NCBI RefSeq assembly: GCF_026230195.1
Contig: NZ_CP036501.1
Span: 930,001-994,000, forward strand
Direction: 5' to 3'
From: Candidatus Paraluminiphilus aquimaris
Lineage (GTDB): Bacteria; Pseudomonadota; Gammaproteobacteria; Pseudomonadales; Halieaceae
DNA length: 64,000 nucleotides
Shown: positions 1 through 64,000 of the stretch, piece after piece
Layout of the letters: every line of letters begins with the position of its first letter
Numbering within the stretch: the first letter of the stretch is position 1
Notes under the pieces: model-generated
The model's database searches: none
The model's input: the letters and a program-made list of their open reading frames with translations, nothing else
What the model was told of the DNA's origin: nothing
Translations under genes and position numbers: made by a program

Positions 1-1073
1 CCGTCTATGGCATTAGTTGTGTCGACTGAGGTGCTCTCGTCATTCGAGGCGAGGTCTGCCGCACGCTCGGTTTGAGACGTTTTCTCTTCTGGATCCGTGT
101 CTTCTGGGTCAATATTTTCTGGGTCAGTGTTTTCTGGATCAGTGTTCTCTACCGTGGGCCCGCCATCAGCGGCATCAGTAGCAGCCAAGGCGTTTTTTAC
201 AGCTTCGGCATCTGCAAGCTCAGCATTTGCTTCAGGTCCTCGATTTAACACCTCTCCATTGGCCAGTTTGATGGCGTCGCCGTAGAACTCGAGTGCAAAC
301 GTGCGATTGCCGGTCCACCAAGCCCAATCACCCATGCGAACAAGGTCTTCAGCCTGAGCTTCCCGGCTGACCTTCAATCGATCGCGATTGAGCTGTTGCA
401 TGGCTATTAATAGTGAAATGCCTCGTTTGAAGGAGCTTTTAGATTGGCTGGCCGAGGTGCGCTCGCGCCGCATTTTGCCCGGCATAGCGGCGCCCACGCC
501 TTGGTGGCCGGCAAGGAGATATTGCGCTCGCACCATACCGTGGAGTGCCGGTAGCAACTCCTCGGAGTTTTCGCCATAGGTGGCAACCGATTCATTGAGT
601 GCTCTGCGATAGAAATTCCACGCTTTCCCCATTCTTGCTTGGATCGCTTCTTCCTCATCCATATCTTCTAAGAGCGCATATTGATGCCACTCGGCCTGCC
701 GGAGTAGTGCTTCGATTTTCTCAGGGCCGGAGGGCAGCACCTGCTTTTCGATGCGTGACATATACGCGTGACGCTCGTCAGCCAATGCCAACTCATCTAG
801 GGCGCGGTAACTCTGAATTTCAGCCCTTACGTAGGGTAGCTGGCTGGCAGCATTTAATCCGTCGCTGATACGACTGAGGTGGGTTGCCTGCTTTAGCACC
901 GGAATCGCTTCTTCGTGGCGGCCTTGAGCTTGTAGGTCAATGGCGGTGTTCCAAAGCGACTCTTGCTGCCTCGGATCGTAAGCGCCGTACACTGCCTTAT
1001 TGGCCCATGCAGGCGTCGCACAGACGCCTGCGAGAGCAGTTGTTATGACGAGACTTATCGAAAGCGTTTTCAC
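1..1073 (-). CDS. Secreted TPR-like protein with acidic pentapeptide repeat, C-terminus cut by window edge
   Basis: An open frame runs without a stop from a GTG at 1073 to the left edge (357 codons). The start is supported by AGAGGA seven bases upstream. The first 25 residues (MKTLSISLVITTALAGVCAT...) form a signal peptide ending near PAWA, so the protein is exported. Residues about 30-190 are helical and rich in Ala, Glu and Leu, with TPR-like pairs (for example LWNTAIDLQAQGRHEEAIPV). The C-terminal part is acidic and holds four tandem copies of a five-residue unit of the form E-N/D-T/I-D-P. I do not recognise a named family. It diverges from the thioesterase gene. A scaffold or envelope role is only a guess. 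Confidence 0.75.
   Translation of the reverse strand, partial: MKTLSISLVITTALAGVCATPAWANKAVYGAYDPRQQESLWNTAIDLQAQGRHEEAIPVLKQATHLSRISDGLNAASQLPYVRAEIQSYRALDELALADERHAYMSRIEKQVLPSGPEKIEALLRQAEWHQYALLEDMDEEEAIQARMGKAWNFYRRALNESVATYGENSEELLPALHGMVRAQYLLAGHQGVGAAMPGKMRRERTSASQSKSSFKRGISLLIAMQQLNRDRLKVSREAQAEDLVRMGDWAWWTGNRTFALEFYGDAIKLANGEVLNRGPEANAELADAEAVKNALAATDAADGGPTVENTDPENTDPENIDPEDTDPEEKTSQTERAADLASNDESTSVDTTNAID
87..146. repeat. Four tandem 15-bp repeats inside the secreted protein gene
   Basis: Four consecutive 15-bp units beginning TTCTGG(A/G)TC occupy this stretch. On the minus strand they encode the five-residue acidic unit E-N/D-T/I-D-P four times. The period is a multiple of three, so copy-number change would keep the reading frame. 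Confidence 0.85.
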
Positions 1074-1103
1074 GATTCAGTCCTCTTTGTGTGCAACCCA
1101 GTA

Positions 1104-1129
1104 TAGAGATAGTTTTATCTAAATCTCTA
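1104..1129. promoter_or_regulatory. Inverted repeat between divergent genes, candidate operator
   Basis: Arms TAGAGAT and ATCTCTA (7 bp, perfect) are separated by 12 bases, and a second nested pair AGATA/TATCT sits inside. The site lies between the GTG of the secreted protein (1073, minus) and the thioesterase start (1223, plus), where divergent promoters are expected. No regulator is assigned. Confidence 0.3.
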
Positions 1130-1222
1130 CGTCTTGTATTAGGGCATGTACACTTCGTGCGCATCCACCGTCTGGGCGAGAGCTGGACAGTCGATGAGCA
1201 AAGTGAGGAGGAAGGAAGTCCC

Positions 1223-2011
1223 ATGGGTAAGTTTGTAGACGACACATCGCTCGAAGAAATCGGTAATCATCGATGGAAAGCTTGCTTGCAAAAAGGCTGG
1301 AGAATAGGGCGTGTGCCGAATGGTGGTTATGTACTGGCTATTGTTGGGCGTGCGATTTCTCAGTCCTTGTCTGGTGCAGATCCACTATCGATTAATGCGT
1401 TTTATTTAGAGCCTACTACTTTGGGCGAGGCAGAAATTCACGTCGAAATTTTGAGACTGGGCAAAGGCACTCAATTTGCCACAGCACGGATGTACCAAGA
1501 GGGTAGTCTTAAGGTGATCGCGAACGCGGCGTATACCGACCTCGATAAGTTGAAGGGCCCAACCAATACTGTCATGACCATGCCAGATGTACCGTCCTTT
1601 GATGCTGTCGACGTGCCTGCGCATAACGTTCTAGAAATACACAGCACGATTGATACGCGGATCGTCAAAGGGCGGGAGTTTTTTGACAGCCAGGAGCCGA
1701 CAGGCACCGGAGAGTTTATTGCCTATATGCAGCACGTCGATGGCGCACCGATTGGCGTAATCGATTTGCTGATGTTTGGCGACATGATACCGCCGCCCTC
1801 ATTTACCTTAGTTCCCAACGTAGGGTGGGTGCCAACGGTGGAGATGACGATTCAGTTAAGGGGCGCGCCGGCGCCGGGGCCTATTTTATGTCATGCGCGC
1901 TCGCACACCCTGATCCGTGGTGTGACGGAGCAGGACTCTGAAATTTGGGATTCAAATGGCGACCTTGTTGCTGTGGGTCGCCAAACCATGAAGGTGCGAT
2001 CGATAAGCTGA
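1223..2011 (+). CDS. Acyl-CoA thioesterase family protein (double hotdog)
   Basis: Product of about 262 aa that probably hydrolyses acyl-CoA thioesters in the cytoplasm. The frame is open further upstream (to 1091), but ATG 1223 is preceded by a purine-rich GGAGGAAGGAAG and places the conserved W-x-I-G-R-V-P-N-G-G-Y motif near residue 30, as in the TesB-like/4HBT_3 family. The C-terminal half has the second hotdog, with PPPSF, W-V-P-T-V-E-M and a final IWDSNGDLVAVGRQ strand. Substrate chain length cannot be read from the sequence. It is a lone gene, divergent from the secreted protein and convergent with ggt. Confidence 0.85.
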   Translation: MGKFVDDTSLEEIGNHRWKACLQKGWRIGRVPNGGYVLAIVGRAISQSLSGADPLSINAFYLEPTTLGEAEIHVEILRLGKGTQFATARMYQEGSLKVIANAAYTDLDKLKGPTNTVMTMPDVPSFDAVDVPAHNVLEIHSTIDTRIVKGREFFDSQEPTGTGEFIAYMQHVDGAPIGVIDLLMFGDMIPPPSFTLVPNVGWVPTVEMTIQLRGAPAPGPILCHARSHTLIRGVTEQDSEIWDSNGDLVAVGRQTMKVRSIS

Positions 2012-2012
2012 C

Positions 2013-3746
2013 CTACCAGGTCGCGACATGACCACCAGGTCGTCTGGGGTCGGCGTAACCATAAAACCACCCATCTTCGATTTGCACCGAATTTACGCGC
2101 CCGATCGTGCTATTCGAGCGTAAAATCTTGTGTTTACTCTTTTCGAGGATGCGAATTGTATCCTCCGAAATGCCGGGCTCTACCATCGCCATATCCGGCA
2201 TCCATTGGTGATGTATGCGCGGGGAAGATGTAGCCATGCCGAGTGTCATATCAAATGCCATGAGGTTTAGCAGCGTTTGAGTGACCGCCGTGATGATGCG
2301 GGAGCCTCCAGGGCTGCCAGTGGCTACCCATGGTTTACCTTCTTTAAAAACCAAAGTGGGTGTCATTGACGATAGGGGGCGACTGCCAGCTGAAACGGCA
2401 TTTGCCTCGCCTTGCACAAGGCCATAACCGTTTGGAAATCCGGGCTTAGCTGCAAAGTCATCCATCTCATTATTAAGCAGCATGCCTGTGCCGGGGACCA
2501 CAATACCCGAGCCAAAACTAAAGTTGATGGTGTAGGTATTAGTGACGACATTACCGAACTGATCGACAACGGAGAAATGGGTCGTTTCAGTACTTTCATA
2601 ATCGTCAACGTCGCCAGGCTTGATGATTTCTGAAGGGGTCGCCTCGTCGTCCTTAATGAGCTCCCGACGTTTTTCCAGATACGGCTCACTCGTGAGCGTA
2701 GCAATGGGAATAGTCGTTCGGTCTGGATCGCCGAGGTATTCACTGCGATCCGCATAAGCCAACTTCATCGATTCGATCAGCAAATGCAGGTAGGCCGCGC
2801 TGTTATGGCCCATGTCCTCGATGGGGTAGGGCTCCAAAAGCTTCAAAATCTGAGAGACATGCACGCCGCCAGATGAAGGGGGTGGCGCACTGACAATGTC
2901 ATACCCTCTAAACGAAGCGCGAACGGGTTTTCGCTCGATCGCACGGTAGCTTGCGAGATCGTCGGCGTTCATAACACCGCCTCCTCGCTGCATTTCTGCT
3001 GCAATAAGCGCAGCCGTTTTACCTTTGTAAAACCCGTCGAAGCCTTTATCTCTCACACGCTTGAGCGTGGCGGCAAGATCAGGCTGCTTGAACAACGTGC
3101 CCATTGCCGGAGCTGTCCCCGTCCCTCCGAGATAAACGCGGTTTGCCTCTTCGTTACGGCCGAGGCGCTTTGCCGCTGAGCGCAAATTCAGGTGGAGCGC
3201 TGCAGGCACCGCAAAGCCGTTCTCTGCAAGATCGATGGCGGGCTGCATTACTGTTTTTAGATCCAGCGTGCCGTACTGCTCAAGTGCATGAATGAGTCCC
3301 GCAACGGTCCCTGGAATGCCAGCGGCACTCACACTGTTGTATGCCTTGCGCTTATTGACCGTTCCGTCTTCATTTAGAAACATATCTCGAGAGGCGGCGG
3401 CCGGCGCCATTTCGCGATAATCGATGAATACTTGCTCGTTAGCGTCAGCGAGGTGGACGAGCATAAATCCGCCGCCTGCGATGTTGCCGGCACGCGGCAG
3501 CGTTACAGCAAGCGCAAAGCTGGTCGCAACGGCCGCATCAATCGCATTGCCGCCTTTTTTTAACATAGCCAAACCGGCTTCTGAGGCTAATTTCTCAGGG
3601 CCTGACACCATGCCCCGCGACGCGATTGCAGGTATGAATCGCGTTCCGTAGTCGATCAACGGACCCCCTTGACTCTCGCTCTGCGCCAAGCTCCTCATGG
3701 GGCTTGTGATAATCAGGAAGGCGAGAAATAAACGAGTTAGACGCAT
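2013..3746 (-). CDS. ggt: Gamma-glutamyltranspeptidase
   Basis: Periplasmic gamma-glutamyltransferase (about 577 aa) that cleaves and transfers the gamma-glutamyl group of glutathione and related peptides. ATG 3746 is chosen over an upstream TTG (3761) because GGAG lies nine bases before it and it begins a signal peptide (MRLTRLFLAFLIIT...) ending near SLAQ. The autoprocessing site TTHFSVVD is at about residue 388, where the Thr becomes the nucleophile of the small subunit. The substrate-binding region SRPLSSMTPT and the glycine loop GSPGGSRII follow. Length and motif order are normal. It is divergent from pdxH. Confidence 0.95.
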   Translation of the reverse strand: MRLTRLFLAFLIITSPMRSLAQSESQGGPLIDYGTRFIPAIASRGMVSGPEKLASEAGLAMLKKGGNAIDAAVATSFALAVTLPRAGNIAGGGFMLVHLADANEQVFIDYREMAPAAASRDMFLNEDGTVNKRKAYNSVSAAGIPGTVAGLIHALEQYGTLDLKTVMQPAIDLAENGFAVPAALHLNLRSAAKRLGRNEEANRVYLGGTGTAPAMGTLFKQPDLAATLKRVRDKGFDGFYKGKTAALIAAEMQRGGGVMNADDLASYRAIERKPVRASFRGYDIVSAPPPSSGGVHVSQILKLLEPYPIEDMGHNSAAYLHLLIESMKLAYADRSEYLGDPDRTTIPIATLTSEPYLEKRRELIKDDEATPSEIIKPGDVDDYESTETTHFSVVDQFGNVVTNTYTINFSFGSGIVVPGTGMLLNNEMDDFAAKPGFPNGYGLVQGEANAVSAGSRPLSSMTPTLVFKEGKPWVATGSPGGSRIITAVTQTLLNLMAFDMTLGMATSSPRIHHQWMPDMAMVEPGISEDTIRILEKSKHKILRSNSTIGRVNSVQIEDGWFYGYADPRRPGGHVATW

Positions 3747-3900
3747 CAATACGTGCTCCAAAAAATACGAGAGAGGAAATTAACACAGGTTGCTCCTCTT
3801 ATTGACCACCCTCTGAGAAGTGAGCGTGCAATATCGTAAACGCGACTTGCTCCGCAATACCTTTGCAATATCGATTACCATTGCCACTTCAGGAGGGTAT

Positions 3901-4551
3901 ATGGAACTCAAAGACTTTCGCAGACAGTATACGAAGGGTGGGCTGCGGCGCGGTGCGTTACCAGAGCAGCCAATGGCCTTGTTCGAGCAGTGGCAGGCAG
4001 ATGCGACGGCGGCAGGGCTCGCCGATCCAACCGGCTGCGTTGTGGCGACTGTGCACCCTGGTGGCATGGTGCGCCAACGCTTTGTGCTTCTAAAAGGGGT
4101 CGATGAGCGAGGGTTCGTCTTCTATACCAATTATAAAAGCGACAAGGCCGTTGCGCTCTCTCACTGTGACGAGGCCTCGATGCTATTTCCCTGGAATGAG
4201 CTTGATCGTCAAGTCAGTATTTCGGGTGTTGTGCGGAAAGTGTCTGAAGAGGAATCCGATCAATACTTCGCGGCGCGACCGCGCGCCAGTCAACTCGCCG
4301 CATGGACATCACAGCAAAGCCAGCCGATTGAGAGCCGTGATGCCTTAGAACAACAGTTTCACGCCACCGTTGCTCGCTTTGAGGGCGATCACGTTGCGCG
4401 ACCCCCGCACTGGGGTGGATTTCGCTTAGAGCCTACTCGGATTGAATTTTGGCAGGGCGGTAGCGACAGGCTTCACGATCGTTTTGTTTACGTTTCAGAG
4501 CCGTCTGAACAGGGCTCAGATCAATGGCGACTATCGCGCCTACAACCCTAA
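3901..4551 (+). CDS. pdxH: Pyridoxamine 5'-phosphate oxidase
   Basis: FMN-dependent enzyme that oxidises pyridoxine/pyridoxamine 5'-phosphate to pyridoxal 5'-phosphate. ATG 3901 follows AGGAGG closely and gives 216 aa, close to the usual 218; the longer open frame upstream is not used. Visible motifs are RQRFVLLKGVDERGFVFYTN (FMN and substrate binding), the SRPRASQ-like RPRASQLAAWTSQQSQPI and the C-terminal W-R-L-S-R-L-Q-P. It is a single gene, convergent with cinA. Confidence 0.96.
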   Translation: MELKDFRRQYTKGGLRRGALPEQPMALFEQWQADATAAGLADPTGCVVATVHPGGMVRQRFVLLKGVDERGFVFYTNYKSDKAVALSHCDEASMLFPWNELDRQVSISGVVRKVSEEESDQYFAARPRASQLAAWTSQQSQPIESRDALEQQFHATVARFEGDHVARPPHWGGFRLEPTRIEFWQGGSDRLHDRFVYVSEPSEQGSDQWRLSRLQP

Positions 4552-4585
4552 TTTGAATCTGAACTCGTCGTACCCTGCGAAAGAT

Positions 4586-5872
4586 TCACGCACTCCGATA
4601 AACAAATCGCTTGATGTAGTGAGGAATCGGAGGGAGCTCCAAGAGCTGCCGTCTCATAAGATCAAGGCCAATCGCAGCAACGAGGATCTGAAATCGCTCG
4701 CGAGAACCGGGGATTTGCAACCGGATAGCATCGTTATTGTCCTTTGTACCCCAGGCGAGCCACACCGTGCCCACGGGCTTGTCCTCGCTACCACCACCCG
4801 GGCCGGCAACGCCTGAAACGGCAATACCGATATCTGCGTTTGCTTTTGTTAATGCGCCGAGCAACATAGCGCGAACAACCCCTTCACTGACCGCGCCGTG
4901 GCTATTGATTGTGTCCTCAGAGACATGGAGTACCTGCTGCTTAGCCGTGTTGGCATAGGTGACAAAGCCGGCTCCAAATACCTGCGACGATCCCGCTTCT
5001 TTTGTAATCAGCGAGGCAATCAGGCCACCCGTGCATGACTCTGCCGTGGTCAACGTCATTCGCTTTTCAACCAATACACGCTGCAGCGCCATGGCGAGCT
5101 GATCGCTGTCCTCTCCAATAACATGATCGCCAATGAGCTCAAGGAGTAGCTGCTCAGCCTGGTCGCGCTTTTCAAGAAGCGCTTCATCATCAACTTGCAG
5201 TTTTAGTTCAAGTTGCGGCAAGCCTGATCGAAACCCTAGGACGACCCCTTCCGGCCAATCTTGATTTCGTTCGTTGACCAATTCTTGAATGGTGGATTCG
5301 CCAATGCCAAATGTTTGAAGCCGGCGTATATAAGTGGTGCCCGAGCCCACGCGCTGAGCAACGCGTTGACCGATTTCAGGCAGCATGGCTGTTAGCTCCA
5401 CCGGCACGCCAGGCGTGGTGATGACTAAGCTCTCGCCTATTTCGACTGCAAAACCGACAGCGCTGCCAATAGGGTTGTCAACGATGTCCGCGGACTCAGG
5501 TAAAAGCGCTTGTTTAAGATTGCTCGCGTTGAGTTCTAGGCCGCGTTTTTCACACCATTCTTCAAGGTGTTTGATCGCCTTTGGGTGGTCAGTCAGTCGC
5601 TCCCCTAAGACGTCGGCTACAACGTCTGCTGTCAGATCGTCCTCGGTTGGGCCGAGACCACCGTTGATGATGACAACGCCCGCATCCTGACACAGCGCTC
5701 TTAGGCTTTCTCTGAGCAACTCTTGATCGTCACCTACGGTAATCTTTTTACTGATCGCGATTTGCCGCTCTCCCAGTGCGATGGCAATCCGCGAGGAATT
5801 ACTGTCCACGGTATCACCGCTCATCAGTTCATTGCCGGTAAGAAGAAGCGCGACTTTTTTATGCTGTGACAT
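4586..5872 (-). CDS. cinA: CinA-like nicotinamide mononucleotide deamidase/pyrophosphatase
   Basis: Two-domain protein (428 aa) implicated in pyridine nucleotide salvage. The N-terminal molybdopterin-binding-like domain has GNELMSGDTVDSNS and INGGLGPTEDDLT; the C-terminal PncC-like deamidase domain has AESCTGGLIASLI and GVAGPGGGSEDKPVGT. ATG 5872 with AAGGA eight bases upstream is preferred to an upstream in-frame ATG at 5923, which would run close to the end of asnS. It lies 62 bases downstream of asnS on the same strand and may be co-transcribed. Confidence 0.92.
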   Translation of the reverse strand: MSQHKKVALLLTGNELMSGDTVDSNSSRIAIALGERQIAISKKITVGDDQELLRESLRALCQDAGVVIINGGLGPTEDDLTADVVADVLGERLTDHPKAIKHLEEWCEKRGLELNASNLKQALLPESADIVDNPIGSAVGFAVEIGESLVITTPGVPVELTAMLPEIGQRVAQRVGSGTTYIRRLQTFGIGESTIQELVNERNQDWPEGVVLGFRSGLPQLELKLQVDDEALLEKRDQAEQLLLELIGDHVIGEDSDQLAMALQRVLVEKRMTLTTAESCTGGLIASLITKEAGSSQVFGAGFVTYANTAKQQVLHVSEDTINSHGAVSEGVVRAMLLGALTKANADIGIAVSGVAGPGGGSEDKPVGTVWLAWGTKDNNDAIRLQIPGSRERFQILVAAIGLDLMRRQLLELPPIPHYIKRFVYRSA

Positions 5873-5934
5873 GTTTATCCTTCGAGATAGCGAAACACTG
5901 AGAAGCGGCCTTTTAGGCCTCAATGACTCGTTGA

Positions 5935-7332
5935 TCAGAAGTCGGCGTTTCCTGGCGTTCTTGGAAATGGAATGACGTCTCTGACGTTTTCCATGCCGGT
6001 GATATAAGCCACTAGCCGCTCAAAGCCAAGACCAAACCCCGCATGCGGCACCGTCCCGTAGCGGCGTAAATCGCGATACCACCAGAGCGTCTCTTTGAGC
6101 CCCTCGTCCATTCGGGCGTCCAATACATCGAGCCGCTCTTCGCGCTGGCTACCCCCAATAATCTCACCAATGCCCGGCGCAAGGACGTCCATGGCGGCCA
6201 CAGTTTTTTCGTCATCGTTTAGGCGCATGTAAAATGCTTTTATATCGCGCGGATAATCGGTTACTACCACGGGTGACTTGAAATGCTCCTCGGCTAGGAA
6301 ACGTTCGTGCTCGGAGGCCATGTCGATTCCCCATTCGACAGGGTATTCAAACTTTTTGCCTGACTTCAGCAAAATGTCGATCGCATCGGTATAAGTGACA
6401 CGAACAAAGGGATTTTCAACAATATTTCCCAAACGCTCGAGCACTGTCTTATCGATGCGCTGTTGAAAAAACCCGAGATCCGTTTCGCAGTCGTTCAGTA
6501 CCCGCGCGGATACCGACTTCAATAATCTTTCTGCAAGTGCGGCATTGTCAGCTAGGTCAGCAAAGGCCACTTCCGGCTCTACCATCCAGAACTCAGCTAA
6601 GTGTCGCGACGTATTGGAGTTCTCTGCGCGAAATGTCGGACCGAAGGTATAAACCTTGTTCATTGAGAGACAGTAAGACTCAACGGCAAGCTGGCCTGAT
6701 ACCGTGAGGTAGGCGTCACCACCGAAAAAATCCTGTCCTGTATCGACTTGCCCCTCGTCATTGCGGGGAAGATTGTTGAGATCTAAAGTGCTGACACGAA
6801 ATAATTCGCCGGCGCCTTCGCAATCGCTTGCCGTAATAATGGGGGTGTTGACCCAGTAAAAATCTTCGCCGTGGAAAAAATCGTGGATAGCGTTTGCTAC
6901 GGTGTGACGCACCCGAGTGACGGCACCAAAGGTGTTTGTTCGCGTTCGCAGGTGTGCTTGGGTACGAAGGTACTCAAACGTGTGGCGTTTCTTCGCAATA
7001 GGATACGACTCTGGGTCGTCGACATCGCCGATTAAGACAACGCTTGAGGCTTGAATTTCAACGGCTTGCCCGCCGCCTTGTGACGCAACTAATTGACCCG
7101 TAACGCAGACCGCACATCCGGTGGATAGCTTCAGCACCTCTGATTCGTAGTTATCTAAATCCTTGGGTGCGACACACTGCAAACTGTCAAAGTGGCTACC
7201 GTCGTTTACGGCTAAAAATGAAATGCCGGCCTTTGAATCACGTTTGGAGCGTAGCCAACCGTTGACGGTGATTTCTGTGCCAATAAGCGAGCCGTCTGTC
7301 AGTAGTTGTTTTACGGGATGAAGCTTGGCCAT
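5935..7332 (-). CDS. asnS: Asparagine--tRNA ligase
   Basis: Class II aminoacyl-tRNA synthetase (465 aa) charging tRNA-Asn. An N-terminal OB-fold anticodon-binding domain ([20 protein letters not shown]) is followed by the catalytic core with motif 2 ([19 protein letters not shown]) and motif 3 ([15 protein letters not shown]) and the class-typical ending [13 protein letters not shown] 7332 has AGGA about ten bases upstream. Length is normal. It sits between the RNase II-family gene and cinA on one strand. Confidence 0.97.
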
Positions 7333-7385
7333 GATGGAATGATCCTGCGAACGAGATGGTTTGAAAGGCGTGTTAGCCCTCGGGT

Positions 7386-9395
7386 TTAGGTTTTTTGTGT
7401 GTCATCAGTGGCACCGGAGTCCGATGCAGTGACTGAGCTTGATGCCAAAATCGAAAAAGCCGCTTGCGTGCCACGAGGCTTTTCTGTCGGCTGGTACTCG
7501 ACCCTAATCTGTTGCCCCAGCACAAAACGTGCGTTTTTACTTTTGAGCGACATCTCCCATTTATCAAAACTGAACTTATCGTTGTGGCTACGCAAATCGA
7601 TGACGCCTTCTAAGCCATTTTTGTCGAGCCGGACGGTGAAGCCGGAGGTGTTGATGTGAACGACAGACGCGTCGAACTGATTTTCTCCCCCTGCTGCAAG
7701 CTTGTTCAGGAAGTTACACGTAAGCCAGTTTTGAGCTGTATTGACCGCCTGGCGATTTTTTGCGCTGGCTTGGTTAATCGCATCAAAGACTGTCGCTTGA
7801 GCGGGTGTTACGGACGTATCTCCAAGCATCGCTTTGAGCTGAAGATGCACGCAGTAGTCGAGCGCCTTTCGCAGAGGCGAGGTGCCGTTTGTGTAGAGGG
7901 GAACCGCCATTCCCATATGCGGAGCCGCTTTAACACTGAAGCTGGCTCGAGCCATCAGTCTGTTAATCATCGCTCTTAGCGGACGTTCATCTGTGGCGGC
8001 GTTTAGCGCATTGATCAGTGCGCGGAAGCCCTCGATGGTAGAAAAATCTGTCTCTGCCATCTCCGGCAGAAAGCGGTTTAAGAACTCTTTTGCCTCATCA
8101 CTTTTGTCGCGGCGAATGCCGGCATGCGTTACGAAAGGTCCGGGCTTATCCGAGGCTCTCAGTTCACTGGCAATCGCTTTGTTGGCGGCGACCATGCACT
8201 CCTCGACGAGGATTTGTGAGGTGCGTTTTGCGACAGGCTCAATGCTCCCGATCTGCTTGGTCTCATCGAGTATCCATCGATAGTCGGTTCTGTGCTCAAT
8301 CACTAATTCGTTCTGCTCGCGCCAAGACCTCAGGGCCTGAAAGCACGCGTGTAAGGTGGCGATCTCTGCTGACATGTCGTGGTCAGTGTTGCCCTCAATA
8401 ATGCCATCGACCTCTTGGTAACTCAGCTTAGCTTTAGAGCACACAGTGCCAAGCGCGAGCGAGGCATTTGAGGTCTCACCCGTTGCGGCAATTGTCAGCT
8501 GACAAACAATGGCAGGGCGGTTTTCGGCGGGTGCAAGCGCGGCCGGTTTTGAAACCGAGTCAGGCAACATGGGAATAGCAGTGCCATGGAAGTAGTGCGA
8601 CGTGCCCCGTTCCGCGATAACTTTTGTCATCGAGCTGGAGTGACCGATCAAAGCACTCGGATCTGCAATCGCCACACTGAGTTTCCAGCCATCTTCGATC
8701 GACTCGGCGCAGATTGCATCATCTATGTCAGTAGTCGATGCAGCGTCAATGCTCACTAGCGGCAGAGCGGTGAAGTCTGTTCGCGCTGCGGCTGTGTCAG
8801 GCATCGTTTTTAATGCCTGGTCCAACGATTGAACGGACGTTTTTGGCAGGTATCGAGCGATGCCCGCGCGCAATGCGCAGTACTCGTTCTCGATTCCTGG
8901 TGTATGCATGTTACCTAGGTTCTGAAGTACTTTTACCGCAGGTTTGCCATCGCCAAACGGGTGCCGTTGCAACTGACATTGAACGAGGTCGCCCTGTTTA
9001 GCGCCAGATCGCGCGTTGGGAGGAATAAACAGCCATCGAGTGAAGTTGGCTAATTCCGGTACATCGGGCGCGATAAAAAAAGCCTTTCCTTTTTGAACAA
9101 CTTCGCCAACAAAGCAATCAACGCTCGTGCTCAGTAGTTTTTCCAACTCCCCGGCTGTCTGGGATTTGGCCTTCTTGTCGTTTGACGCTACCGGCTTTAT
9201 GACAATGGAGACACGATCGCCAGGAAGCACTCGCTGCATCTCGTCGGGTGCAAGAAAGATCTCGCGGTTGTCATCAAGAACAACAAAACCAAATCGGTGA
9301 CGCGTGGCCTTGACGATTCCCTCGGCGTATTCCTTGTCGGCTTCGATTTGATCTTTGAGGCCCTGAAGCTGTGAGAGGGCGTTTTTATCTAGCAT
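7386..9395 (-). CDS. RNase II/RNB-family exoribonuclease
   Basis: Predicted 3'-5' exoribonuclease of 669 aa, slightly longer than E. coli Rnb (644). An N-terminal OB region ([23 protein letters not shown]) precedes the RNB catalytic domain, whose metal-binding Asp cluster is visible as [17 protein letters not shown] near residues 215-230. A C-terminal S1 domain ([20 protein letters not shown]) follows. The window also encodes RNase R (rnr) and oligoribonuclease (orn), so this is the RNase II-like paralogue; I give no symbol because the orthology to rnb is not certain. It is 53 bases upstream of asnS on the same strand. Confidence 0.88.
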
Positions 9396-9900
9396 TTTAT
9401 GGGCGAGTCTCTTGCGTCATGCTTGCGGCGGTCTTGTTTTCGCACTCACATTAGAGCGTGAAGTGAGTGCACACGGGTTAGGTGCCTGTATCTTCGTTCT
9501 GACTTAAAAGCGGTGATTTCACAATGTCAGCACGGTGTTTTTTTACCCGCTTAGTTGAGTTCATCTTCCACAGTTAAATCCTAGCTGACAGACGGCGATT
9601 TTTCACGTTTTTATGCCGAACAAAAAATTCATCAAACGCCGATTGACATGCGATACGCGGGTGGTTTTACTGAAGGGGCCCGAAATGGAGAGAGTAGGAC
9701 GACTTATTGGTAATGACGCCGAGACCTAATGCCTTGACGCTTCGTTCCATCCGCCGACGCTGTGATGTCTTTACGGCGCTCAACTTTCCGTTACCCCTAA
9801 AGAAACACTATAACCATTTTGTGGTCCGCTGTTGGGGACATTCTTTGGACGTGCCCCACGTGTTTCTGATCCGTTTTTTAACTCAGCGCCTGGAGATTCT
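9396..9900. other. 505-bp gap between divergent RNase II-family and phoH genes
   Basis: No convincing gene is seen. The stretch should contain divergent promoters. A perfect TTGACA at 9643-9648 has only a poor -10 (TTTTAC) 17 bases later; a TATAAC at 9809-9814, with TTTCCG 18 bases upstream, is an alternative for phoH. A 14-codon ORF (9685-9729) with AAGGGG before its ATG is possible but unsupported. Confidence 0.4.
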
Positions 9901-11337
9901 ATGCAGCAATCCGTAACCCTGCCGAATGACTTATCTAAGCTCGCGCCTGCCGGCATTAAGACGTATGTGTTGGATACCAACGTCTTACTTCATGACCCGA
10001 CAGCGATAACGGCGTTTGCGGAACATCGCGTTGTGATCCCTATGACGGTGCTTGAAGAGCTAGACCACATCAAAGACCGTCGCGATAAGTCGGTTAGCAG
10101 AGAGGCTCGGATCGCTATTCAGATGATCGACAAGGTTGTGGGTTCTGCCGCACCGCAAGCGATCCAAGCGGGTGTCGATATTCCGGGATCTACGCTATCG
10201 GGTGATTTGGGGCGCCTTGCTATTTTCCCCGATCAGTTACTCGATGCGAGTGACAACGTTCCGTTTTTGGACAGCACTCAAGATCAGGCGAATGACAATC
10301 GCATTATCAATGTTGCTTTGAAATACCAAAGCGAACATCCGGGCGAGTTTGTCTGTCTTGTAACGAAAGATATCAATATGCGAATTAAGGCCAAGGGATC
10401 GGGCCTCGAGCATGTTGAGGACTATCGGCATGACCGAGTACTCGATGATATCGACCTCTTGGCCACAGGGTATAAAAAGAGTGCGGGTGATTTTTGGGAT
10501 GGCATTCTCGAAGTGGATACTGTCCGAGAGGGGAGTATCACCTTACATCGTATTCCGCGCGTGGAATTACCGGAGGCCTACCCCAACCAATTTCTCTACG
10601 ACGACAACGGTTTTATCTCCTTCGTTGATCACGTTGACGCTGATTATGTCTACGTGGCCGTCGATAGCCGTGACAATCTTATGAACCAGCGTTTCTGGGG
10701 GCTGGCCCCTCGGAATTTAGAGCAGGCAATGGCTATGCGCCTCTTGGATAATGACGATCTCGATATGACGGTACTGACTGGGCCGGCTGGCTCTGGAAAG
10801 ACCTTATTGGCGCTCGCTTATGGTCTGCACGCTATTCTCGAGCAGAAAAAATTCAGCAAACTAATTGTCGCCAGATCGACGCCGCCAATGGCTGAGGAGA
10901 TTGGTTTTTTGCCGGGTACCGAAGAAGAGAAGATGGCGCCATGGCTGGCAGCGTTTGACGACAACCTCGAAATTTTACACGGGGCCGACGAATGTGCCTT
11001 TGGCAGCATCGATTACGTTAAGGAACGTGCGAATATTCAATTCAAGTCACTGAACTTCATGCGGGGCCGTTCATTTAATGGCGCCTACATCATTATCGAT
11101 GAGTCTCAGGGTCTGACGCAGTTTCAACTAAAGTCCATCATTAGCCGCGTGGGTGCCGATTCGAAAATCGTTGTCTTGGGCAATCTCGCCCAAATCGACA
11201 ACAAATATATATCGCCACTCACGTCCGGGCTGACTTACTTAGTTGAGCGAGCGAAGCCCTATCCGCACGCGGGTATCATGCACATCAATGGCATTGTGAG
11301 ATCAAGACTCGCGGCATTTGCTGAGGAGAACTTGTGA
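9901..11337 (+). CDS. PIN-domain PhoH-family ATPase (PhoH2-like)
   Basis: A 478-aa fusion of an N-terminal PIN ribonuclease domain and a C-terminal PhoH P-loop ATPase. The PIN acidic residues are in VLDTNVLLHDP, VLEELDHIKD and the later VTKDINMRIKA. The ATPase has Walker A GPAGSGKTLLAL and Walker B AYIIIDESQ. ATG 9901 has GGAG six bases upstream; an upstream in-frame ATG (9832) is less likely. PhoH2 proteins are known as RNA helicase/RNases with ties to toxin-antitoxin biology, so a role in RNA turnover is likely. The gene stands alone. Confidence 0.92.
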   Translation: MQQSVTLPNDLSKLAPAGIKTYVLDTNVLLHDPTAITAFAEHRVVIPMTVLEELDHIKDRRDKSVSREARIAIQMIDKVVGSAAPQAIQAGVDIPGSTLSGDLGRLAIFPDQLLDASDNVPFLDSTQDQANDNRIINVALKYQSEHPGEFVCLVTKDINMRIKAKGSGLEHVEDYRHDRVLDDIDLLATGYKKSAGDFWDGILEVDTVREGSITLHRIPRVELPEAYPNQFLYDDNGFISFVDHVDADYVYVAVDSRDNLMNQRFWGLAPRNLEQAMAMRLLDNDDLDMTVLTGPAGSGKTLLALAYGLHAILEQKKFSKLIVARSTPPMAEEIGFLPGTEEEKMAPWLAAFDDNLEILHGADECAFGSIDYVKERANIQFKSLNFMRGRSFNGAYIIIDESQGLTQFQLKSIISRVGADSKIVVLGNLAQIDNKYISPLTSGLTYLVERAKPYPHAGIMHINGIVRSRLAAFAEENL

Positions 11338-11462
11338 CTTTAAGGGGCTGACGCCTCCCGTCTTTTTTGGGGGGCATCCCGAGTCCGTGCGAGCGGCCCG
11401 GCACCTCGGCGGCTCGTCCCCGTTAACGGTGCTAACTTATGTTTTGCGCTCGCTATTTTTGC

Positions 11463-12470
11463 TCAGTCAAAAAGCAGAAACTCAACTCGCGCTTCAACGG
11501 CCCAAGCCCCCTTTCGGCGAGCATAAGGCTCGTCGACACGATAGTTAAACGTGGGTTCGAGTTCGAAGAATAAAAACTTGCGCAGCGCCTGTGCTCTAAA
11601 CCGAAGGCCGAGTTGATAGTTATTCACGTGGCTGTAAGGTTTAGTTTGGCCTTGCACCTCAAAATACAAAAACGAGGCGCGCTCAAACCCCTCCGTGTCA
11701 GTCCACTGCCGTACCCGGCCAAAATTCGTCGACCATTCCATTCCCTCTGCGTCACGCCCATACAAAATACGATTTTGTGTTCGCAACAAAGAGGTATCCG
11801 ATAAGACATAGTCGGCATCCAACTTCGTCGTTGCATACGCTCCGTCATCAAGGTCGTATTGCGCCCGCTGTGAAAATCGGAGTGCTGTATTGGCGTTTAA
11901 AGCCGTGTGATAGCGGTATTTAAATCCTGGCTTGGGCCCCGAACTTGAAAGACCAACGGTGAGGTCGGTACGGTGCTTGCCGCTGGCACTCTCATCCAGA
12001 TTAACCTGAATACCTACCTGACTCTGTGAGGGGTCGTTTTGATCACCACGAATCAGCTCGTCGGGGTCGTCACCTCTAAACACCAGGTCGACGCGATTGG
12101 CGAGACGCGGCAGGTCTATTTTACCGCCAACGGTGACGCGATTCTGATTGGGAAGTCGTGCGTCCCATTGGTTGCTGAGCTTCACCCTGAGGCGCGACTC
12201 TGCCATTTCCGCGTCACCCTCAATATCACCAAAGAAGCTGTCGACCCAGCGAGTAAGCGCCATGGTTTGATCGGTCGCGAAGCGGTGGCCTGAATCGACC
12301 CACCCAGACCCTTTTGGTGCGACGCTGTCTTCCTTTAATACGTCGGTTTGAGGCGCCTTCTCTTGCACAGCAGCGGGATCCGCAAGTGCGGTTGCGGATG
12401 AGGCTGCGCAGGTGCCTGCGAGCAACAAGTGCGCAAAGAGCGCTCGAAGAAAAACACCCTGGGTCGTCAT
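11463..12470 (-). CDS. Outer-membrane beta-barrel protein of unknown function
   Basis: Protein of 335 aa with a signal peptide (MTTQGVFLRALFAHLLLAGT...ALA). The body is a series of alternating polar/hydrophobic strands with many Tyr, Arg and Asp (for example YQLGLRFRAQALRKFLFFEL), and the end RVEFLLFD resembles the terminal-strand signature of outer-membrane barrels. I recognise no named family. It is downstream of rsgA on the same strand (27 bases), so it may be co-transcribed with it. Function is unknown. Confidence 0.75.
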   Translation of the reverse strand: MTTQGVFLRALFAHLLLAGTCAASSATALADPAAVQEKAPQTDVLKEDSVAPKGSGWVDSGHRFATDQTMALTRWVDSFFGDIEGDAEMAESRLRVKLSNQWDARLPNQNRVTVGGKIDLPRLANRVDLVFRGDDPDELIRGDQNDPSQSQVGIQVNLDESASGKHRTDLTVGLSSSGPKPGFKYRYHTALNANTALRFSQRAQYDLDDGAYATTKLDADYVLSDTSLLRTQNRILYGRDAEGMEWSTNFGRVRQWTDTEGFERASFLYFEVQGQTKPYSHVNNYQLGLRFRAQALRKFLFFELEPTFNYRVDEPYARRKGAWAVEARVEFLLFD

Positions 12471-12497
12471 TATCTTAGTCTATGCGAAAAAATGAGT

Positions 12498-13469
12498 TCA
12501 GTGCGATTTCGTATCGATGTCTTTTACAATATTAACGAAACTGTCATATCGCTCTTTAGAAATAGAGCCAGCCTCCAATGCGGCCAGAACGGCGCAGCCC
12601 TGCTCAACCAGATGTCGACAATCTCGGTATTTGCAATGGTCAATGTAGGGGTGAAACTCTTTGAATCCCGGCGCAACATCCTCAGGGGCCACATGTTGCA
12701 GCCCAAACTCGCGAATGCCCGGAGAGTCGATAATAAGCCCCCCCTCGGGTCGCAAAAAGACCTCGGTTGTTGTCGTTGTGTGCTTGCCCTTGAGAACGCT
12801 TTCCGAAAGGGCGCCAACACGCAGTTCTTGGTCAGGGATGAGGCGGTTGATCATAGAGGATTTTCCAACGCCGCTTTGACCAACAAAGACCGCTGTTTGA
12901 TCGCCCAGTAAATCGTTTAGGGCGCTGGTCGACTGGTCGTCTGGCCCTGTCTCGATAACAGTATGCCCAATCGTTTCGTAGCGTTTCAAAAGCGCTCGAC
13001 TTTCCTTATTTGTTGCAACGAGATCAGACTTATTGAGTGCAATAACTGTGTCGATACCGGCGAGATACGCAGCCACTAAATAGCGATCGATTAAGTTACC
13101 AAAGGGCTCGGGCTCTGGTGCTATCACAATAACGATTAGGTCAACATTTGCCGCGACCGCTTTAAGCTGTCCTCGAACATCGGGACGTTTTATTTCAGAT
13201 TGACGCTCGAGCTGGGTTGAGACAACGCCTCCCTGCTCGTTTTTCTGCCAAAGCACCCGATCTCCCGCCACGAGGTGCGAGAGGTTTGGCCGAAGGTGGC
13301 ACCGATGCACGTCATTATTTTCATCCATGACAATGGCTGCTTTGCTAAACCGGGCGATGATGATTCCGTTTGAATCTTCACCCTCTCCGGACAACGAGCT
13401 TTCCCTGCGTTTAGCCGCATTTTGTTCGATTTGCCGTCGCTGTCTGTCCGTAAGTCGCCGATTTCCCAT
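12498..13469 (-). CDS. rsgA: Small-subunit-dependent GTPase A (ribosome maturation)
   Basis: Circularly permuted GTPase (323 aa) that checks late 30S subunit assembly. An N-terminal OB-fold (GIIIARFSKAAIVMDEN) is followed by permuted G motifs: G4 ALNKSDL, then G1 GQSGVGKSS, then G3 DSPG. The C-terminal zinc site is visible as HCKYRDCRHLVEQGC. ATG 13469 (MGNRRLTDRQRR) is the family-like start; the longer frame to 13628 would run through the orn start. It is divergent from orn, a neighbourhood common in gammaproteobacteria. Confidence 0.95.
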   Translation of the reverse strand: MGNRRLTDRQRRQIEQNAAKRRESSLSGEGEDSNGIIIARFSKAAIVMDENNDVHRCHLRPNLSHLVAGDRVLWQKNEQGGVVSTQLERQSEIKRPDVRGQLKAVAANVDLIVIVIAPEPEPFGNLIDRYLVAAYLAGIDTVIALNKSDLVATNKESRALLKRYETIGHTVIETGPDDQSTSALNDLLGDQTAVFVGQSGVGKSSMINRLIPDQELRVGALSESVLKGKHTTTTTEVFLRPEGGLIIDSPGIREFGLQHVAPEDVAPGFKEFHPYIDHCKYRDCRHLVEQGCAVLAALEAGSISKERYDSFVNIVKDIDTKSH

Positions 13470-13527
13470 TCGATCAGTGTACCCTGTCCCTGACGCGTGA
13501 TTTGAAATTTTTGTGGAGTAGGGGCTC

Positions 13528-14067
13528 ATGCAAAACGAGCAGCGATTGATTTGGGTTGATATGGAGATGACGGGTCTCGATCCGGATGAAGACGTCGTGA
13601 TCGAGATCGCCAGCATCGTGACCAACACTGACCTAGAGGTGCTGGCAGAGGGGCCGGTAATAGCGATTCATCAAAGCGATGCGACGCTTGCTCGCATGGA
13701 TGAGTGGAATACCCGAACGCATGGCGAGTCAGGGTTGATCGATCGTGTGCGGGCGAGCTCATTTGATGAGGCGGCGGCAACAGAGCTGACGCTCCAATTT
13801 TACAAGGAATGGGTTGAGCCCAATACGTCACCGATGTGCGGTAACTCCATCGGCCAAGATAGGCGATTTATGGCGAGGCACATGCCCGAGCTTGCGGCGT
13901 TTTTTCACTACAGAAATCTCGATGTAACGACACTTAAATTACTCGCTGGCTATTGGCGCCCTGACCTTCCAGCGCATCCAAAGAAAAATGCACATGAGGC
14001 ACTGGCTGATATTCGGGAGTCCATCGAGGAGTTACGGTATTACCGGGGCCAGCTGATCCAAGGTTGA
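13528..14067 (+). CDS. orn: Oligoribonuclease
   Basis: DEDDh 3'-5' exonuclease (179 aa) that degrades two- to five-nucleotide RNAs, including pGpG. Motifs: [11 protein letters not shown] (ExoI), [11 protein letters not shown] (ExoII) and [14 protein letters not shown] (ExoIII, with His and Asp). Length is typical. GGAG lies about nine bases upstream of ATG 13528. It is divergent from rsgA. Confidence 0.97.
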
Positions 14068-14101
14068 GAGACCCAAGCATTCCCCGTTATGCCGCTCTGC
14101 C

Positions 14102-15265
14102 TCACCGGGATTGATCTGAAGCGGGGTCAAATTGCACTGCCATGCTCTGTAATGAATCGTCTCGCGCCGCGTGTTGTGTCAGCGCCCAAGCCACATGCTC
14201 TCTCACGAGCTCAGAGGGGTCATTTTCTCGCGATTTTAATGCGCCGATAACGGAGCTTGTAGAGTCTGCATTGCCCAGTGCAATAGCGATATTGCGCAAC
14301 CATCTCTCATGCCCTATGCGGCGGATCGGCGATCCTTGAAGTTGTTGCTCGAACTCCTCTTCGGTCCACATAAACAGTGAGGCCAAGTCTGGGTTGGCAA
14401 GGTCACCGCGCGGTTCAAAGTCGGATTCTTTACTGAGAGAGGCGAATTTATTCCACGGGCAAACAAGCTGGCAGTCGTCACAGCCGTAAATCCGATTTCC
14501 CATTTTTGCTCGAAGAGCAGGGTCGATGGAGCCTTTGTGTTCGATGGTGAGATAGGAGATGCAGCGCCGAGCATCAAGAACAAAGGGCGCGACAAAGGCG
14601 CCGGTCGGACAGGTGTCGAGGCAGGCGGTGCAGGTGCCGCAATGCTTTTCACGCTTGGGTTCAGAATGCGCAAGCGCAATGTCAGTGTAGATTTCGCCGA
14701 GAAAAAACCAAGATCCTGCCGATTCGTTGATGAGCATAGTGTTCTTCGCGATCCAGCCCATACCCGCTTGCTCGGCGATGGCGCGCTCAAGGACTGGCGC
14801 GCTGTCGACAAACGCACGGAACTCTCCGGATGCGAGTTCAGTACGAATGCGCTCGGCCAGTTTCGCCAGTCGGCTCCGGATCAGTTTGTGGTAGTCGCGA
14901 CCCAATGCGTACCGAGAGATGAATCCTCGCTCGCTCGAGGCGATGACTTGCCAGGAATCAGCGGCCTCGGGTAAATAATCCATACGACATGAGATTACCG
15001 TACAGGTGCCTGGAATCAATTCGTTCGGGCGGCTGCGCTTGGTCCCGTGCCGCGCCATCCAGGACATCGTGCCCTCGTAGCCGGCATCGAGCCATTTTTG
15101 TAGGTAGCCTTCGTGCTCGCCTAAATCGACTCCGGTAAAGCCGATATCCTGAAAGCCGAGTTCGCTCGCCCAGCCGCGTATCGTGGCTATTATTTCTTTA
15201 TCGTTTGCTGTATTCACCGAAACATTGTGACAGATAAGGGGTGCAGCGAGGTACACTTCGCGCAT
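14102..15265 (-). CDS. queG: Epoxyqueuosine reductase
   Basis: Cobalamin- and Fe-S-dependent enzyme making queuosine from epoxyqueuosine in tRNA. Family motifs include MSWMARHGTKRSRPNELIPG, then two ferredoxin-type clusters CGTCTACLDTCPTG and CDDCQLVCPWN, and a HEAT-like C-terminus (SELVREHVAWALTQH). The start is uncertain: ATG 15265 overlaps the start of tsaE on the other strand, while GTG 15217 would give a more usual N-terminus; neither has a clear ribosome binding site. The 432-aa frame reaching further upstream is rejected because it runs through tsaE. Confidence 0.94.
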   Translation of the reverse strand: MREVYLAAPLICHNVSVNTANDKEIIATIRGWASELGFQDIGFTGVDLGEHEGYLQKWLDAGYEGTMSWMARHGTKRSRPNELIPGTCTVISCRMDYLPEAADSWQVIASSERGFISRYALGRDYHKLIRSRLAKLAERIRTELASGEFRAFVDSAPVLERAIAEQAGMGWIAKNTMLINESAGSWFFLGEIYTDIALAHSEPKREKHCGTCTACLDTCPTGAFVAPFVLDARRCISYLTIEHKGSIDPALRAKMGNRIYGCDDCQLVCPWNKFASLSKESDFEPRGDLANPDLASLFMWTEEEFEQQLQGSPIRRIGHERWLRNIAIALGNADSTSSVIGALKSRENDPSELVREHVAWALTQHAARDDSLQSMAVQFDPASDQSR

Positions 15266-15746
15266 GATGACCGAACCACCCATTTTGGCGATCTTACGCG
15301 ATGAAAGTGAGACAGTTGCGCTGGGGAGTACATTGAGTAGCGCGCTTGTGCCGGGAGCTGTTGTGTTTCTCGAGGGTGATTTGGGTGCGGGCAAGACCAC
15401 GCTGACACGGGGTGTTCTCAGGGCGCTTGGTCACGAAGGTGCTGTAAAGAGCCCGACTTATACCTTGTGCGAACCTTACACACTCAGGGATAGCCAGCAT
15501 TTTTGCCACTTCGATTTGTATCGGTTGTCGGATCCCGAAGAGCTTGAGTTTTTGGGGTTCAGAGACTATTTGGCAGGAGAGGCGATCTTGTTCATCGAAT
15601 GGCCAAGCCGCGGCGCTGGTTGGTTGCCAAAACCTGACGTCACGGTCACTCTTACTGCGCGAGGTGAGGGTCGCGAGATCACACTCACCGCAGGCACAAC
15701 AAAGGGTGTGGGTATTCTCGAGAGTTTCAAAGGGGCGAGCTCGTGA
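15264..15746 (+). CDS. tsaE: tRNA t6A biosynthesis ATPase TsaE
   Basis: ATPase of the TsaBDE complex for t6A37 of ANN-decoding tRNAs. Walker A is LEGDLGAGKTTLTRG near residue 40, followed by SPTYTLCEPY, FDLYRLSDPEELEFLG and FIEWPSRG, all typical. Length 160 aa. Two adjacent ATG codons (15264, 15267) can start it. It begins the + strand run and overlaps the amidase gene by four bases (GTGA). Confidence 0.95.
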   Translation: MMTEPPILAILRDESETVALGSTLSSALVPGAVVFLEGDLGAGKTTLTRGVLRALGHEGAVKSPTYTLCEPYTLRDSQHFCHFDLYRLSDPEELEFLGFRDYLAGEAILFIEWPSRGAGWLPKPDVTVTLTARGEGREITLTAGTTKGVGILESFKGASS

Positions 15747-17110
15747 AAGCGGGAGCGAATTTACGGGGCAAGGCGCTACTTATCACGCTGGCGTTATTAG
15801 TCATGCTGGCACTGTTGGTTGCGCCGGTAAAAGCGAGTCCGAGCGTTGAAGTTAAAGACGTTCGCTTGTGGCGTGCACCCGATCACACGCGAATCGTCCT
15901 CGACCTTACAGGCCCCACAAGCCACAGTGTAATGGAGCTCAAAGGGCCTGATAGGCTTGTTCTTGATGTGAAGAGCGCATCCCTACAGGGCGTACTAACG
16001 GATCTGCCGCTAGAGGGAACACCGATAACGCGGGTTCGTTCGGGCATAAGGGGCGGCGAAGATCTTCGCGTTGTTTTTGATCTCGCCTCCAGCATCAAGC
16101 CTGCAAGCTTTGAGTTGAAGCCTAATGAGCGGACAGGCCACCGTTTAGTGCTCGATTTGTATGATATCTCTGCATCCGATAAGACTGCTCCGCCCGCTGT
16201 GCCCGCCATAACAGTGGAGCAAGTAGACACACGTCGTCCTGTGGTCGTCGCCATTGATGCCGGGCATGGCGGTGAGGACCCCGGCGCATCGGGACCCAAC
16301 AAGCTCAGAGAAAAGAACGTCGTGTTGGCGATCGCACAGCGCCTGAAGAAAAAGCTCGAAGCATCGCCCAAATACCGCCCAGTCATGATTCGATCGGGCG
16401 ATTATTACGTGAGCTTGAAGGGGCGTCGTGAGTTGGCGCGAAAACATCAAGCGGACTTATTTGTGTCGATTCACGCTGACGCATTTACCCACCCGTCCGC
16501 TAATGGCGCTTCGGTCTATGCACTCTCGAGGCGAGGCGCGTCATCAACCGCCGCACAGTTTTTGGCCGACAAAGAAAATGCGGCGGACTTAGTGGGTGGT
16601 GTCGCTGTTTCAGAAATGGACGACGTTCTCGCCGGCGTACTGACTGATTTGTCGATGACCGCTACCTTGGATTCAAGCTTGAGCGTTGGTAAAGAGGTGC
16701 TGGAGGAGATGGGTGGCTTTGCAAGGCTCCACAAAAAGCAGGTCGAGCAGGCCGCTTTTTCAGTACTCAAGTCGCCCGATATTCCGTCGATACTGGTTGA
16801 AACCGGGTTTATTTCAAACCCCAAGGAAGCAAAGTCGCTAAACACCGGCTCCTATCAGGAGAAAATGGCCACGGCTATTTACCGTGGTGTAGATCGATGG
16901 TTCGAGGCCTACCCGCCGCCGGGTACGGTTTTTGCCCGTAAATCAGACGCTGTTGGCACCCCTCGAACAGTGACCGTCGCACGAGGCGATACACTTTCTG
17001 ATATTGCGCGTCGTTACGACGTGTCGGTCGGTGATCTGCGCGCGCTCAATGCGCTCAGTTCGAGTACGATTCGAGTCGGTCAAGTATTGCGACTTCCGGA
17101 GTCCGGCTGA
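15743..17110 (+). CDS. N-acetylmuramoyl-L-alanine amidase (AmiB/AmiC type)
   Basis: Secreted cell-wall amidase (455 aa) that splits septal peptidoglycan. A GTG start overlaps the tsaE stop. A signal/anchor segment (residues 10-30) precedes an AMIN domain (about 35-135), an Amidase_3 zinc domain (AIDAGHGGEDPGASG, VSIHADAF, ILVETGFISNPKEA) and a C-terminal LysM (VARGDTLSDIARRYDVSVGD) that binds peptidoglycan. The tsaE-amidase-mutL-miaA order is common in gammaproteobacteria. Confidence 0.93.
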   Translation: MKAGANLRGKALLITLALLVMLALLVAPVKASPSVEVKDVRLWRAPDHTRIVLDLTGPTSHSVMELKGPDRLVLDVKSASLQGVLTDLPLEGTPITRVRSGIRGGEDLRVVFDLASSIKPASFELKPNERTGHRLVLDLYDISASDKTAPPAVPAITVEQVDTRRPVVVAIDAGHGGEDPGASGPNKLREKNVVLAIAQRLKKKLEASPKYRPVMIRSGDYYVSLKGRRELARKHQADLFVSIHADAFTHPSANGASVYALSRRGASSTAAQFLADKENAADLVGGVAVSEMDDVLAGVLTDLSMTATLDSSLSVGKEVLEEMGGFARLHKKQVEQAAFSVLKSPDIPSILVETGFISNPKEAKSLNTGSYQEKMATAIYRGVDRWFEAYPPPGTVFARKSDAVGTPRTVTVARGDTLSDIARRYDVSVGDLRALNALSSSTIRVGQVLRLPESG

Positions 17111-18963
17111 TGTCTGCGCCTAAAATACGCCAACTCGATAATCGTCTCGCCAACCAAATAGCTGCCGGGGAGGTAGTAGAGCGCCCGGCCTCGGTGGTGA
17201 AGGAGTTGCTGGAAAATGCAATCGATGCCCACGCTCGGGTTATTACCATCGACATTGAAGAGGGCGGGGTTAAGCGAATTCGAATTACGGATAACGGTGT
17301 CGGCATTGCTGAAGAGGACCTGACGCTGGCCCTCGCACGTCATGCAACGAGCAAGATTGCGTCTATTGACGATTTAGAGGCTGTTGCAACGCTTGGATTT
17401 AGAGGAGAAGCATTGGCCTCTATCGCCTCGGTTTCAAAACTGTCGATCACGTCCAACACAACGGATCTACCCGCGAATGGCCGCGCAGCTTATTGTGAGG
17501 GGCGCGACATGCAGGTCAGCGTCTCGCCGCAAGCTCACCCACTTGGCACCACTCTCGATATTCGAGACCTGTTTTACAATACGCCCGCCAGGCGAAAGTT
17601 TCTTCGCACACAACGCACGGAATACGTGCGCATCGAGGAGGTGGTCAAGCGAACGGCGCTTGCTCATCCAGATGTAGCGTTTGTGCTCTCGCACAACGGC
17701 AAAGTGATTCACCGGCTGCCTGCGGGTTCTTCAGATTCAGATCTTCAACGGCGCGTCATTGGTGTTTGCGGTGATGCCTTTGCGCATCAAAGTGTTGTTA
17801 TCGACCGAGTGGCGCACGGCTTATCGCTTCGGGGCTGGGTTGGATTACCGACCTTCTCGCGTGCGCAAGCAGATTTGCAGTATTTTTTTGTGAACGGCCG
17901 CGTCGTAAAGGACAAAGTCATCACGCACGCAGTTCGTCAGGCTTACCGCGATGTTTTGTATGGGGGGCGGCACCCCGCTTATGCATTATTTCTCGAGCTC
18001 GACGCTAACCGGGTTGACGTCAACGTACACCCGACCAAGCATGAAGTTCGATTTCGTGACAGCCGCTCTGTGCACGGGTTTGTTTTTAGTACGTTGGGGC
18101 GAACCCTGGCCGAGGTCAGACCGGGGGATCATGCCAATGACGCCACTGTGCCTGCGCTTGAGACTTCCTCGTTTGAGCAAGTACCGATGGGGCTTGAGGT
18201 TCCAAGGAACCTGTCGGTTGGCGCACTGGATTACCCGGATGCCGAGGTATCAAGTTCCGGCACCTCCACGATATCTGATTCGCGCGCTCAAACGCCTCAG
18301 TCATTTGCACAAACTGCGTTCTCTCGCGGGTCCCGCCCACTCGATGCCGCGCCGATGGCAGCTGCGTCGGGGGAAGAGGTACCGCCACTGGGCTTCGCTG
18401 TGGCGCATTTGCATGGGGCTTACGTCGTGGCACAAAATGCTAATGGCATGGTCTTGGTCGATGCGCACGCGGCACATGAGCGCATCACCTACGAGCGTTT
18501 AAAGTCTGCGCGAGCCTCTCACGGTCTCGCGAGGCAACCGCTGCTCGTACCCATTTCACTGCATCTTTCGAGCACTGAAATGGCGTCATTTGAGGAGTTT
18601 TCCTCTGCTTTCGATAGTTTGGGTTTGGTCATTGAAATCGCCGGTGAAGACAGTGTTTTGATTCGAGAGATCCCGGTTATTTTAGCCCGCGATAACGCAG
18701 AGCAACTGGTGCGCGACGTCCTCGCTGATTTGGCTGAGGTAGGGCATAGCGATCGATTATCTGCGCGGATCGACGAGATATTGGCCACCATGGCCTGTCA
18801 TGGTGCCGTTCGCGCTAATCGAGCACTCTCTATTGGTGAGATGAACGCCCTGCTTCGCGACATGGAGGTCACACAGAACTCGGGTCAGTGTAATCATGGC
18901 CGACCAACATGGGTGCAACTTAGCCACGACGAGCTCGATAAGCTGTTCTTGCGAGGCCGGTAA
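17110..18963 (+). CDS. mutL: DNA mismatch repair protein MutL
   Basis: GHKL ATPase (617 aa) acting between MutS and strand incision. The N-terminus shows IAAGEVVERPASVVKELLEN, DNGVGI and TLGFRGEALASIASVS. After a variable linker (about residues 335-430) the C-terminus has DAHAAHERITYE (about 451-462), CHGAVRA and CNHGRPTW. These match the DxHA(X)2E(X)4E endonuclease-type layout rather than the E. coli MutH-dependent type, although the usual second residue (Gln or Met) is Ala. Its ATG overlaps the amidase stop. Confidence 0.97.
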   Translation: MSAPKIRQLDNRLANQIAAGEVVERPASVVKELLENAIDAHARVITIDIEEGGVKRIRITDNGVGIAEEDLTLALARHATSKIASIDDLEAVATLGFRGEALASIASVSKLSITSNTTDLPANGRAAYCEGRDMQVSVSPQAHPLGTTLDIRDLFYNTPARRKFLRTQRTEYVRIEEVVKRTALAHPDVAFVLSHNGKVIHRLPAGSSDSDLQRRVIGVCGDAFAHQSVVIDRVAHGLSLRGWVGLPTFSRAQADLQYFFVNGRVVKDKVITHAVRQAYRDVLYGGRHPAYALFLELDANRVDVNVHPTKHEVRFRDSRSVHGFVFSTLGRTLAEVRPGDHANDATVPALETSSFEQVPMGLEVPRNLSVGALDYPDAEVSSSGTSTISDSRAQTPQSFAQTAFSRGSRPLDAAPMAAASGEEVPPLGFAVAHLHGAYVVAQNANGMVLVDAHAAHERITYERLKSARASHGLARQPLLVPISLHLSSTEMASFEEFSSAFDSLGLVIEIAGEDSVLIREIPVILARDNAEQLVRDVLADLAEVGHSDRLSARIDEILATMACHGAVRANRALSIGEMNALLRDMEVTQNSGQCNHGRPTWVQLSHDELDKLFLRGR

Positions 18964-19866
18964 GTGACAGATCCGCTACTTTGCATCATGGGTCCCACCG
19001 CTGCGGGGAAAACCGATGCCGCAATTGCACTTGCACAACAGTGTCATGCCGAGCTGATTAGCGTTGACTCGGCCCTTGTATACCGCGGCTTAGAAATCGG
19101 CGCCGCTCAACCCGATTACCCTCATCATCTCATTGATATTCGTGATCCGTTGGAAGTCTACACGGCAGCAGATTTTGTGGACGGTGCCTTGGAGGCAGCT
19201 GAAGACGTCCGTGCTCGCGGGAAAGTGCCTATTTTCGTCGGCGGTACCATGATGTATTTCAAAGCGCTCCTTGACGGCCTCTCGGAGATGCCGGCTTCCG
19301 ACCCTGATGTTCGTGCAGCAATCGAGAAAGAGGCAATCGAGCAAGGGTGGCCAGAAATGCACCGGCGGTTGCAGGTAGTTGATGCGATAACCGCCGAAGC
19401 CTTACATCCGAATCACAGCCAGCGGATATCTCGGGCGCTCGAGGTGTACCGTCAAACTGGGGTTCCCATGAGTCAGTGGCGTGAGCGCTCCCAGGGACAA
19501 AAGCGAGCTGCTATTTGTGTGGCACTGGCACCTGCAGAGCGACGCACCCTGCATGAGCGGATCGAGCATCGCTTCGACGACATGCTTGCCAACGGGTTCC
19601 TTGAGGAAGTTGCAGCGCTATATCAGCGTGGCGATCTGCACGTCGATTTACCGGCTGTTCGTGCGGTGGGGTATCGACAACTTTGGTCACATTTGTCGCA
19701 GGAGTATTCGCTTGAAATCGCCAGAGAAAAGGGCATTGCGGCAACTCGGCAGTTAGCTAAGCGTCAAATTACGTGGCTTCGCGGCTGGTCTGGTCTACAC
19801 TGGTTAGACAGCGGCGCAAAAGATGTACAAGAGCAGGTCAAAGCGCGGTTTCGGAACTACCTGTAG
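18964..19866 (+). CDS. miaA: tRNA dimethylallyltransferase
   Basis: Transfers an isopentenyl group to A37 of UNN-reading tRNAs (300 aa). The GTG start directly follows the mutL stop. The P-loop is GPTAAGKTDAA; DSALVYRGLEIGAAQP and HLIDIRDP follow, then VGGTMMYFKALLDG. Compared with the usual family text there is a short deletion after GAAQP (the spacer before PHHLID is only two residues), and GTAKP is changed to GAAQP. The frame is intact and the rest is normal, so I expect activity. Confidence 0.95.
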   Translation: MTDPLLCIMGPTAAGKTDAAIALAQQCHAELISVDSALVYRGLEIGAAQPDYPHHLIDIRDPLEVYTAADFVDGALEAAEDVRARGKVPIFVGGTMMYFKALLDGLSEMPASDPDVRAAIEKEAIEQGWPEMHRRLQVVDAITAEALHPNHSQRISRALEVYRQTGVPMSQWRERSQGQKRAAICVALAPAERRTLHERIEHRFDDMLANGFLEEVAALYQRGDLHVDLPAVRAVGYRQLWSHLSQEYSLEIAREKGIAATRQLAKRQITWLRGWSGLHWLDSGAKDVQEQVKARFRNYL

Positions 19867-19893
19867 GCACCGCTGTCGTAGTAGACTACGCGC

Positions 19894-19935
19894 CCCCAAT
19901 TTTGGGGATATTGGGCCGCCTCGTTTTTTGCGGCC
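19894..19935 (+). promoter_or_regulatory. Paired inverted repeats in the miaA-hfq gap
   Basis: CCCCAA/TTGGGG (19894-19907) is followed by GGCCGC/GCGGCC with a ten-base T-rich loop (19914-19935), just before the AAGGAG of hfq. There is no T-run after the second stem, so this may be a leader structure for hfq rather than a terminator. Confidence 0.35.
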
Positions 19936-19957
19936 GCTGACATTTTAAGGAGCACCC

Positions 19958-20200
19958 ATGTCAAAAGGGCAAACGCTACAAGACCCTTACCTCAACGCAC
20001 TCAGAAAAGAGCGCGTTCAGGTATCCATATACCTCGTAAACGGCATCAAGCTTCAAGGCCAAATCGAGTCGTTCGATCAATTTGTCGTGCTGCTCAAAAA
20101 CACCGTTTCGCAAATGGTGTACAAGCACGCTATCTCAACTGTGGTCCCCGCACGCAATGTACGTATCCCCATCGCGGCGAACGAGGAAGAGGCTGCATAA
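19958..20200 (+). CDS. hfq: RNA chaperone Hfq
   Basis: 80-aa Sm-like hexameric RNA chaperone that pairs small RNAs with mRNAs. The Sm1 segment ([20 protein letters not shown]) and Sm2 signature YKHAIST are intact. The C-terminal tail is very short (NEEEAA), unlike the longer tail of E. coli. A strong AAGGAG lies five bases before ATG. The miaA-hfq-hflX-hflK-hflC order is classic. Confidence 0.98.
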
Positions 20201-20244
20201 CATTGAGTCTGAACGCGGCGCTGTTAAACGCGTAGCGAACGTCA

Positions 20245-21507
20245 ATGTTTTTTGAACTCCACTCGGGTGGCGAACGCGCCGTACTTGTTCAAATCGCCAT
20301 CGATGGTGGTGCGAATGAGCCTGATCTAGGCGAATTTATTGAGCTTGTTCGCTCTGCGGGCGGCGAGCCAGCATCTGTTGTTCGCGGATCCCGCCGCACG
20401 CCCACGGCGAAATATTTTGTGGGTCAAGGGAAGCTAGATGAGATCGCTGAAGAGGTCGCCAATGCGGAGGCCGAGCTCGTCGTTTTTAACCACGCACTAT
20501 CGCCGAGCCAGGAACGTAATCTAGAGGCGTATCTCCAGTGTCGCGTCATTGCCCGCACGGGTTTAATCCTCGATATTTTCGCGCAACGTGCGCGTACCCA
20601 TGAGGGCAAGCTGCAGGTGGAGCTTGCGCAATTGAAACACGTTAGCACGCGCTTGATTCGCGGATGGACTCACCTCGAGCGTCAGAAAGGCGGAATTGGT
20701 CTGCGTGGCCCGGGTGAGACGCAACTCGAGACGGATCGGCGCTTATTGCGCGCACGCGTGAGCACCATCGAATCGCGGTTAGATAAAGTGCGGCAACAGC
20801 GAGCTCAAAATCGCCGGGCGCGGCAGCGCGCAGAGGTGCCGCTGGTATCGTTGGTGGGGTACACAAATGCGGGTAAATCGACGCTGTTTAACACGTGGTC
20901 TGAGTCCGGTGTCTATGCGGCTGATCAGCTATTTGCCACACTCGATCCAACGTTGGCGCGTGTCGAAGTTGAGGGCTTGGGCGGCGTTATTATTGCTGAC
21001 ACTGTCGGTTTTATTGCCGACCTCCCACACACTTTGGTGGAGGCATTTCGAGCGACGCTGGAAGAGACGCTGAACGCGTCGCTCTTGATACACGTCATCG
21101 ATGTGGCCGCAGATGATAGAGCGTTTTTAAAAACGGAGGTTGAGTCTGTTCTCGAGGAAATCGGCGCTGGCGACATACCTCAGCTTGTTGTGTACAACAA
21201 AATTGATTTGTTGGAACGTGAGCCCCGGATAACGCGTGACAGCGATGGAACACCCGATACGGTGTCTGTGAGCGCGAAAACGGGGGAGGGTCTCGACTTG
21301 CTCCGCGATGCGATTGGTGAGCGTCTGGCGGGGCGCTTTTTCACCGGATGTGTAGAGATAACCCCCATGCAGGGTAAGCTAAGAGCGGCCTTGTATGAGT
21401 TGGGTGCTATTCAGGCGGAGGAGTGGCTGGACAACGGTAACAGCACTTTAAATCTGCACTTGCCGGACGCTGATTGGGCGCGTTTGAAACAGCAGCACGG
21501 AATTTAG
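20245..21507 (+). CDS. hflX: Ribosome-splitting GTPase HflX
   Basis: GTPase (420 aa) that rescues stalled or heat-damaged 70S ribosomes. The N-terminal domain includes YFVGQGKLDEIAEEV; the linker has GPGETQLETDRRLL; G motifs are GYTNAGKSTLFN (G1), ADTVGFI (G3) and YNKIDLL (G4). The start MFFELHSGGERAVLV is family-typical. Confidence 0.96.
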   Translation: MFFELHSGGERAVLVQIAIDGGANEPDLGEFIELVRSAGGEPASVVRGSRRTPTAKYFVGQGKLDEIAEEVANAEAELVVFNHALSPSQERNLEAYLQCRVIARTGLILDIFAQRARTHEGKLQVELAQLKHVSTRLIRGWTHLERQKGGIGLRGPGETQLETDRRLLRARVSTIESRLDKVRQQRAQNRRARQRAEVPLVSLVGYTNAGKSTLFNTWSESGVYAADQLFATLDPTLARVEVEGLGGVIIADTVGFIADLPHTLVEAFRATLEETLNASLLIHVIDVAADDRAFLKTEVESVLEEIGAGDIPQLVVYNKIDLLEREPRITRDSDGTPDTVSVSAKTGEGLDLLRDAIGERLAGRFFTGCVEITPMQGKLRAALYELGAIQAEEWLDNGNSTLNLHLPDADWARLKQQHGI

Positions 21508-21584
21508 GCCTTGAAAGTGAATGACAGGCCCCCAATCTATAAGCTTTTGTTAGACTGTGTGCATATTTAACCGAGGAAACGACT

Positions 21585-22733
21585 ATGTCATGGAATGAGC
21601 CCGGTGGCGGTAACCGCCAGCGCGATCCCTGGGGCGGGAAAGATCAAGGACCGCCGGATCTCGATGAGGCGTTGCGAAAACTCCAAGATCAGTTAAACGG
21701 TCTCTTCGGTGGGCGCTCCGGCGGTGGTAGCTCAAAAGGTGCCGGTGGCTTGATCGGCATCCTTGCGATCATCGCTGTAACGGTTTGGGGCCTCATGGGC
21801 CTTACGCAAATAGGCGAACAGGAGCGGGCAGTGGTTCTGCGACTGGGTGAATATAACCGCACAGCACAGCCGGGTTTGTTTTGGTATCCCCGCGGCATCG
21901 ATACGATAAGCCGGGTGAATATCACACAGGTCCGCGCTGCACAGTTTCGCGAGACGATGTTGACGCAAGACGAGAATATCGTCGATGTCAGCATGTCGGT
22001 GCAGTACGTCATTAACGATCCCAAAAACTTCGTTCTTGAAGTGCGTGACCCGGAGCGATCACTCCAGCATGCGGCGCAAAGTGCACTGCGTCACGTTGTT
22101 GGTGACGGCACCATGGCCTTGGTGTTAACGGAAGGTCGAGCTGAGATTGCGGTGGAAGTGCGTGACAGGCTGCAGCAATACCTCGTTGCCTACACGACGG
22201 GCATCACGGTGCAAAAGGTTAACATCGACGACGCCAGCCCACCCTCGCAGGTGCAAGAAGCATTCGACGACGTGATTAAAGCGCGTGAGGATGAGGAGCG
22301 CGTGAAGAACGAAGCTGAGTCCTACGCTAACGGCATCGTTCCAGAGGCGCGGGGTCGTGCACAGCGTATTAAGGAGGAGGCCGAGGCCTACCGACAGCAA
22401 GTCATCGCTAAGGCTACGGGTGAAGCGCAGCGTTTCGATCAGTTACTTTCTGAATATGAAAAAGCACCTGAAGTAACGCGCGAGCGACTCTACATCGATG
22501 CACTGGAATCTGTTTTGACCAATACAAGCAAGGTAATGGTCGACGTAGAGGGCGGCAATAACATGATGTATCTACCGCTCGATAAGTTGGTCCCCGGTGG
22601 TGGGAATTCGGCGACCCCAGGTTCAGCGGTAAACCGCGGGTTGTCATCGCAGCAGTTGAGAGAGGTTACCGATGCGGTAACGGAGCAACTTCGCCGTGAT
22701 CTTGGAAGCCGAAATGGACGAGGAGGGCGCTAA
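21585..22733 (+). CDS. hflK: FtsH modulator HflK
   Basis: Inner-membrane SPFH-domain protein (382 aa) that with HflC forms a periplasmic cage around the FtsH protease. A Gly/Pro-rich cytoplasmic tail (about 1-58) precedes one membrane segment (GLIGILAIIAVTVWGLMGL), then the SPFH/band 7 domain (QERAVVLRLGEY...) and a long coiled coil (EAESYANGIVPEARGRAQRI). GAGGAA precedes the ATG. hflC begins two bases after the stop. Confidence 0.96.
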   Translation: MSWNEPGGGNRQRDPWGGKDQGPPDLDEALRKLQDQLNGLFGGRSGGGSSKGAGGLIGILAIIAVTVWGLMGLTQIGEQERAVVLRLGEYNRTAQPGLFWYPRGIDTISRVNITQVRAAQFRETMLTQDENIVDVSMSVQYVINDPKNFVLEVRDPERSLQHAAQSALRHVVGDGTMALVLTEGRAEIAVEVRDRLQQYLVAYTTGITVQKVNIDDASPPSQVQEAFDDVIKAREDEERVKNEAESYANGIVPEARGRAQRIKEEAEAYRQQVIAKATGEAQRFDQLLSEYEKAPEVTRERLYIDALESVLTNTSKVMVDVEGGNNMMYLPLDKLVPGGGNSATPGSAVNRGLSSQQLREVTDAVTEQLRRDLGSRNGRGGR

Positions 22734-22735
22734 TC

Positions 22736-23608
22736 ATGTCTAGATCTAATTTACTTGGAACCCTCTTGTTCTTGGGCTTTATCGTCTTGAGCAATTCGGT
22801 ATATGTCATTAGCGAGACGCAGCGAGGCGTTCTTCTGAAGTTTGGTGAGGTTGTGAAATCGGACCTTGAGCCGGGGCTCCACTTCAAAACGCCCTTTGTG
22901 AATTCGGTGCGGAAATTCGACGGACGGATTCTGACCGTTGATTCGACTCCTGAGCGTTTCTTTACACAGGAGCAGAAGCAACTCATCGTCGATTCGTACG
23001 CGAAGTTCCGTGTGGTCGATACTGCTAAGTATTACACGGCAACCAGTGGCGAGGAGTTCCGCGCTGCCGCTCTCCTGTCACAGCGGATCAACGATGACCT
23101 GCGTAACCAGGTGGCGGGTCGCACCGTTCAAGAGGTGGTGTCGGGTGAACGTGATCAATTGATGGAAGCGGTGAAAGCGCGACTGAATGAGACCGTACTG
23201 GCTGAGCTCGGTATAGAGGTCATTGATGTGCGCGTAAAAAAGATCGATCTGCCGAATGAGGTCTCGCAGTCGGTCTATCGCCGGATGAATGCCGAACGGG
23301 AAAAGGAAGCGCGTGAACTTCGTTCGGAAGGTAAGGAGATTGCTGAAGGCATGCGAGCCGAGGCCGACCGAAAGGTAACAGTGATTGAGGCGGAAGCGGT
23401 TAGAGATGCGGAAATCATCCGTGGTGATGGTGATGCGACGGCTACTCGAATTTATGCTGACTCGTTTAATCGCGACCCCGAGTTTTATGCATTCACACGA
23501 AGTCTCAACGCCTATCAGCAGACCTTTTCTACTGGCAGCGACATCATGCTCCTCCAGCCTGATAGTCAGTTCTTCCAGTATTTAAGAGATCCCAAAGCAG
23601 GGAAGTAA
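22736..23608 (+). CDS. hflC: FtsH modulator HflC
   Basis: Partner of HflK (290 aa). An N-terminal signal anchor (LLGTLLFLGFIVLSNSVYVI) is followed by the SPFH domain (ETQRGVLLKFGEVVKSDLEPG), the conserved RRMNAEREKEARELRSEGKE helix and the C-terminal coiled coil. The start lies within AGGAGG reach at the end of hflK, suggesting translational coupling. It is the last gene before a terminator. Confidence 0.96.
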   Translation: MSRSNLLGTLLFLGFIVLSNSVYVISETQRGVLLKFGEVVKSDLEPGLHFKTPFVNSVRKFDGRILTVDSTPERFFTQEQKQLIVDSYAKFRVVDTAKYYTATSGEEFRAAALLSQRINDDLRNQVAGRTVQEVVSGERDQLMEAVKARLNETVLAELGIEVIDVRVKKIDLPNEVSQSVYRRMNAEREKEARELRSEGKEIAEGMRAEADRKVTVIEAEAVRDAEIIRGDGDATATRIYADSFNRDPEFYAFTRSLNAYQQTFSTGSDIMLLQPDSQFFQYLRDPKAGK

Positions 23609-23626
23609 TCTTCCACTGTATATCTA

Positions 23627-23667
23627 AGGCCGTACCGGTGATAATACGCGGGTTCGGCCTTTTTTTT
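23627..23667 (+). terminator. Rho-independent terminator after hflC
   Basis: Stem AAGGCCGTACC pairs with GGTTCGGCCTT (one T-T mismatch, 13-base loop) and runs into eight T residues. It lies 20 bases after the hflC stop and should end the hfq-hflXKC transcript. Confidence 0.85.
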
Positions 23668-23706
23668 GCGCGCACTACCTCAGCTTTTATAGCTTGGAAC
23701 TAAGAC

Positions 23707-26161
<2,455 letters not shown>

Positions 26162-26162
<1 letters not shown>

Positions 26163-26956
26163 TGTTCACGCTGACGAAAGTTCTCTCGCTTTTTGTCTAC
26201 CCACTCTCATTGGGCGTATTCCTGGTTGGTCTCTCGCTGCTGTGTCAGCTGCGTGGCAACCGTGCTGCAGCCGGTCTTTACACCTTTTTTGCGCTCGCGG
26301 TGCTCTATTACCCCTCGACCGAGTTTGGGGTGGAGGCACTTGCCAAGCCGCTTGAAGCCCGCTATCCCGCGTTTTCGCCCGAGGAGTTGCCAGAGGGCGA
26401 TATTATTGTTGTCTTGGGCGGAGGGATTGAGGCCGAGGGTTATTTCGGGCGCTGGGGTGATTTGAATCATGCCGCTGATCGTGTCGTCTCAGCCGCTGAA
26501 CTTTGGCATGCAAACAAGGCCGCAAAGATTGTGGTCAGTGGAGGCGCCACTAACGGTCCTGTCTCAGAAGCGCGCCGTATGAGCGATTTGTTGGAGCGCT
26601 TGGGTGTGCCTGCAGCCGCCATTAGCCTGGAAGAAAAGAGCTTAAACACCGAGGGAAATGCCCGAGAAGTGTCGGCTATGGCAAAGGCAAATGCTCAACA
26701 CGTGTTGCTTGTGACGTCCTCTGTGCATATGCGGCGTGCCTCAGCACTTTTCGCCGCCTATGGCTTCAAGGTTACTGCGGCGCCAACAGATCATCGTGTC
26801 GCGCGGTACCCCGGCGCCGTGCCCGGCTGGATGCCGCAAATCAAACATCTCGATACGTCGACTGCTGCCATTCACGAGTGGGTAGGCTACTGGGTTGGTA
26901 AGCAACTGGGCAGTTTTGAATCGACAACGGACGATACGGTAGAGGTCGCCGACTAA
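26162..26956 (+). CDS. ElyC/SanA/YdcF-family (DUF218) membrane protein
   Basis: 264-aa protein with two N-terminal membrane helices (residues 8-27 and 38-53) and a DUF218 domain facing the periplasm. Family motifs: IIVVLGGGIEAEG, KIVVSGGAT, EEKSLNTEGNA and VLLVTSSVHMRRASALFAAYG. The E. coli relative ElyC acts in peptidoglycan/lipid carrier metabolism, which is a plausible but unproven role here. Its ATG overlaps the purA stop, so it is the last gene of the hisZ-purA unit. Confidence 0.85.
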
Positions 26957-27143
26957 GACATAATGGCAAAGGGGCGAGCTGTGTCTCGCGAAGCACGAAT
27001 ACTTAGTACGCTTTATTTCATCTAGCCACGCGATCTATAGCCGTCATTGCCGGCGCGTAAAACGCGATAATTGCAGGCACCCTACTACACAGATCACACT
27101 TCAGTATTTCTTGCTCTGCGCACACCCGTCTTGCGGGCCGTTA

Positions 27144-27644
27144 CTAGGTCAGTAGAAGCTTAAGTGCGCTGTAGTTGTAGCCAGTCCAGCGTCGGAAAGC
27201 CCTGTAAAAACTGTTGACCTCTGCGTAACCGAGCTCCCAAGCAAGGCATTTGCCTGGAACCCAATCGCTAGCCAAGGTTTCCTCACAGCGATAGCGCCGC
27301 ACGGCGTCTAGGATTTGCTGGTAGGTCAATGAATCTCGACGTAAACGGCGCCTGAGGGTAGTTGGACTGATTCGCAGGCTGTCTGACAAGGTGTCGGACC
27401 GGATGCGGCTCAAGTCGCCAATAAGCAAGGCGTCGATCACTCTAAGGGTGGTTTGAGAAAGGTTGCGAGGATTCGGTGCCTCAATAAACGTGAAGAGTCG
27501 CTCGGGCGGTTGTGGCGGGCTCTGCCTTAGCCTAAGTGCAAAAACCTCTTGGCCGTTACCCCATGCAAGTTGTGGGAAGTGAGCGCTGGTGCCTGGGTGT
27601 TCTTTTGACGCAGATGCGCCGGCGGTTAGAGTGTTTACTCTCAT
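27144..27644 (-). CDS. Short AraC-type HTH regulator lacking a sensor domain
   Basis: 166 aa. Residues about 85-160 match the C-terminal AraC DNA-binding domain: ISPTTLRRRLRRDSLTYQQIL is the first helix-turn-helix and LGYAEVNSFYRAFRRWTGYN the second. The usual 200-residue sensor domain is absent; only about 70 unrelated residues precede the HTH. The sequence upstream (230 bases to the CoA-transferase) shows no remnant of a longer gene. It is divergent from the CaiB-type gene and may control it. Confidence 0.75.
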   Translation of the reverse strand: MRVNTLTAGASASKEHPGTSAHFPQLAWGNGQEVFALRLRQSPPQPPERLFTFIEAPNPRNLSQTTLRVIDALLIGDLSRIRSDTLSDSLRISPTTLRRRLRRDSLTYQQILDAVRRYRCEETLASDWVPGKCLAWELGYAEVNSFYRAFRRWTGYNYSALKLLLT

Positions 27645-27874
27645 AATGACGTCCTTGTTGTTGTTACCCGTCCTTGGGTCTGTCCAACGTTACTCGTTTT
27701 ATCTCTGCAGTAAAGTCGCTGATCACATTTGATCTCACGCGGATGACTGCCGTTTGATGCTCGTTATGGGATTCGTTTTCGAGCAAAGCGGCGAACTCGC
27801 AGGTTTCACTTGATTGTGAGCTAGCGCGCAACTAGCGTGTCAGTAATAAAGAAAAATAACGTATAGGTACTGGT
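27645..27874. promoter_or_regulatory. Divergent promoter region, AraC-type gene and CoA-transferase
   Basis: A 230-bp spacer between divergently read genes. Two direct CTAGCG copies (one base apart from GCGCAA) lie about 45 bases before the CoA-transferase ATG and could be regulator half-sites. No clear -35/-10 pair is claimed. Confidence 0.3.
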
Positions 27875-29053
27875 ATGAAACCGCTTGAGTCCGTCACCAT
27901 TCTTGAGTTTTCCACGATGATTACGGCGTCGCTCGCTTCCATGATGATGGCCGAGCAAGGGGCGCGCGTAATCAAAGTCGAGCCAATGGAAATGGGTGAT
28001 CCCATGCGCTACATCGGTGCGCGCAAGGCTGATATCTCCGCACTCTTTGCTAACTGCAATCGCGGTAAGGAATCCCTCCGTATCGACTTAAAATCGGCTG
28101 AGGGCGTTGAAACCATTAAAGCAATGATTCCCTCTGTTGACGTCGTCATCCACAACTTTAGGCCCGGTGTTATGGATAAGCTCGGGCTTGGCTCAGAGTG
28201 CTTGCGATCGATTAATCCAAAGCTAATCTACACAGCGATTTCAGGTTTTGGCACGAAGGGTCCCCTCAGTGGCGCGCCGGCTTACGACCCAATGATCCAG
28301 GCACATGCGGGTGTTGCTGCGGCTCAGGGGCGAGGCGATCAGCCTGCGTTTATGCGGACATTGTTGTGCGACAAAATCACCGGCTATACCGCATGTCAGG
28401 CTGTGACCAGCGCGCTGTTTATGCGTGAGCGGGTGGGAGAAGGTCAACACTTGGACCTGTCGATGATCGACTCTGGCTTGTTCTTCATTTTCCTAGACGG
28501 TTTTCAAAACGATACGTTGCTCAGCGACGACCACGAGCGTGGCCCCATGCTGATCGATATCCTGTACGACCCGTGGCTATGCAGTGATGGCAGTGTGATT
28601 ATTTCGTTAGGTAGCTATGAGATTCAAAGGCGGTTTTTAACGGCAATCGATATGTCAGAGTTGCTCGAAGATCCGCGTTTTGACTCGTTTGAAAATCAGA
28701 TTCGCAATATCAGAGAATTAAAGGCACTGGTTGCCCCACGCTGCGCTGGATTGACGTGCGACGATATGGTCGACCGTCTGCGGCTAGCCGATGTTCCTTG
28801 TGCAAAAGTGATGACGCGAGAGGAAGTTCTCTCACAAGAACAGCTTGCAGCGAACGGCACGGTTGAAATTTATGATCATCCGGTTGCTGGTTTGTCGCGG
28901 CGGGTACTGTCACCGCCCCTCTTTGGGGGTGAGAGGCTTGAGCCGGGAAGGGGTGCGCCCACCCACGGACAACACACGGATAGTGTTCTAGAGAGTTTTG
29001 GCCTAAGCGATGAGCGAGTTCAACACCTGAGAAACAACGCCGTAATAACCTAG
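27875..29053 (+). CDS. CaiB/BaiF family (class III) CoA-transferase
   Basis: 392 aa; moves CoA between carboxylic acids. The N-terminal Rossmann-like part has KVEPMEMGDPMR and NRGKESLRIDLK; the catalytic Asp lies in the GAPAYDPMIQAHAG motif near residue 140, and VVIHNFRPGVMDKLGLG is conserved. The C-terminal small domain has DVPCAKVMTREEVL. Substrate cannot be read. The acyl-CoA ligase and acyl-CoA dehydrogenase genes nearby suggest a role in organic or fatty acid breakdown. Confidence 0.9.
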   Translation: MKPLESVTILEFSTMITASLASMMMAEQGARVIKVEPMEMGDPMRYIGARKADISALFANCNRGKESLRIDLKSAEGVETIKAMIPSVDVVIHNFRPGVMDKLGLGSECLRSINPKLIYTAISGFGTKGPLSGAPAYDPMIQAHAGVAAAQGRGDQPAFMRTLLCDKITGYTACQAVTSALFMRERVGEGQHLDLSMIDSGLFFIFLDGFQNDTLLSDDHERGPMLIDILYDPWLCSDGSVIISLGSYEIQRRFLTAIDMSELLEDPRFDSFENQIRNIRELKALVAPRCAGLTCDDMVDRLRLADVPCAKVMTREEVLSQEQLAANGTVEIYDHPVAGLSRRVLSPPLFGGERLEPGRGAPTHGQHTDSVLESFGLSDERVQHLRNNAVIT

Positions 29054-29105
29054 CCCATTGATCGAGGGGTCGGCGGCGCAAAGCGACTTTTGTCGGTGCG
29101 CTGGT

Positions 29106-29144
29106 GCATTATTATATCGCTGTAGCAATGCGCTATAATAACGC
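29106..29144. promoter_or_regulatory. 15-bp-arm inverted repeat upstream of the LamG gene
   Basis: Left arm 29106-29120 and right arm 29130-29144 match at 13 of 15 positions (core TTATTATA) around a nine-base spacer. A TATAAT hexamer (29134-29139) falls in the right arm. It may be an operator over a promoter for the LamG gene or a transcript hairpin; no regulator is assigned. Confidence 0.4.
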
Positions 29145-29345
29145 CGCAGGTCGTCGACCGTGTTTTGGTCGGAGCCCGTATTGTTGTGGAAACGCTCCCG
29201 TGACTCGTGTCCTGTGTCATGCGACCTAGGCCGTGGTTGCACTGCAACATTTGTCGTTTTCTCATCAGTATGTTTGAGGTATTTGTCACGAAATCTTGCC
29301 TAGCGGGGGCAGTAGAGTGTCTGCTTAAGCCTGACTTTTAAGTCC

Positions 29346-30506
29346 TTGTTACACCGGTGTACTCGTTTGAAACAATCGTCAACATTCTGGGCATGTCTAT
29401 TACTGGTTCTATTCAGTGAGTTTGTGTGGGCGGATCATGCAGAGCAGATTGACCAAGTGCGTATCGACGGTTCAAAAATAACGGTTTACGGGCGCTTCTT
29501 TGATTCGGCGAACACTCGGGTGACCTTTGGCGCAGAAGGTGCGTCTTATCCCTTTCTGCCTAGGGTGACCAATACCAGTGTTCGGGCTATCGAGTTGCAG
29601 CTCCCGTTTCAGCCGGTACCAGGGCAGTATCGGCTCACCCTCCAAGAGCCAGGCGAGGCTGAGTTGGACCTCGCTATAACCATTGGCGACGACGGTGTGT
29701 CAGCGGTCGCAGTCGCAAGTCCAACGGTGACGGTGGAGGATGGCGACTCAGTTTCATCTGAGGCCAATAGTTTGTCACCTGAGATTGTTGATGCTTGTCG
29801 TGGCGCTCCGGCGGCTTGTAATAGCCCCTCAGTTTTGACAGATGGCTCGCCATTTTGTGATGCCGTGGCGGATTTTGATCCCTTTCGAGGCTCACAGGCA
29901 ATGACGATTGACGGTACGCAAGAGCTGTATCTCGATGAGAGTTTTACTATAGAGGCGCGCGTATTCACTAAAGGCTATGTTCGCTCTGGGATCTTGGTGG
30001 ACAAGTACTCTGGCAACGCTCGGGGACGCGAGTATCGCCTTTCGGTTAATCGCGAAGGGTTGCTTAAAGCCTGGTTCTCCGTTGATGGCACGCTGAATCA
30101 TGTACGCGCGTTATATTCAAATACGCCGGTTCCTAAAGACCAATGGGTACATGTTGCCAGCACATTCGATGGTCAAGTTATGCGGTTATACATTGACGGC
30201 GTGATGGCGGGCGAAGAAGCGATGCGCGGTCGTCCGGCGCAGTTGGGTTATCAGAATATTGCGATTGGCGGTAACAACTGTTGCGATGGCTATTATGAGG
30301 TTTTTAATGGCCTTATGGATGAGGTTCGGATCAGCAGCACAGTGCGCTACTCCGAGAGTTTTACGCCCCCAACGGAGGAGTTCGTTTCGGATAATAGTAC
30401 GCTTTTGCTCCTGCCTTTTGATGAGTCCGGAAAGAACTTTGGGGTGCTGGGCGGAAAGGCGACGCTCACAGATTACAATCGCATCGTTCCCTGTTCAGCC
30501 CTCTGA
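29346..30506 (+). CDS. Exported LamG/concanavalin-like domain protein
   Basis: About 386 aa. The start is uncertain: TTG 29346 or TTG 29367, neither with a clear ribosome binding site; no ATG is available. A signal peptide ends near EFVWA. Residues 35-115 form a small beta domain like an IPT/TIG fold (VRIDGSKITVYGRFFDS), then a Ser/Val-rich linker, and residues about 175-345 a LamG domain (LYLDESFTIEARVFT, KDQWVHVASTFDGQVMRLYIDG, NGLMDEVRISSTVRY). Likely a surface or periplasmic carbohydrate-binding protein; ligand unknown. Confidence 0.75.
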   Translation: MLHRCTRLKQSSTFWACLLLVLFSEFVWADHAEQIDQVRIDGSKITVYGRFFDSANTRVTFGAEGASYPFLPRVTNTSVRAIELQLPFQPVPGQYRLTLQEPGEAELDLAITIGDDGVSAVAVASPTVTVEDGDSVSSEANSLSPEIVDACRGAPAACNSPSVLTDGSPFCDAVADFDPFRGSQAMTIDGTQELYLDESFTIEARVFTKGYVRSGILVDKYSGNARGREYRLSVNREGLLKAWFSVDGTLNHVRALYSNTPVPKDQWVHVASTFDGQVMRLYIDGVMAGEEAMRGRPAQLGYQNIAIGGNNCCDGYYEVFNGLMDEVRISSTVRYSESFTPPTEEFVSDNSTLLLLPFDESGKNFGVLGGKATLTDYNRIVPCSAL

Positions 30507-30650
30507 CCGCCTGGCAAAAACCACACGCAATTAAAAATCTCCTGACTAATATTGCCTCGATAACGTGATGTGGCATGCTCGTTGATACGAAACGGCAGCC
30601 CCTCGGTTTAAATGCGTGCGCTGTACAATAAAAATACTGGGAGAGACAGC

Positions 30651-32303
30651 ATGCTTGAACATGACACGCTCATGGCCTACCTCGATCAATGGGCTGAGGA
30701 GAAGCCTCATGAAATATGGCTGCGCGATTTAAAGGGTGAGGGCAGCGACGACTACTCTTGGTCCGAAAGTCGTCGGCAGATTTATGCTGTAGCTGCAGCC
30801 CTAGAGCGCCGGTACGACAAAGACACAAAGATACTTCTCTTGTCTCGTAATCGCGCACACTGGTTTTTCGCCGACCTATCGATCATGGCCTCGGGGAATG
30901 TGAGTGTGGGTCTCTTTACGACGCTCAATGCTGACGTTGCCCAATACATAGCTGAGTTCAGCGAGGCGAAAGCCATTTTTGTCGGCGAGGCGGAAAACTG
31001 GTCAAGTGTTCGAGCTGTTTTATCTGACGATATCGATATTATTAGTTTGCCGGGCGTGGGTATACCTGAGGCGTCCCTGAGCTGGGATCAGTTAGTGGCG
31101 GAGGGTAACGGCGAAAGGCCGGCATTCCAGCCCAAGCACGACGACATGATCGCCCTTATTTTCACCTCTGGAACAACGGGTCGTCCCAAGGGTGTCATAC
31201 AAACCCACGATAGCAATGTCATACCCATCAGGCGAGGCAGTGAGTTTTTGGGTATTGAGGCTGAGCCCAGCTATTTCTCCTATTTGCCCCTATCGCATCT
31301 TGCCGAGCGCCAAGTCATCGAGTTTACGGCACTTTGCCGAGGTGCCCCGGTAAGTTTTAACGAGGCTTTAGTGCACTTAGGTCGCGATATGCAGCGCACT
31401 CGTCCTACCTTCTTTTTTGGGGCGCCTCGCGTTTGGGAGCAGCTGCAGCAAGCCGTTATTGCAAAGTTTGGCGGTCGCGAAGCTTTTGATTCGGCGCAGG
31501 CCGCGGACCCTCAAAAAATGGCCGTTACGGTAAAAGCTGCCTTGGGGCTCGACCGGTGTGAGTTTCATCTGACGGGTTCAGCGCCCTTACCTTCGCCGCT
31601 TATGACTTGGTGGGACAGTGTGGGCATTTCCTTAATGGAGGGCTTTGGTCAAACCGAGGCAATGAGTTTGATCATTAGTCGCGAGGGGGAGCGCCGCCTC
31701 GGATCGCTGGGTAAGGCGCTTCCGGGCGTTGATATCAAGATTACCGACGAGGGTGAGCTCGCCATCAGAGCCGATGGTTGCACGCCGGGCTATTACAAGC
31801 AGCCCGAAAAGACAGCTGAGCTCATTCAGGATGGTTGGCTACACACGGGTGATCGATTTAGGCAGGATGAAGACGGGTTCCTTTATCTCACAGGACGAAT
31901 CAAAGAGTACTTCAAAACCATTCAAGGGAAGTTTGTCGCGCCGACGCCGATCGAAGCGCAATTTGCTGGTAACAAGCATGTTGAGCAGCAATGTTTGTTG
32001 GGATTGGGTATGACGAAAACCGTCATGGTGGCAGTCGTGTCCCAGACAATGCGCAATGCACCTAAGACAGAAATTGAAGCATCGGTGCTGCAGACCTTAG
32101 AAACCATCAATGCAACACTCGACAAACACGCACGCATGGGCGGTGCTATTTTGAGCTACGAGCCTTGGAGCATCGAGAACGGCGTGCTAACGCCGACTTT
32201 GAAAATTAAGCGTGATCAAATCTCAGAGCGATTTGGGCATTTCGCTGCCCGGCTTGCGGTTGCGTCCGCAGAGCAGAAAACGTTGCTTGTAGAGTGGCAC
32301 TAA
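30651..32303 (+). CDS. AMP-binding acyl-CoA synthetase (long-chain type)
   Basis: 550 aa; activates a carboxylic acid to acyl-CoA via acyl-AMP. ATG 30651 has GGGAGAG seven bases upstream. Motifs: P-loop LIFTSGTTGRPKGVIQTHD, YLPLSHLAER, GFGQTEAM, and the hinge GWLHTGDRFRQDEDGFLYLTGRIKEYFKTIQGKF, split here for length as GWLHTGD, then LTGRIKEYFKT. The C-terminal catalytic Lys region is TPTLKIKRDQI. The layout resembles long-chain fatty acyl-CoA ligases; chain length is not determinable. Confidence 0.9.
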   Translation: MLEHDTLMAYLDQWAEEKPHEIWLRDLKGEGSDDYSWSESRRQIYAVAAALERRYDKDTKILLLSRNRAHWFFADLSIMASGNVSVGLFTTLNADVAQYIAEFSEAKAIFVGEAENWSSVRAVLSDDIDIISLPGVGIPEASLSWDQLVAEGNGERPAFQPKHDDMIALIFTSGTTGRPKGVIQTHDSNVIPIRRGSEFLGIEAEPSYFSYLPLSHLAERQVIEFTALCRGAPVSFNEALVHLGRDMQRTRPTFFFGAPRVWEQLQQAVIAKFGGREAFDSAQAADPQKMAVTVKAALGLDRCEFHLTGSAPLPSPLMTWWDSVGISLMEGFGQTEAMSLIISREGERRLGSLGKALPGVDIKITDEGELAIRADGCTPGYYKQPEKTAELIQDGWLHTGDRFRQDEDGFLYLTGRIKEYFKTIQGKFVAPTPIEAQFAGNKHVEQQCLLGLGMTKTVMVAVVSQTMRNAPKTEIEASVLQTLETINATLDKHARMGGAILSYEPWSIENGVLTPTLKIKRDQISERFGHFAARLAVASAEQKTLLVEWH

Positions 32304-32565
32304 GGCTAGTCGACTCGACCAGGTCGGTTAACGAGTCATAGCGCTAGCACTCTGGACGATTCCGAGCTTACCTCTGACTCCCAGCTTACCTTTGACTCTG
32401 GGCTTACCTTTTGTGCCCCCTGCGAATGTGACAATTTACTCCCATTGGTCTGTCGCTGAGGCTGAAATCTCGCACAGGCGCACCATTTGGGTGCTATCCT
32501 TATAACTGTTTGGAATGTGCAAGACATTGGCGCGTCTCCCTGTCTGACCCATGGATTGATTGTAA
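32304..32565. other. Intergenic stretch with tandem repeat before the DUF5916 gene
   Basis: 262 bases between the ligase and the DUF5916 gene. It holds the three-copy 18-bp repeat listed separately and no supported gene; the ORF on the minus strand here is mostly translated repeat. Confidence 0.5.
32357..32410. repeat. Three tandem 18-bp repeats
   Basis: Three head-to-tail 18-bp units, each containing GCTTACCT, lie between genes. Copies two and three differ at two positions; the first is more diverged. Function is unknown. Confidence 0.8.
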
Positions 32566-34749
32566 GTGGTTTTTCGATACCTCCTCGTTTTGTTGATAGG
32601 CATGTATGGCTTTGGACAAAGCCCTGGCGTGCTCGCTGCGCCCAGTGCTCAGGCTGTTCGTTTGGAGACAGTCCCTACCCTCGACGGAAGGGTGCTCAGC
32701 GATGCCGCGTGGGACCGACCGTCACTCAGTGGGTTCTGGCAGCAGCGCCCGATAGAGGGGACGCGCTCAACCCAAGAGACAGAGGTTTATATTGGCTACA
32801 CGGAAACGACCCTATATGTCGGTATTGTGGCCTATGACAGTGACCCCTCGGGCATCATTATGGCGGATAGCCGCCGCGATGCGTCGCTTGAGAACGGTGA
32901 TAATGTCAGCTTCATTATCGACAGCTTCATGGATCAGCAGAATGGACTGGTCTTTGGCACTAACCCTGCAGGAATTGAGTACGACGCGCAGGTAAGTCGC
33001 CAAGCCAGTGGCTCTATGATGGGGAGTGGTGGTTTCAACCTCAATTGGGACACGAACTGGCGTGTTGCTACCCATATTGGTGATTATGGTTGGTCTGCTG
33101 AGTTCGAAATCCCCTTTCGCTCGCTACGCTTTGGTAATCAGGATGTGCAAACCTGGGGCTTTAACTTTCAGCGAACAATTCGTCGCAATAATGAGATCGC
33201 ATACTGGGCACCTATTTCACGCCAATACAGCTTGTCACGGCTCGCGGATGCGGGACGGGTGGCGGGTATAGAAGCGCCCGCTATGCGAAATTTCAAGATT
33301 ACACCCTATCTCTTAGGGCGCGAGCGAACCGGAAATAGAATCGCCTCGTTGAGTGATCAAGATGGCGGCTTTGATATTAAATACAGCGTCACGCCGAGCT
33401 TGACGTTGGACGCGACGTACAACACCGACTTTGCGCAAGTGGAAGTTGATGAATTCCAAATAAACCTTGATCGCTTCAGCCTATTCTTACCTGAACAGCG
33501 CCCTTTTTTCCTAGAGAACTCTGCGCAATTCACGGTGGGAGATCCTGGTGAGATGGAGCTTTTCTTCAGTCGACGCATTGGTATAGCGGGTGACGGTAGC
33601 GCGATTCCCATCAAGGGTGGCCTGCGACTTTCAGGCAAGGTGGGCGATGCTACCAACGTGGGCCTGTTACATATGCAAGCCGATGAGGTGGCGGGTGTCG
33701 CTCCGCAAACCGACTTTAGCGTTGCGCGTGTGAGTCAAGAATTTGATAACCGCTCAAGCCTTGGCTTCCTCGTCGTCAATAAAGAAGAAAATGGCTCGCT
33801 CGACGGCGGTCCCAATCATTACAACCGAACCTATGCAGTCGATGGGCAGTTAGGCCTTGGTGACGATGCACTCCTTTCTGGTTTCGTTGCGAAGACGGAC
33901 ACGCCTGGGCTCAGTGGCGACGACATGGCGGTTCGACTGGCGGCTGCCAGCGATACCGAGGCTTGGTCTTTTGCCGGTAGCGTGACGCATGTTGGCGAGA
34001 ACTTTAATCCTGAAGTCGGTTTCCTTCGCCGCAAAGATTACACGCGTGTTGGCATCTTTGGACTCAATCGTTGGCGTGACGCCAGTTGGGATAACCTCCT
34101 TGAGATGAGGCCACACATTGCCTACCGCGGCTGGTGGGGTGGTGATGGCCTCTACGAAACAGGCTTTTGGCATGTCGATAACCACTGGGAGTGGAAGTCC
34201 GGCTTCGAGATTCACACAGGTGTTAACTTCCTGCACGAGGGTGTCCGTGAGTCTTTTGAATTTGCTCCGGGCTACGAGGTCGCAGCGGGGGATTACGACG
34301 ATGAGGAGCTGCAGTTGGTGCTCATCACAGATGATAGTCAGCCCCTTTCTATGCGCGTGACCGCGAAGATTGGCGGATACTTTGGCGGGGATCGAGTGCA
34401 GGTGACGCCTGCGATTAATTATCGTGTGGGTGAGGTGTTTAATGCGCGGCTGGGTTGGACACTTAATGAGTTAAAGCGACCGGGCAACCCCGAGAAGCTT
34501 CGTATCAATGTCGGGTCGTTGCGTATGACATATTCATTCAGTCCGCAAATATCCCTTCAAGCACTCTTTCAGTACAACGACGCAACTGACGTGGTTGGCG
34601 CCAACCTGCGGTTTGCCTGGTTAACATCGGCAGATGCCGGGTTTTATCTTGTCTATAACGAAATGCGTGATGAGGATGTTGGGATGTTCACAGAAAAGCG
34701 TCGCGAGTGGATCCTCAAATTTTCGCATACCTTTGACTTGTTTAATTAA
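32566..34749 (+). CDS. DUF5916 outer-membrane protein with N-terminal CBM9-like domain
   Basis: 727 aa with GTG start and a signal peptide (LLVLLIGMYGFGQ...VLA). Residues about 35-215 match the CBM9-like sugar-binding fold seen at the start of DUF5916 proteins (PTLDGRVLSDAAWDRP, TETEVYIGYTETTLYVGI, WSAEFEIPFRSLRF). The rest (about 230-727) is a series of beta strands (FSLFLPEQRPFFLEN is a family hallmark) ending in KFSHTFDLFN, consistent with an outer-membrane barrel. Role unknown; polymer or glycan binding is an inference. Confidence 0.85.
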   Translation: MVFRYLLVLLIGMYGFGQSPGVLAAPSAQAVRLETVPTLDGRVLSDAAWDRPSLSGFWQQRPIEGTRSTQETEVYIGYTETTLYVGIVAYDSDPSGIIMADSRRDASLENGDNVSFIIDSFMDQQNGLVFGTNPAGIEYDAQVSRQASGSMMGSGGFNLNWDTNWRVATHIGDYGWSAEFEIPFRSLRFGNQDVQTWGFNFQRTIRRNNEIAYWAPISRQYSLSRLADAGRVAGIEAPAMRNFKITPYLLGRERTGNRIASLSDQDGGFDIKYSVTPSLTLDATYNTDFAQVEVDEFQINLDRFSLFLPEQRPFFLENSAQFTVGDPGEMELFFSRRIGIAGDGSAIPIKGGLRLSGKVGDATNVGLLHMQADEVAGVAPQTDFSVARVSQEFDNRSSLGFLVVNKEENGSLDGGPNHYNRTYAVDGQLGLGDDALLSGFVAKTDTPGLSGDDMAVRLAAASDTEAWSFAGSVTHVGENFNPEVGFLRRKDYTRVGIFGLNRWRDASWDNLLEMRPHIAYRGWWGGDGLYETGFWHVDNHWEWKSGFEIHTGVNFLHEGVRESFEFAPGYEVAAGDYDDEELQLVLITDDSQPLSMRVTAKIGGYFGGDRVQVTPAINYRVGEVFNARLGWTLNELKRPGNPEKLRINVGSLRMTYSFSPQISLQALFQYNDATDVVGANLRFAWLTSADAGFYLVYNEMRDEDVGMFTEKRREWILKFSHTFDLFN

Positions 34750-34945
34750 GCGCCACTTTGAGGGCATTGATGACCTCATATCGGCATCAATAAGTCGGCA
34801 GATGGGCCAGCGTTATTGGCCTTTAATCAGAAATCGAAGACGGCTGTGGCCTATCACAGTTCATGCATCTGATCCCGTTCATGGCTAGCTGAGCAAGGGG
34901 CATTTCAGCACGAAAAAAAACGCAGTTACGCTGACGCATAAAGTG

Positions 34946-35221
34946 TCACGGCAGTGTTTTTCGCCAGCGCGTTATCTTCACCGTTTCAAATAGGCCGGCG
35001 AGAGCGTAGGGGTCGTCAGCACAAAACGCTTGCGCAATGTCATCAGAGTCAAAGTCGATAATGAGAACGCTGCCCACCATTTCATCACGATCATTAAGCA
35101 GCGGACCTGCTGCGAATAGCGTCTCACCTAGAGTATTTATATAGGCAAGGTGTGCTTCGCGGTTATCGAGACGAGTTTGCAAATGTCCGGGCTTATCCGT
35201 GCACAGGATGTGGTAAAGCAT
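34946..35221 (-). CDS. YciI-family protein
   Basis: 91-aa dimeric alpha-beta barrel domain. It starts MLYHILCTDKPG, with GGAG six bases upstream of ATG 35221, and contains the conserved HLAYI and AAGPLLNDRDEMVGSVLIID segments with the family His/Asp pair. Distant relatives act as small hydrolases or lyases; no substrate is suggested by context. Convergent with the DUF5916 gene and divergent from the DUF3422 gene. Confidence 0.85.
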   Translation of the reverse strand: MLYHILCTDKPGHLQTRLDNREAHLAYINTLGETLFAAGPLLNDRDEMVGSVLIIDFDSDDIAQAFCADDPYALAGLFETVKITRWRKTLP

Positions 35222-35441
35222 GTGTACTCCGAGTTCAAAGTCATAGTGAGACGGGGTGATTCTACTCGCTTGCCCGATCAGTTAAACCTCGGGTGTGCGA
35301 TATTGCCGGCTGTGAGATCGCCGCTGATCAACCATCCGGAAGTAAGAAGAGTGCGTACTGTCTTGCGGAGGCGGTCGCGGCTTTCTTTGTGCAGAAAATC
35401 GCTGACTGTTAATTACGCTCGTCACGCACCGGTGGTCCCAC

Positions 35442-36728
35442 ATGTCTTCATCTGAATCCCTTGTGTCACGTCTGCAACTCAATAATGAGTGGCATGCGCG
35501 GCCGGTCGCAACGATGCCGGCCCCCTTTCGGTGTACTCATCAGGTCATTAAGCGATCCGGACAAGCGACGGAAAGTCGAGACGCCTTCACACAGCTTTGT
35601 GCGCGGCACAGCCAGCCAGGTCCGAGCGAGGGTAGTCGCTACCATTTGGCTCAATTGGGATCAGCGCTCATTAAGTGGGAGGGGCACACGGAGGCGGACT
35701 CGATTACTTGTCTGGTGCCGGGTAATGGAGCGCCACTCTTTGGTGAGTCGGCAAATCAATTTGCGCCAAACGAAGTGGAGACCGTCTTTAGCGGTGAGCT
35801 TGTTTGTGGCGTCAATGTGGAGGTGCTGAAGCAATCGGTGGATAAGCTCGATATGGACTTCATCCGGTCGAGCCTGGGTTCCAATGAGATTTATGGCGGC
35901 CCGGTTGTCGATGGTAAAGCATCGCTTTGGACCAGCTTCCATCTCGACGCGGAGGGCTACTGCCGCATCGTATTGATTGATCACTCGCTGCCCGACACGG
36001 CGGTCGGTCGATTGCTGCAGCGCGTGTTGGAGACAGAGAGCTATCGACTGATGGCGGTCGAGGGGCTACCTGTTGCTCGCATGACAATGGCTGAACTCAA
36101 TCAGCTTGAAAAAGAACTCGAGCCGCTCATGGATGAACTCATGCAGTCGTCTGACAATACTGACCACGAATCGTTATTTATGAAGCTTTCGAATATGTCG
36201 GCCCGTATGGAGCATCTTGCTGCCGAGTCGAGCTATCGGTTCGCTGCATCGCGTGCGTATTCGAGAATAGTCGAGCAGCGGTTAGCTGACTTGCGGGAGG
36301 ATACCGGACTCCCGCAGCTGCGCTATTCCGCCTACTTGCTGCGAACGCTCCAACCCGCAATGCGTACCTGTGAGGCTGCAGAAAGACGAATCGAGGAGCT
36401 CGCCCAACGGGTGACACGCGCTATCACGTTGCAGAGCTCGGTGGTGGATCTCATCCGCACGCGGCAGAGTCATGCGATGATGAAAACGATGGGTGATCAC
36501 TCAGCGACGCAGATTCGCTTGCAGCAGGCGGTAGAGGGCTTTTCTACCTTCGTTATTAGTTATTACGCCATGGGTCTGCTGGAGATTATGTTGGAAGCGG
36601 GTATTGCCGCACAGTTAATCGATGTGAACCCAAAAATCGTCCTCGGTATTACAGCCCCTATTGTTTTCTTCTCGGTCTGGGGGCTTACCCGCTGGACACG
36701 CAAACGGGTGACCCGCAGCTCGAAGTAG
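35442..36728 (+). CDS. DUF3422 family membrane protein
   Basis: 428 aa. It opens with the family signature NNEWHARP near residue 14; the middle holds a long helical region with heptad-like spacing (about 200-345), and the C-terminus two membrane helices (GFSTFVISYYAMGLLEIML and ITAPIVFFSVWGLTRW), giving a tail-anchored layout. The family is widespread in Proteobacteria but has no known function. Confidence 0.85.
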   Translation: MSSSESLVSRLQLNNEWHARPVATMPAPFRCTHQVIKRSGQATESRDAFTQLCARHSQPGPSEGSRYHLAQLGSALIKWEGHTEADSITCLVPGNGAPLFGESANQFAPNEVETVFSGELVCGVNVEVLKQSVDKLDMDFIRSSLGSNEIYGGPVVDGKASLWTSFHLDAEGYCRIVLIDHSLPDTAVGRLLQRVLETESYRLMAVEGLPVARMTMAELNQLEKELEPLMDELMQSSDNTDHESLFMKLSNMSARMEHLAAESSYRFAASRAYSRIVEQRLADLREDTGLPQLRYSAYLLRTLQPAMRTCEAAERRIEELAQRVTRAITLQSSVVDLIRTRQSHAMMKTMGDHSATQIRLQQAVEGFSTFVISYYAMGLLEIMLEAGIAAQLIDVNPKIVLGITAPIVFFSVWGLTRWTRKRVTRSSK

Positions 36729-36761
36729 CATAATTGGGCGAGATAGAGTCCCGCCAATCTC

Positions 36762-36809
36762 CTTATTCCCTGTGTTGGCTTATTCCGTGTATTGGCTAAT
36801 TCCGATTGG
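36762..36809. repeat. Short 17-bp tandem repeat (two full copies and a partial)
   Basis: Two 17-bp copies of CTTATTCC(C/G)TGT(G/A)TTGG followed by a 14-bp degenerate copy ending ATTGG lie between the DUF3422 and kinase genes. It is a second, unrelated tandem repeat in the same accessory block. Confidence 0.7.
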
Positions 36810-36856
36810 CAGCCAGCTCTGGCGTAAGTACGATCTGCTCAGGCAATTAAAAATCG

Positions 36857-37933
36857 ATGAGCTGTAAGATGAATAAGAATACAAATGCCGAGACTCGCGT
36901 TGCGGAAGGTTACGACATTCCGGCTGTTGAGGCCTGGATTTCTGAGAACACCGATTACTTCAAGCCCCCTTTCATTTGGACGCGCCTTGAGGGCGGACAT
37001 TCTAATCTGACCTATCGACTAGAGGATCCCTCCGGCAAGAAAGCGGTCATCCGGCGCCCACCCATGGGCGAGCTGCTCCCGAAAGCGCACGACATGAACC
37101 GAGAATGGTCGCTCATTGCTGCCTTTGCACCTCATGGATTTCCCGTTCCCGAGCCAATTGGCTTCTGTGATGACCTGTCTGTCACTGGCGCTATGTTTTA
37201 CATCATGGGATTTGCCGGCGGGCGGCCCTTATTTAAGGTGGAAGACACGTTGGAGTGGGTGCCAGAACACCAGCGCACAACGCTGGCTTATTCGTTTATC
37301 GACACATTGGCTGATATGCACGTACTCGACCCTGACGCCATTGGACTGACATCGCTGGGTAAAAAAGAGGATTACATCGGGCGTCAGATAAAAGCCTGGT
37401 ATCGATCTTGGGTTGCGTCCGTAGATTACGCGGAGCTGGACGACCCGAGGGCGCATGAATTTAAAGATTACTTTCTTGAAAATCAGCCCGCGCAAGTCAC
37501 CGCCAGTGTCGTCCACGGTGATTATTACTTGCATAACTGCTTGTTCTCGAGCGATTCAAAGGTATCCGCTGTGCTGGATTGGGAGCTCGCGACATTGGGC
37601 GACCCGCTCGCAGACTTGGGTTACACGCTGCGAGCATGGCCTGAGGAGGAAGACGATCCTTACTTGGAGCCAACGGCCCCCACTGCGGTGCCTGGCCTTC
37701 CTCTTAGAGCCGAGTTGGCACAGCGGTATGCTGAGCGGACCGGTTTCCCGGTTGAGTTATTAGACTATTACGTGGGCTTTAATCATTGGAAGACCGCGGC
37801 GATTTTACACGGCGTATACGCACGCTATCGCGCTGGGCAAAAGAGTACCGAAGGCGTTGATATGGAGGGCTTGCGTGAGGGTATTCTTAAAGCACTCGAT
37901 GGTGCTGAACGCGCGATCGCTCGCCTAAATTAG
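36857..37933 (+). CDS. APH-type phosphotransferase, ACAD10/11 kinase-like
   Basis: 358 aa (or 354 if ATG 36869 is used). Kinase of the aminoglycoside phosphotransferase fold: N-lobe LEGGHSNLTYRLED with the ATP Lys in KKAVIRRPP, catalytic VVHGDYYLHNCLF (about 221-233) and metal-binding VLDWELATLGDPLADLGY. These motifs are closest to the kinase part of ACAD10/ACAD11 and of the bacterial levulinate pathway (LvaA), which phosphorylate 4-hydroxyacyl-CoA, not antibiotics. An acyl-CoA dehydrogenase of the matching kind lies 3 kb downstream. Its stop overlaps the stop of the next, convergent gene. Confidence 0.85.
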   Translation: MSCKMNKNTNAETRVAEGYDIPAVEAWISENTDYFKPPFIWTRLEGGHSNLTYRLEDPSGKKAVIRRPPMGELLPKAHDMNREWSLIAAFAPHGFPVPEPIGFCDDLSVTGAMFYIMGFAGGRPLFKVEDTLEWVPEHQRTTLAYSFIDTLADMHVLDPDAIGLTSLGKKEDYIGRQIKAWYRSWVASVDYAELDDPRAHEFKDYFLENQPAQVTASVVHGDYYLHNCLFSSDSKVSAVLDWELATLGDPLADLGYTLRAWPEEEDDPYLEPTAPTAVPGLPLRAELAQRYAERTGFPVELLDYYVGFNHWKTAAILHGVYARYRAGQKSTEGVDMEGLREGILKALDGAERAIARLN

Positions 37934-38157
37934 TCTTCACGCTCGATTGAAACCAGCTTTCCCGCGCTGTCGTAAGTAATAGCGAAGCGGCCTTGTACGC
38001 CCGACCCAGAGAAGTAGGGTTGTAAAACGGACCAGGGAAGATTGATGGTCTTACCGTCAAAGGCCGTCACCTGAATGCGTGTCTTACTTCCTGTGTAGAA
38101 GACCTTTGCTTCGTCATAACTTAGACTTATTGAGAATGTGGATGCGTGTTGCGTCAT
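37930..38157 (-). CDS. DUF2835 family small protein
   Basis: 75 aa from ATG 38157 (an upstream ATG at 38196 gives 88 aa with a less likely N-terminus). The body follows the DUF2835 pattern: FSISLSYDEAKVFYTGSK, then DGKTINLPWSVLQPYF and GVQGRFAITYDSAGKLVSIER. The family has no known function. It overlaps the kinase gene by four bases tail to tail. Confidence 0.8.
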   Translation of the reverse strand: MTQHASTFSISLSYDEAKVFYTGSKTRIQVTAFDGKTINLPWSVLQPYFSGSGVQGRFAITYDSAGKLVSIERED

Positions 38158-38320
38158 GCTCGAGAAGTGGTGATACGGACATTCAAACATTGTCACATTG
38201 AGAGACAGAATGCACTAAGACTCAATCGCGTACTGTCTTCTTAAACAAGTTGTGTCTTGTTCAGAGGTTAGTTTTCCCGGTGACGTGCCAAATAGTATTT
38301 CAGCCTGATTAGGATAGAGC

Positions 38321-38608
38321 GTGGATTTTTCTGAATTAGTCGTAGCGCAAATTAAAACGCCCCTCGATGCGTTGTGTGCGAGCTTGATGGCCGCAGGCGA
38401 GCTTGACCAGTATCTGTTTTTCAACGGTGTTGCTGAAATGATGGGCGATGGCACTGACGAGGGCGCGGTGATGATGGGGTGTATCGAGCTCGGCAGGTGC
38501 GCCTTTCTTGGCTTTCACTTCACCCCTGATGTCGAGCTGCAAGTTACGACCATCCTAGATCGGGCCATAGAGCTTTCGTCGATCATGAGCGCAGATACAC
38601 TGCAATAG
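38321..38608 (+). CDS. Small protein of unknown family
   Basis: 95 aa from a GTG with AGGA six bases upstream. It is acidic and lacks a signal peptide or clear membrane helix. It contains two Cys (ALCASL, MGCIELGRC region) and a mostly hydrophobic GCIELGRCAFLGFHF segment. I do not recognise a family. The good ribosome binding site and the codon use like its neighbours support a real gene. Confidence 0.6.
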   Translation: MDFSELVVAQIKTPLDALCASLMAAGELDQYLFFNGVAEMMGDGTDEGAVMMGCIELGRCAFLGFHFTPDVELQVTTILDRAIELSSIMSADTLQ

Positions 38609-38647
38609 AGTGCTTGTTGGACGTGGGCTTTCATCCTTCATTCGTCG

Positions 38648-38727
38648 CGAGACAACTCGACCTATGAATTCATATGGCTAACGCAGGGACAGCGATTGAT
38701 TCGCTGCGGTTGTCTCGGAGCGTTAGC
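38648..38727 (+). promoter_or_regulatory. Mutually exclusive hairpins in the DUF2062 leader
   Basis: CGAGACAAC (38648-38656) can pair perfectly with GTTGTCTCG (38709-38717). Alternatively GCTAACGC (38677-38684) pairs with GCGTTAGC (38720-38727), enclosing GGGACA/TGTCTC and GCGA/TCGC stems. The same GTTGTCTC segment takes part in both, so the folds compete, as in attenuators. There is no T-run after either. It lies about 140 bases before the DUF2062 start. Confidence 0.4.
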
Positions 38728-38867
38728 GCTGTTGCCCTAGCGATGTGCGGCTAATAGGTCAGTAGCTATAAATAATATCTCCTTCATAATTGAATCTTTG
38801 AAGGCGTATCAGTTTTCATATTGCGGAAGGCTTTCTGTGATTAGATTGGCCAAGGACGTCATCGTTT

Positions 38868-39335
38868 ATGGCAAACGTGTTTAAAGAGCGCGTCATCAAG
38901 CCGCTCAAGCAATTACTCAATGCAGGACTTACGCCCGCGAAAATGGCTCAAGCGCTGTCTATCGGGTTTGTACTTGGCATAACGCCTCTTCTAGGAGTTT
39001 CCTCGCTACTCGCCGTATTAATTGCTGCGATGCTTAGGCTGAATCAGGTGGCAATACAGGTGGCAAATTGGGCTGCTTACCCCGCTCAGATTCTCTTATT
39101 CATACCCTATATTAGGGCGGGTGAGTGGTTGTTGGGTATGGAGAGCGTTGCGATAAGTCCGACCGAGATTGCCTCAATGTTCAACGAGGATTTCTACGCC
39201 TCGCTTCAGACCTATGGGCAATCACTCGCAGCGGGTTTTGCTGCCTGGGTGGTCACCGCCATTCCCTTATCGGTTGCATTGAATTACCCCTTTCAAGTCA
39301 TCTTGCTCAGAACGCTTTACAAACAGAAACCCTAG
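38868..39335 (+). CDS. DUF2062 family inner-membrane protein
   Basis: 155 aa with at least three hydrophobic segments (AQALSIGFVLGITPLLGVSS, LLAVLIAAMLRLNQVAI and GFAAWVVTAIPLSVAL). The GFVLGITPLLG and NQVAIQVANW motifs are typical of DUF2062. Function of the family is unknown. The 258-bp upstream gap contains the competing hairpins. Confidence 0.85.
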   Translation: MANVFKERVIKPLKQLLNAGLTPAKMAQALSIGFVLGITPLLGVSSLLAVLIAAMLRLNQVAIQVANWAAYPAQILLFIPYIRAGEWLLGMESVAISPTEIASMFNEDFYASLQTYGQSLAAGFAAWVVTAIPLSVALNYPFQVILLRTLYKQKP

Positions 39336-39509
39336 CTCACGGCATTGGTTGTAAGCTGTTTGGATCGCCCCGGCTTCCGTAAACGCGGCTCTGCCTTGTG
39401 GACTTATGCCCCCTCAGTCTTATCCTGTTTAAGCGGCGTTTGCCGATCTTAGGTGCGGGCGGGCGTGGCCATGAATACCTCGGTGCTTGCATTGGGCATT
39501 GATAATAAT

Positions 39510-39525
39510 GTAAAGTAAGCTTTAC
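39510..39525. promoter_or_regulatory. Palindrome GTAAAG-N4-CTTTAC, candidate operator
   Basis: Perfect six-base arms around TAAG lie 25 bases before the start of the membrane-protein/HTH pair. Position and symmetry fit autoregulation by the downstream Cro/CI-type protein. Confidence 0.4.
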
Positions 39526-39550
39526 TTTTTGTAAAAAGAGCCATACTAAA

Positions 39551-39973
39551 ATGACCAACATTAGCGAGAGCAGCTCCTTACAGCAGGACTTGCGACGAAC
39601 AATGCGACTGCTTTTTGTCTGTACGGCGGCGTGGGTCGCTACAACTGCAGTTGCCGCGTTTGGGCCCAGCTCATTGTGGGCATACAGTGTTTCAGAGAGT
39701 CAGGTAGCGATATTGGTAAATGTTGTGGCTGGAATCTTGATGCTGTTTGCTTTTTATAAGCACCTTTTGAGCATGGACGAGTTGCAGCGTAAAACACACC
39801 TGGAAGCCATGGCGTTATCACTTGGCGTAACAATGATTTTTACTGTTGCTTATGTGAGCTTCGAAACTGCAAACCTGCTTGCCAATGCGCGTCCATCAAA
39901 TATTCTGTTCGTTATGGGCATCACTTATTTTGGTGCTGTCGTCGTGTTGTGGCTAAAGCGCACGGCTGAATGA
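39551..39973 (+). CDS. Four-helix membrane protein paired with HTH regulator
   Basis: 140 aa with four likely membrane helices (about 20-37, 50-68, 86-104 and 117-135) separated by short loops; the loop after helix two carries a basic/acidic KHLLSMDELQRK segment. No named family is recognised with certainty. It overlaps the HTH gene by four bases (ATGA), so the two are translationally coupled. Such pairs of a small membrane protein and a compact HTH regulator are common but poorly understood. Confidence 0.7.
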   Translation: MTNISESSSLQQDLRRTMRLLFVCTAAWVATTAVAAFGPSSLWAYSVSESQVAILVNVVAGILMLFAFYKHLLSMDELQRKTHLEAMALSLGVTMIFTVAYVSFETANLLANARPSNILFVMGITYFGAVVVLWLKRTAE

Positions 39974-40167
39974 AGAATGGGCTTAAAGTTCTGAGGGCGG
40001 AGCGAAACTGGACTCAGTCAGAGCTTGCAGATCGTCTAGGTGTCACACGCCAGACGATCAACGCTATTGAGAAAAATAAGTACGATCCCAGTCTTCCCTT
40101 GGCATTTAAATTGGCGGGGGTGTTCGATATGACTATCGAGGCGATATTCACGCCGGATGAAGGGTAA
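39970..40167 (+). CDS. Compact Cro/CI (XRE) HTH regulator
   Basis: 65 aa, almost entirely one helix-turn-helix domain: LKVLRAERNWTQSELADRLG, then VTRQTINAIEKNKYDPSLPL and FKLAGVFDMTIEAIF. It matches the YozG/anti-repressor-like class of minimal HTH proteins. Start overlaps the membrane protein stop. It probably binds the palindrome 450 bases upstream. Confidence 0.88.
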   Translation: MKNGLKVLRAERNWTQSELADRLGVTRQTINAIEKNKYDPSLPLAFKLAGVFDMTIEAIFTPDEG

Positions 40168-40350
40168 CGGGAAGTCTCGACGCCCTGTTAGCTAGGTTTT
40201 AGCAGTAACGTCTGGACAGGTAGCTCGTCGCGGCAATCTAAGATGTTAGGTGGTGCTAAAAATCTGCAGAGAGTGGGTCTCAGTCGGTCACGATGGTATG
40301 TTGGTGCTCAATCAGCGAAAGTAAAAAAATCCTCGGAGCCGTGTGAAGCC

Positions 40351-40794
40351 ATGTTTTTGTACCAACTGTACCGTCGCCTCTCAATCAAAGCCGCTCAGTT
40401 GATATCGCTGCACGGACGCATTGCCCCTGCCATCGTCATAATGTTGTCTGCGGTAAGCGCGCAAGCCCAGATCGCTCAGACGCCTGACGGATATTGGCAA
40501 CACCCCGAGGACCCTGTCTGGATTGAGGTATTGCTCCAAGCAGGGACTGGCATAGCCCTGCGAAACGATGATCAGCCTGAGACCGTTGGGTTTCATGTTG
40601 TTAAAGACTTAGCTGCGACGGACGAGCCGGGTATCTGGCAAGGTCAAGTATTTGTGCCCCAATTGGACGGATACAAAAAGGTCACGATTACTATGCCCGA
40701 TGACCAGACGCTGCGCATGACAGTAAAGTTTGGCTTTCTTCGCCGCTCTGTGGATTGGTCGCGGGTGGGGGAGCGAGAAGACGTAGTCCAATGA
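40351..40794 (+). CDS. DUF2147-like exported protein
   Basis: About 147 aa from ATG 40351; the frame is open to 40243 but that part lacks coding character. A basic N-terminus and hydrophobic stretch (APAIVIMLSAVSAQA) form a signal peptide. The mature part follows the DUF2147 pattern: DGYWQHPEDPVWIEVLL, IWQGQVFVPQLDGYKKVTI and FLRRSVDWSRV. Start is uncertain because the nearest GGAG lies 13 bases upstream. Function unknown. Confidence 0.65.
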   Translation: MFLYQLYRRLSIKAAQLISLHGRIAPAIVIMLSAVSAQAQIAQTPDGYWQHPEDPVWIEVLLQAGTGIALRNDDQPETVGFHVVKDLAATDEPGIWQGQVFVPQLDGYKKVTITMPDDQTLRMTVKFGFLRRSVDWSRVGEREDVVQ

Positions 40795-40915
40795 CCTGTG
40801 TCATTACCTTGCCACGCCTAAACAGATATTGACCGCTCTAAAACTACTGCTTTTATCCGCAGTCGAACCGGTCATACTCTAAGCCTCATTAAAAAATAAT
40901 AACGAGGCAGCAACC

Positions 40916-42142
40916 ATGATTGATTTCGAAATTCCAGATGAGACTAAGCTGGTTCGAGCACAGGTTCGCGAGTTTGTGCAGAGCGTTTGTATACCCGCTG
41001 AGAAAAATCTGAACGTTGATACATTTGATGAAATTCTGGCGGAGCTGCGTCTTAAGGCGCGGGCTCAAGGTTTGTGGTGTCCATTTTTTCCCATCGAGTG
41101 GGGCGGCATGGGTCTAAAACCCCTGGCGAATGCGCTGGTGCAAATGGAATTGGGCGAATCCATGCTGGGTGCGCTCGCCCTAAATACGCAGGGGCCCGAC
41201 GATGCCACCATGATGACCCTACTTCGTCATGGGACGGCCTATCAGCACGAGAAGTTTTTAAAGCCACTTGTTGAGGGCCAGAAGCGCGTTTGCTACGCGA
41301 TGACCGAAAAGGGTGGAGGTGCCGATGCAACGGGCATGAAAACGTCTGCCGTTGAGGTGGGCGATAACTACGTTTTGAATGGTGACAAGTGGTATATCTC
41401 GTCGGCGAACGTCGCTGACATCGCTGTCGTTATGGCGAAGACGGATCCTGATGCGCCGCGCCATCAACAGTTCTCCACTTTCATTGTTGAGCTGCCTAAC
41501 CCAGGATTTAATATTTTAAGAAATATCGACACCATGCATCGGCATACCCCCTTAGGAGAGCGATTGGGTGCAGCGCACTGCGAAATCCAAATCAAAGACC
41601 TCGTGGTACCCAAAGAGAATCTCCTCGGCGGTCGGGGTCAAGGGTTTAATATGGGTCAGCATCGTCTGGGCTACGGCCGGCTGCGCCATGGCATGCACAA
41701 CGTAGCCAAGGCGCAGCGCGCCCTGGATATGGCTGCCAAGCACGTACTTGAGCGTGAAACCTTTGGGAAGAAATTATCAGATCGTCAAAGTGTGCAATTT
41801 ATGTTGGCCGACTGTGCCGCGGAGATTTACAAAGCGCGCTTGATGCTGATGCATATCGCCTACAAAGCTGAAAATGGGCTCGATATGACCCAGGAAAATT
41901 CCATTGCCAAAATCTTTCTCGCCAACATGGTTCATCAGGTCGTCGATACGGCCCTTCAATTGCACGGGTCGCTTGGCTATTCCCGCGATACGCCGCTTGC
42001 CGATTGGTACACCTCGATCCGCAGTCAGCGGTTAGTCGACGGGCCCGATGAAGTCCATCGCTGGAAGGTGGGAAAAAATGTGCTTCGTGCGTTCGAGCGG
42101 GACGGAACGACAGCCATGGCGGCAGGCGGGGACCTACTCTGA
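40916..42142 (+). CDS. Acyl-CoA dehydrogenase, ACAD10/11-like
   Basis: FAD enzyme of 408 aa. The N-terminal domain is followed by CYAMTEKGGGADATGMKTSA, DKWYISSANVADIAVVMAKT and the C-terminal helical domain ending LHGSLGYSRDTPLADWYT, RSQRLVDGPDEVHRWKVGKN. The DGPDEVH ending is a mark of the ACAD10/11 and LvaC branch rather than of the beta-oxidation ACADs. That branch can eliminate phosphate from 4-phosphoacyl-CoA, which fits the APH-type kinase gene 3 kb upstream. AACGAGGCAG precedes the ATG. Confidence 0.9.
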   Translation: MIDFEIPDETKLVRAQVREFVQSVCIPAEKNLNVDTFDEILAELRLKARAQGLWCPFFPIEWGGMGLKPLANALVQMELGESMLGALALNTQGPDDATMMTLLRHGTAYQHEKFLKPLVEGQKRVCYAMTEKGGGADATGMKTSAVEVGDNYVLNGDKWYISSANVADIAVVMAKTDPDAPRHQQFSTFIVELPNPGFNILRNIDTMHRHTPLGERLGAAHCEIQIKDLVVPKENLLGGRGQGFNMGQHRLGYGRLRHGMHNVAKAQRALDMAAKHVLERETFGKKLSDRQSVQFMLADCAAEIYKARLMLMHIAYKAENGLDMTQENSIAKIFLANMVHQVVDTALQLHGSLGYSRDTPLADWYTSIRSQRLVDGPDEVHRWKVGKNVLRAFERDGTTAMAAGGDLL

Positions 42143-42313
42143 CGCTTGGGCAAACAATGAGTGAATCGATTCGAAAGATCTCATTTACAGGGGCTTATGA
42201 GGAGTATGTGTTCACGATGAGCCAATAGACAAAGCGTTGGCTCCAATGGGGGTTTTAGTCGACACGCATGGAAAAAGCGTGCCGGGATGCAATGCACACA
42301 AAAGGTGATAGAT

Positions 42314-43042
42314 ATGACCGAGACGGTTTTGATTATGGGTGCCGGCGCAGTTGCGGGTGTTGGGGGGGCTCTGGCCAAACAGTTTTCTGACAACGGATAC
42401 CACATCGTGGTTGCAGGCAGGACACAGTCAAAGCTCGACGGAATTGTTGAAGCGATCGAGCGCGAGGGTGGCTCTGCGGAAGCTGTCATCGCCGATGTCA
42501 CTGCGGGTAAGGATCAAGATGCAGTATTTGATTTGGTAAGCCAGCGCGGTGAACCCCTCGCTGCGGTCTTGTATAACGCGGGTAGCAACCTACCCATTAA
42601 GTTTTCCGACCTGACGCCTGAGCAATTCGACGAGTTTTGGCGAATCGGTTGCTTTGGCGCCTTTTTAACCGCTCGGTTAGCACTCCCCATTCTTCAGCAG
42701 CAAGGCCGCGGCTCGCTATTTTTTACAGGCGCATCGGCTTCGATGCGAGGGCGTCCCAACTTCGCACACTTTGCGGTCGCAAAAGCCGGACTTCGTAACT
42801 TAGCTCAAGCACTCGCGAGAGAGTATGGTCCGCAAGGTATTCACATCGCCCACGTGATCATCGATGGCGTTGTAAATGGTGACATTGTACGCGGTCGTTT
42901 TGCAGACTACCTCGATGCACTGGGCGATGACGGCGCGCTTGAGCCACAGGCAATTGCCCAAGCATTCTGGGCCTTACATCAGCAGCATCCCTCGGCCTGG
43001 AGTCATGAGCTTGACCTAAGACCCTACAAAGAGAGTTGGTAG
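42314..43042 (+). CDS. Atypical SDR without the catalytic tyrosine
   Basis: 242 aa, Rossmann-fold short-chain dehydrogenase. ATG 42314 with AAGG nine bases upstream is the likely start. The nucleotide loop is MGAGAVAGVGGALA instead of the usual TGxxxGIG. NAG is present (LYNAGSN) and Ser141/Ser143 lie in TGASAS, but the active-site YxxxK is FAVAK (Phe153, Lys157). The tail LAREYGPQGIHIAHVIIDG resembles a subfamily that commonly lacks Tyr. It follows the acyl-CoA dehydrogenase, so a role on the same acyl-CoA is likely but the chemistry is open. Confidence 0.82.
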   Translation: MTETVLIMGAGAVAGVGGALAKQFSDNGYHIVVAGRTQSKLDGIVEAIEREGGSAEAVIADVTAGKDQDAVFDLVSQRGEPLAAVLYNAGSNLPIKFSDLTPEQFDEFWRIGCFGAFLTARLALPILQQQGRGSLFFTGASASMRGRPNFAHFAVAKAGLRNLAQALAREYGPQGIHIAHVIIDGVVNGDIVRGRFADYLDALGDDGALEPQAIAQAFWALHQQHPSAWSHELDLRPYKESW

Positions 43043-43288
43043 GTTTCCCGCGAGCGGTATCGTTATTGCAGTTATGTCGGCGTTTGTCTCGCGGCGCATT
43101 TTTTCTCAGGAGAGCTACTTTGTAGGTGGTAAGTTTGGGGCGCTGGAGAGTGTAAGTGGAGGTTTAGCGCGGCACGGCTGTGAGCCAACCAACGCAAGCG
43201 CTTCTCGCGCGCAGCTGGAACAGTCCTCTCGGTTTTCGAGGCGCGAAACTCGCATTGGCAAAGTGTGGGTTCGAAAAATTTTTAGTTT

Positions 43289-43374
43289 GGTGCCCAGGAG
43301 AGGACTTGAACCTCCACGCCCTTGCGAGCACTAGCACCTGAAGCTAGCGTGTCTACCAATTTCACCACCTGGGC
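43289..43374 (-). tRNA. tRNA-Leu(CAG)
   Basis: 86 nt including an encoded CCA. Acceptor stem GCCCAGG/CCTGGGC with discriminator A; D-loop region TTGGTAGAC; anticodon stem CTAGC/GCTAG with loop TTCAGGT, anticodon CAG (genomic 43338-43340); long variable arm TGCTCGCAAGGGCG; T-arm GGAGG-TTCAAGT-CCTCT. It reads CUG codons and closely resembles E. coli tRNA-Leu(CAG). It is read opposite to rnr. Confidence 0.96.
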
Positions 43375-43497
43375 AGGTAAGGTAAAACGAAGGATCGCGA
43401 GGCTACGGCTTGGACATTTATTTGTCAATCTCATGCCCGTACACTCTGCGTATAACAAAGAGCAATTCAGCTCCTTGTTACCCTCATCGGCGGACAT

Positions 43498-45954
43498 TTG
43501 AAAAAGACCTCCAAGTCACAGACATTAACGGACCCTCAAGCAGCGCGCGAGGCAAACAAATACGATCAGCCGATTGCGAGTCGTGAGCTCATCCTCGATG
43601 TAATGGCTGAGCGGGATGTGCCGATGCGCATGTCGGAACTGGCTTCGGCACTCGGCATTACAAATGACAGTGATTTGTTTTCCCTGCAAAAGCGGTTGCG
43701 CGCGATGCAGCGCGATGGACAGGTGATCTCTGGGCGTCGCGGTGCGCTGGGACTTCCCAAAAAAATGGACCTTGTGAAGTGTAAAGTGATCGGTCACCGC
43801 GACGGCTATGGCTTCGCTTCACCCTTTGAGGAGGGTGACGACTTTTTTCTATCCAGTCGTCAAATGTTCAGGGTATTTGATGGGGACGAGGTGTTGGTGG
43901 CCGAGTCGGGGTATGACGACAAAGGTCGGCCGTCAGGGCAGATTGTCGAGGTGCTCACTCGCGCCCACTCTTCGATAGTTGGCCGCTATATGGAAGAGGG
44001 CGGTATTGGCTACCTACTTCCACACAACCGACGGATCAGCAATCACGTGCTGATACCGCCTAAGGCTAAAGCGGGGGCGAAATCAGGCCAGTTGGTCAGC
44101 GTCAAGATAACCGGTTACCCCACCGAGGTTTTGGGTGCAAAAGGTGAGGTTGAGGAGATTCTGGGTGATCACTTAGATCCCGGGCTTGAGATTGATGTCG
44201 CGATTCGCGCACACGATATTCCCAATGAATGGCCCGATACAGTGTTGTCGGAGGCTGGCGCTTTGCGCGATGAACCGTCGGAGTCAGACAAAAAAAACCG
44301 TGTTGACCTTCGTGGATTAGGGCTCGTCACGATTGATGGTGAAGATGCGCGGGATTTTGATGACGCGGTGTACTGTGAATCCGAGGGAGCAGGTTTTCGC
44401 CTTTGGGTGGCAATCGCTGATGTCAGTCACTATGTGCCGATTGGAAGCGCCCTCGATGAAGAGGCCTTTAACCGTGGCAACTCCGTCTATTTTCCAGAGC
44501 GCGTTGTACCCATGTTTCCCGAGGTTCTTTCAAATGGACTTTGCTCCTTAAAACCAGCCGTTGATCGCCTCGCTATGGTCTGCGAGATGCTCATCGACGC
44601 CAACGGCAAAGTCGTAGAATCAACCTTTTACGAAGCCGTTATTCATTCGCATGCGAGATTAACGTACACACAGGTTGGCGAGGTCCTTGAGAACGGTTTT
44701 TGCGAGGGTGTGGCGTCAGAAAGATTGGATGGCCTATTCAGACTGCACGCACTGTATAAGGTGTTACGCCAGGCGCGAGCCACACGCGGCGCTATCGACT
44801 TTGAGACGGTGGAAACCCGAATTCTGTTTGATGAAAACCGAAAAATCGATGCCATTGTGCCCGTCAATCGTAACGATGCGCATAAGCTCATTGAGGAGTG
44901 CATGCTCGCTGCAAACGTTGCAACCGCCAACTTCCTCGAGGAGTCAGAGCTCGCAGGTCTGTTCAGAGTTCATGAGGGACCGTCGGCAGAGCGATTGGAA
45001 GCGTTACGCACTTTTTTAGGCGAGTTGGCGTTAGATCTGCCGGGTGGGTTGGACCCCACACCACTGGACTATCAAAGTGTTCTAGCGCGACTTGTCGAGC
45101 GCGATGATGCGCAGGTAATTCAAACCATGCTGCTTCGCTCTTTGAGCCAAGCTGTGTATAAGCCTGATAACGGAGGCCACTTTGGTCTTAATTATGACGC
45201 TTACGCGCACTTTACGTCCCCCATTCGTCGTTATCCTGATCTGCTCGTTCATCGAGCGATAAAGCGTTTGGCAACAAGCTCGGGCGCTACGCCTAGGAAG
45301 CTGTCCAAAGAAAAAAGCCGAGAGCTCTATCCCTATACCATGACAGACCTTGTTGCCGCGGGAGAGCATTGCTCGATGACTGAGCGTCGTGCCGATGATG
45401 CGACGCGGGATGTTCACCTGTGGTTAAAGTGCGAGTACTTACGTCATCACATTGGCGATGAATTTGCTGGGGTTGTGGCCTCCGTGACTCGCTTTGGTAT
45501 GTTCGTAGAGCTGACGGATATCTACATGGAAGGCTTGGTCCACATTAGCGCTTTGCCTTCTGATTATTACCATTTCGATCAGGCGTCGCAGCGACTCGTG
45601 GGTGAGCACACCCGCAAGACCTATCAATTGGGTGATGCGGTGAGAGTGCAGGTTGCACGTGTTGATCTCGATGATCGCAAAATTGATCTAGAGATTGTCG
45701 GCGAGGTGACGCCCGGTGCGGGTCGTCGCGGCAATAAGAAGTCGATACGCAATCGCTCTAAAACCTTTGAAGGCGCCCCTTCAAGGCGGTCGAAGCCCGG
45801 CGGCAAGACTGCGGGGAAAGGGGGGAGGAAGTCGAGTAAGTCCTCTACTTCGTCGAATTCCACGTCGGCAAAAAAAGGGTCTAAGCCGGCAAAGTCGCTG
45901 AAAAAGGCCTCAAAATCTAAGGGTGCGCCAAAGCGCCGAGGGCGCGATTCGTGA
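43498..45954 (+). CDS. rnr: Ribonuclease R
   Basis: Processive 3'-5' exoribonuclease (818 aa) for structured RNA and mRNA quality control. An N-terminal winged-helix domain (MRMSELASALGITNDSDL) precedes two cold-shock/OB domains, the RNB core with GEDARDFDDAVYCE and PIRRYPDLLVHRAI, an S1 domain (DEFAGVVASVTRFGMFVEL) and a Lys/Ser-rich tail of about 75 residues. TTG 43498 is the annotated start; no strong ribosome binding site is seen, so the start is uncertain. It overlaps rlmB by four bases. Confidence 0.96.
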   Translation: MKKTSKSQTLTDPQAAREANKYDQPIASRELILDVMAERDVPMRMSELASALGITNDSDLFSLQKRLRAMQRDGQVISGRRGALGLPKKMDLVKCKVIGHRDGYGFASPFEEGDDFFLSSRQMFRVFDGDEVLVAESGYDDKGRPSGQIVEVLTRAHSSIVGRYMEEGGIGYLLPHNRRISNHVLIPPKAKAGAKSGQLVSVKITGYPTEVLGAKGEVEEILGDHLDPGLEIDVAIRAHDIPNEWPDTVLSEAGALRDEPSESDKKNRVDLRGLGLVTIDGEDARDFDDAVYCESEGAGFRLWVAIADVSHYVPIGSALDEEAFNRGNSVYFPERVVPMFPEVLSNGLCSLKPAVDRLAMVCEMLIDANGKVVESTFYEAVIHSHARLTYTQVGEVLENGFCEGVASERLDGLFRLHALYKVLRQARATRGAIDFETVETRILFDENRKIDAIVPVNRNDAHKLIEECMLAANVATANFLEESELAGLFRVHEGPSAERLEALRTFLGELALDLPGGLDPTPLDYQSVLARLVERDDAQVIQTMLLRSLSQAVYKPDNGGHFGLNYDAYAHFTSPIRRYPDLLVHRAIKRLATSSGATPRKLSKEKSRELYPYTMTDLVAAGEHCSMTERRADDATRDVHLWLKCEYLRHHIGDEFAGVVASVTRFGMFVELTDIYMEGLVHISALPSDYYHFDQASQRLVGEHTRKTYQLGDAVRVQVARVDLDDRKIDLEIVGEVTPGAGRRGNKKSIRNRSKTFEGAPSRRSKPGGKTAGKGGRKSSKSSTSSNSTSAKKGSKPAKSLKKASKSKGAPKRRGRDS

Positions 45955-46694
45955 CCGATCTCGCTTACGGTATTCATGCTGTAGACGTTTTATTACGCCG
46001 TTCGCCAGAGCGGATTATTTCGCTCTCCGTGCAATCAGACCGCAATGATAAGCGGATACAGGGTCTGCTCTCACTTGCCCAGAATCAGGGCGTAGGTGTC
46101 GATCGTGTTTCCAAAGCTGATCTCGATGCGGCTGTGGCAGAACGCCATCAGGGTGTGGTGGCCATTATTAAGCCTCGCCAGGGCACTAACGCCTTAACAG
46201 AGCGCGATCTAACTGACTTTCTGGCTGGCGTGACTTGCCCGCTTGTTCTTGTCTTAGACGGTGTAACCGACCCCCACAACTTGGGTGCTTGTTTGAGATC
46301 TGCAGACGCCGCGGGAGTTGCAGTTGTTGTTGTGCCAAAAGACAACAGCGCTGAGCTAAATGCCGTTGCGAGGAAAGTCGCTAGCGGCGCCGCTGAGGTG
46401 ATACCGCTTGTGCGCGTGACAAATCTTGCCAGGACGCTTCGGTCATTAAAGGAGCTCGGTATCTGGATTGTCGGCACGACAGGCGATGCCGACACGCTTG
46501 TCTACGACCAGGATCTGTCGATTCCCACGGCCCTCGTTATGGGAGCAGAGGGTCCCGGTATGCGCCGACTGACCACAGAGGCTTGTGACTTCTTGGTCAA
46601 ACTCCCCATGGCGGGTGATGTCTCGAGTCTCAACGTATCGGTTGCGACCGGAATCTGCTTATTTGAGGCGGTCCGACAGCGTCGTGGCGGGTAA
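45951..46694 (+). CDS. rlmB: 23S rRNA (guanosine-2'-O)-methyltransferase RlmB
   Basis: SpoU/TrmH-class enzyme (247 aa) that methylates Gm2251 of 23S rRNA. GTG start in GTGA overlapping the rnr stop. The N-terminal substrate-binding domain starts YGIHAVDVLL; knotted domain motifs are DGVTDPHNLGACLRSAD (motif 1), ALVMGAEGPGMRRLT (motif 2) and VSSLNVSVATGICLFE (motif 3). The rnr-rlmB pairing is conserved. Confidence 0.96.
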   Translation: MTDLAYGIHAVDVLLRRSPERIISLSVQSDRNDKRIQGLLSLAQNQGVGVDRVSKADLDAAVAERHQGVVAIIKPRQGTNALTERDLTDFLAGVTCPLVLVLDGVTDPHNLGACLRSADAAGVAVVVVPKDNSAELNAVARKVASGAAEVIPLVRVTNLARTLRSLKELGIWIVGTTGDADTLVYDQDLSIPTALVMGAEGPGMRRLTTEACDFLVKLPMAGDVSSLNVSVATGICLFEAVRQRRGG

Positions 46695-46743
46695 TTGCAT
46701 TCTTGTTTGCGGCTCTGTAGACTCCGCGCCTCACAATTAGCCG

Positions 46744-46812
46744 GGCTCTTAGAGCCTTAACTCCTTGCTGCACTGTTTGTCAGGCAGCTACAACCGAAGG
46801 GAGAGATCGTTA
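46744..46812 (+). promoter_or_regulatory. Structured rpsF leader
   Basis: GGCTC/GAGCC with a three-base loop (46744-46756) is followed by GCTGC-A-CTG/CAG-GCAGC (46767-46788) and then ACCGAAGGGAG before the GTG. Leaders of rpsF are known to bind the S6:S18 complex in many bacteria; the CCG segment fits that idea but I cannot confirm the motif. Confidence 0.35.
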
Positions 46813-47277
46813 GTGCGACACTACGAAATCATCTTTATGGTCCATCCGGACCAGTCGGAACAAGTACCGGGCATGATCGAACGGTACACCAATGTGATCA
46901 CCAAAGATGGCGGGCAAGTTCACCGTCTAGAAGATTGGGGTCGCCGACAGCTCGCTTACCACATCAACAAAATTCACAAGGCGCATTACGTATTGATGAA
47001 TGTTGAGGCCACCAATGAGGCCATGGAAGAGCTAACAACTACTTTCCGCTACAACGATGCGGTCATCCGTAACCTTGTTATTCGTCGTGACGAAGCAGTG
47101 ACGGAAGAGTCACTGATTATGAAGTCCGAGAAAGAGGATCGTGAGCGAAAGTCGCGTTATCAAGAGCGTCAGGCAGCTGAAGCGAAAGCAGCTGAAGCCG
47201 AAGTGGCTAAAGAAGCGGCTTCTGACGAGGCGGCTGAAGAAGCGCCCGCCGAAACCGATAGCGCAGAGGAGGAGTAA
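46813..47277 (+). CDS. rpsF: 30S ribosomal protein S6
   Basis: 154 aa from GTG 46813, which gives the standard N-terminus [28 protein letters not shown] lies upstream. The body ([43 protein letters not shown]) is typical. The C-terminal tail of about 40 residues is highly acidic (Ala/Glu-rich) and longer than in E. coli, and could vary in glutamate content. Upstream open frame (46765) is not used. Confidence 0.97.
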
Positions 47278-47280
47278 TCG

Positions 47281-47508
47281 ATGTCACGTTTTTTCCGACG
47301 TAGAAAGTTCTGTCGTTTCACCGCCGAAGGCGTAAAGGAAATCGACTACAAAGATTTAGAAGTACTCAAGCAGTACATCAGTGAGACTGGAAAGATTGTA
47401 CCTAGCCGTATTACGGGTACAAAAGCGAAGTACCAGCGTCAGTTGGCTACGGCCATCAAGCGCGCTCGCTACTTAGCGCTCTTGCCGTACACGGATTCTC
47501 ACCAGTAA
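47281..47508 (+). CDS. rpsR: 30S ribosomal protein S18
   Basis: 75 aa. [20 protein letters not shown] and the conserved [20 protein letters not shown] with [12 protein letters not shown] are unmistakable. It follows rpsF after three bases and S18 forms a heterodimer with S6 on the platform of the 30S subunit. Confidence 0.98.
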
Positions 47509-47512
47509 AACT

Positions 47513-48370
47513 GTGATGCGCGGCCTCGCTGAATTTATCATGCGCGGTCGCTGGCAAGCGCTGGCGGTAGCTGTTCTTGGCTCAGTGCTTGTTATCGCCG
47601 CTCCTATGAGTGCGGCGGCGATAGCCCTCGTTACCATGGCACAGGGAATGCGCAATGGAACGTGGGTCGCTTTATGGGCCTTGCTGCCTGCTCTGTTGTT
47701 GGGCTGGGTGAGCGGGGACTACGGGACCGGCTTTTTGCTGCTCTCCGTATATGTGGGTGCTGTGGTGCTTGCGCAAACGCTGAGTTTGTCGCTCGCGCTT
47801 ATCGCAATAATCCCCGTATCGGCCGTCGGTGGTTTTGTGCTACTGACCTTTAATACGGCCTTTTTGGAGGCCATGTTATCGATGCTCGATGCATGGATAG
47901 CCGCACTGCAAAGCGAATCGCCTGAGACCGGTGATTCCTTGAGCGCGCTGCGGCCCACGGCAAATCAGGTCGCAGGTTTGATGGCGACTGGTAATGCATT
48001 TTTGGCGTCTCTAAGTTTGTTGCTGGGGCGTTATTGGCAGTCGGCGCTCTTCAAACCAGGTGCATTTGGTGAGGAGTTTAGGGCACTTAAATTGCCCGGT
48101 GCTTTGACGGCCTTACTTGTGCTTGTCGCTATGGCGGGAGCACTCAGCGGTAGCGAAACAGCCGCGTGGTCTGCGTTGGCGGGTATTCCCGTGACATTGG
48201 CTGGGTTTGGACTGTTTCACCATATTGCAAAGCGCCAGCAGTTGGGTGGTACGTTTCTAACGATTGGCTATGTGCTTTGGGTTATCGTCGATGGGTTAAA
48301 AGTCGGCGTGTTATTAGCGGTTTTGTTGGATGCGTTTCTCGATTTGGGACGCCGAGTGAAGCCGAAATGA
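47513..48370 (+). CDS. Multi-pass membrane protein between rpsR and rplI
   Basis: 285 aa with about eight membrane helices and short loops (for example [20 protein letters not shown] and [18 protein letters not shown]). A GTG-ATG doublet at 47513 can start it. It matches the DUF2232/YybS-like position seen between rpsR and rplI in other gammaproteobacteria (for example a hypothetical membrane gene in Pseudomonas). Function unknown; location suggests co-expression with the ribosomal genes. Confidence 0.8.
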
Positions 48371-48419
48371 GTTTAGAGAAGGTTGGGCACAGTGTGCTCA
48401 AAGTAGAGGGAAAAATACG

Positions 48420-48869
48420 ATGGAAGTAATTCTGCTCGATAACGTAGGTAGCCTTGGTGGATTGGGTGACCGTGTTGATGTGAAGCCAGGCTATGGCCGT
48501 AACTTCCTTATCCCACAAGGAAAAGCAGTGCCTGCCACGGCTGAGAATGTCGAAAAGTTCGAAGCGCGTCGTGCGGAGCTTGAGGCGGCCGCCGCCGCAA
48601 CTCTAAGCGCTGCGCAAAAGCGTGCTGAAGCGATCCAGGCGCTGGAGCAGCTGCAAATTGCAGCGACAGCGGGCGAAGAAGGCAAGCTCTTCGGGTCGAT
48701 CGGAACGCGTGACATTGCGGACGCTTTGACAGCGGCGGGTTGTGATGCCGATAAAGCCGAGGTACGACTCCCTGATGGGGCGATTCGTGAGCTCGGTGAG
48801 TACGAGATCATGATTCAGCTTCATGCGGACGTGGTAACGACAGCCAACATCGCAGTCGTCGCTGAATAA
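48420..48869 (+). CDS. rplI: 50S ribosomal protein L9
   Basis: 149 aa. N-terminal domain [35 protein letters not shown]; a long connecting helix and the C-terminal domain ([14 protein letters not shown]) are present. GAGGGA precedes the ATG. Length and sequence are normal. Confidence 0.98.
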
Positions 48870-48883
48870 CGAATGTCTCTTAC

Positions 48884-48930
48884 GCCACAGTTCTGAACTG
48901 TGGCATGCTGTACCGCCGGATTAGATCCGG
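48884..48930 (+). promoter_or_regulatory. Two back-to-back perfect hairpins between rplI and dnaB
   Basis: GCCACAGTT/AACTGTGGC with a three-base loop (48884-48904) and CCGGAT/ATCCGG with a three-base loop (48916-48930). Neither has a T-run, so a processing or pausing site is more likely than a simple terminator. dnaB starts 36 bases later. Confidence 0.5.
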
Positions 48931-48965
48931 ATCGATCAACACGGCGTCATCGGTAAAGAGTTGAT

Positions 48966-50348
48966 ATGGAGACAGCATCAAATCCCGATTGGGATGTTGC
49001 CAAGCTAAAACTGCAACCGCAGTCGATTGAAGCCGAGCGCTCCGTGATTGGCGCTCTGCTGATCTCATCCGACAGTTGGGATGGGGTAGCCGAGGTCGTT
49101 GCTGCGTCAGATTTCTACCGTCCAGAGCACCGGGCTATATTTCGTCAGATCGCACTTTTGGTTGATCGGGGCGAGCCGGTCGACGTTGTTACGGTTTCAG
49201 ACAGGCTGCTAGCAACTGGTGAGCTCGATGCCGCTGGCGGTCACACCTACCTTGCTGAGCTTGCTGAGCAAACCCCCACAGCTTCTAACGTTCGTGCTTA
49301 TGGCAAGGCGGTCAGAGAGCGCTCGGTGCTTCGCCAGCTTATCAATGCCGCTCAAGACATTGCGTCTGCTGGCTTCAACCCCGAAGGCCGAAGCTCCGAG
49401 GAGTTAGTTGATGAGGCGGAGCGCCTCATCATGCAGATATCCGAGAGCGGTCAAAAAGCCGGTGGCCCTCAAGGGATGGAAGGTCTGCTCAAAGGCGCCA
49501 TCGATCGTATCGAGGAGCTCTACAACACCGGTGGTGATATCACTGGATTGACCACCGGGTTCATTGATCTTGACCGCATGACATCCGGTTTGCAGCCTTC
49601 AGACCTGGTCATTGTCGCTGGACGCCCGTCGATGGGTAAAACCTCATTCGCTATGAACCTTGTTGAGAACGCGGCACTTGCCAGCGATCGCCCGCTAATG
49701 GTCTTTTCGATGGAGATGCCGGCAGAGCAGCTGGTAATTCGTATGCTCTCGTCGTTGGGTCGCATTGATCAGTCGCGCGTGCGCACAGGTAAGCTAGAGC
49801 AAGATGACTGGCCGAAACTCGCCAGTGCTACCGAGAAATTAAAAGGCACACAGGTCTTTATTGACGATACGCCTGCGCTTACACCCACTGAGCTTCGCTC
49901 TCGCGTTCGAAAACTGGTCCGTGAGCAAGGGGATTTAGGCATGATCATGGTGGACTATCTTCAGCTCATGCGCGTTGCGGGCTCTGGCGAAGGGCGAACG
50001 GCCGAAATTTCCGAGATCTCGCGGAGCCTTAAAGCGATAGCCAAAGAATTCAAGGTGCCGGTAGTGGCACTATCGCAGCTGAATCGCTCGCTGGAGCAGC
50101 GACCGAATAAGCGTCCGGTGAACTCAGATTTGCGTGAATCAGGGGCGATCGAGCAGGACGCCGACGTCATCATGTTCATTTATCGCGATGAGGTTTATAA
50201 CGAGGATTCGCCGGATAAGGGCGTGGCTGAAATTATTATCGGCAAACAGAGAAACGGCCCTATTGGCTCCTGCCGACTGTCGTTCCAAGGGCAGTTTACG
50301 CGGTTTGAAAATCTAGCGAGGGGGGACTATGAGCACTATGGTGCCTAG
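48966..50348 (+). CDS. dnaB: Replicative DNA helicase DnaB
   Basis: Hexameric 5'-3' helicase (460 aa). The N-terminal domain (SIEAERSVIGALLIS, SDFYRPEHRAIFRQI) and linker are followed by the RecA-like core: Walker A VAGRPSMGKTSFAMN, MIMVDYLQLMR, and QLNRSLEQRPNKRP with RESGAIEQDADVIMF. It lacks any intein. Its last 20 bases overlap the Hpt gene. Confidence 0.97.
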   Translation: METASNPDWDVAKLKLQPQSIEAERSVIGALLISSDSWDGVAEVVAASDFYRPEHRAIFRQIALLVDRGEPVDVVTVSDRLLATGELDAAGGHTYLAELAEQTPTASNVRAYGKAVRERSVLRQLINAAQDIASAGFNPEGRSSEELVDEAERLIMQISESGQKAGGPQGMEGLLKGAIDRIEELYNTGGDITGLTTGFIDLDRMTSGLQPSDLVIVAGRPSMGKTSFAMNLVENAALASDRPLMVFSMEMPAEQLVIRMLSSLGRIDQSRVRTGKLEQDDWPKLASATEKLKGTQVFIDDTPALTPTELRSRVRKLVREQGDLGMIMVDYLQLMRVAGSGEGRTAEISEISRSLKAIAKEFKVPVVALSQLNRSLEQRPNKRPVNSDLRESGAIEQDADVIMFIYRDEVYNEDSPDKGVAEIIIGKQRNGPIGSCRLSFQGQFTRFENLARGDYEHYGA

Positions 50349-50688
50349 CGAACACCCACCGATCGATCTCGACGCGCTTCGAGTCATGTTAGGTGGTGAC
50401 GAGAACCTTGTTAGCATGATCCTTGATAAGTTTCGGGCGGAAATTCTCGGTGATATCGAGCAGTTAAAGTCACTCCAAGCGGGTGACCAGGCTGAGCCTA
50501 TCCGCGCATTAGCCCACCGGTTAAAGGGAACCTGCGGGAATGCGCAAGCCACTCAACTTTCCGAAATTGCGAAGCTGCTGCAATTTGCCATGGCAGCGGG
50601 GGAGCTTGATCAAGCGGCGGGTCTCATAAAGGCACTCGACGCTGAGCGGGTCGCCTTAGAGCACTATGTAGCCGAACAGGGCTATTGA
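50329..50688 (+). CDS. Orphan Hpt-domain phosphotransfer protein
   Basis: 119 aa; a single histidine phosphotransfer four-helix domain with the phospho-His in ALAHRLKGTCGNAQAT (about residue 64). A very strong GAGGGGGG lies inside the end of dnaB just before ATG 50329, so translation is tied to dnaB. No kinase or receiver gene is adjacent. It is a relay between a hybrid kinase and a receiver; partner unknown. Its placement beside the replicative helicase is unusual. Confidence 0.88.
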   Translation: MSTMVPSEHPPIDLDALRVMLGGDENLVSMILDKFRAEILGDIEQLKSLQAGDQAEPIRALAHRLKGTCGNAQATQLSEIAKLLQFAMAAGELDQAAGLIKALDAERVALEHYVAEQGY

Positions 50689-50689
50689 A

Positions 50690-51382
50690 CTAGAACCCGA
50701 GCTGCTCTTTGAGGGCGGACAGAGCTTCTTTTCTTTCATCCATCGACATTGCATCTTCCTCACGGGTTGCGCTGATGGCTTTGCGCTCCGGTATCGTGAG
50801 GGTTTCGCCCGCAAGCGCACGACGAAGCCACTGGTTATAGTGTGTTTGAAAAGTGGGCCATGCCTCGCTCCGCTGGTGATTAGCCAGTAGGTACCATCCA
50901 GCATCGCGGCCAGCCAGGTAGGCGATGGGATGCGTCCACGTCGCCTCTGCTTTTGGGCTGGGTGCGAGACAGGCCTCCTCATAAGCCGCACTCGCCGTTG
51001 GTAAGCCAAGTTCACCGAGCGCTTCGGAGCAACTGGCCAGCATACGGTTGAGGGTGGGTAGGTATTCGCTTCCCTCGATGGCGCGTCGAGCCCCCATCAG
51101 AATTAAATCACTAGAAAAATGGCCTAAGGCCTCTAGCCAAAGACGCTTCACTTGCCCCAGTTGCTGAGCCTCAGACCAGGCTGCGTAGTACTGATTGTGA
51201 TAGTTCAAACGAAAGAGCGCAAAAACCTGATTGATCGCTTCGACTAAGTCAGTATCAAGGCCGGCATCGTCGGCTGTTTTTGTCTCAGCCCGCCCAGCTG
51301 GTATCGCTGAGGTCGTCGGAGATGCTGCGGTCTTTCGTGCGATCTGTTGGGCTAGTTCCCCCGCCTGATGTTGATCTGCCAC
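50690..51382 (-). CDS. Lambda-P-like putative helicase loader
   Basis: 230 aa. Its pattern follows lambda replication protein P: a variable N-terminus, then AINQVFALF (about 49-57), RLWLEALG, GARRAIEGSEYLPTLNRMLA, a WTHPIAYLAGRDAGWYLLA block (about 149-167) and the ending RRALAGETLTIPE. Lambda P brings DnaB to the origin, so helicase loading is a strong inference; the adjacent dnaB supports it. The start is GTG 51382 with AGGAG seven bases upstream, which lies inside the 3' end of the upstream DnaT-like gene, giving a 98-base overlap in another frame. Confidence 0.75.
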   Translation of the reverse strand: MADQHQAGELAQQIARKTAASPTTSAIPAGRAETKTADDAGLDTDLVEAINQVFALFRLNYHNQYYAAWSEAQQLGQVKRLWLEALGHFSSDLILMGARRAIEGSEYLPTLNRMLASCSEALGELGLPTASAAYEEACLAPSPKAEATWTHPIAYLAGRDAGWYLLANHQRSEAWPTFQTHYNQWLRRALAGETLTIPERKAISATREEDAMSMDERKEALSALKEQLGF

Positions 51383-52316
51383 TTGTCTGCTCCTGATGGC
51401 GTTGCCATTGGTATTTTACATGCTGTAAGAACTTCGCGTTCCACGATGTGTGCACCTCATTGCTGTCGACCCAGTAGACAACAAATTCGTTTAGTACGGA
51501 ATCGGCGTAATCCTCACTTATCCCTGACAATGATAGCGTTTCATACACAGCTTCATTGGGTCGCCACTGGGGACTGAGTCGCTCGGGCAAGGTGCTGTGT
51601 TGAATACTGTTCTCATGACGAACCCAGCGCTGCCTGACAAACTGAATAAATTTACTGTTTACGTCTTTGGGTGCGCCGCCGCGCTCTTTCCAGTACAGAA
51701 TAAATTCAGGTCTTAGGCTGTCGCAAAACGACGCCGGTATCTCCGCCCGCACGAGAATTTCCTGTGCGTCGGTACTGGGTTGCCATTGATTATCGAATTT
51801 TGGTGGCTCTTTGATATCAAAGGCCGGATGCCTCTGACTGTGGCGCCACTCAGATAAAACATGTTGTCGGAATCGACTGTCATACGCTTTCGGGTCGCCC
51901 GTGCGATCGAAGCTTTTTAACTGTGACAGGATGTAGTCCCGCGTTAAACCGTGGTTCAAATTTAGGAGGTCAATGACGTGTTCGCTTGGGCGCCACGCCT
52001 GCGTGTTGTGAGTCTGTACAGCCGCTCTGCTCTGACGGTGCCCACCGGTAGACCATATCGAGGGATCCGAGGTGGGAGTCGCTGCGATAATGCCGAGCTC
52101 AACAAGACGCTGAAGTAGCCGATTTACTTTTATTTCATCCCAAAACGGGAATTCTGCTAACAGGGCGGGAACGGATATTGTTTTACTTTCTGCGGCGCCA
52201 CTTCCCAATTGGTGACTCAAACCCTGCAGCAACACCGCTTCCTCGAGACCAATGGTGGCTGCAAGTTGCGCAGAAAACGTACAGTACCGCTCGGGGATGA
52301 ATTGAGGATTAGACAT
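51285..52316 (-). CDS. Protein with three tandem DnaT-like ssDNA-binding modules
   Basis: 343 aa. Residues 1-95 look like a winged-helix region (LLAEFPFWDEIKVNRLLQRL). Three DnaT-like modules follow, at about 107-162, 176-234 and 250-308, each with W-x-P at the start and a closing F-x-x-x-V-x-x-x-W, for example FILYWKERGG...FVRQRWVRHE and FVVYWVDSNE...HVKYQWQRHQ. E. coli DnaT has one such module and acts in PriA-dependent primosome assembly. The end is a polar Ser/Thr tail encoded where the loader gene begins. Its promoter region faces radA. Confidence 0.85.
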   Translation of the reverse strand: MSNPQFIPERYCTFSAQLAATIGLEEAVLLQGLSHQLGSGAAESKTISVPALLAEFPFWDEIKVNRLLQRLVELGIIAATPTSDPSIWSTGGHRQSRAAVQTHNTQAWRPSEHVIDLLNLNHGLTRDYILSQLKSFDRTGDPKAYDSRFRQHVLSEWRHSQRHPAFDIKEPPKFDNQWQPSTDAQEILVRAEIPASFCDSLRPEFILYWKERGGAPKDVNSKFIQFVRQRWVRHENSIQHSTLPERLSPQWRPNEAVYETLSLSGISEDYADSVLNEFVVYWVDSNEVHTSWNAKFLQHVKYQWQRHQEQTSGRSTSGGGTSPTDRTKDRSISDDLSDTSWAG

Positions 52317-52358
52317 GGATGTTAGCTATGACTCTTGGTCTGGTAGCATAGCGGTTTC

Positions 52359-52376
52359 GGGGTGCTTGGGCACCCC
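52359..52376 (+). promoter_or_regulatory. 7-bp hairpin in the radA leader
   Basis: GGGGTGC/GCACCCC around TTGG lies 15 bases before the radA ATG and overlaps the start-proximal region of the divergent transcript. It could limit translation initiation. Confidence 0.45.
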
Positions 52377-52390
52377 CGTCGGAGTGATCT

Positions 52391-53758
52391 ATGGCAAAAA
52401 CTAAGACAGCCTTTGTCTGTAATGACTGTGGCGCGGACTACAGCAAGTGGCAGGGGCAGTGCTCAGCCTGTCACGCCTGGAATACACTCACGGAAGTTCG
52501 CATAGCGGGGACAAGTAGCGCTGCTAGTCCAAAGTCGCGCGGCGGGTTTGCCGGAACCACGGCAGTTGTTCAGAAGCTCGCCGATATTGATTTGATTGAT
52601 CTCCCTCGATTCAGTTCTGGGTTCGCTGAGCTGGATCGTGTTCTGGGCGGCGGCTTTGTACCGGGGTCCGCCATTTTGATTGGTGGCCATCCGGGTGCCG
52701 GAAAAAGTACGCTACTTCTACAGACTTTGTGCAAGTTGGCCGCGCAGGCCCCTGCGCTCTATGTGACCGGTGAGGAGTCACCTCAGCAGATTGCGATGCG
52801 GGCTAAGCGATTGGGACTTGCAACAGACGCGCTTCAATTGATGGCTGAGACGGACGTAAACGAAATTCTGGCAGCCGCACAAAAGCATAAGCCAAAGGTA
52901 TTGGTTGTCGACTCGATTCAAGTGATTCACAGCGACGCACTCACGTCGGCGCCCGGAAGTGTTGCGCAGGTGCGAGATTGTGCGGCTTTACTCACGCGCT
53001 ACGCAAAACAAACGGGCACCGTATTAATTTTAGTAGGTCACGTCACAAAAGACGGAAGCCTTGCCGGTCCCAAAGTACTCGAACACATGATCGATTGCTC
53101 CGTATTGCTTGAAGGTGAGCAGGACTCTCGCTATCGCACACTCCGAGGCCAGAAAAATCGCTTTGGTGCGGTCAATGAGTTGGGCGTGTTTGCGATGACT
53201 GACGTGGGACTTAAAGAAGTCCTTAATCCCTCAGCTATTTTCTTGGAGCGGGCCGAGACGCCTGCGCCGGGAACAGTGGTTGTGGTGGTCTGGGAGGGTA
53301 CGCGTCCACTGCTCGTTGAAATTCAGGCTCTGGTTGATGCCAGTAATTTGGGTAACCCCCGTCGAGTTGCTGTAGGCTTCGAGCAAAATCGTCTGGCAAT
53401 GCTGCTTGCGGTCTTGCACCGTCATGTGGGTCTTCATGTCGGCGATCAAGATGTATTTGCGAACGTGGTGGGTGGTGTACGGATTGCCGAAACCAGTGGC
53501 GACCTGTCGCTCCTGCTAGCGGTGGTGTCGAGCCTTCGAAATAAAGTGCTTCCAAAAGACCTGGTTGTCTTTGGAGAGGTGGGCCTTACAGGGGAAATCC
53601 GGCCCGTTGCGAGTGGGCAGGAGCGGATTGCAGAGGCAGCTAAGCACGGCTTCAAGCGCGCAATCGTCCCGAAGGGAAATGCGCCGCGGACAGATATCCC
53701 CGGCATTAAGATTCAACCCGTGTCGAGGCTTGACGAGGCGATCGCACTCTTTGATTGA
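52391..53758 (+). CDS. radA: DNA repair protein RadA/Sms
   Basis: 455-aa branch-migration helicase. An N-terminal zinc finger (CNDCGADYSKWQGQCSAC), Walker A GGHPGAGKSTLLLQ (His in place of the more usual Asp), the RadA signature KNRFG and a C-terminal Lon-protease-like domain (GEVGLTGEIRPV). It acts in recombination and repair; here it neighbours the helicase-loader module. Confidence 0.96.
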   Translation: MAKTKTAFVCNDCGADYSKWQGQCSACHAWNTLTEVRIAGTSSAASPKSRGGFAGTTAVVQKLADIDLIDLPRFSSGFAELDRVLGGGFVPGSAILIGGHPGAGKSTLLLQTLCKLAAQAPALYVTGEESPQQIAMRAKRLGLATDALQLMAETDVNEILAAAQKHKPKVLVVDSIQVIHSDALTSAPGSVAQVRDCAALLTRYAKQTGTVLILVGHVTKDGSLAGPKVLEHMIDCSVLLEGEQDSRYRTLRGQKNRFGAVNELGVFAMTDVGLKEVLNPSAIFLERAETPAPGTVVVVVWEGTRPLLVEIQALVDASNLGNPRRVAVGFEQNRLAMLLAVLHRHVGLHVGDQDVFANVVGGVRIAETSGDLSLLLAVVSSLRNKVLPKDLVVFGEVGLTGEIRPVASGQERIAEAAKHGFKRAIVPKGNAPRTDIPGIKIQPVSRLDEAIALFD

Positions 53759-53775
53759 GTGCGGTGCCGCCTCGA

Positions 53776-55464
53776 TTACATGAGCTTTCGGTGCTTTACC
53801 CGGCTCGGTACCTCGGCATCTCTGCCAAGACGCGCCCGACGGTCTTCCTCATATTCGGCATAGTTACCTTCGTGGAAAATAACTGAGCCGTCGTCTTCAT
53901 AAGCAAGAATATGGGTGGCAATGCGATCGAGGAACCATCGGTCGTGCGATATCACCATAGCTGAGCCGGGAAAGGCCTGCACTGCATCCTCGAGCGCGCG
54001 CAGTGTCTCGACATCGAGATCATTGGTGGGCTCATCGAGTAGCAATACATTGGCGCCCTGCTTGAGTAGTTTCGCAAGGTGCAATCGATTGCGTTCGCCC
54101 CCTGAGAGGTCTTTGACGAACTTCTGTTGGTCTGACCCTTTAAAGTTGAATCGGCCAATGTAAGAGCGCGAGGGTACCTCGTAGGTGCCGATTCGAATGA
54201 TATCTAGGCCATCCGATACCTCTTCCCATACGGTTTTAGAGCCATCGAGTTCGTCCCGCGACTGATCGACGTAGCCTAGCTGGACCGTTTCGCCCACGGT
54301 TACTGAGCCACCATCGGGTTGCTCATGACCCATTAGCAGGCGGAATAGCGTCGACTTACCCATGCCGTTCGCACCGACAATCCCCACGATCGCACCTTTA
54401 GGGACGGTGAATGTTACGTCTTCAAACAGCAGGCGATCACCAAATACTTTTCGAAGGCCCTCTACCTCGATTACTTTTTCGCCTAAGCGGGGGCCTGGTG
54501 GGATATAGATCTCATTGGTTTCATTGCGTGTCTGAAAATCCTGAGAGTTCAGCTCGTCAAAGCGTGCAAGACGTGCTTTGTTTTTTGCCTGACGACCTTT
54601 GGGGTTTGATCTAACCCACTCGAGCTCCGCTTTGATGGCTTTTTGCCTGGAGGCCTCTTGCCGCTGCTCTTGTGCAAGGCGCTGATCTTTTGCTTCGAGC
54701 CATGTTGAGTAATTTCCTTCGTAAGGGATGCCGCGGCCGCGATCGAGTTCCAAAATCCAACCGGCAGCATTATCGAGGAAGTAGCGATCGTGGGTAATGG
54801 CCACCACAGTACCGGTAAAGCCTTCTAGGAAGCGCTCGAGCCACCCCACTGATTCGGCATCCAAGTGGTTCGTGGGCTCATCGAGTAGCAGCATGTCGGG
54901 TTCGCTCAGCAAGAGTCTTGCGAGTGCAACGCGGCGCTGCTCACCACCGGATAGATTGGTCACATCAGCGTCCCACGCTGGGAGTCTGAGTGCATCGGCG
55001 GCAACATTGAGGCGCGTCTCAAGATTGTGGGCATCTGTCGCTTGTATTACGTCCTCCAAACGCGCCTGCTCTTTAGCCAGCGCATCAAAGTCTGCGTCGG
55101 GCTCAGCATAGGCGGCATAGACCTTATCGAGCCCGGCCAGCGCATCGATTGCCTCCGCCAGACCTTCCTCGACGTTTCCACGGACGTCTTTATCAGGATT
55201 AAGCTGAGGTTCCTGAGCGAGATAACCAATCTTAATGCCCGCTTGCGGACGCGCCTCGCCTTGGATGTCAGTGTCGATGCCCGCCATGATTTTGAGGAGG
55301 GTGGATTTACCGGCGCCATTAAGCCCAAGGACGCCAATTTTTGCCCCGGGGAAAAATGAGAGGGATATGTCTTTTAGTATTTCGCGTTTTGGTGGCACGA
55401 CCTTGCTTACGCGATTCATCGAGTAGACGTACTGCCCACTTTTGCCGTGTTTGTTGTCGCTCAT
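53776..55464 (-). CDS. ettA: Energy-dependent translational throttle protein EttA (ABC-F)
   Basis: 562 aa; two ABC domains without membrane segments. First: GLNGAGKSTLLKIMAG, LSGGEQRRVALARLL, LLLDEPTNHLD. Second: GANGMGKSTLFRLLMG, LSGGERNRLHLAKLL, LLLDEPTNDLD. The P-site interaction motif region lies between them. ATG 55464 (MSDNKHGKSGQYVYSMNRVS) is family-typical; the upstream ATG at 55506 is rejected. EttA gates entry of ribosomes into elongation at low ATP. Confidence 0.95.
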   Translation of the reverse strand: MSDNKHGKSGQYVYSMNRVSKVVPPKREILKDISLSFFPGAKIGVLGLNGAGKSTLLKIMAGIDTDIQGEARPQAGIKIGYLAQEPQLNPDKDVRGNVEEGLAEAIDALAGLDKVYAAYAEPDADFDALAKEQARLEDVIQATDAHNLETRLNVAADALRLPAWDADVTNLSGGEQRRVALARLLLSEPDMLLLDEPTNHLDAESVGWLERFLEGFTGTVVAITHDRYFLDNAAGWILELDRGRGIPYEGNYSTWLEAKDQRLAQEQRQEASRQKAIKAELEWVRSNPKGRQAKNKARLARFDELNSQDFQTRNETNEIYIPPGPRLGEKVIEVEGLRKVFGDRLLFEDVTFTVPKGAIVGIVGANGMGKSTLFRLLMGHEQPDGGSVTVGETVQLGYVDQSRDELDGSKTVWEEVSDGLDIIRIGTYEVPSRSYIGRFNFKGSDQQKFVKDLSGGERNRLHLAKLLKQGANVLLLDEPTNDLDVETLRALEDAVQAFPGSAMVISHDRWFLDRIATHILAYEDDGSVIFHEGNYAEYEEDRRARLGRDAEVPSRVKHRKLM

Positions 55465-55526
55465 ATCTAAAGCCTTTCTGTAGAAATACGGGTGTTGGTT
55501 CCACACCCAAACTGTGACCGCAAGTC

Positions 55527-55681
55527 TACCCCGTACGCAGGGGGTAAGGCAGGGCTTGAGACGAGCTTTTGGTGGTCACACGGCCAAAATTAGTGACTTC
55601 GCAGCTGTCATCATTCGATATCCTGTGACTCAGCCGTTGTCCTGAGGATTATTGGCCTGCGACTTGGACCGGGAGCTCCCG
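55527..55681. other. Intergenic palindromes between ugd and ettA
   Basis: The 298-base gap between ettA and ugd has no gene. It holds TACCCC/GGGGTA (55527-55546) and a perfect 12-base palindrome CGGGAGCTCCCG (55670-55681). Neither is followed by a T-run on the minus strand. Confidence 0.4.
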
Positions 55682-55762
55682 CTCACACCTATAAAAATGC
55701 GGCACGCGTGGTTGTGCGTGTGCACGGTGTTTGCCTAGGAGTGATCGGGTAGATTTCGCCGC

Positions 55763-57106
55763 TTACGCGTACTGAGTCACCGATAGCCCGCGGCCAATCC
55801 CGTAGTATTCGATGCCTATACTGGCTAAATAGTATGGATCGTAGAGGTTGCGGCCATCGACGATAATGGGATTATTGAGCGCGGCTTTGATGGCCTCAAA
55901 ATCAGGTGACCAAAACGTACGCCACTCTGTGCACACAACGAGGCAGTCAGCCCCTTCCAGTGCCTCGTCCTTAGAGTCCACGTAAGTTATGTCCTCGCGA
56001 TCACCATAAAGTGCGTGGCAGGCGTCCATCGCCTCAGGATCAAAGGCACGAACGTTACCGCCGCAGGACCAAATATTCTCAAGTAAAAAGCGGCTGGGTG
56101 CCTCACGCATGTCATCCGTGTTGGGTTTAAAGGCTAAGCCCCAGACAGCGATGGTTTTACCCTCAAGATTAGCCCCTAGGCGTTCCATGACACGTTCAGC
56201 GAGCTTGTTCTTCTGGCGCTGATTTGTGTCGTGGACCGCGGTCAAAATCGACGCCTGACAGCCCTCGGATTGCGCGAGATGCTTAAGCGCTCTCACGTCT
56301 TTTGGGAAGCAAGACCCGCCGTAGCCCGCACCTGGGTAAATGAACTGGTAGCCAATTCGAGGATCCGACCCCATGCCTTGTCTCACCAGTTCGACGTCGG
56401 CCCCAACGGCTTCCGCGATATTGGCGATCTCATTGATGAAGCTGATCTTCGTCGCAAGCATCGCGTTGGCGGCATACTTAGTGAGCTCGGCGCTTCGAGG
56501 GTCCATGAACATGAGCTTGTCGCGATTTCGGTTAAAGGCGGCGTACATGCGCTTAAAATCAGCCTTGGTGTCCTCCGAGTGCGCCCCGACAATAATGCGA
56601 TCAGGGCTTTTCGCGTCGCTAACGGCGGAACCTTCTTTTAAGAACTCTGGGTTCGAGCAAACCTCAAATGGATGGTCGTGTCCGTGCGTTTTTAAGCCTT
56701 GTTGAATACGCGCTGTTACCGCATCGGCTGTGCCGACAGGCACCGTGGATTTGTTAACAACAACTTTACGACCATTTATGTATTCGGCAATGCCGTCTGC
56801 AACACTCATCACATAGGTGAGGTCAGCACTGCCATCGTCCCCTGACGGTGTGCCAACGCAGATGAAAAGGAAGTCGCTGTCCTGCACGGCCTCTTGCGTA
56901 TCGCTCGTGAAGGTCAGCAGGCCTTCATCGACTGCTTTAAGGACCATATTGCTGAGGCCTGGCTCAAAAAAGGGGACGCTACCCTCCCGCAATCGCTGAA
57001 CCCGGCTTTCGTCAATATCCATGCAAATGACGCGGTGGCCTACATCGGCAAACACCGAAGCTTGCACCAAGCCAACATAGCCACTTCCAAAAATACTGAT
57101 TCGCAT
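55763..57106 (-). CDS. ugd: UDP-glucose 6-dehydrogenase
   Basis: Two-step NAD oxidation of UDP-glucose to UDP-glucuronate (447 aa). NAD-binding [58 protein letters not shown], catalytic-Cys segment [18 protein letters not shown] and [27 protein letters not shown] precedes ATG. UDP-glucuronate feeds exopolysaccharide or lipid A modification; no such genes are adjacent here. Confidence 0.95.
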
Positions 57107-57147
57107 ATGCTTTTTCCCTCACGCGGGGACATCATTAACTAGGGATA

Positions 57148-57163
57148 TGACATTTATATGTCA
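57148..57163. promoter_or_regulatory. Palindrome TGACAT-N4-ATGTCA between ugd and glyA
   Basis: Perfect six-base arms around TTAT, followed seven bases later by a further TGTGACA copy. It lies between the divergent ugd and glyA genes and is a candidate operator. It does not match the PurR box, and no glycine riboswitch fold is evident. Confidence 0.4.
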
Positions 57164-57308
57164 AAAATGTGACAGTAGGAAAGGCCCCACCGCGATAACT
57201 GTCGGTAAAACTCCCGATTCCACTGCATGCTGTGGTCAGCTGCGCTATCATCCCCACATCGTCGATTGCGCGCGTTGTGGTGCGCACCTTTCCCAGGAGA
57301 AAAACCCC

Positions 57309-58607
57309 ATGAATCAGGCTGCGAAGACGCCATCCGGTCACGGTTACTCATCCGAGCAAACCATCTCATCATTTGATAGCGAGCTCTGGGATGCGATGAC
57401 GCTCGAGACGCAGCGTCAGGAAGAGCATATTGAACTCATTGCCTCAGAGAACTATGCAAGCCCACGTGTTCTCGAGGCGCAAGGCAGTGTGCTGACCAAT
57501 AAATACGCAGAAGGGTATCCTGGTAAGCGCTATTACGGTGGCTGTGAATTCGTTGATCGCGCTGAGGTGCTGGCTATTGAGCGCGCTAAAGCCTTATTTG
57601 GCGCCGATTACGCTAACGTGCAGCCGCACTCAGGATCGAGCGCGAATATTGCTGTGTTCCACGCGCTTCTGGAGCCCGGTGACACCGTCATGGGGATGAG
57701 CCTTGCCGATGGTGGACACCTCACACACGGTGCGGGCGTTAATTTTTCGGGAAAAATTTATAACGCAGTTCAGTACGGTATCGACAACACAACGGGTGAA
57801 GTCGACTACGACCAGCTGATGGCGATGGCGCTCGAGCACCGCCCCAAGCTGATTATCGGTGGTTTTAGTGCGTATAGCCGCATTATGGACTGGGGTAAAT
57901 TTCGAGAAATCGCCGATGCCGTTGGTGCTTACCTTTTGGTCGATATGGCTCATGTGGCGGGCCTCGTGGCAGCGGGTGTTTATCCAAGTCCTATCCCACA
58001 CGCTGATGTGGTTACGACGACGACCCACAAGACCCTGCGTGGTCCGCGTTCCGGTTTGATTCTGGCCGGTCCCAACGAAGCACTACACAAGAAACTGAAC
58101 TCGGCCATTTTCCCTGGCGCACAGGGCGGTCCGCTTATGCACGCCATTGCAGCGAAGGCCGTTGCCTTTAAAGAAGCGATGGATCCTGCTTTTGTCGATT
58201 ACCAGCACCAAGTGGTTCGCAATGCGAAAGTGATGGCAGAGACATTTACGCGTCGCGGCTTTAATCTGGTGTCGGGCGGAACAGACAACCACTTAATGTT
58301 GCTCGACCTACGGGACAAAGAGTACACCGGCAAGGACGCGGACGCGGCGCTCGGTCGTGCTTACATTACGGTGAATAAAAATGCAGTGCCCAATGATCCC
58401 CGCTCACCCTTTGTTACCTCAGGTCTCAGACTGGGAACGCCTGCGATCACAACCCGCGGCTTTGGGGATGAGGAAACTCAGGCGATGACACATTGGATCT
58501 GCGATGTGCTTGAGGGTTTGGAGTCGAGTGACTCCGAGTCAGTCATCGATAGCGTGCGCGAGAAAGTGAAAGCACTCTGCGCGCGCTTCCCAGTTTACGC
58601 CGACTGA
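57309..58607 (+). CDS. glyA: Serine hydroxymethyltransferase
   Basis: PLP enzyme (432 aa) converting serine and THF to glycine and methylene-THF. Motifs: [35 protein letters not shown], and the PLP Lys in [19 protein letters not shown] 57309 has AGGAGA eight bases upstream and gives a standard N-terminus; the open frame to 57147 spells two CxxC pairs only by chance. It starts the glyA-nrdR-rib run. Confidence 0.97.
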
Positions 58608-58652
58608 CACCTCAAAAACTCATAACAAAAATAGTAAAGAGGGTTAAGAGCG

Positions 58653-59114
58653 ATGTTTTGTCCATTTTGTGGTGCCGATGACACGAAGGTCATCGACTCT
58701 CGATTGGTCGCCGATGGCGGCCAGGTCCGCAGGCGTCGTGAGTGTGTTAATTGTCGTGAGCGTTTCACAACCTATGAAGCCGCTGAGCTTGTACTGCCTC
58801 GTGTGATCAAGCAAGACGGCAGTCGTGAGCCCTTTGATGAAGAAAAGCTACGCTCAGGTTTGCAGCGAGCGCTCGAGAAGCGTCCCGTTGCGGTCGAGGC
58901 AGTTGAGAGCGAGTTGGGCCAAATCAAAAATCGGCTCAGAGCGACGGGGGAGCGAGAGATCGACTCGCGGGCCGTTGGTGAGTTGGTGATGGAAGCGTTA
59001 AAACGTCTCGATCAGGTTGCCTACGTTCGGTTCGCGTCAGTCTACAGAAGCTTTGAAGACCTCTCGGAGTTTCGTGACGCGATTGCCTCGCTCGAAGCAG
59101 ATCCTCAGGGCTGA
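58653..59114 (+). CDS. nrdR: Transcriptional repressor NrdR
   Basis: 153 aa; represses ribonucleotide reductase genes via nrd boxes. Zinc ribbon [15 protein letters not shown] with [12 protein letters not shown], then the ATP-cone ([20 protein letters not shown]). GAGGG lies upstream. Its position before ribD is common. Confidence 0.97.
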
Positions 59115-59121
59115 CATCGCC

Positions 59122-60237
59122 ATGCGCCATTCAGACGAAAAGTGGATGGCAGAGGCGATCAAAGTAGGTCGCCAGGCGCGCGTATGGTCAGCCCCTAACC
59201 CCGCTGTGGGGTGCGTAATCGTAAGAGATGACGCGCTACTGGCAGCGGGCTTTACGCACCCTACCGGGCAGCAGCATGCAGAGATACATGCACTTTCGCA
59301 GATAGACGATGCAGTCGGTGCTACTGCCTACGTTACATTGGAGCCCTGTTCGCACACCGGGCATACGGGCCCCTGCGTTGATGCCTTGATCGGCGCAGGT
59401 ATCGTGCGCGTGGTGCTTAGTTGTGTTGACCCCGATCCGCGCGTGGCGGGTAAAGGGGTTGCCAAGCTTGAGTCAGCAGGTATCGATGTTACGACCGGGG
59501 TGCTTGAGGCGCAGGCGCACGATGAACTCAAAGGCTTCTTTCTCCGCCTGTCACGCGGCTGGGGCAGGGTAACGGTTAAAATGGCAATATCAGCCGATGG
59601 TCGATCGGCGATGGCCTCGGGTGAAAGTCAGTGGATTACGGGGGCCGCGGCCCGCGCAGATGTTCAGGCGTGGCGTGCGGAGAGCGATGTCATTTTAACC
59701 GGCAGCGGTACCGTGATGGCCGATGACTGTGCGTTGACCTTGCGCCAATGTGAGAACCGACTCTCAGAGGCCGACTGGCAACGCGCGCTGGCTAAGCCCA
59801 CAGCGCGTGCCGTAGTGGATTCTTCAGCGACGATTACCCACGACGCCAAGGTGGTCAGTGGTGACACCCCCACTTTCCTCTTCGTCCGTTCCGACGCACA
59901 AGCGTCAACGGATATGCCAAGCTCCGTGAGCTACATTCCTCTTGATGCCCAAGAAAAAGGCGTCGATTTAAAGGCCGTCTTTAAACTACTTGGTGATAAA
60001 GGAGCGAATGAGATCCTGGTTGAGGCGGGCCCCACATTAGTAGGCGCGCTGCAGCAGGCGGACCTTATTGATCGGTGGTTGATTTACATGGCACCTACAA
60101 TGTTGGGCGCCGATGCGAGACCGGCACACGCCGCAGTCTTTAAAAAGCTCAGTGACGCCCCAAGATACTCAGTTACGGGTCACGAGCTGATCGGTGATGA
60201 CTTGCGTATTATCATGCGCGCGGCACAAGACAGCTAG
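59122..60237 (+). CDS. ribD: Bifunctional riboflavin deaminase/reductase RibD
   Basis: 371 aa; second and third steps of riboflavin synthesis. Deaminase zinc site HAEIHAL and PCSHTGHTGPCVDALI; reductase domain KMAISADGRSAMASGESQWI and VEAGPTLVGALQQADLIDR. The ATG at 59122 is the family start (MRHSDEKWMAEAIKVGRQAR); the open frame to 59017 lies inside nrdR. Confidence 0.97.
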   Translation: MRHSDEKWMAEAIKVGRQARVWSAPNPAVGCVIVRDDALLAAGFTHPTGQQHAEIHALSQIDDAVGATAYVTLEPCSHTGHTGPCVDALIGAGIVRVVLSCVDPDPRVAGKGVAKLESAGIDVTTGVLEAQAHDELKGFFLRLSRGWGRVTVKMAISADGRSAMASGESQWITGAAARADVQAWRAESDVILTGSGTVMADDCALTLRQCENRLSEADWQRALAKPTARAVVDSSATITHDAKVVSGDTPTFLFVRSDAQASTDMPSSVSYIPLDAQEKGVDLKAVFKLLGDKGANEILVEAGPTLVGALQQADLIDRWLIYMAPTMLGADARPAHAAVFKKLSDAPRYSVTGHELIGDDLRIIMRAAQDS

Positions 60238-60273
60238 GCCGGCGCCCCGATACCGCTATAGAGAGAGACGACT

Positions 60274-60930
60274 ATGTTTACCGGAATCATTCAATCCGTA
60301 GGGGAGGTGGCTGCTATTGAGCCTGCGGATGGCGATGTCAAACTCAGAATCAAGACGGGGAAGCTGCCGCTTGCCGACGTTCAGTTGGGCGACAGCATTG
60401 CGACAAACGGCGTCTGCTTGACGGTGACAGAGCTTCCCGGTGATGGCTACTGGGCTGATGTTTCTAACGAAACCCTCTCCCTCACCTCGCTTAAAGGAAT
60501 CAAAGTGGGCAGCGCGGTGAATCTTGAAAAGTCGTTAACCCCGACAACCGCTTTGGGCGGGCATTTGGTAAGCGGCCATGTCGACGGTTTGGGTAAAGTC
60601 GTCGCGTTGGCTCGAGACGCCCGGTCATGGCGCGTTACTATCGAGGCACCTGCAAATCTAGCGAAGTATATTGCTCAAAAGGGCAGTATTTGTATCGATG
60701 GAACCAGTCTGACCGTCAATTCGGTAGAAGGTTCTCGGTTTGATTTGAATATCATTCCACAGACGTGGGAAGAGACAGTTTTCAGTCATTATGCAGTCGG
60801 TACTGAGGTGAATCTCGAAGTAGACATTATTGCGCGATATTTAGAGCGTCTGCTGCAATCAGGTGTTGTGCCATCTAGTGAGGGCGTTACTCTAGACACC
60901 CTCAAAAATGCGGGGTATCGCAGTGATTGA
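60274..60930 (+). CDS. ribE: Riboflavin synthase (alpha subunit)
   Basis: 218 aa; dismutates two lumazines to riboflavin. Typical start MFTGIIQSVGEV, then two lumazine-binding barrels, each with a VNLEKSLTP- or VNLEVDIIARYLERL-type end and GGHLVSGHVDGLG, SICIDGTSLTVNSVE. The last 23 bases overlap the RibB-RibX gene. Confidence 0.97.
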   Translation: MFTGIIQSVGEVAAIEPADGDVKLRIKTGKLPLADVQLGDSIATNGVCLTVTELPGDGYWADVSNETLSLTSLKGIKVGSAVNLEKSLTPTTALGGHLVSGHVDGLGKVVALARDARSWRVTIEAPANLAKYIAQKGSICIDGTSLTVNSVEGSRFDLNIIPQTWEETVFSHYAVGTEVNLEVDIIARYLERLLQSGVVPSSEGVTLDTLKNAGYRSD

Positions 60931-62035
60931 TTCAGTTCCTCCAGCGTCCGCTGATCAGTTGATCAGCGAATTCAGGCGCGGTCGTAAGGTCTTATTAGTG
61001 CTCGACCAAAGTGATGGTGAGCAAACAGGTGTTGTCGCGATGGCAGCTGAGTACTGTGAGCCCGATGACATCACCTTCATGGCACGAAAGGCGAGGGGTC
61101 TTGTGAGCCTCGCGTTGACAGAGGAGCGTTGCGAGCAACTCAATTTGCCGCCCATGGTGGATCCCGCGACGTCCGGAGCGGTCAAGTTATCCATCGAGGC
61201 AAGTACCGGCATTGATACGGGTATCTCGGCGGTGGATAGAGCGCGGACCGTGAGAGTAGCGGTCGCAGCCGATGCCAAACCCTCAGATCTGGTTCAGCCG
61301 GGTCATATTTTTCCTGTAGCGACGCTCTCGGGCGGTGTTCTCATTCGCACGGGTGCAGCGGAGGCGGGTGTTGATCTCGCCTCGCTTGCGGGTCTTACAC
61401 CTGCAGCAGTTTTTGCCGAGGTGCTTGATGCAAAAGGTGAGATGGCCAACGCCGAGGCGTTGGTAGACTTCGCTGAAAAGCATGAGCTGACAGTTGGCCG
61501 AGTAACGGACCTTGTCGATTACCGCCTAAATCACTCGCGAACCGTCGATTTAATTCGCAGTGGTAAGGTGCAAACAGGGCACGGCGAGTTCTTGCTTTCC
61601 GTGTATCAGGAGAGCACCCAAGGTCATGTCCACATGGCGTTGAGTAGCGGCGATATTGAGGCTGATAGGCCGACTATCGTGCGCGTGCATACCACATCCG
61701 CACTGAGAGATTTGATGTCGATATCGGCGCCAGATCGCGCTTCCTGGTCTATTCAAGAAAGCTTGGTCCGAGTGAGTGAAGAGGGTTCGGGTGTCGTGGT
61801 CTTCATCAATAAAGACGAGACAGATGGTGAGCTCTTAGCCCAAGTGGACGCGGTATTAGGTCGCGAAACAGTAGATGATTCGCAGCAGCGTTCCGTGGGT
61901 TATTCGCAAGTAGGTATGGGGGCGCAAATCTTGCGCGACTTAGGCGTTGGTAAAATCCGCCTCATGGGGTCGCCAGTAAAGTACAATGCGCTCGAGGGCT
62001 TCGGGCTTGAAGTCGTTGAGTTTATAGAGCCATAA
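60908..62035 (+). CDS. Degenerate RibB-RibX protein (putative pseudoenzyme)
   Basis: 375 aa with the RibB fold then a RibX-like C-terminus. Fold-level matches: INFMAR-like [39 protein letters not shown] (His133), [13 protein letters not shown] (Glu171). But the acidic loop is DQSDGEQTG in place of DDEDRENEGD, so R37, E40 and D42 become G, T and V; C66 becomes S; GHTE becomes GAAE (H153 to Ala). The C-terminus has no cyclohydrolase II zinc Cys (RibX-type; [20 protein letters not shown]). By known RibB chemistry it should be inactive in both halves, yet the frame is whole and lies between ribE and ribH. GTG 60923 with GGGG upstream is an alternative start. Confidence 0.85.
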
Positions 62036-62067
62036 GCCGCGCTAAGCGCGTGACGAGGAGAAGAGAA

Positions 62068-62550
62068 ATGGCATCACAAACAATTGCTACAACCGAAGGT
62101 CAGCTTCACGGTGTTTCTGGAAAGTTTGCCTTAGTGGTTGGACGCTGGAACAGCTTTGTCGTCGAGCACTTACTTGAAGGTGCAATCGATACGCTAAAGC
62201 GTCACGGTGTGAGTGAGGATCAGTTACACATCGTTCGCGCACCTGGTGCCTTTGAGATTCCACTTGTGTGTCAGGCCGTTGCCAAGCGTGGCGATGTCGA
62301 CGCCATTATTGCGCTCGGTGCTGTCATCCGTGGTGGAACACCTCACTTCGAGCACGTTGCTGGCGAATGTACGAAAGGCATCGCGCAAGTATCGCTCGAC
62401 TCGGGTATTCCCATTGCGTTTGGTGTGTTAACCGTCGACTCCATTGAGCAAGCCATCGAGCGCTCTGGTACAAAAGCCGGGAATAAAGGCGCAGAAGCGG
62501 CCACGAGTGCACTCGAAATGGTCAGTTTGCTTGGTGAATTAAACAACTAA
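62068..62550 (+). CDS. ribH: Lumazine synthase
   Basis: 160 aa; condenses the pyrimidine with dihydroxybutanone phosphate. [29 protein letters not shown] and [18 protein letters not shown] are conserved. ATG 62068 follows GAGGAGAAG; the in-frame GTG at 62050 is upstream of that site. Its stop overlaps the nusB start (TAATG). Confidence 0.97.
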
Positions 62551-62993
62551 TGACAGCCATTAATGTTCTTGCCGCGCAGCGCCGGCGGGCGCGGCATTTC
62601 TGCGTTCAAGCACTCTATCAATGGTCTATGACGGGAGCGACGCCCTTTTCGATCGAGGCTGAATTTCGTACCGACAATGACTTTAGCAATGTCGATATCG
62701 AGTACTTCAACGAGCTGTTGGTGGGGATAACGGAGCGAGCCGAAGAGCTCGATGCGTTATTTGTCCCCTTCCTTGATCGCGAGTTAGAGGTGCTTGACTG
62801 TATCGAGCGCAATTTACTGCGCCTGGGTACCTTTGAGCTACTCGAGCGTATCGATGTACCGGCAAAGGTAACCTTGAACGAGACGGTGTCCCTTGCGAAA
62901 AAGTTTGGTGCCACCGACTCCTATCGCTACGTAAACGGTGTTCTTGACCATGTGGGTCTCTCTCTCAGACCTCACGAGCTCTCTGACGCCTAG
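62550..62993 (+). CDS. nusB: Transcription antitermination factor NusB
   Basis: 147 aa all-helical RNA-binding protein that with S10 binds boxA in rRNA antitermination. RRRARHFCVQALYQWSMTG, FLDRELEVLDCIERNLLRLG and the ending ATDSYRYVNGVLDHV are typical. Confidence 0.95.
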   Translation: MTAINVLAAQRRRARHFCVQALYQWSMTGATPFSIEAEFRTDNDFSNVDIEYFNELLVGITERAEELDALFVPFLDRELEVLDCIERNLLRLGTFELLERIDVPAKVTLNETVSLAKKFGATDSYRYVNGVLDHVGLSLRPHELSDA

Positions 62994-63018
62994 GCTTTGC
63001 TTATGATGATCTGCACTG

Positions 63019-63942
63019 ATGAGTGAGTTCGATATTATCACTCACTATTTTTCGTCGCTGGGTGCAGGTGAAAATGTTCGACTGTCGGTAGGCGATGACG
63101 CAGCAGCACTGCGCGTCGATGACGGGTTCGAGCTTTTGGTTTCTACTGATACCTCGGCCGCAGGTGTTCATTTCCCCGAGGATTTATTTCCCGAGGATAT
63201 TGCGTACAAGGCGGTCGCGGCTGCCGCGAGCGATCTCGCTGCGATGGGGGCGAGTCCGTTAGGGATGACCCTGGCCATTTCGCTACCCGAGCACGACTCG
63301 CTGTGGTTACACGGCTTTTCTCAGGGGCTAGCTAGCGCAAGCCGTGACTTCAATCTCCCATTGATTGGGGGTGACACCACACGCGGACTTCTCTCAATGA
63401 CCCTAACCGTAATGGGTCAGTGCCCTGAGGGGCAAAAGCTACTTCGGTCCGGCGCACGTCCGACTGATCTTGTGTGTGTCAGTGGGTCGTTGGGAGATTC
63501 TACGTTCGGATTATCGATGCTCCAAGGCAACGAACGAGGTTTGGACATCGACTTTGAGGATCAAGAATACCTGCTCTCCCGGTTCAGCCGGCCGGCATCG
63601 CGAATTGAACTTGGCGAGCGCCTGCGGGCACAGGCGACAAGTTGCATCGATATTTCAGATGGATTGCTTGCCGATGCTACCCATATCGCCAATGCCAGCG
63701 GTTGTAAGCTCGTAATTGATAGCGCTCTAATCCCTCTCTCAACCGAGCTTGTTGCGAGTGTGGGGCGCGCGCGCGCGATTGAGCTTGCTCTGACCGGTGG
63801 CGAGGATTTTGAGTTGCTCTTTACGCTGCCCGAATCAGTGTCCGTGCCTGATCATTGCACCGTTATAGGGTTCGCTGAAGCCGGAGAAGGTGTTCTGTGT
63901 GATGGTGTACTAAAAAGAGGCGGCTATGACCACTTCCACTAA
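63019..63942 (+). CDS. thiL: Thiamine-monophosphate kinase
   Basis: 307 aa; phosphorylates TMP to TPP. The PurM-like ATPase motifs are VGDDAAALRV, SDLAAMGASPLGMTLAIS, GGDTTRG and SCIDISDGLLADATHIA, with TGGEDFELLFTLP near the end. Its last 17 bases overlap pgpA. Confidence 0.95.
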   Translation: MSEFDIITHYFSSLGAGENVRLSVGDDAAALRVDDGFELLVSTDTSAAGVHFPEDLFPEDIAYKAVAAAASDLAAMGASPLGMTLAISLPEHDSLWLHGFSQGLASASRDFNLPLIGGDTTRGLLSMTLTVMGQCPEGQKLLRSGARPTDLVCVSGSLGDSTFGLSMLQGNERGLDIDFEDQEYLLSRFSRPASRIELGERLRAQATSCIDISDGLLADATHIANASGCKLVIDSALIPLSTELVASVGRARAIELALTGGEDFELLFTLPESVSVPDHCTVIGFAEAGEGVLCDGVLKRGGYDHFH

Positions 63943-64000
63943 GCGATTTAAGTTTTCATTTTTTCTGGCCACGTTTTTTGGAGTGGGTCTCTTCCCCGTT
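63926..64000 (+). CDS. pgpA: Phosphatidylglycerophosphatase A, N-terminal fragment at window edge
   Basis: 25 codons to the right edge. AGAGG lies five bases before ATG 63926, overlapping the end of thiL. The first residues include FFLATFFGVGLFPV, which fits the membrane-associated start of PgpA, and thiL-pgpA is a common pair. Only the first residues are visible, so the call rests mostly on context. Confidence 0.7.
   Translation, partial: MTTSTKRFKFSFFLATFFGVGLFPV

Follow-up and report, generated by a model that had tools for sequence, protein, structure and literature searches.

The riboflavin (rib) cluster in the 64-kb window, i.e., the whole stretch of DNA analyzed here, has the gene order nrdR-ribD-ribE-W-ribH-nusB-thiL, where W denotes a degenerate RibB-RibX paralog that is the fourth gene in this order, lying between ribE and ribH (60908..62035, + strand). 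The NCBIfam profiles name the other rib genes as ribD (59122..60237, +; TIGR00326, 318.9 bits with a cut-off of 156.35), ribE (60274..60930, +; PRK09289, 244.8 bits with a cut-off of 155), whose end shares 23 bases with the start of W, and ribH (62065..62550, +; TIGR00114, 177.9 bits with a cut-off of 84.6). At the Rfam gathering score, the window, its segment 57147-63942 included, yields no FMN riboswitch, and the sole Rfam match is a tRNA at 43291-43374 (- strand). The reading frame of W is open over 375 amino acids and encodes an intact RibB-RibX protein: residues 17-205 match the Pfam DHBP_synthase domain (PF00926) with 196.1 bits, above the cut-off of 26.4, and residues 219-373 (61562..62026, +), which constitute the GTP cyclohydrolase II-like RibX half, match PF00925 with 123.3 bits. 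The best solved relative of W by sequence is 6mnz_A.

RibBX was reportedly described by Brutinel et al. in 2013 as a RibB fused to a cyclohydrolase-dead RibX. W shows this architecture, with a RibB half followed by a cyclohydrolase-like half devoid of zinc cysteines: C50 and C75 are the only cysteines of the window protein, and since none lies past residue 75, the RibX half lacks the cyclohydrolase II zinc site, as the initial annotation had stated, and W is without the three zinc cysteines of a RibA. It scores 47.5 bits against TIGR00505 (GTP cyclohydrolase II; cut-off 205.85) and 169.3 bits against TIGR00506 (RibB), the latter being below the curated cut-off of 177.45.

Alignment of W with E. 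coli RibB (1g57) bore out the active-site substitutions listed in the same annotation (G, T, V, S, and A in place of R37, E40, D42, C66, and H153), with the C66 of that list becoming C67 once the methionine is counted: R37 is replaced by G37, E40 by T40, D42 by V42, C67 by S67, H153 by A150, and T154 by A151. Loop 1, the cis catalytic loop (residues 33-40; 61004..61027, +), is degenerate through the changes at R37 and E40, with the alignment of residues 33-36 being uncertain, and E38 is the only one of R37, E38, E40, D42, C67, and H153 that the window protein retains. V42 (61031..61033, +) follows shortly after this loop, and S67 (61106..61108, +) occupies a position at which 45 of the 59 W sequences have C and 14 have S. 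Loop 2 (about residues 81-94; 61148..61189, +) has three residues fewer than its E. coli counterpart, and A150-A151 (61355..61360, +) stand at the metal ligand H153 and at T154. The stretches that had been singled out as fold-defining are indeed retained, namely VDRARTV (109-115), GHIFP (132-136), and E171 (E. coli E174), as are T104 and D110 (E. coli T107 and D113) of loop 4 (residues 99-110; 61202..61237, +) and loop 5 (residues 128-134, LVQPGHI; 61289..61309, +). With the catalytic residues gone from one half and the zinc cysteines from the other, both halves of W look catalytically dead, as originally suggested; judged by its residues, W is a RibBX in architecture only, probably without the competent RibB half of that class, and is predicted to be neither a functional RibB nor a functional RibA.

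Complementary residues in a second RibB copy

DHBP synthase (DHBPS) is a proposed antibacterial target. In reviewed structures it is a homodimer, with the active site at the subunit interface (PMC10366380, available part). In the V. cholerae enzyme, as set out in the available sections of PMC5228156, loops 1 (34-41), 2 (82-98), and 3 (175-185) of one monomer form the active site, which is completed by loops 4 (103-111) and 5 (132-138) of the other monomer; loop 4 is proposed to cover the site of the partner as a lid in which T108 and D114 (T107 and D113 in E. coli) are central. The same sections give T108 as strictly conserved in the published alignment, report that T108S abolished and D114S reduced the activity of M. 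jannaschii DHBPS, and describe simulations in which Mg entered with T108S and T108V, the authors asking for experimental tests, V. cholerae mutants included (PMC5228156). By this model, loop 4 of W would be a lid over the active site of its partner, and loop 5 would line that site.

Two PF00926 genes, and no more, are present in the genome that contains the window (G000; a single contig of 2.72 Mb, 98.7% complete): W and a second one, likewise a RibBX, that we term BX (G000:C1:2319390-2320490), which adjoins thiolase and nitroreductase genes. BX scores 233.8 bits against TIGR00506 and, with its motifs DDEDRENEGD and GHTEA, is the second ribB with intact DRENEGD and GHTE motifs that the initial annotation had suggested looking for; it retains all the residues lost from W (R37, E40, D42, C67, and H153). 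The accompanying claim that the true RibB lies elsewhere holds insofar as a gene with intact motifs exists, but that gene is without the loop-4 lid residues T107 and D113, which W keeps, and a true RibB acting independently of W is not supported so far. Position 107 of BX is P in 28 of 29 sequences and A in one, and position 113 is Q in 24 and G in five. The resulting loop-4 motif, GPG[VI]S[AS]xQ, in which G108 is kept and S110 mostly so, could be a working variant of the lid. A separate set of positions, R63, C75, and E100 (E. coli numbering; at least 95% conserved in the outgroups), is C, A, and D in 29/29 BX, with W keeping R63 in 57/59 and C75 and E100 in all sequences; these may also be interface positions.

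We aligned and counted 59 W, 29 BX, and 81 outgroup RibBX proteins, each distinct sequence being counted once (11 of the retrieved W or BX loci are absent as identical copies or fragments), with the W and BX labels following BLAST similarity to the two proteins of the window genome and the outgroup set being rich in close Marinobacter and Pseudomonas. T107 and D113 are found in 81/81 outgroup proteins, 59/59 W, and 0/29 BX. R37, E38, D42, and H153 are found in every outgroup protein and every BX, and in 2, 8, 0, and 23, respectively, of the 59 W, so that the E38 of the window protein is a residue seen in few of its orthologs. For a position-wise comparison we considered positions with an outgroup conservation of at least 95%, with conservation below 80% counting as loss. 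Loops 1-3 have 12 positions lost in W only, none in BX only, and five kept by both. In loops 4-5, where we added D113 to the trans set although it is slightly beyond the published range of loop 4, no position is lost in W only, five are lost in BX only, one (V105) is changed in both copies, and seven are retained by both. The distribution of W-only and BX-only losses over the two loop sets gives a Fisher p=1.6e-4, and the same test with a 50% loss threshold (table 10, 0, 0, 4) gives p=0.001. In the RibB domain outside the loops, 16 positions are lost in W only, eight in BX only, one in both, and 32 in neither, so that BX has changed elsewhere too; likewise, BX has not lost every trans element, since both copies retain H136 and the greater part of loop 5.

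Mean entropies follow the same division, with values for the outgroup, W, and BX of 0.12, 1.91, and 0.00 in loop 1, 0.44, 0.55, and 1.29 in loop 4, and 0.78, 1.09, and 0.52 over the whole RibB domain; BX is the most conserved of the three groups over the domain, yet the most variable in loop 4. Forty further genes, read after the pattern had been stated, agree with it in 40/40 cases. Their labels came from the position of each gene in the PF00926 ranking, which is shaped in part by the catalytic residues but is not determined solely by the two lid residues, and for several of them the other copy of the same genome had already been read. In this later set, 20/20 BX have P107 and Q113 with R37, E38, E40, D42, C67, and H153 intact, and 20/20 W have T107 and D113, with R37, E38, and D42 present in none. 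Reciprocity holds in 24/24 genomes with both copies in the alignment. A second family, f9, fits the same pattern in 5/5 W and 5/5 BX sequences, sampled from six genomes, of which four have both genes, one W only, and one BX only. These sequence counts overstate the evidence, since losses fixed from the ancestor of both families amount to few independent events.

Distribution, phylogeny, and selection

Among 100 genomes of the window's family (26 genera), PF00926 genes number two or three in 87, one in 12, and none in one, and the number is two in each of the 14 genomes assembled into no more than about ten contigs. One genome in about 30 contigs (G059; 97% complete) has a single PF00926 gene, a BX without the lid, and the genomes with fewer than two such genes count against the pairing proposed below. 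Among 245 genomes drawn from the order, 11/11 Halieaceae and 4/5 f9 genomes have two such genes. Nineteen other genomes of this draw also have two or three PF00926 genes, and other divided pairs may exist among them outside the two families. In 47/47 Halieaceae and f9 loci where W was called, it adjoins genes of the rib cluster, nusB, or thiL, and in five more such loci (L198, L202, L206, L207, L209) W was missed by the gene filter and found afterwards; the few 'W' labels at L088, L094, L095, and L228 do not mark W genes, being weak matches located elsewhere or close to a normal RibBX. In ten outgroup loci of the order, a normal RibBX occupies the place of W in the cluster. A W profile run across the class (370 genomes, with G000 as the sole family member) recovered no additional W among the top matches, where a more diverged W lower in the match list would escape detection, and 29 loci read from among the best non-family matches (L240-L268) all keep both loop sets.

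A 68-row tree that excludes the loop columns places W in one clade (SH-aLRT 99) and BX in another (92). Both clades contain f9 as well as Halieaceae, which indicates that the W/BX duplication predates the split between these families. A gene from family f4 (L091, genome G039) groups with BX (SH-aLRT 99) and keeps T107 and D113; being the only PF00926 gene found in its genome, it provides a natural single-copy control, and a relative of that genome (G163) likewise has one PF00926 gene.

The losses in W are layered phylogenetically. Outside the window's genus (g1, in or near Luminiphilus, and referred to by that name here), loop 1 of W reads DDDADxNEGV, with R37, E38, and D42 lost and E40, C67, and H153 retained; in Luminiphilus, E40 is also changed to T and H153 to A, P, R, or K, and the window's subclade has the C67 to S change in addition. 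The substitutions first noticed in the window gene are hence real but not special to its genome, the loop 1 losses being family-wide and the further ones a property of the genus. The comparison with sister genomes, which had been proposed as a check, found the same losses in 32 of 33 same-genus W, the remaining one being a fragment. Chance and sequencing error as causes of the losses are ruled out by their recurrence in these relatives and by the low dN/dS of W given below, and a genus-specific oddity by the family-wide occurrence of W.

The proposed dN/dS comparison places W under purifying selection, with values of 0.004-0.037 in three close pairs (dS 0.15-0.31). Between the window genome and a close relative (G006), W gives 0.027-0.028, at a dS above 1 and saturated, and BX gives 0.008-0.009. 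W is a conserved, family-wide paralog with a dN/dS of about 0.03.

The GTP cyclohydrolase II gap

Canonical RibA (219-246 bits) is present in 18/21 outgroup genomes of the order and in 0/37 genomes of the window's genus. A different cyclohydrolase II of ~270 aa, which passes the PRK00393 cut-off, occurs in 29 of these 37 genomes, with the cysteines intact in ten translated sequences. Compared with other genera of the family, the window's genus and the genomes G061 and G137 carry an N-terminally extended cyclohydrolase II in the stead of canonical RibA, which it seems to have replaced in these lineages.

In G000, no zinc-cysteine cyclohydrolase II was recovered by searches with PF00925, TIGR00505, the ~270-aa variant (273 aa), or PF05165; the search with the 273-aa variant was without its own positive control, and the PF00925 search found the variant in the 29 of 37 same-genus genomes. 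Both G000 and G006, each a single contig, are without a recognizable zinc-cysteine GTP cyclohydrolase II. The ~270-aa gene is absent beside the agmatine deiminase gene in both (G000:C1, L109 10399-10494; G006, L110 10706-10932), its neighbors being present in order and closed up over its place, and the rib pathway is otherwise present in the two genomes. As neither G000 RibBX copy has the zinc cysteines, neither can replace cyclohydrolase II, and W in particular is ruled out as the missing enzyme by its cysteine-free RibX half; the step of riboflavin synthesis that yields the first pyrimidine intermediate is left without a recognizable zinc-cysteine enzyme in G000 and G006. Comparable genomes exist in other families: G041 (L081), G042 (L082), and G054 (L083) are near-complete and have a rib cluster with RibBX and no recognizable RibA, the single PF00925 match in each being a RibX half without zinc cysteines.

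A proposed heterodimer and its relation to known systems

Both genes are present and conserved, W is under strong purifying selection, and the residue losses of the two copies are complementary. On the strength of these residue patterns, we propose, with a probability of roughly 0.7, that W and BX form a heterodimer that constitutes one DHBP synthase, in which BX supplies the chemistry and W the lid. BX would carry the metal-binding and catalytic loops, and W would pair with it such that the loop-4/loop-5 lid of W reaches over the BX active site, as between the subunits of an ordinary homodimer, with the BX lid facing the dead active site of W. Each copy would in this way have lost what the other supplies. 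A W:W dimer would place a conserved lid on a dead site, and a BX:BX dimer would have a live site with the lid missing; because only the W:BX dimer explains what each gene has kept and lost, we propose W as the lid subunit and BX as the catalytic subunit. We further infer that W binds BX, that the mixed dimer alone has (full) activity, and that the RibX halves leave this picture unchanged. The earlier suggestion that W is a regulator, scaffold, or new enzyme would accordingly be best narrowed to a second, lid-bearing subunit of DHBP synthase.

The pair also resembles a prozyme-like system in that a dead paralog under purifying selection occurs with a catalytic paralog in the same genome; the latter, which is without T107 and D113 in 29/29 and 20/20 BX, may be impaired on its own. 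For Halieaceae and f9 as a whole, we consider it probable that an obligate heterodimer has replaced the homodimer, with one working site split over two genes, neither of which would suffice alone, and that this arrangement arose by reciprocal decay of duplicates.

A different role is unlikely but has some evidence in its favor, namely that W is a separate regulator of riboflavin synthesis, e.g., via its RibX half, and that BX acts by itself in homodimers whose lid is changed yet still works. W has a well-preserved RibX half, the RibX half of the S. oneidensis RibBX reportedly regulates the RibB domain (as cited in the available part of PMC10012899), and the retention of G108 and, mostly, of S110 together with the almost fixed P107 in BX (28/29) may point to a selected loop-4 variant. 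Such a regulator leaves unexplained why a dead RibB domain should keep the lid residues in 59/59 and 20/20 proteins, and why a live homodimer should lose residues that are kept in 81/81 outgroup proteins. It is quite improbable that W is a new enzyme, or a sugar-phosphate- or flavin-binding protein, outside DHBP synthesis: the retained fold-defining residues, H136, and E171, along with the dN/dS of about 0.03, do indicate some selected function for W, but loop 1 and the H153 region vary among the W proteins of a single genus (H153 is replaced by A, P, R, or K), which is not what a conserved new active site would show, and the most conserved site-lining part of W faces the partner subunit. That W is a decaying relic, as the progressive loss of its catalytic residues, most pronounced in the window's genus, might suggest, is scarcely credible and already disfavored by a clade spanning two families, the dN/dS range of 0.004-0.037, and the lack of any internal stop among the W frames read.

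If the W:BX heterodimer is correct, it would represent a natural experiment on loop roles, with the loop-1 and loop-4 variants made separately; as these variants occur separately, the lid model, which rests largely on simulations, would become directly testable. It would also be an instance of a duplicated homodimer becoming an obligate heterodimer through complementary loss, and a warning against annotating the operon gene as ribBA. Our literature searches, with most subscription journals outside their coverage, found no DHBPS heterodimer or riboflavin pseudoenzyme, of which a description elsewhere is possible, and none of the items on Luminiphilus with riboflavin concerned a divided DHBPS by title.

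Among known systems, RibBX, as presented in the available part of PMC10012899, resembles W in its two-domain layout, its place in the rib cluster, and its RibX half without zinc cysteines, but has a working RibB half, whereas that of W is predicted to be dead and BX is without the loop-4 lid residues. The RibB proteins of E. coli and V. cholerae share with W a fold-level sequence match and conserved loops 4 and 5; they are homodimers with two complete sites, in contrast to the half site that each gene would contribute here. Arabidopsis RIBA3 is, like W, a RIBA-family paralog that has lost DHBPS activity through replaced catalytic residues (PMC3509567, available part). It differs in keeping cyclohydrolase II activity, with RIBA1 and RIBA2 keeping DHBPS, whereas W is without both residue sets, and the available part of that paper describes no complementary lid loss (PMC3509567). 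The closest analog comes from an unrelated enzyme and organism: in the trypanosomatid deoxyhypusine synthase, as given in the available part of PMC3663545, an impaired catalytic subunit and a dead paralog make an active heteromer, an arrangement experimentally demonstrated in that case and proposed for W and BX.
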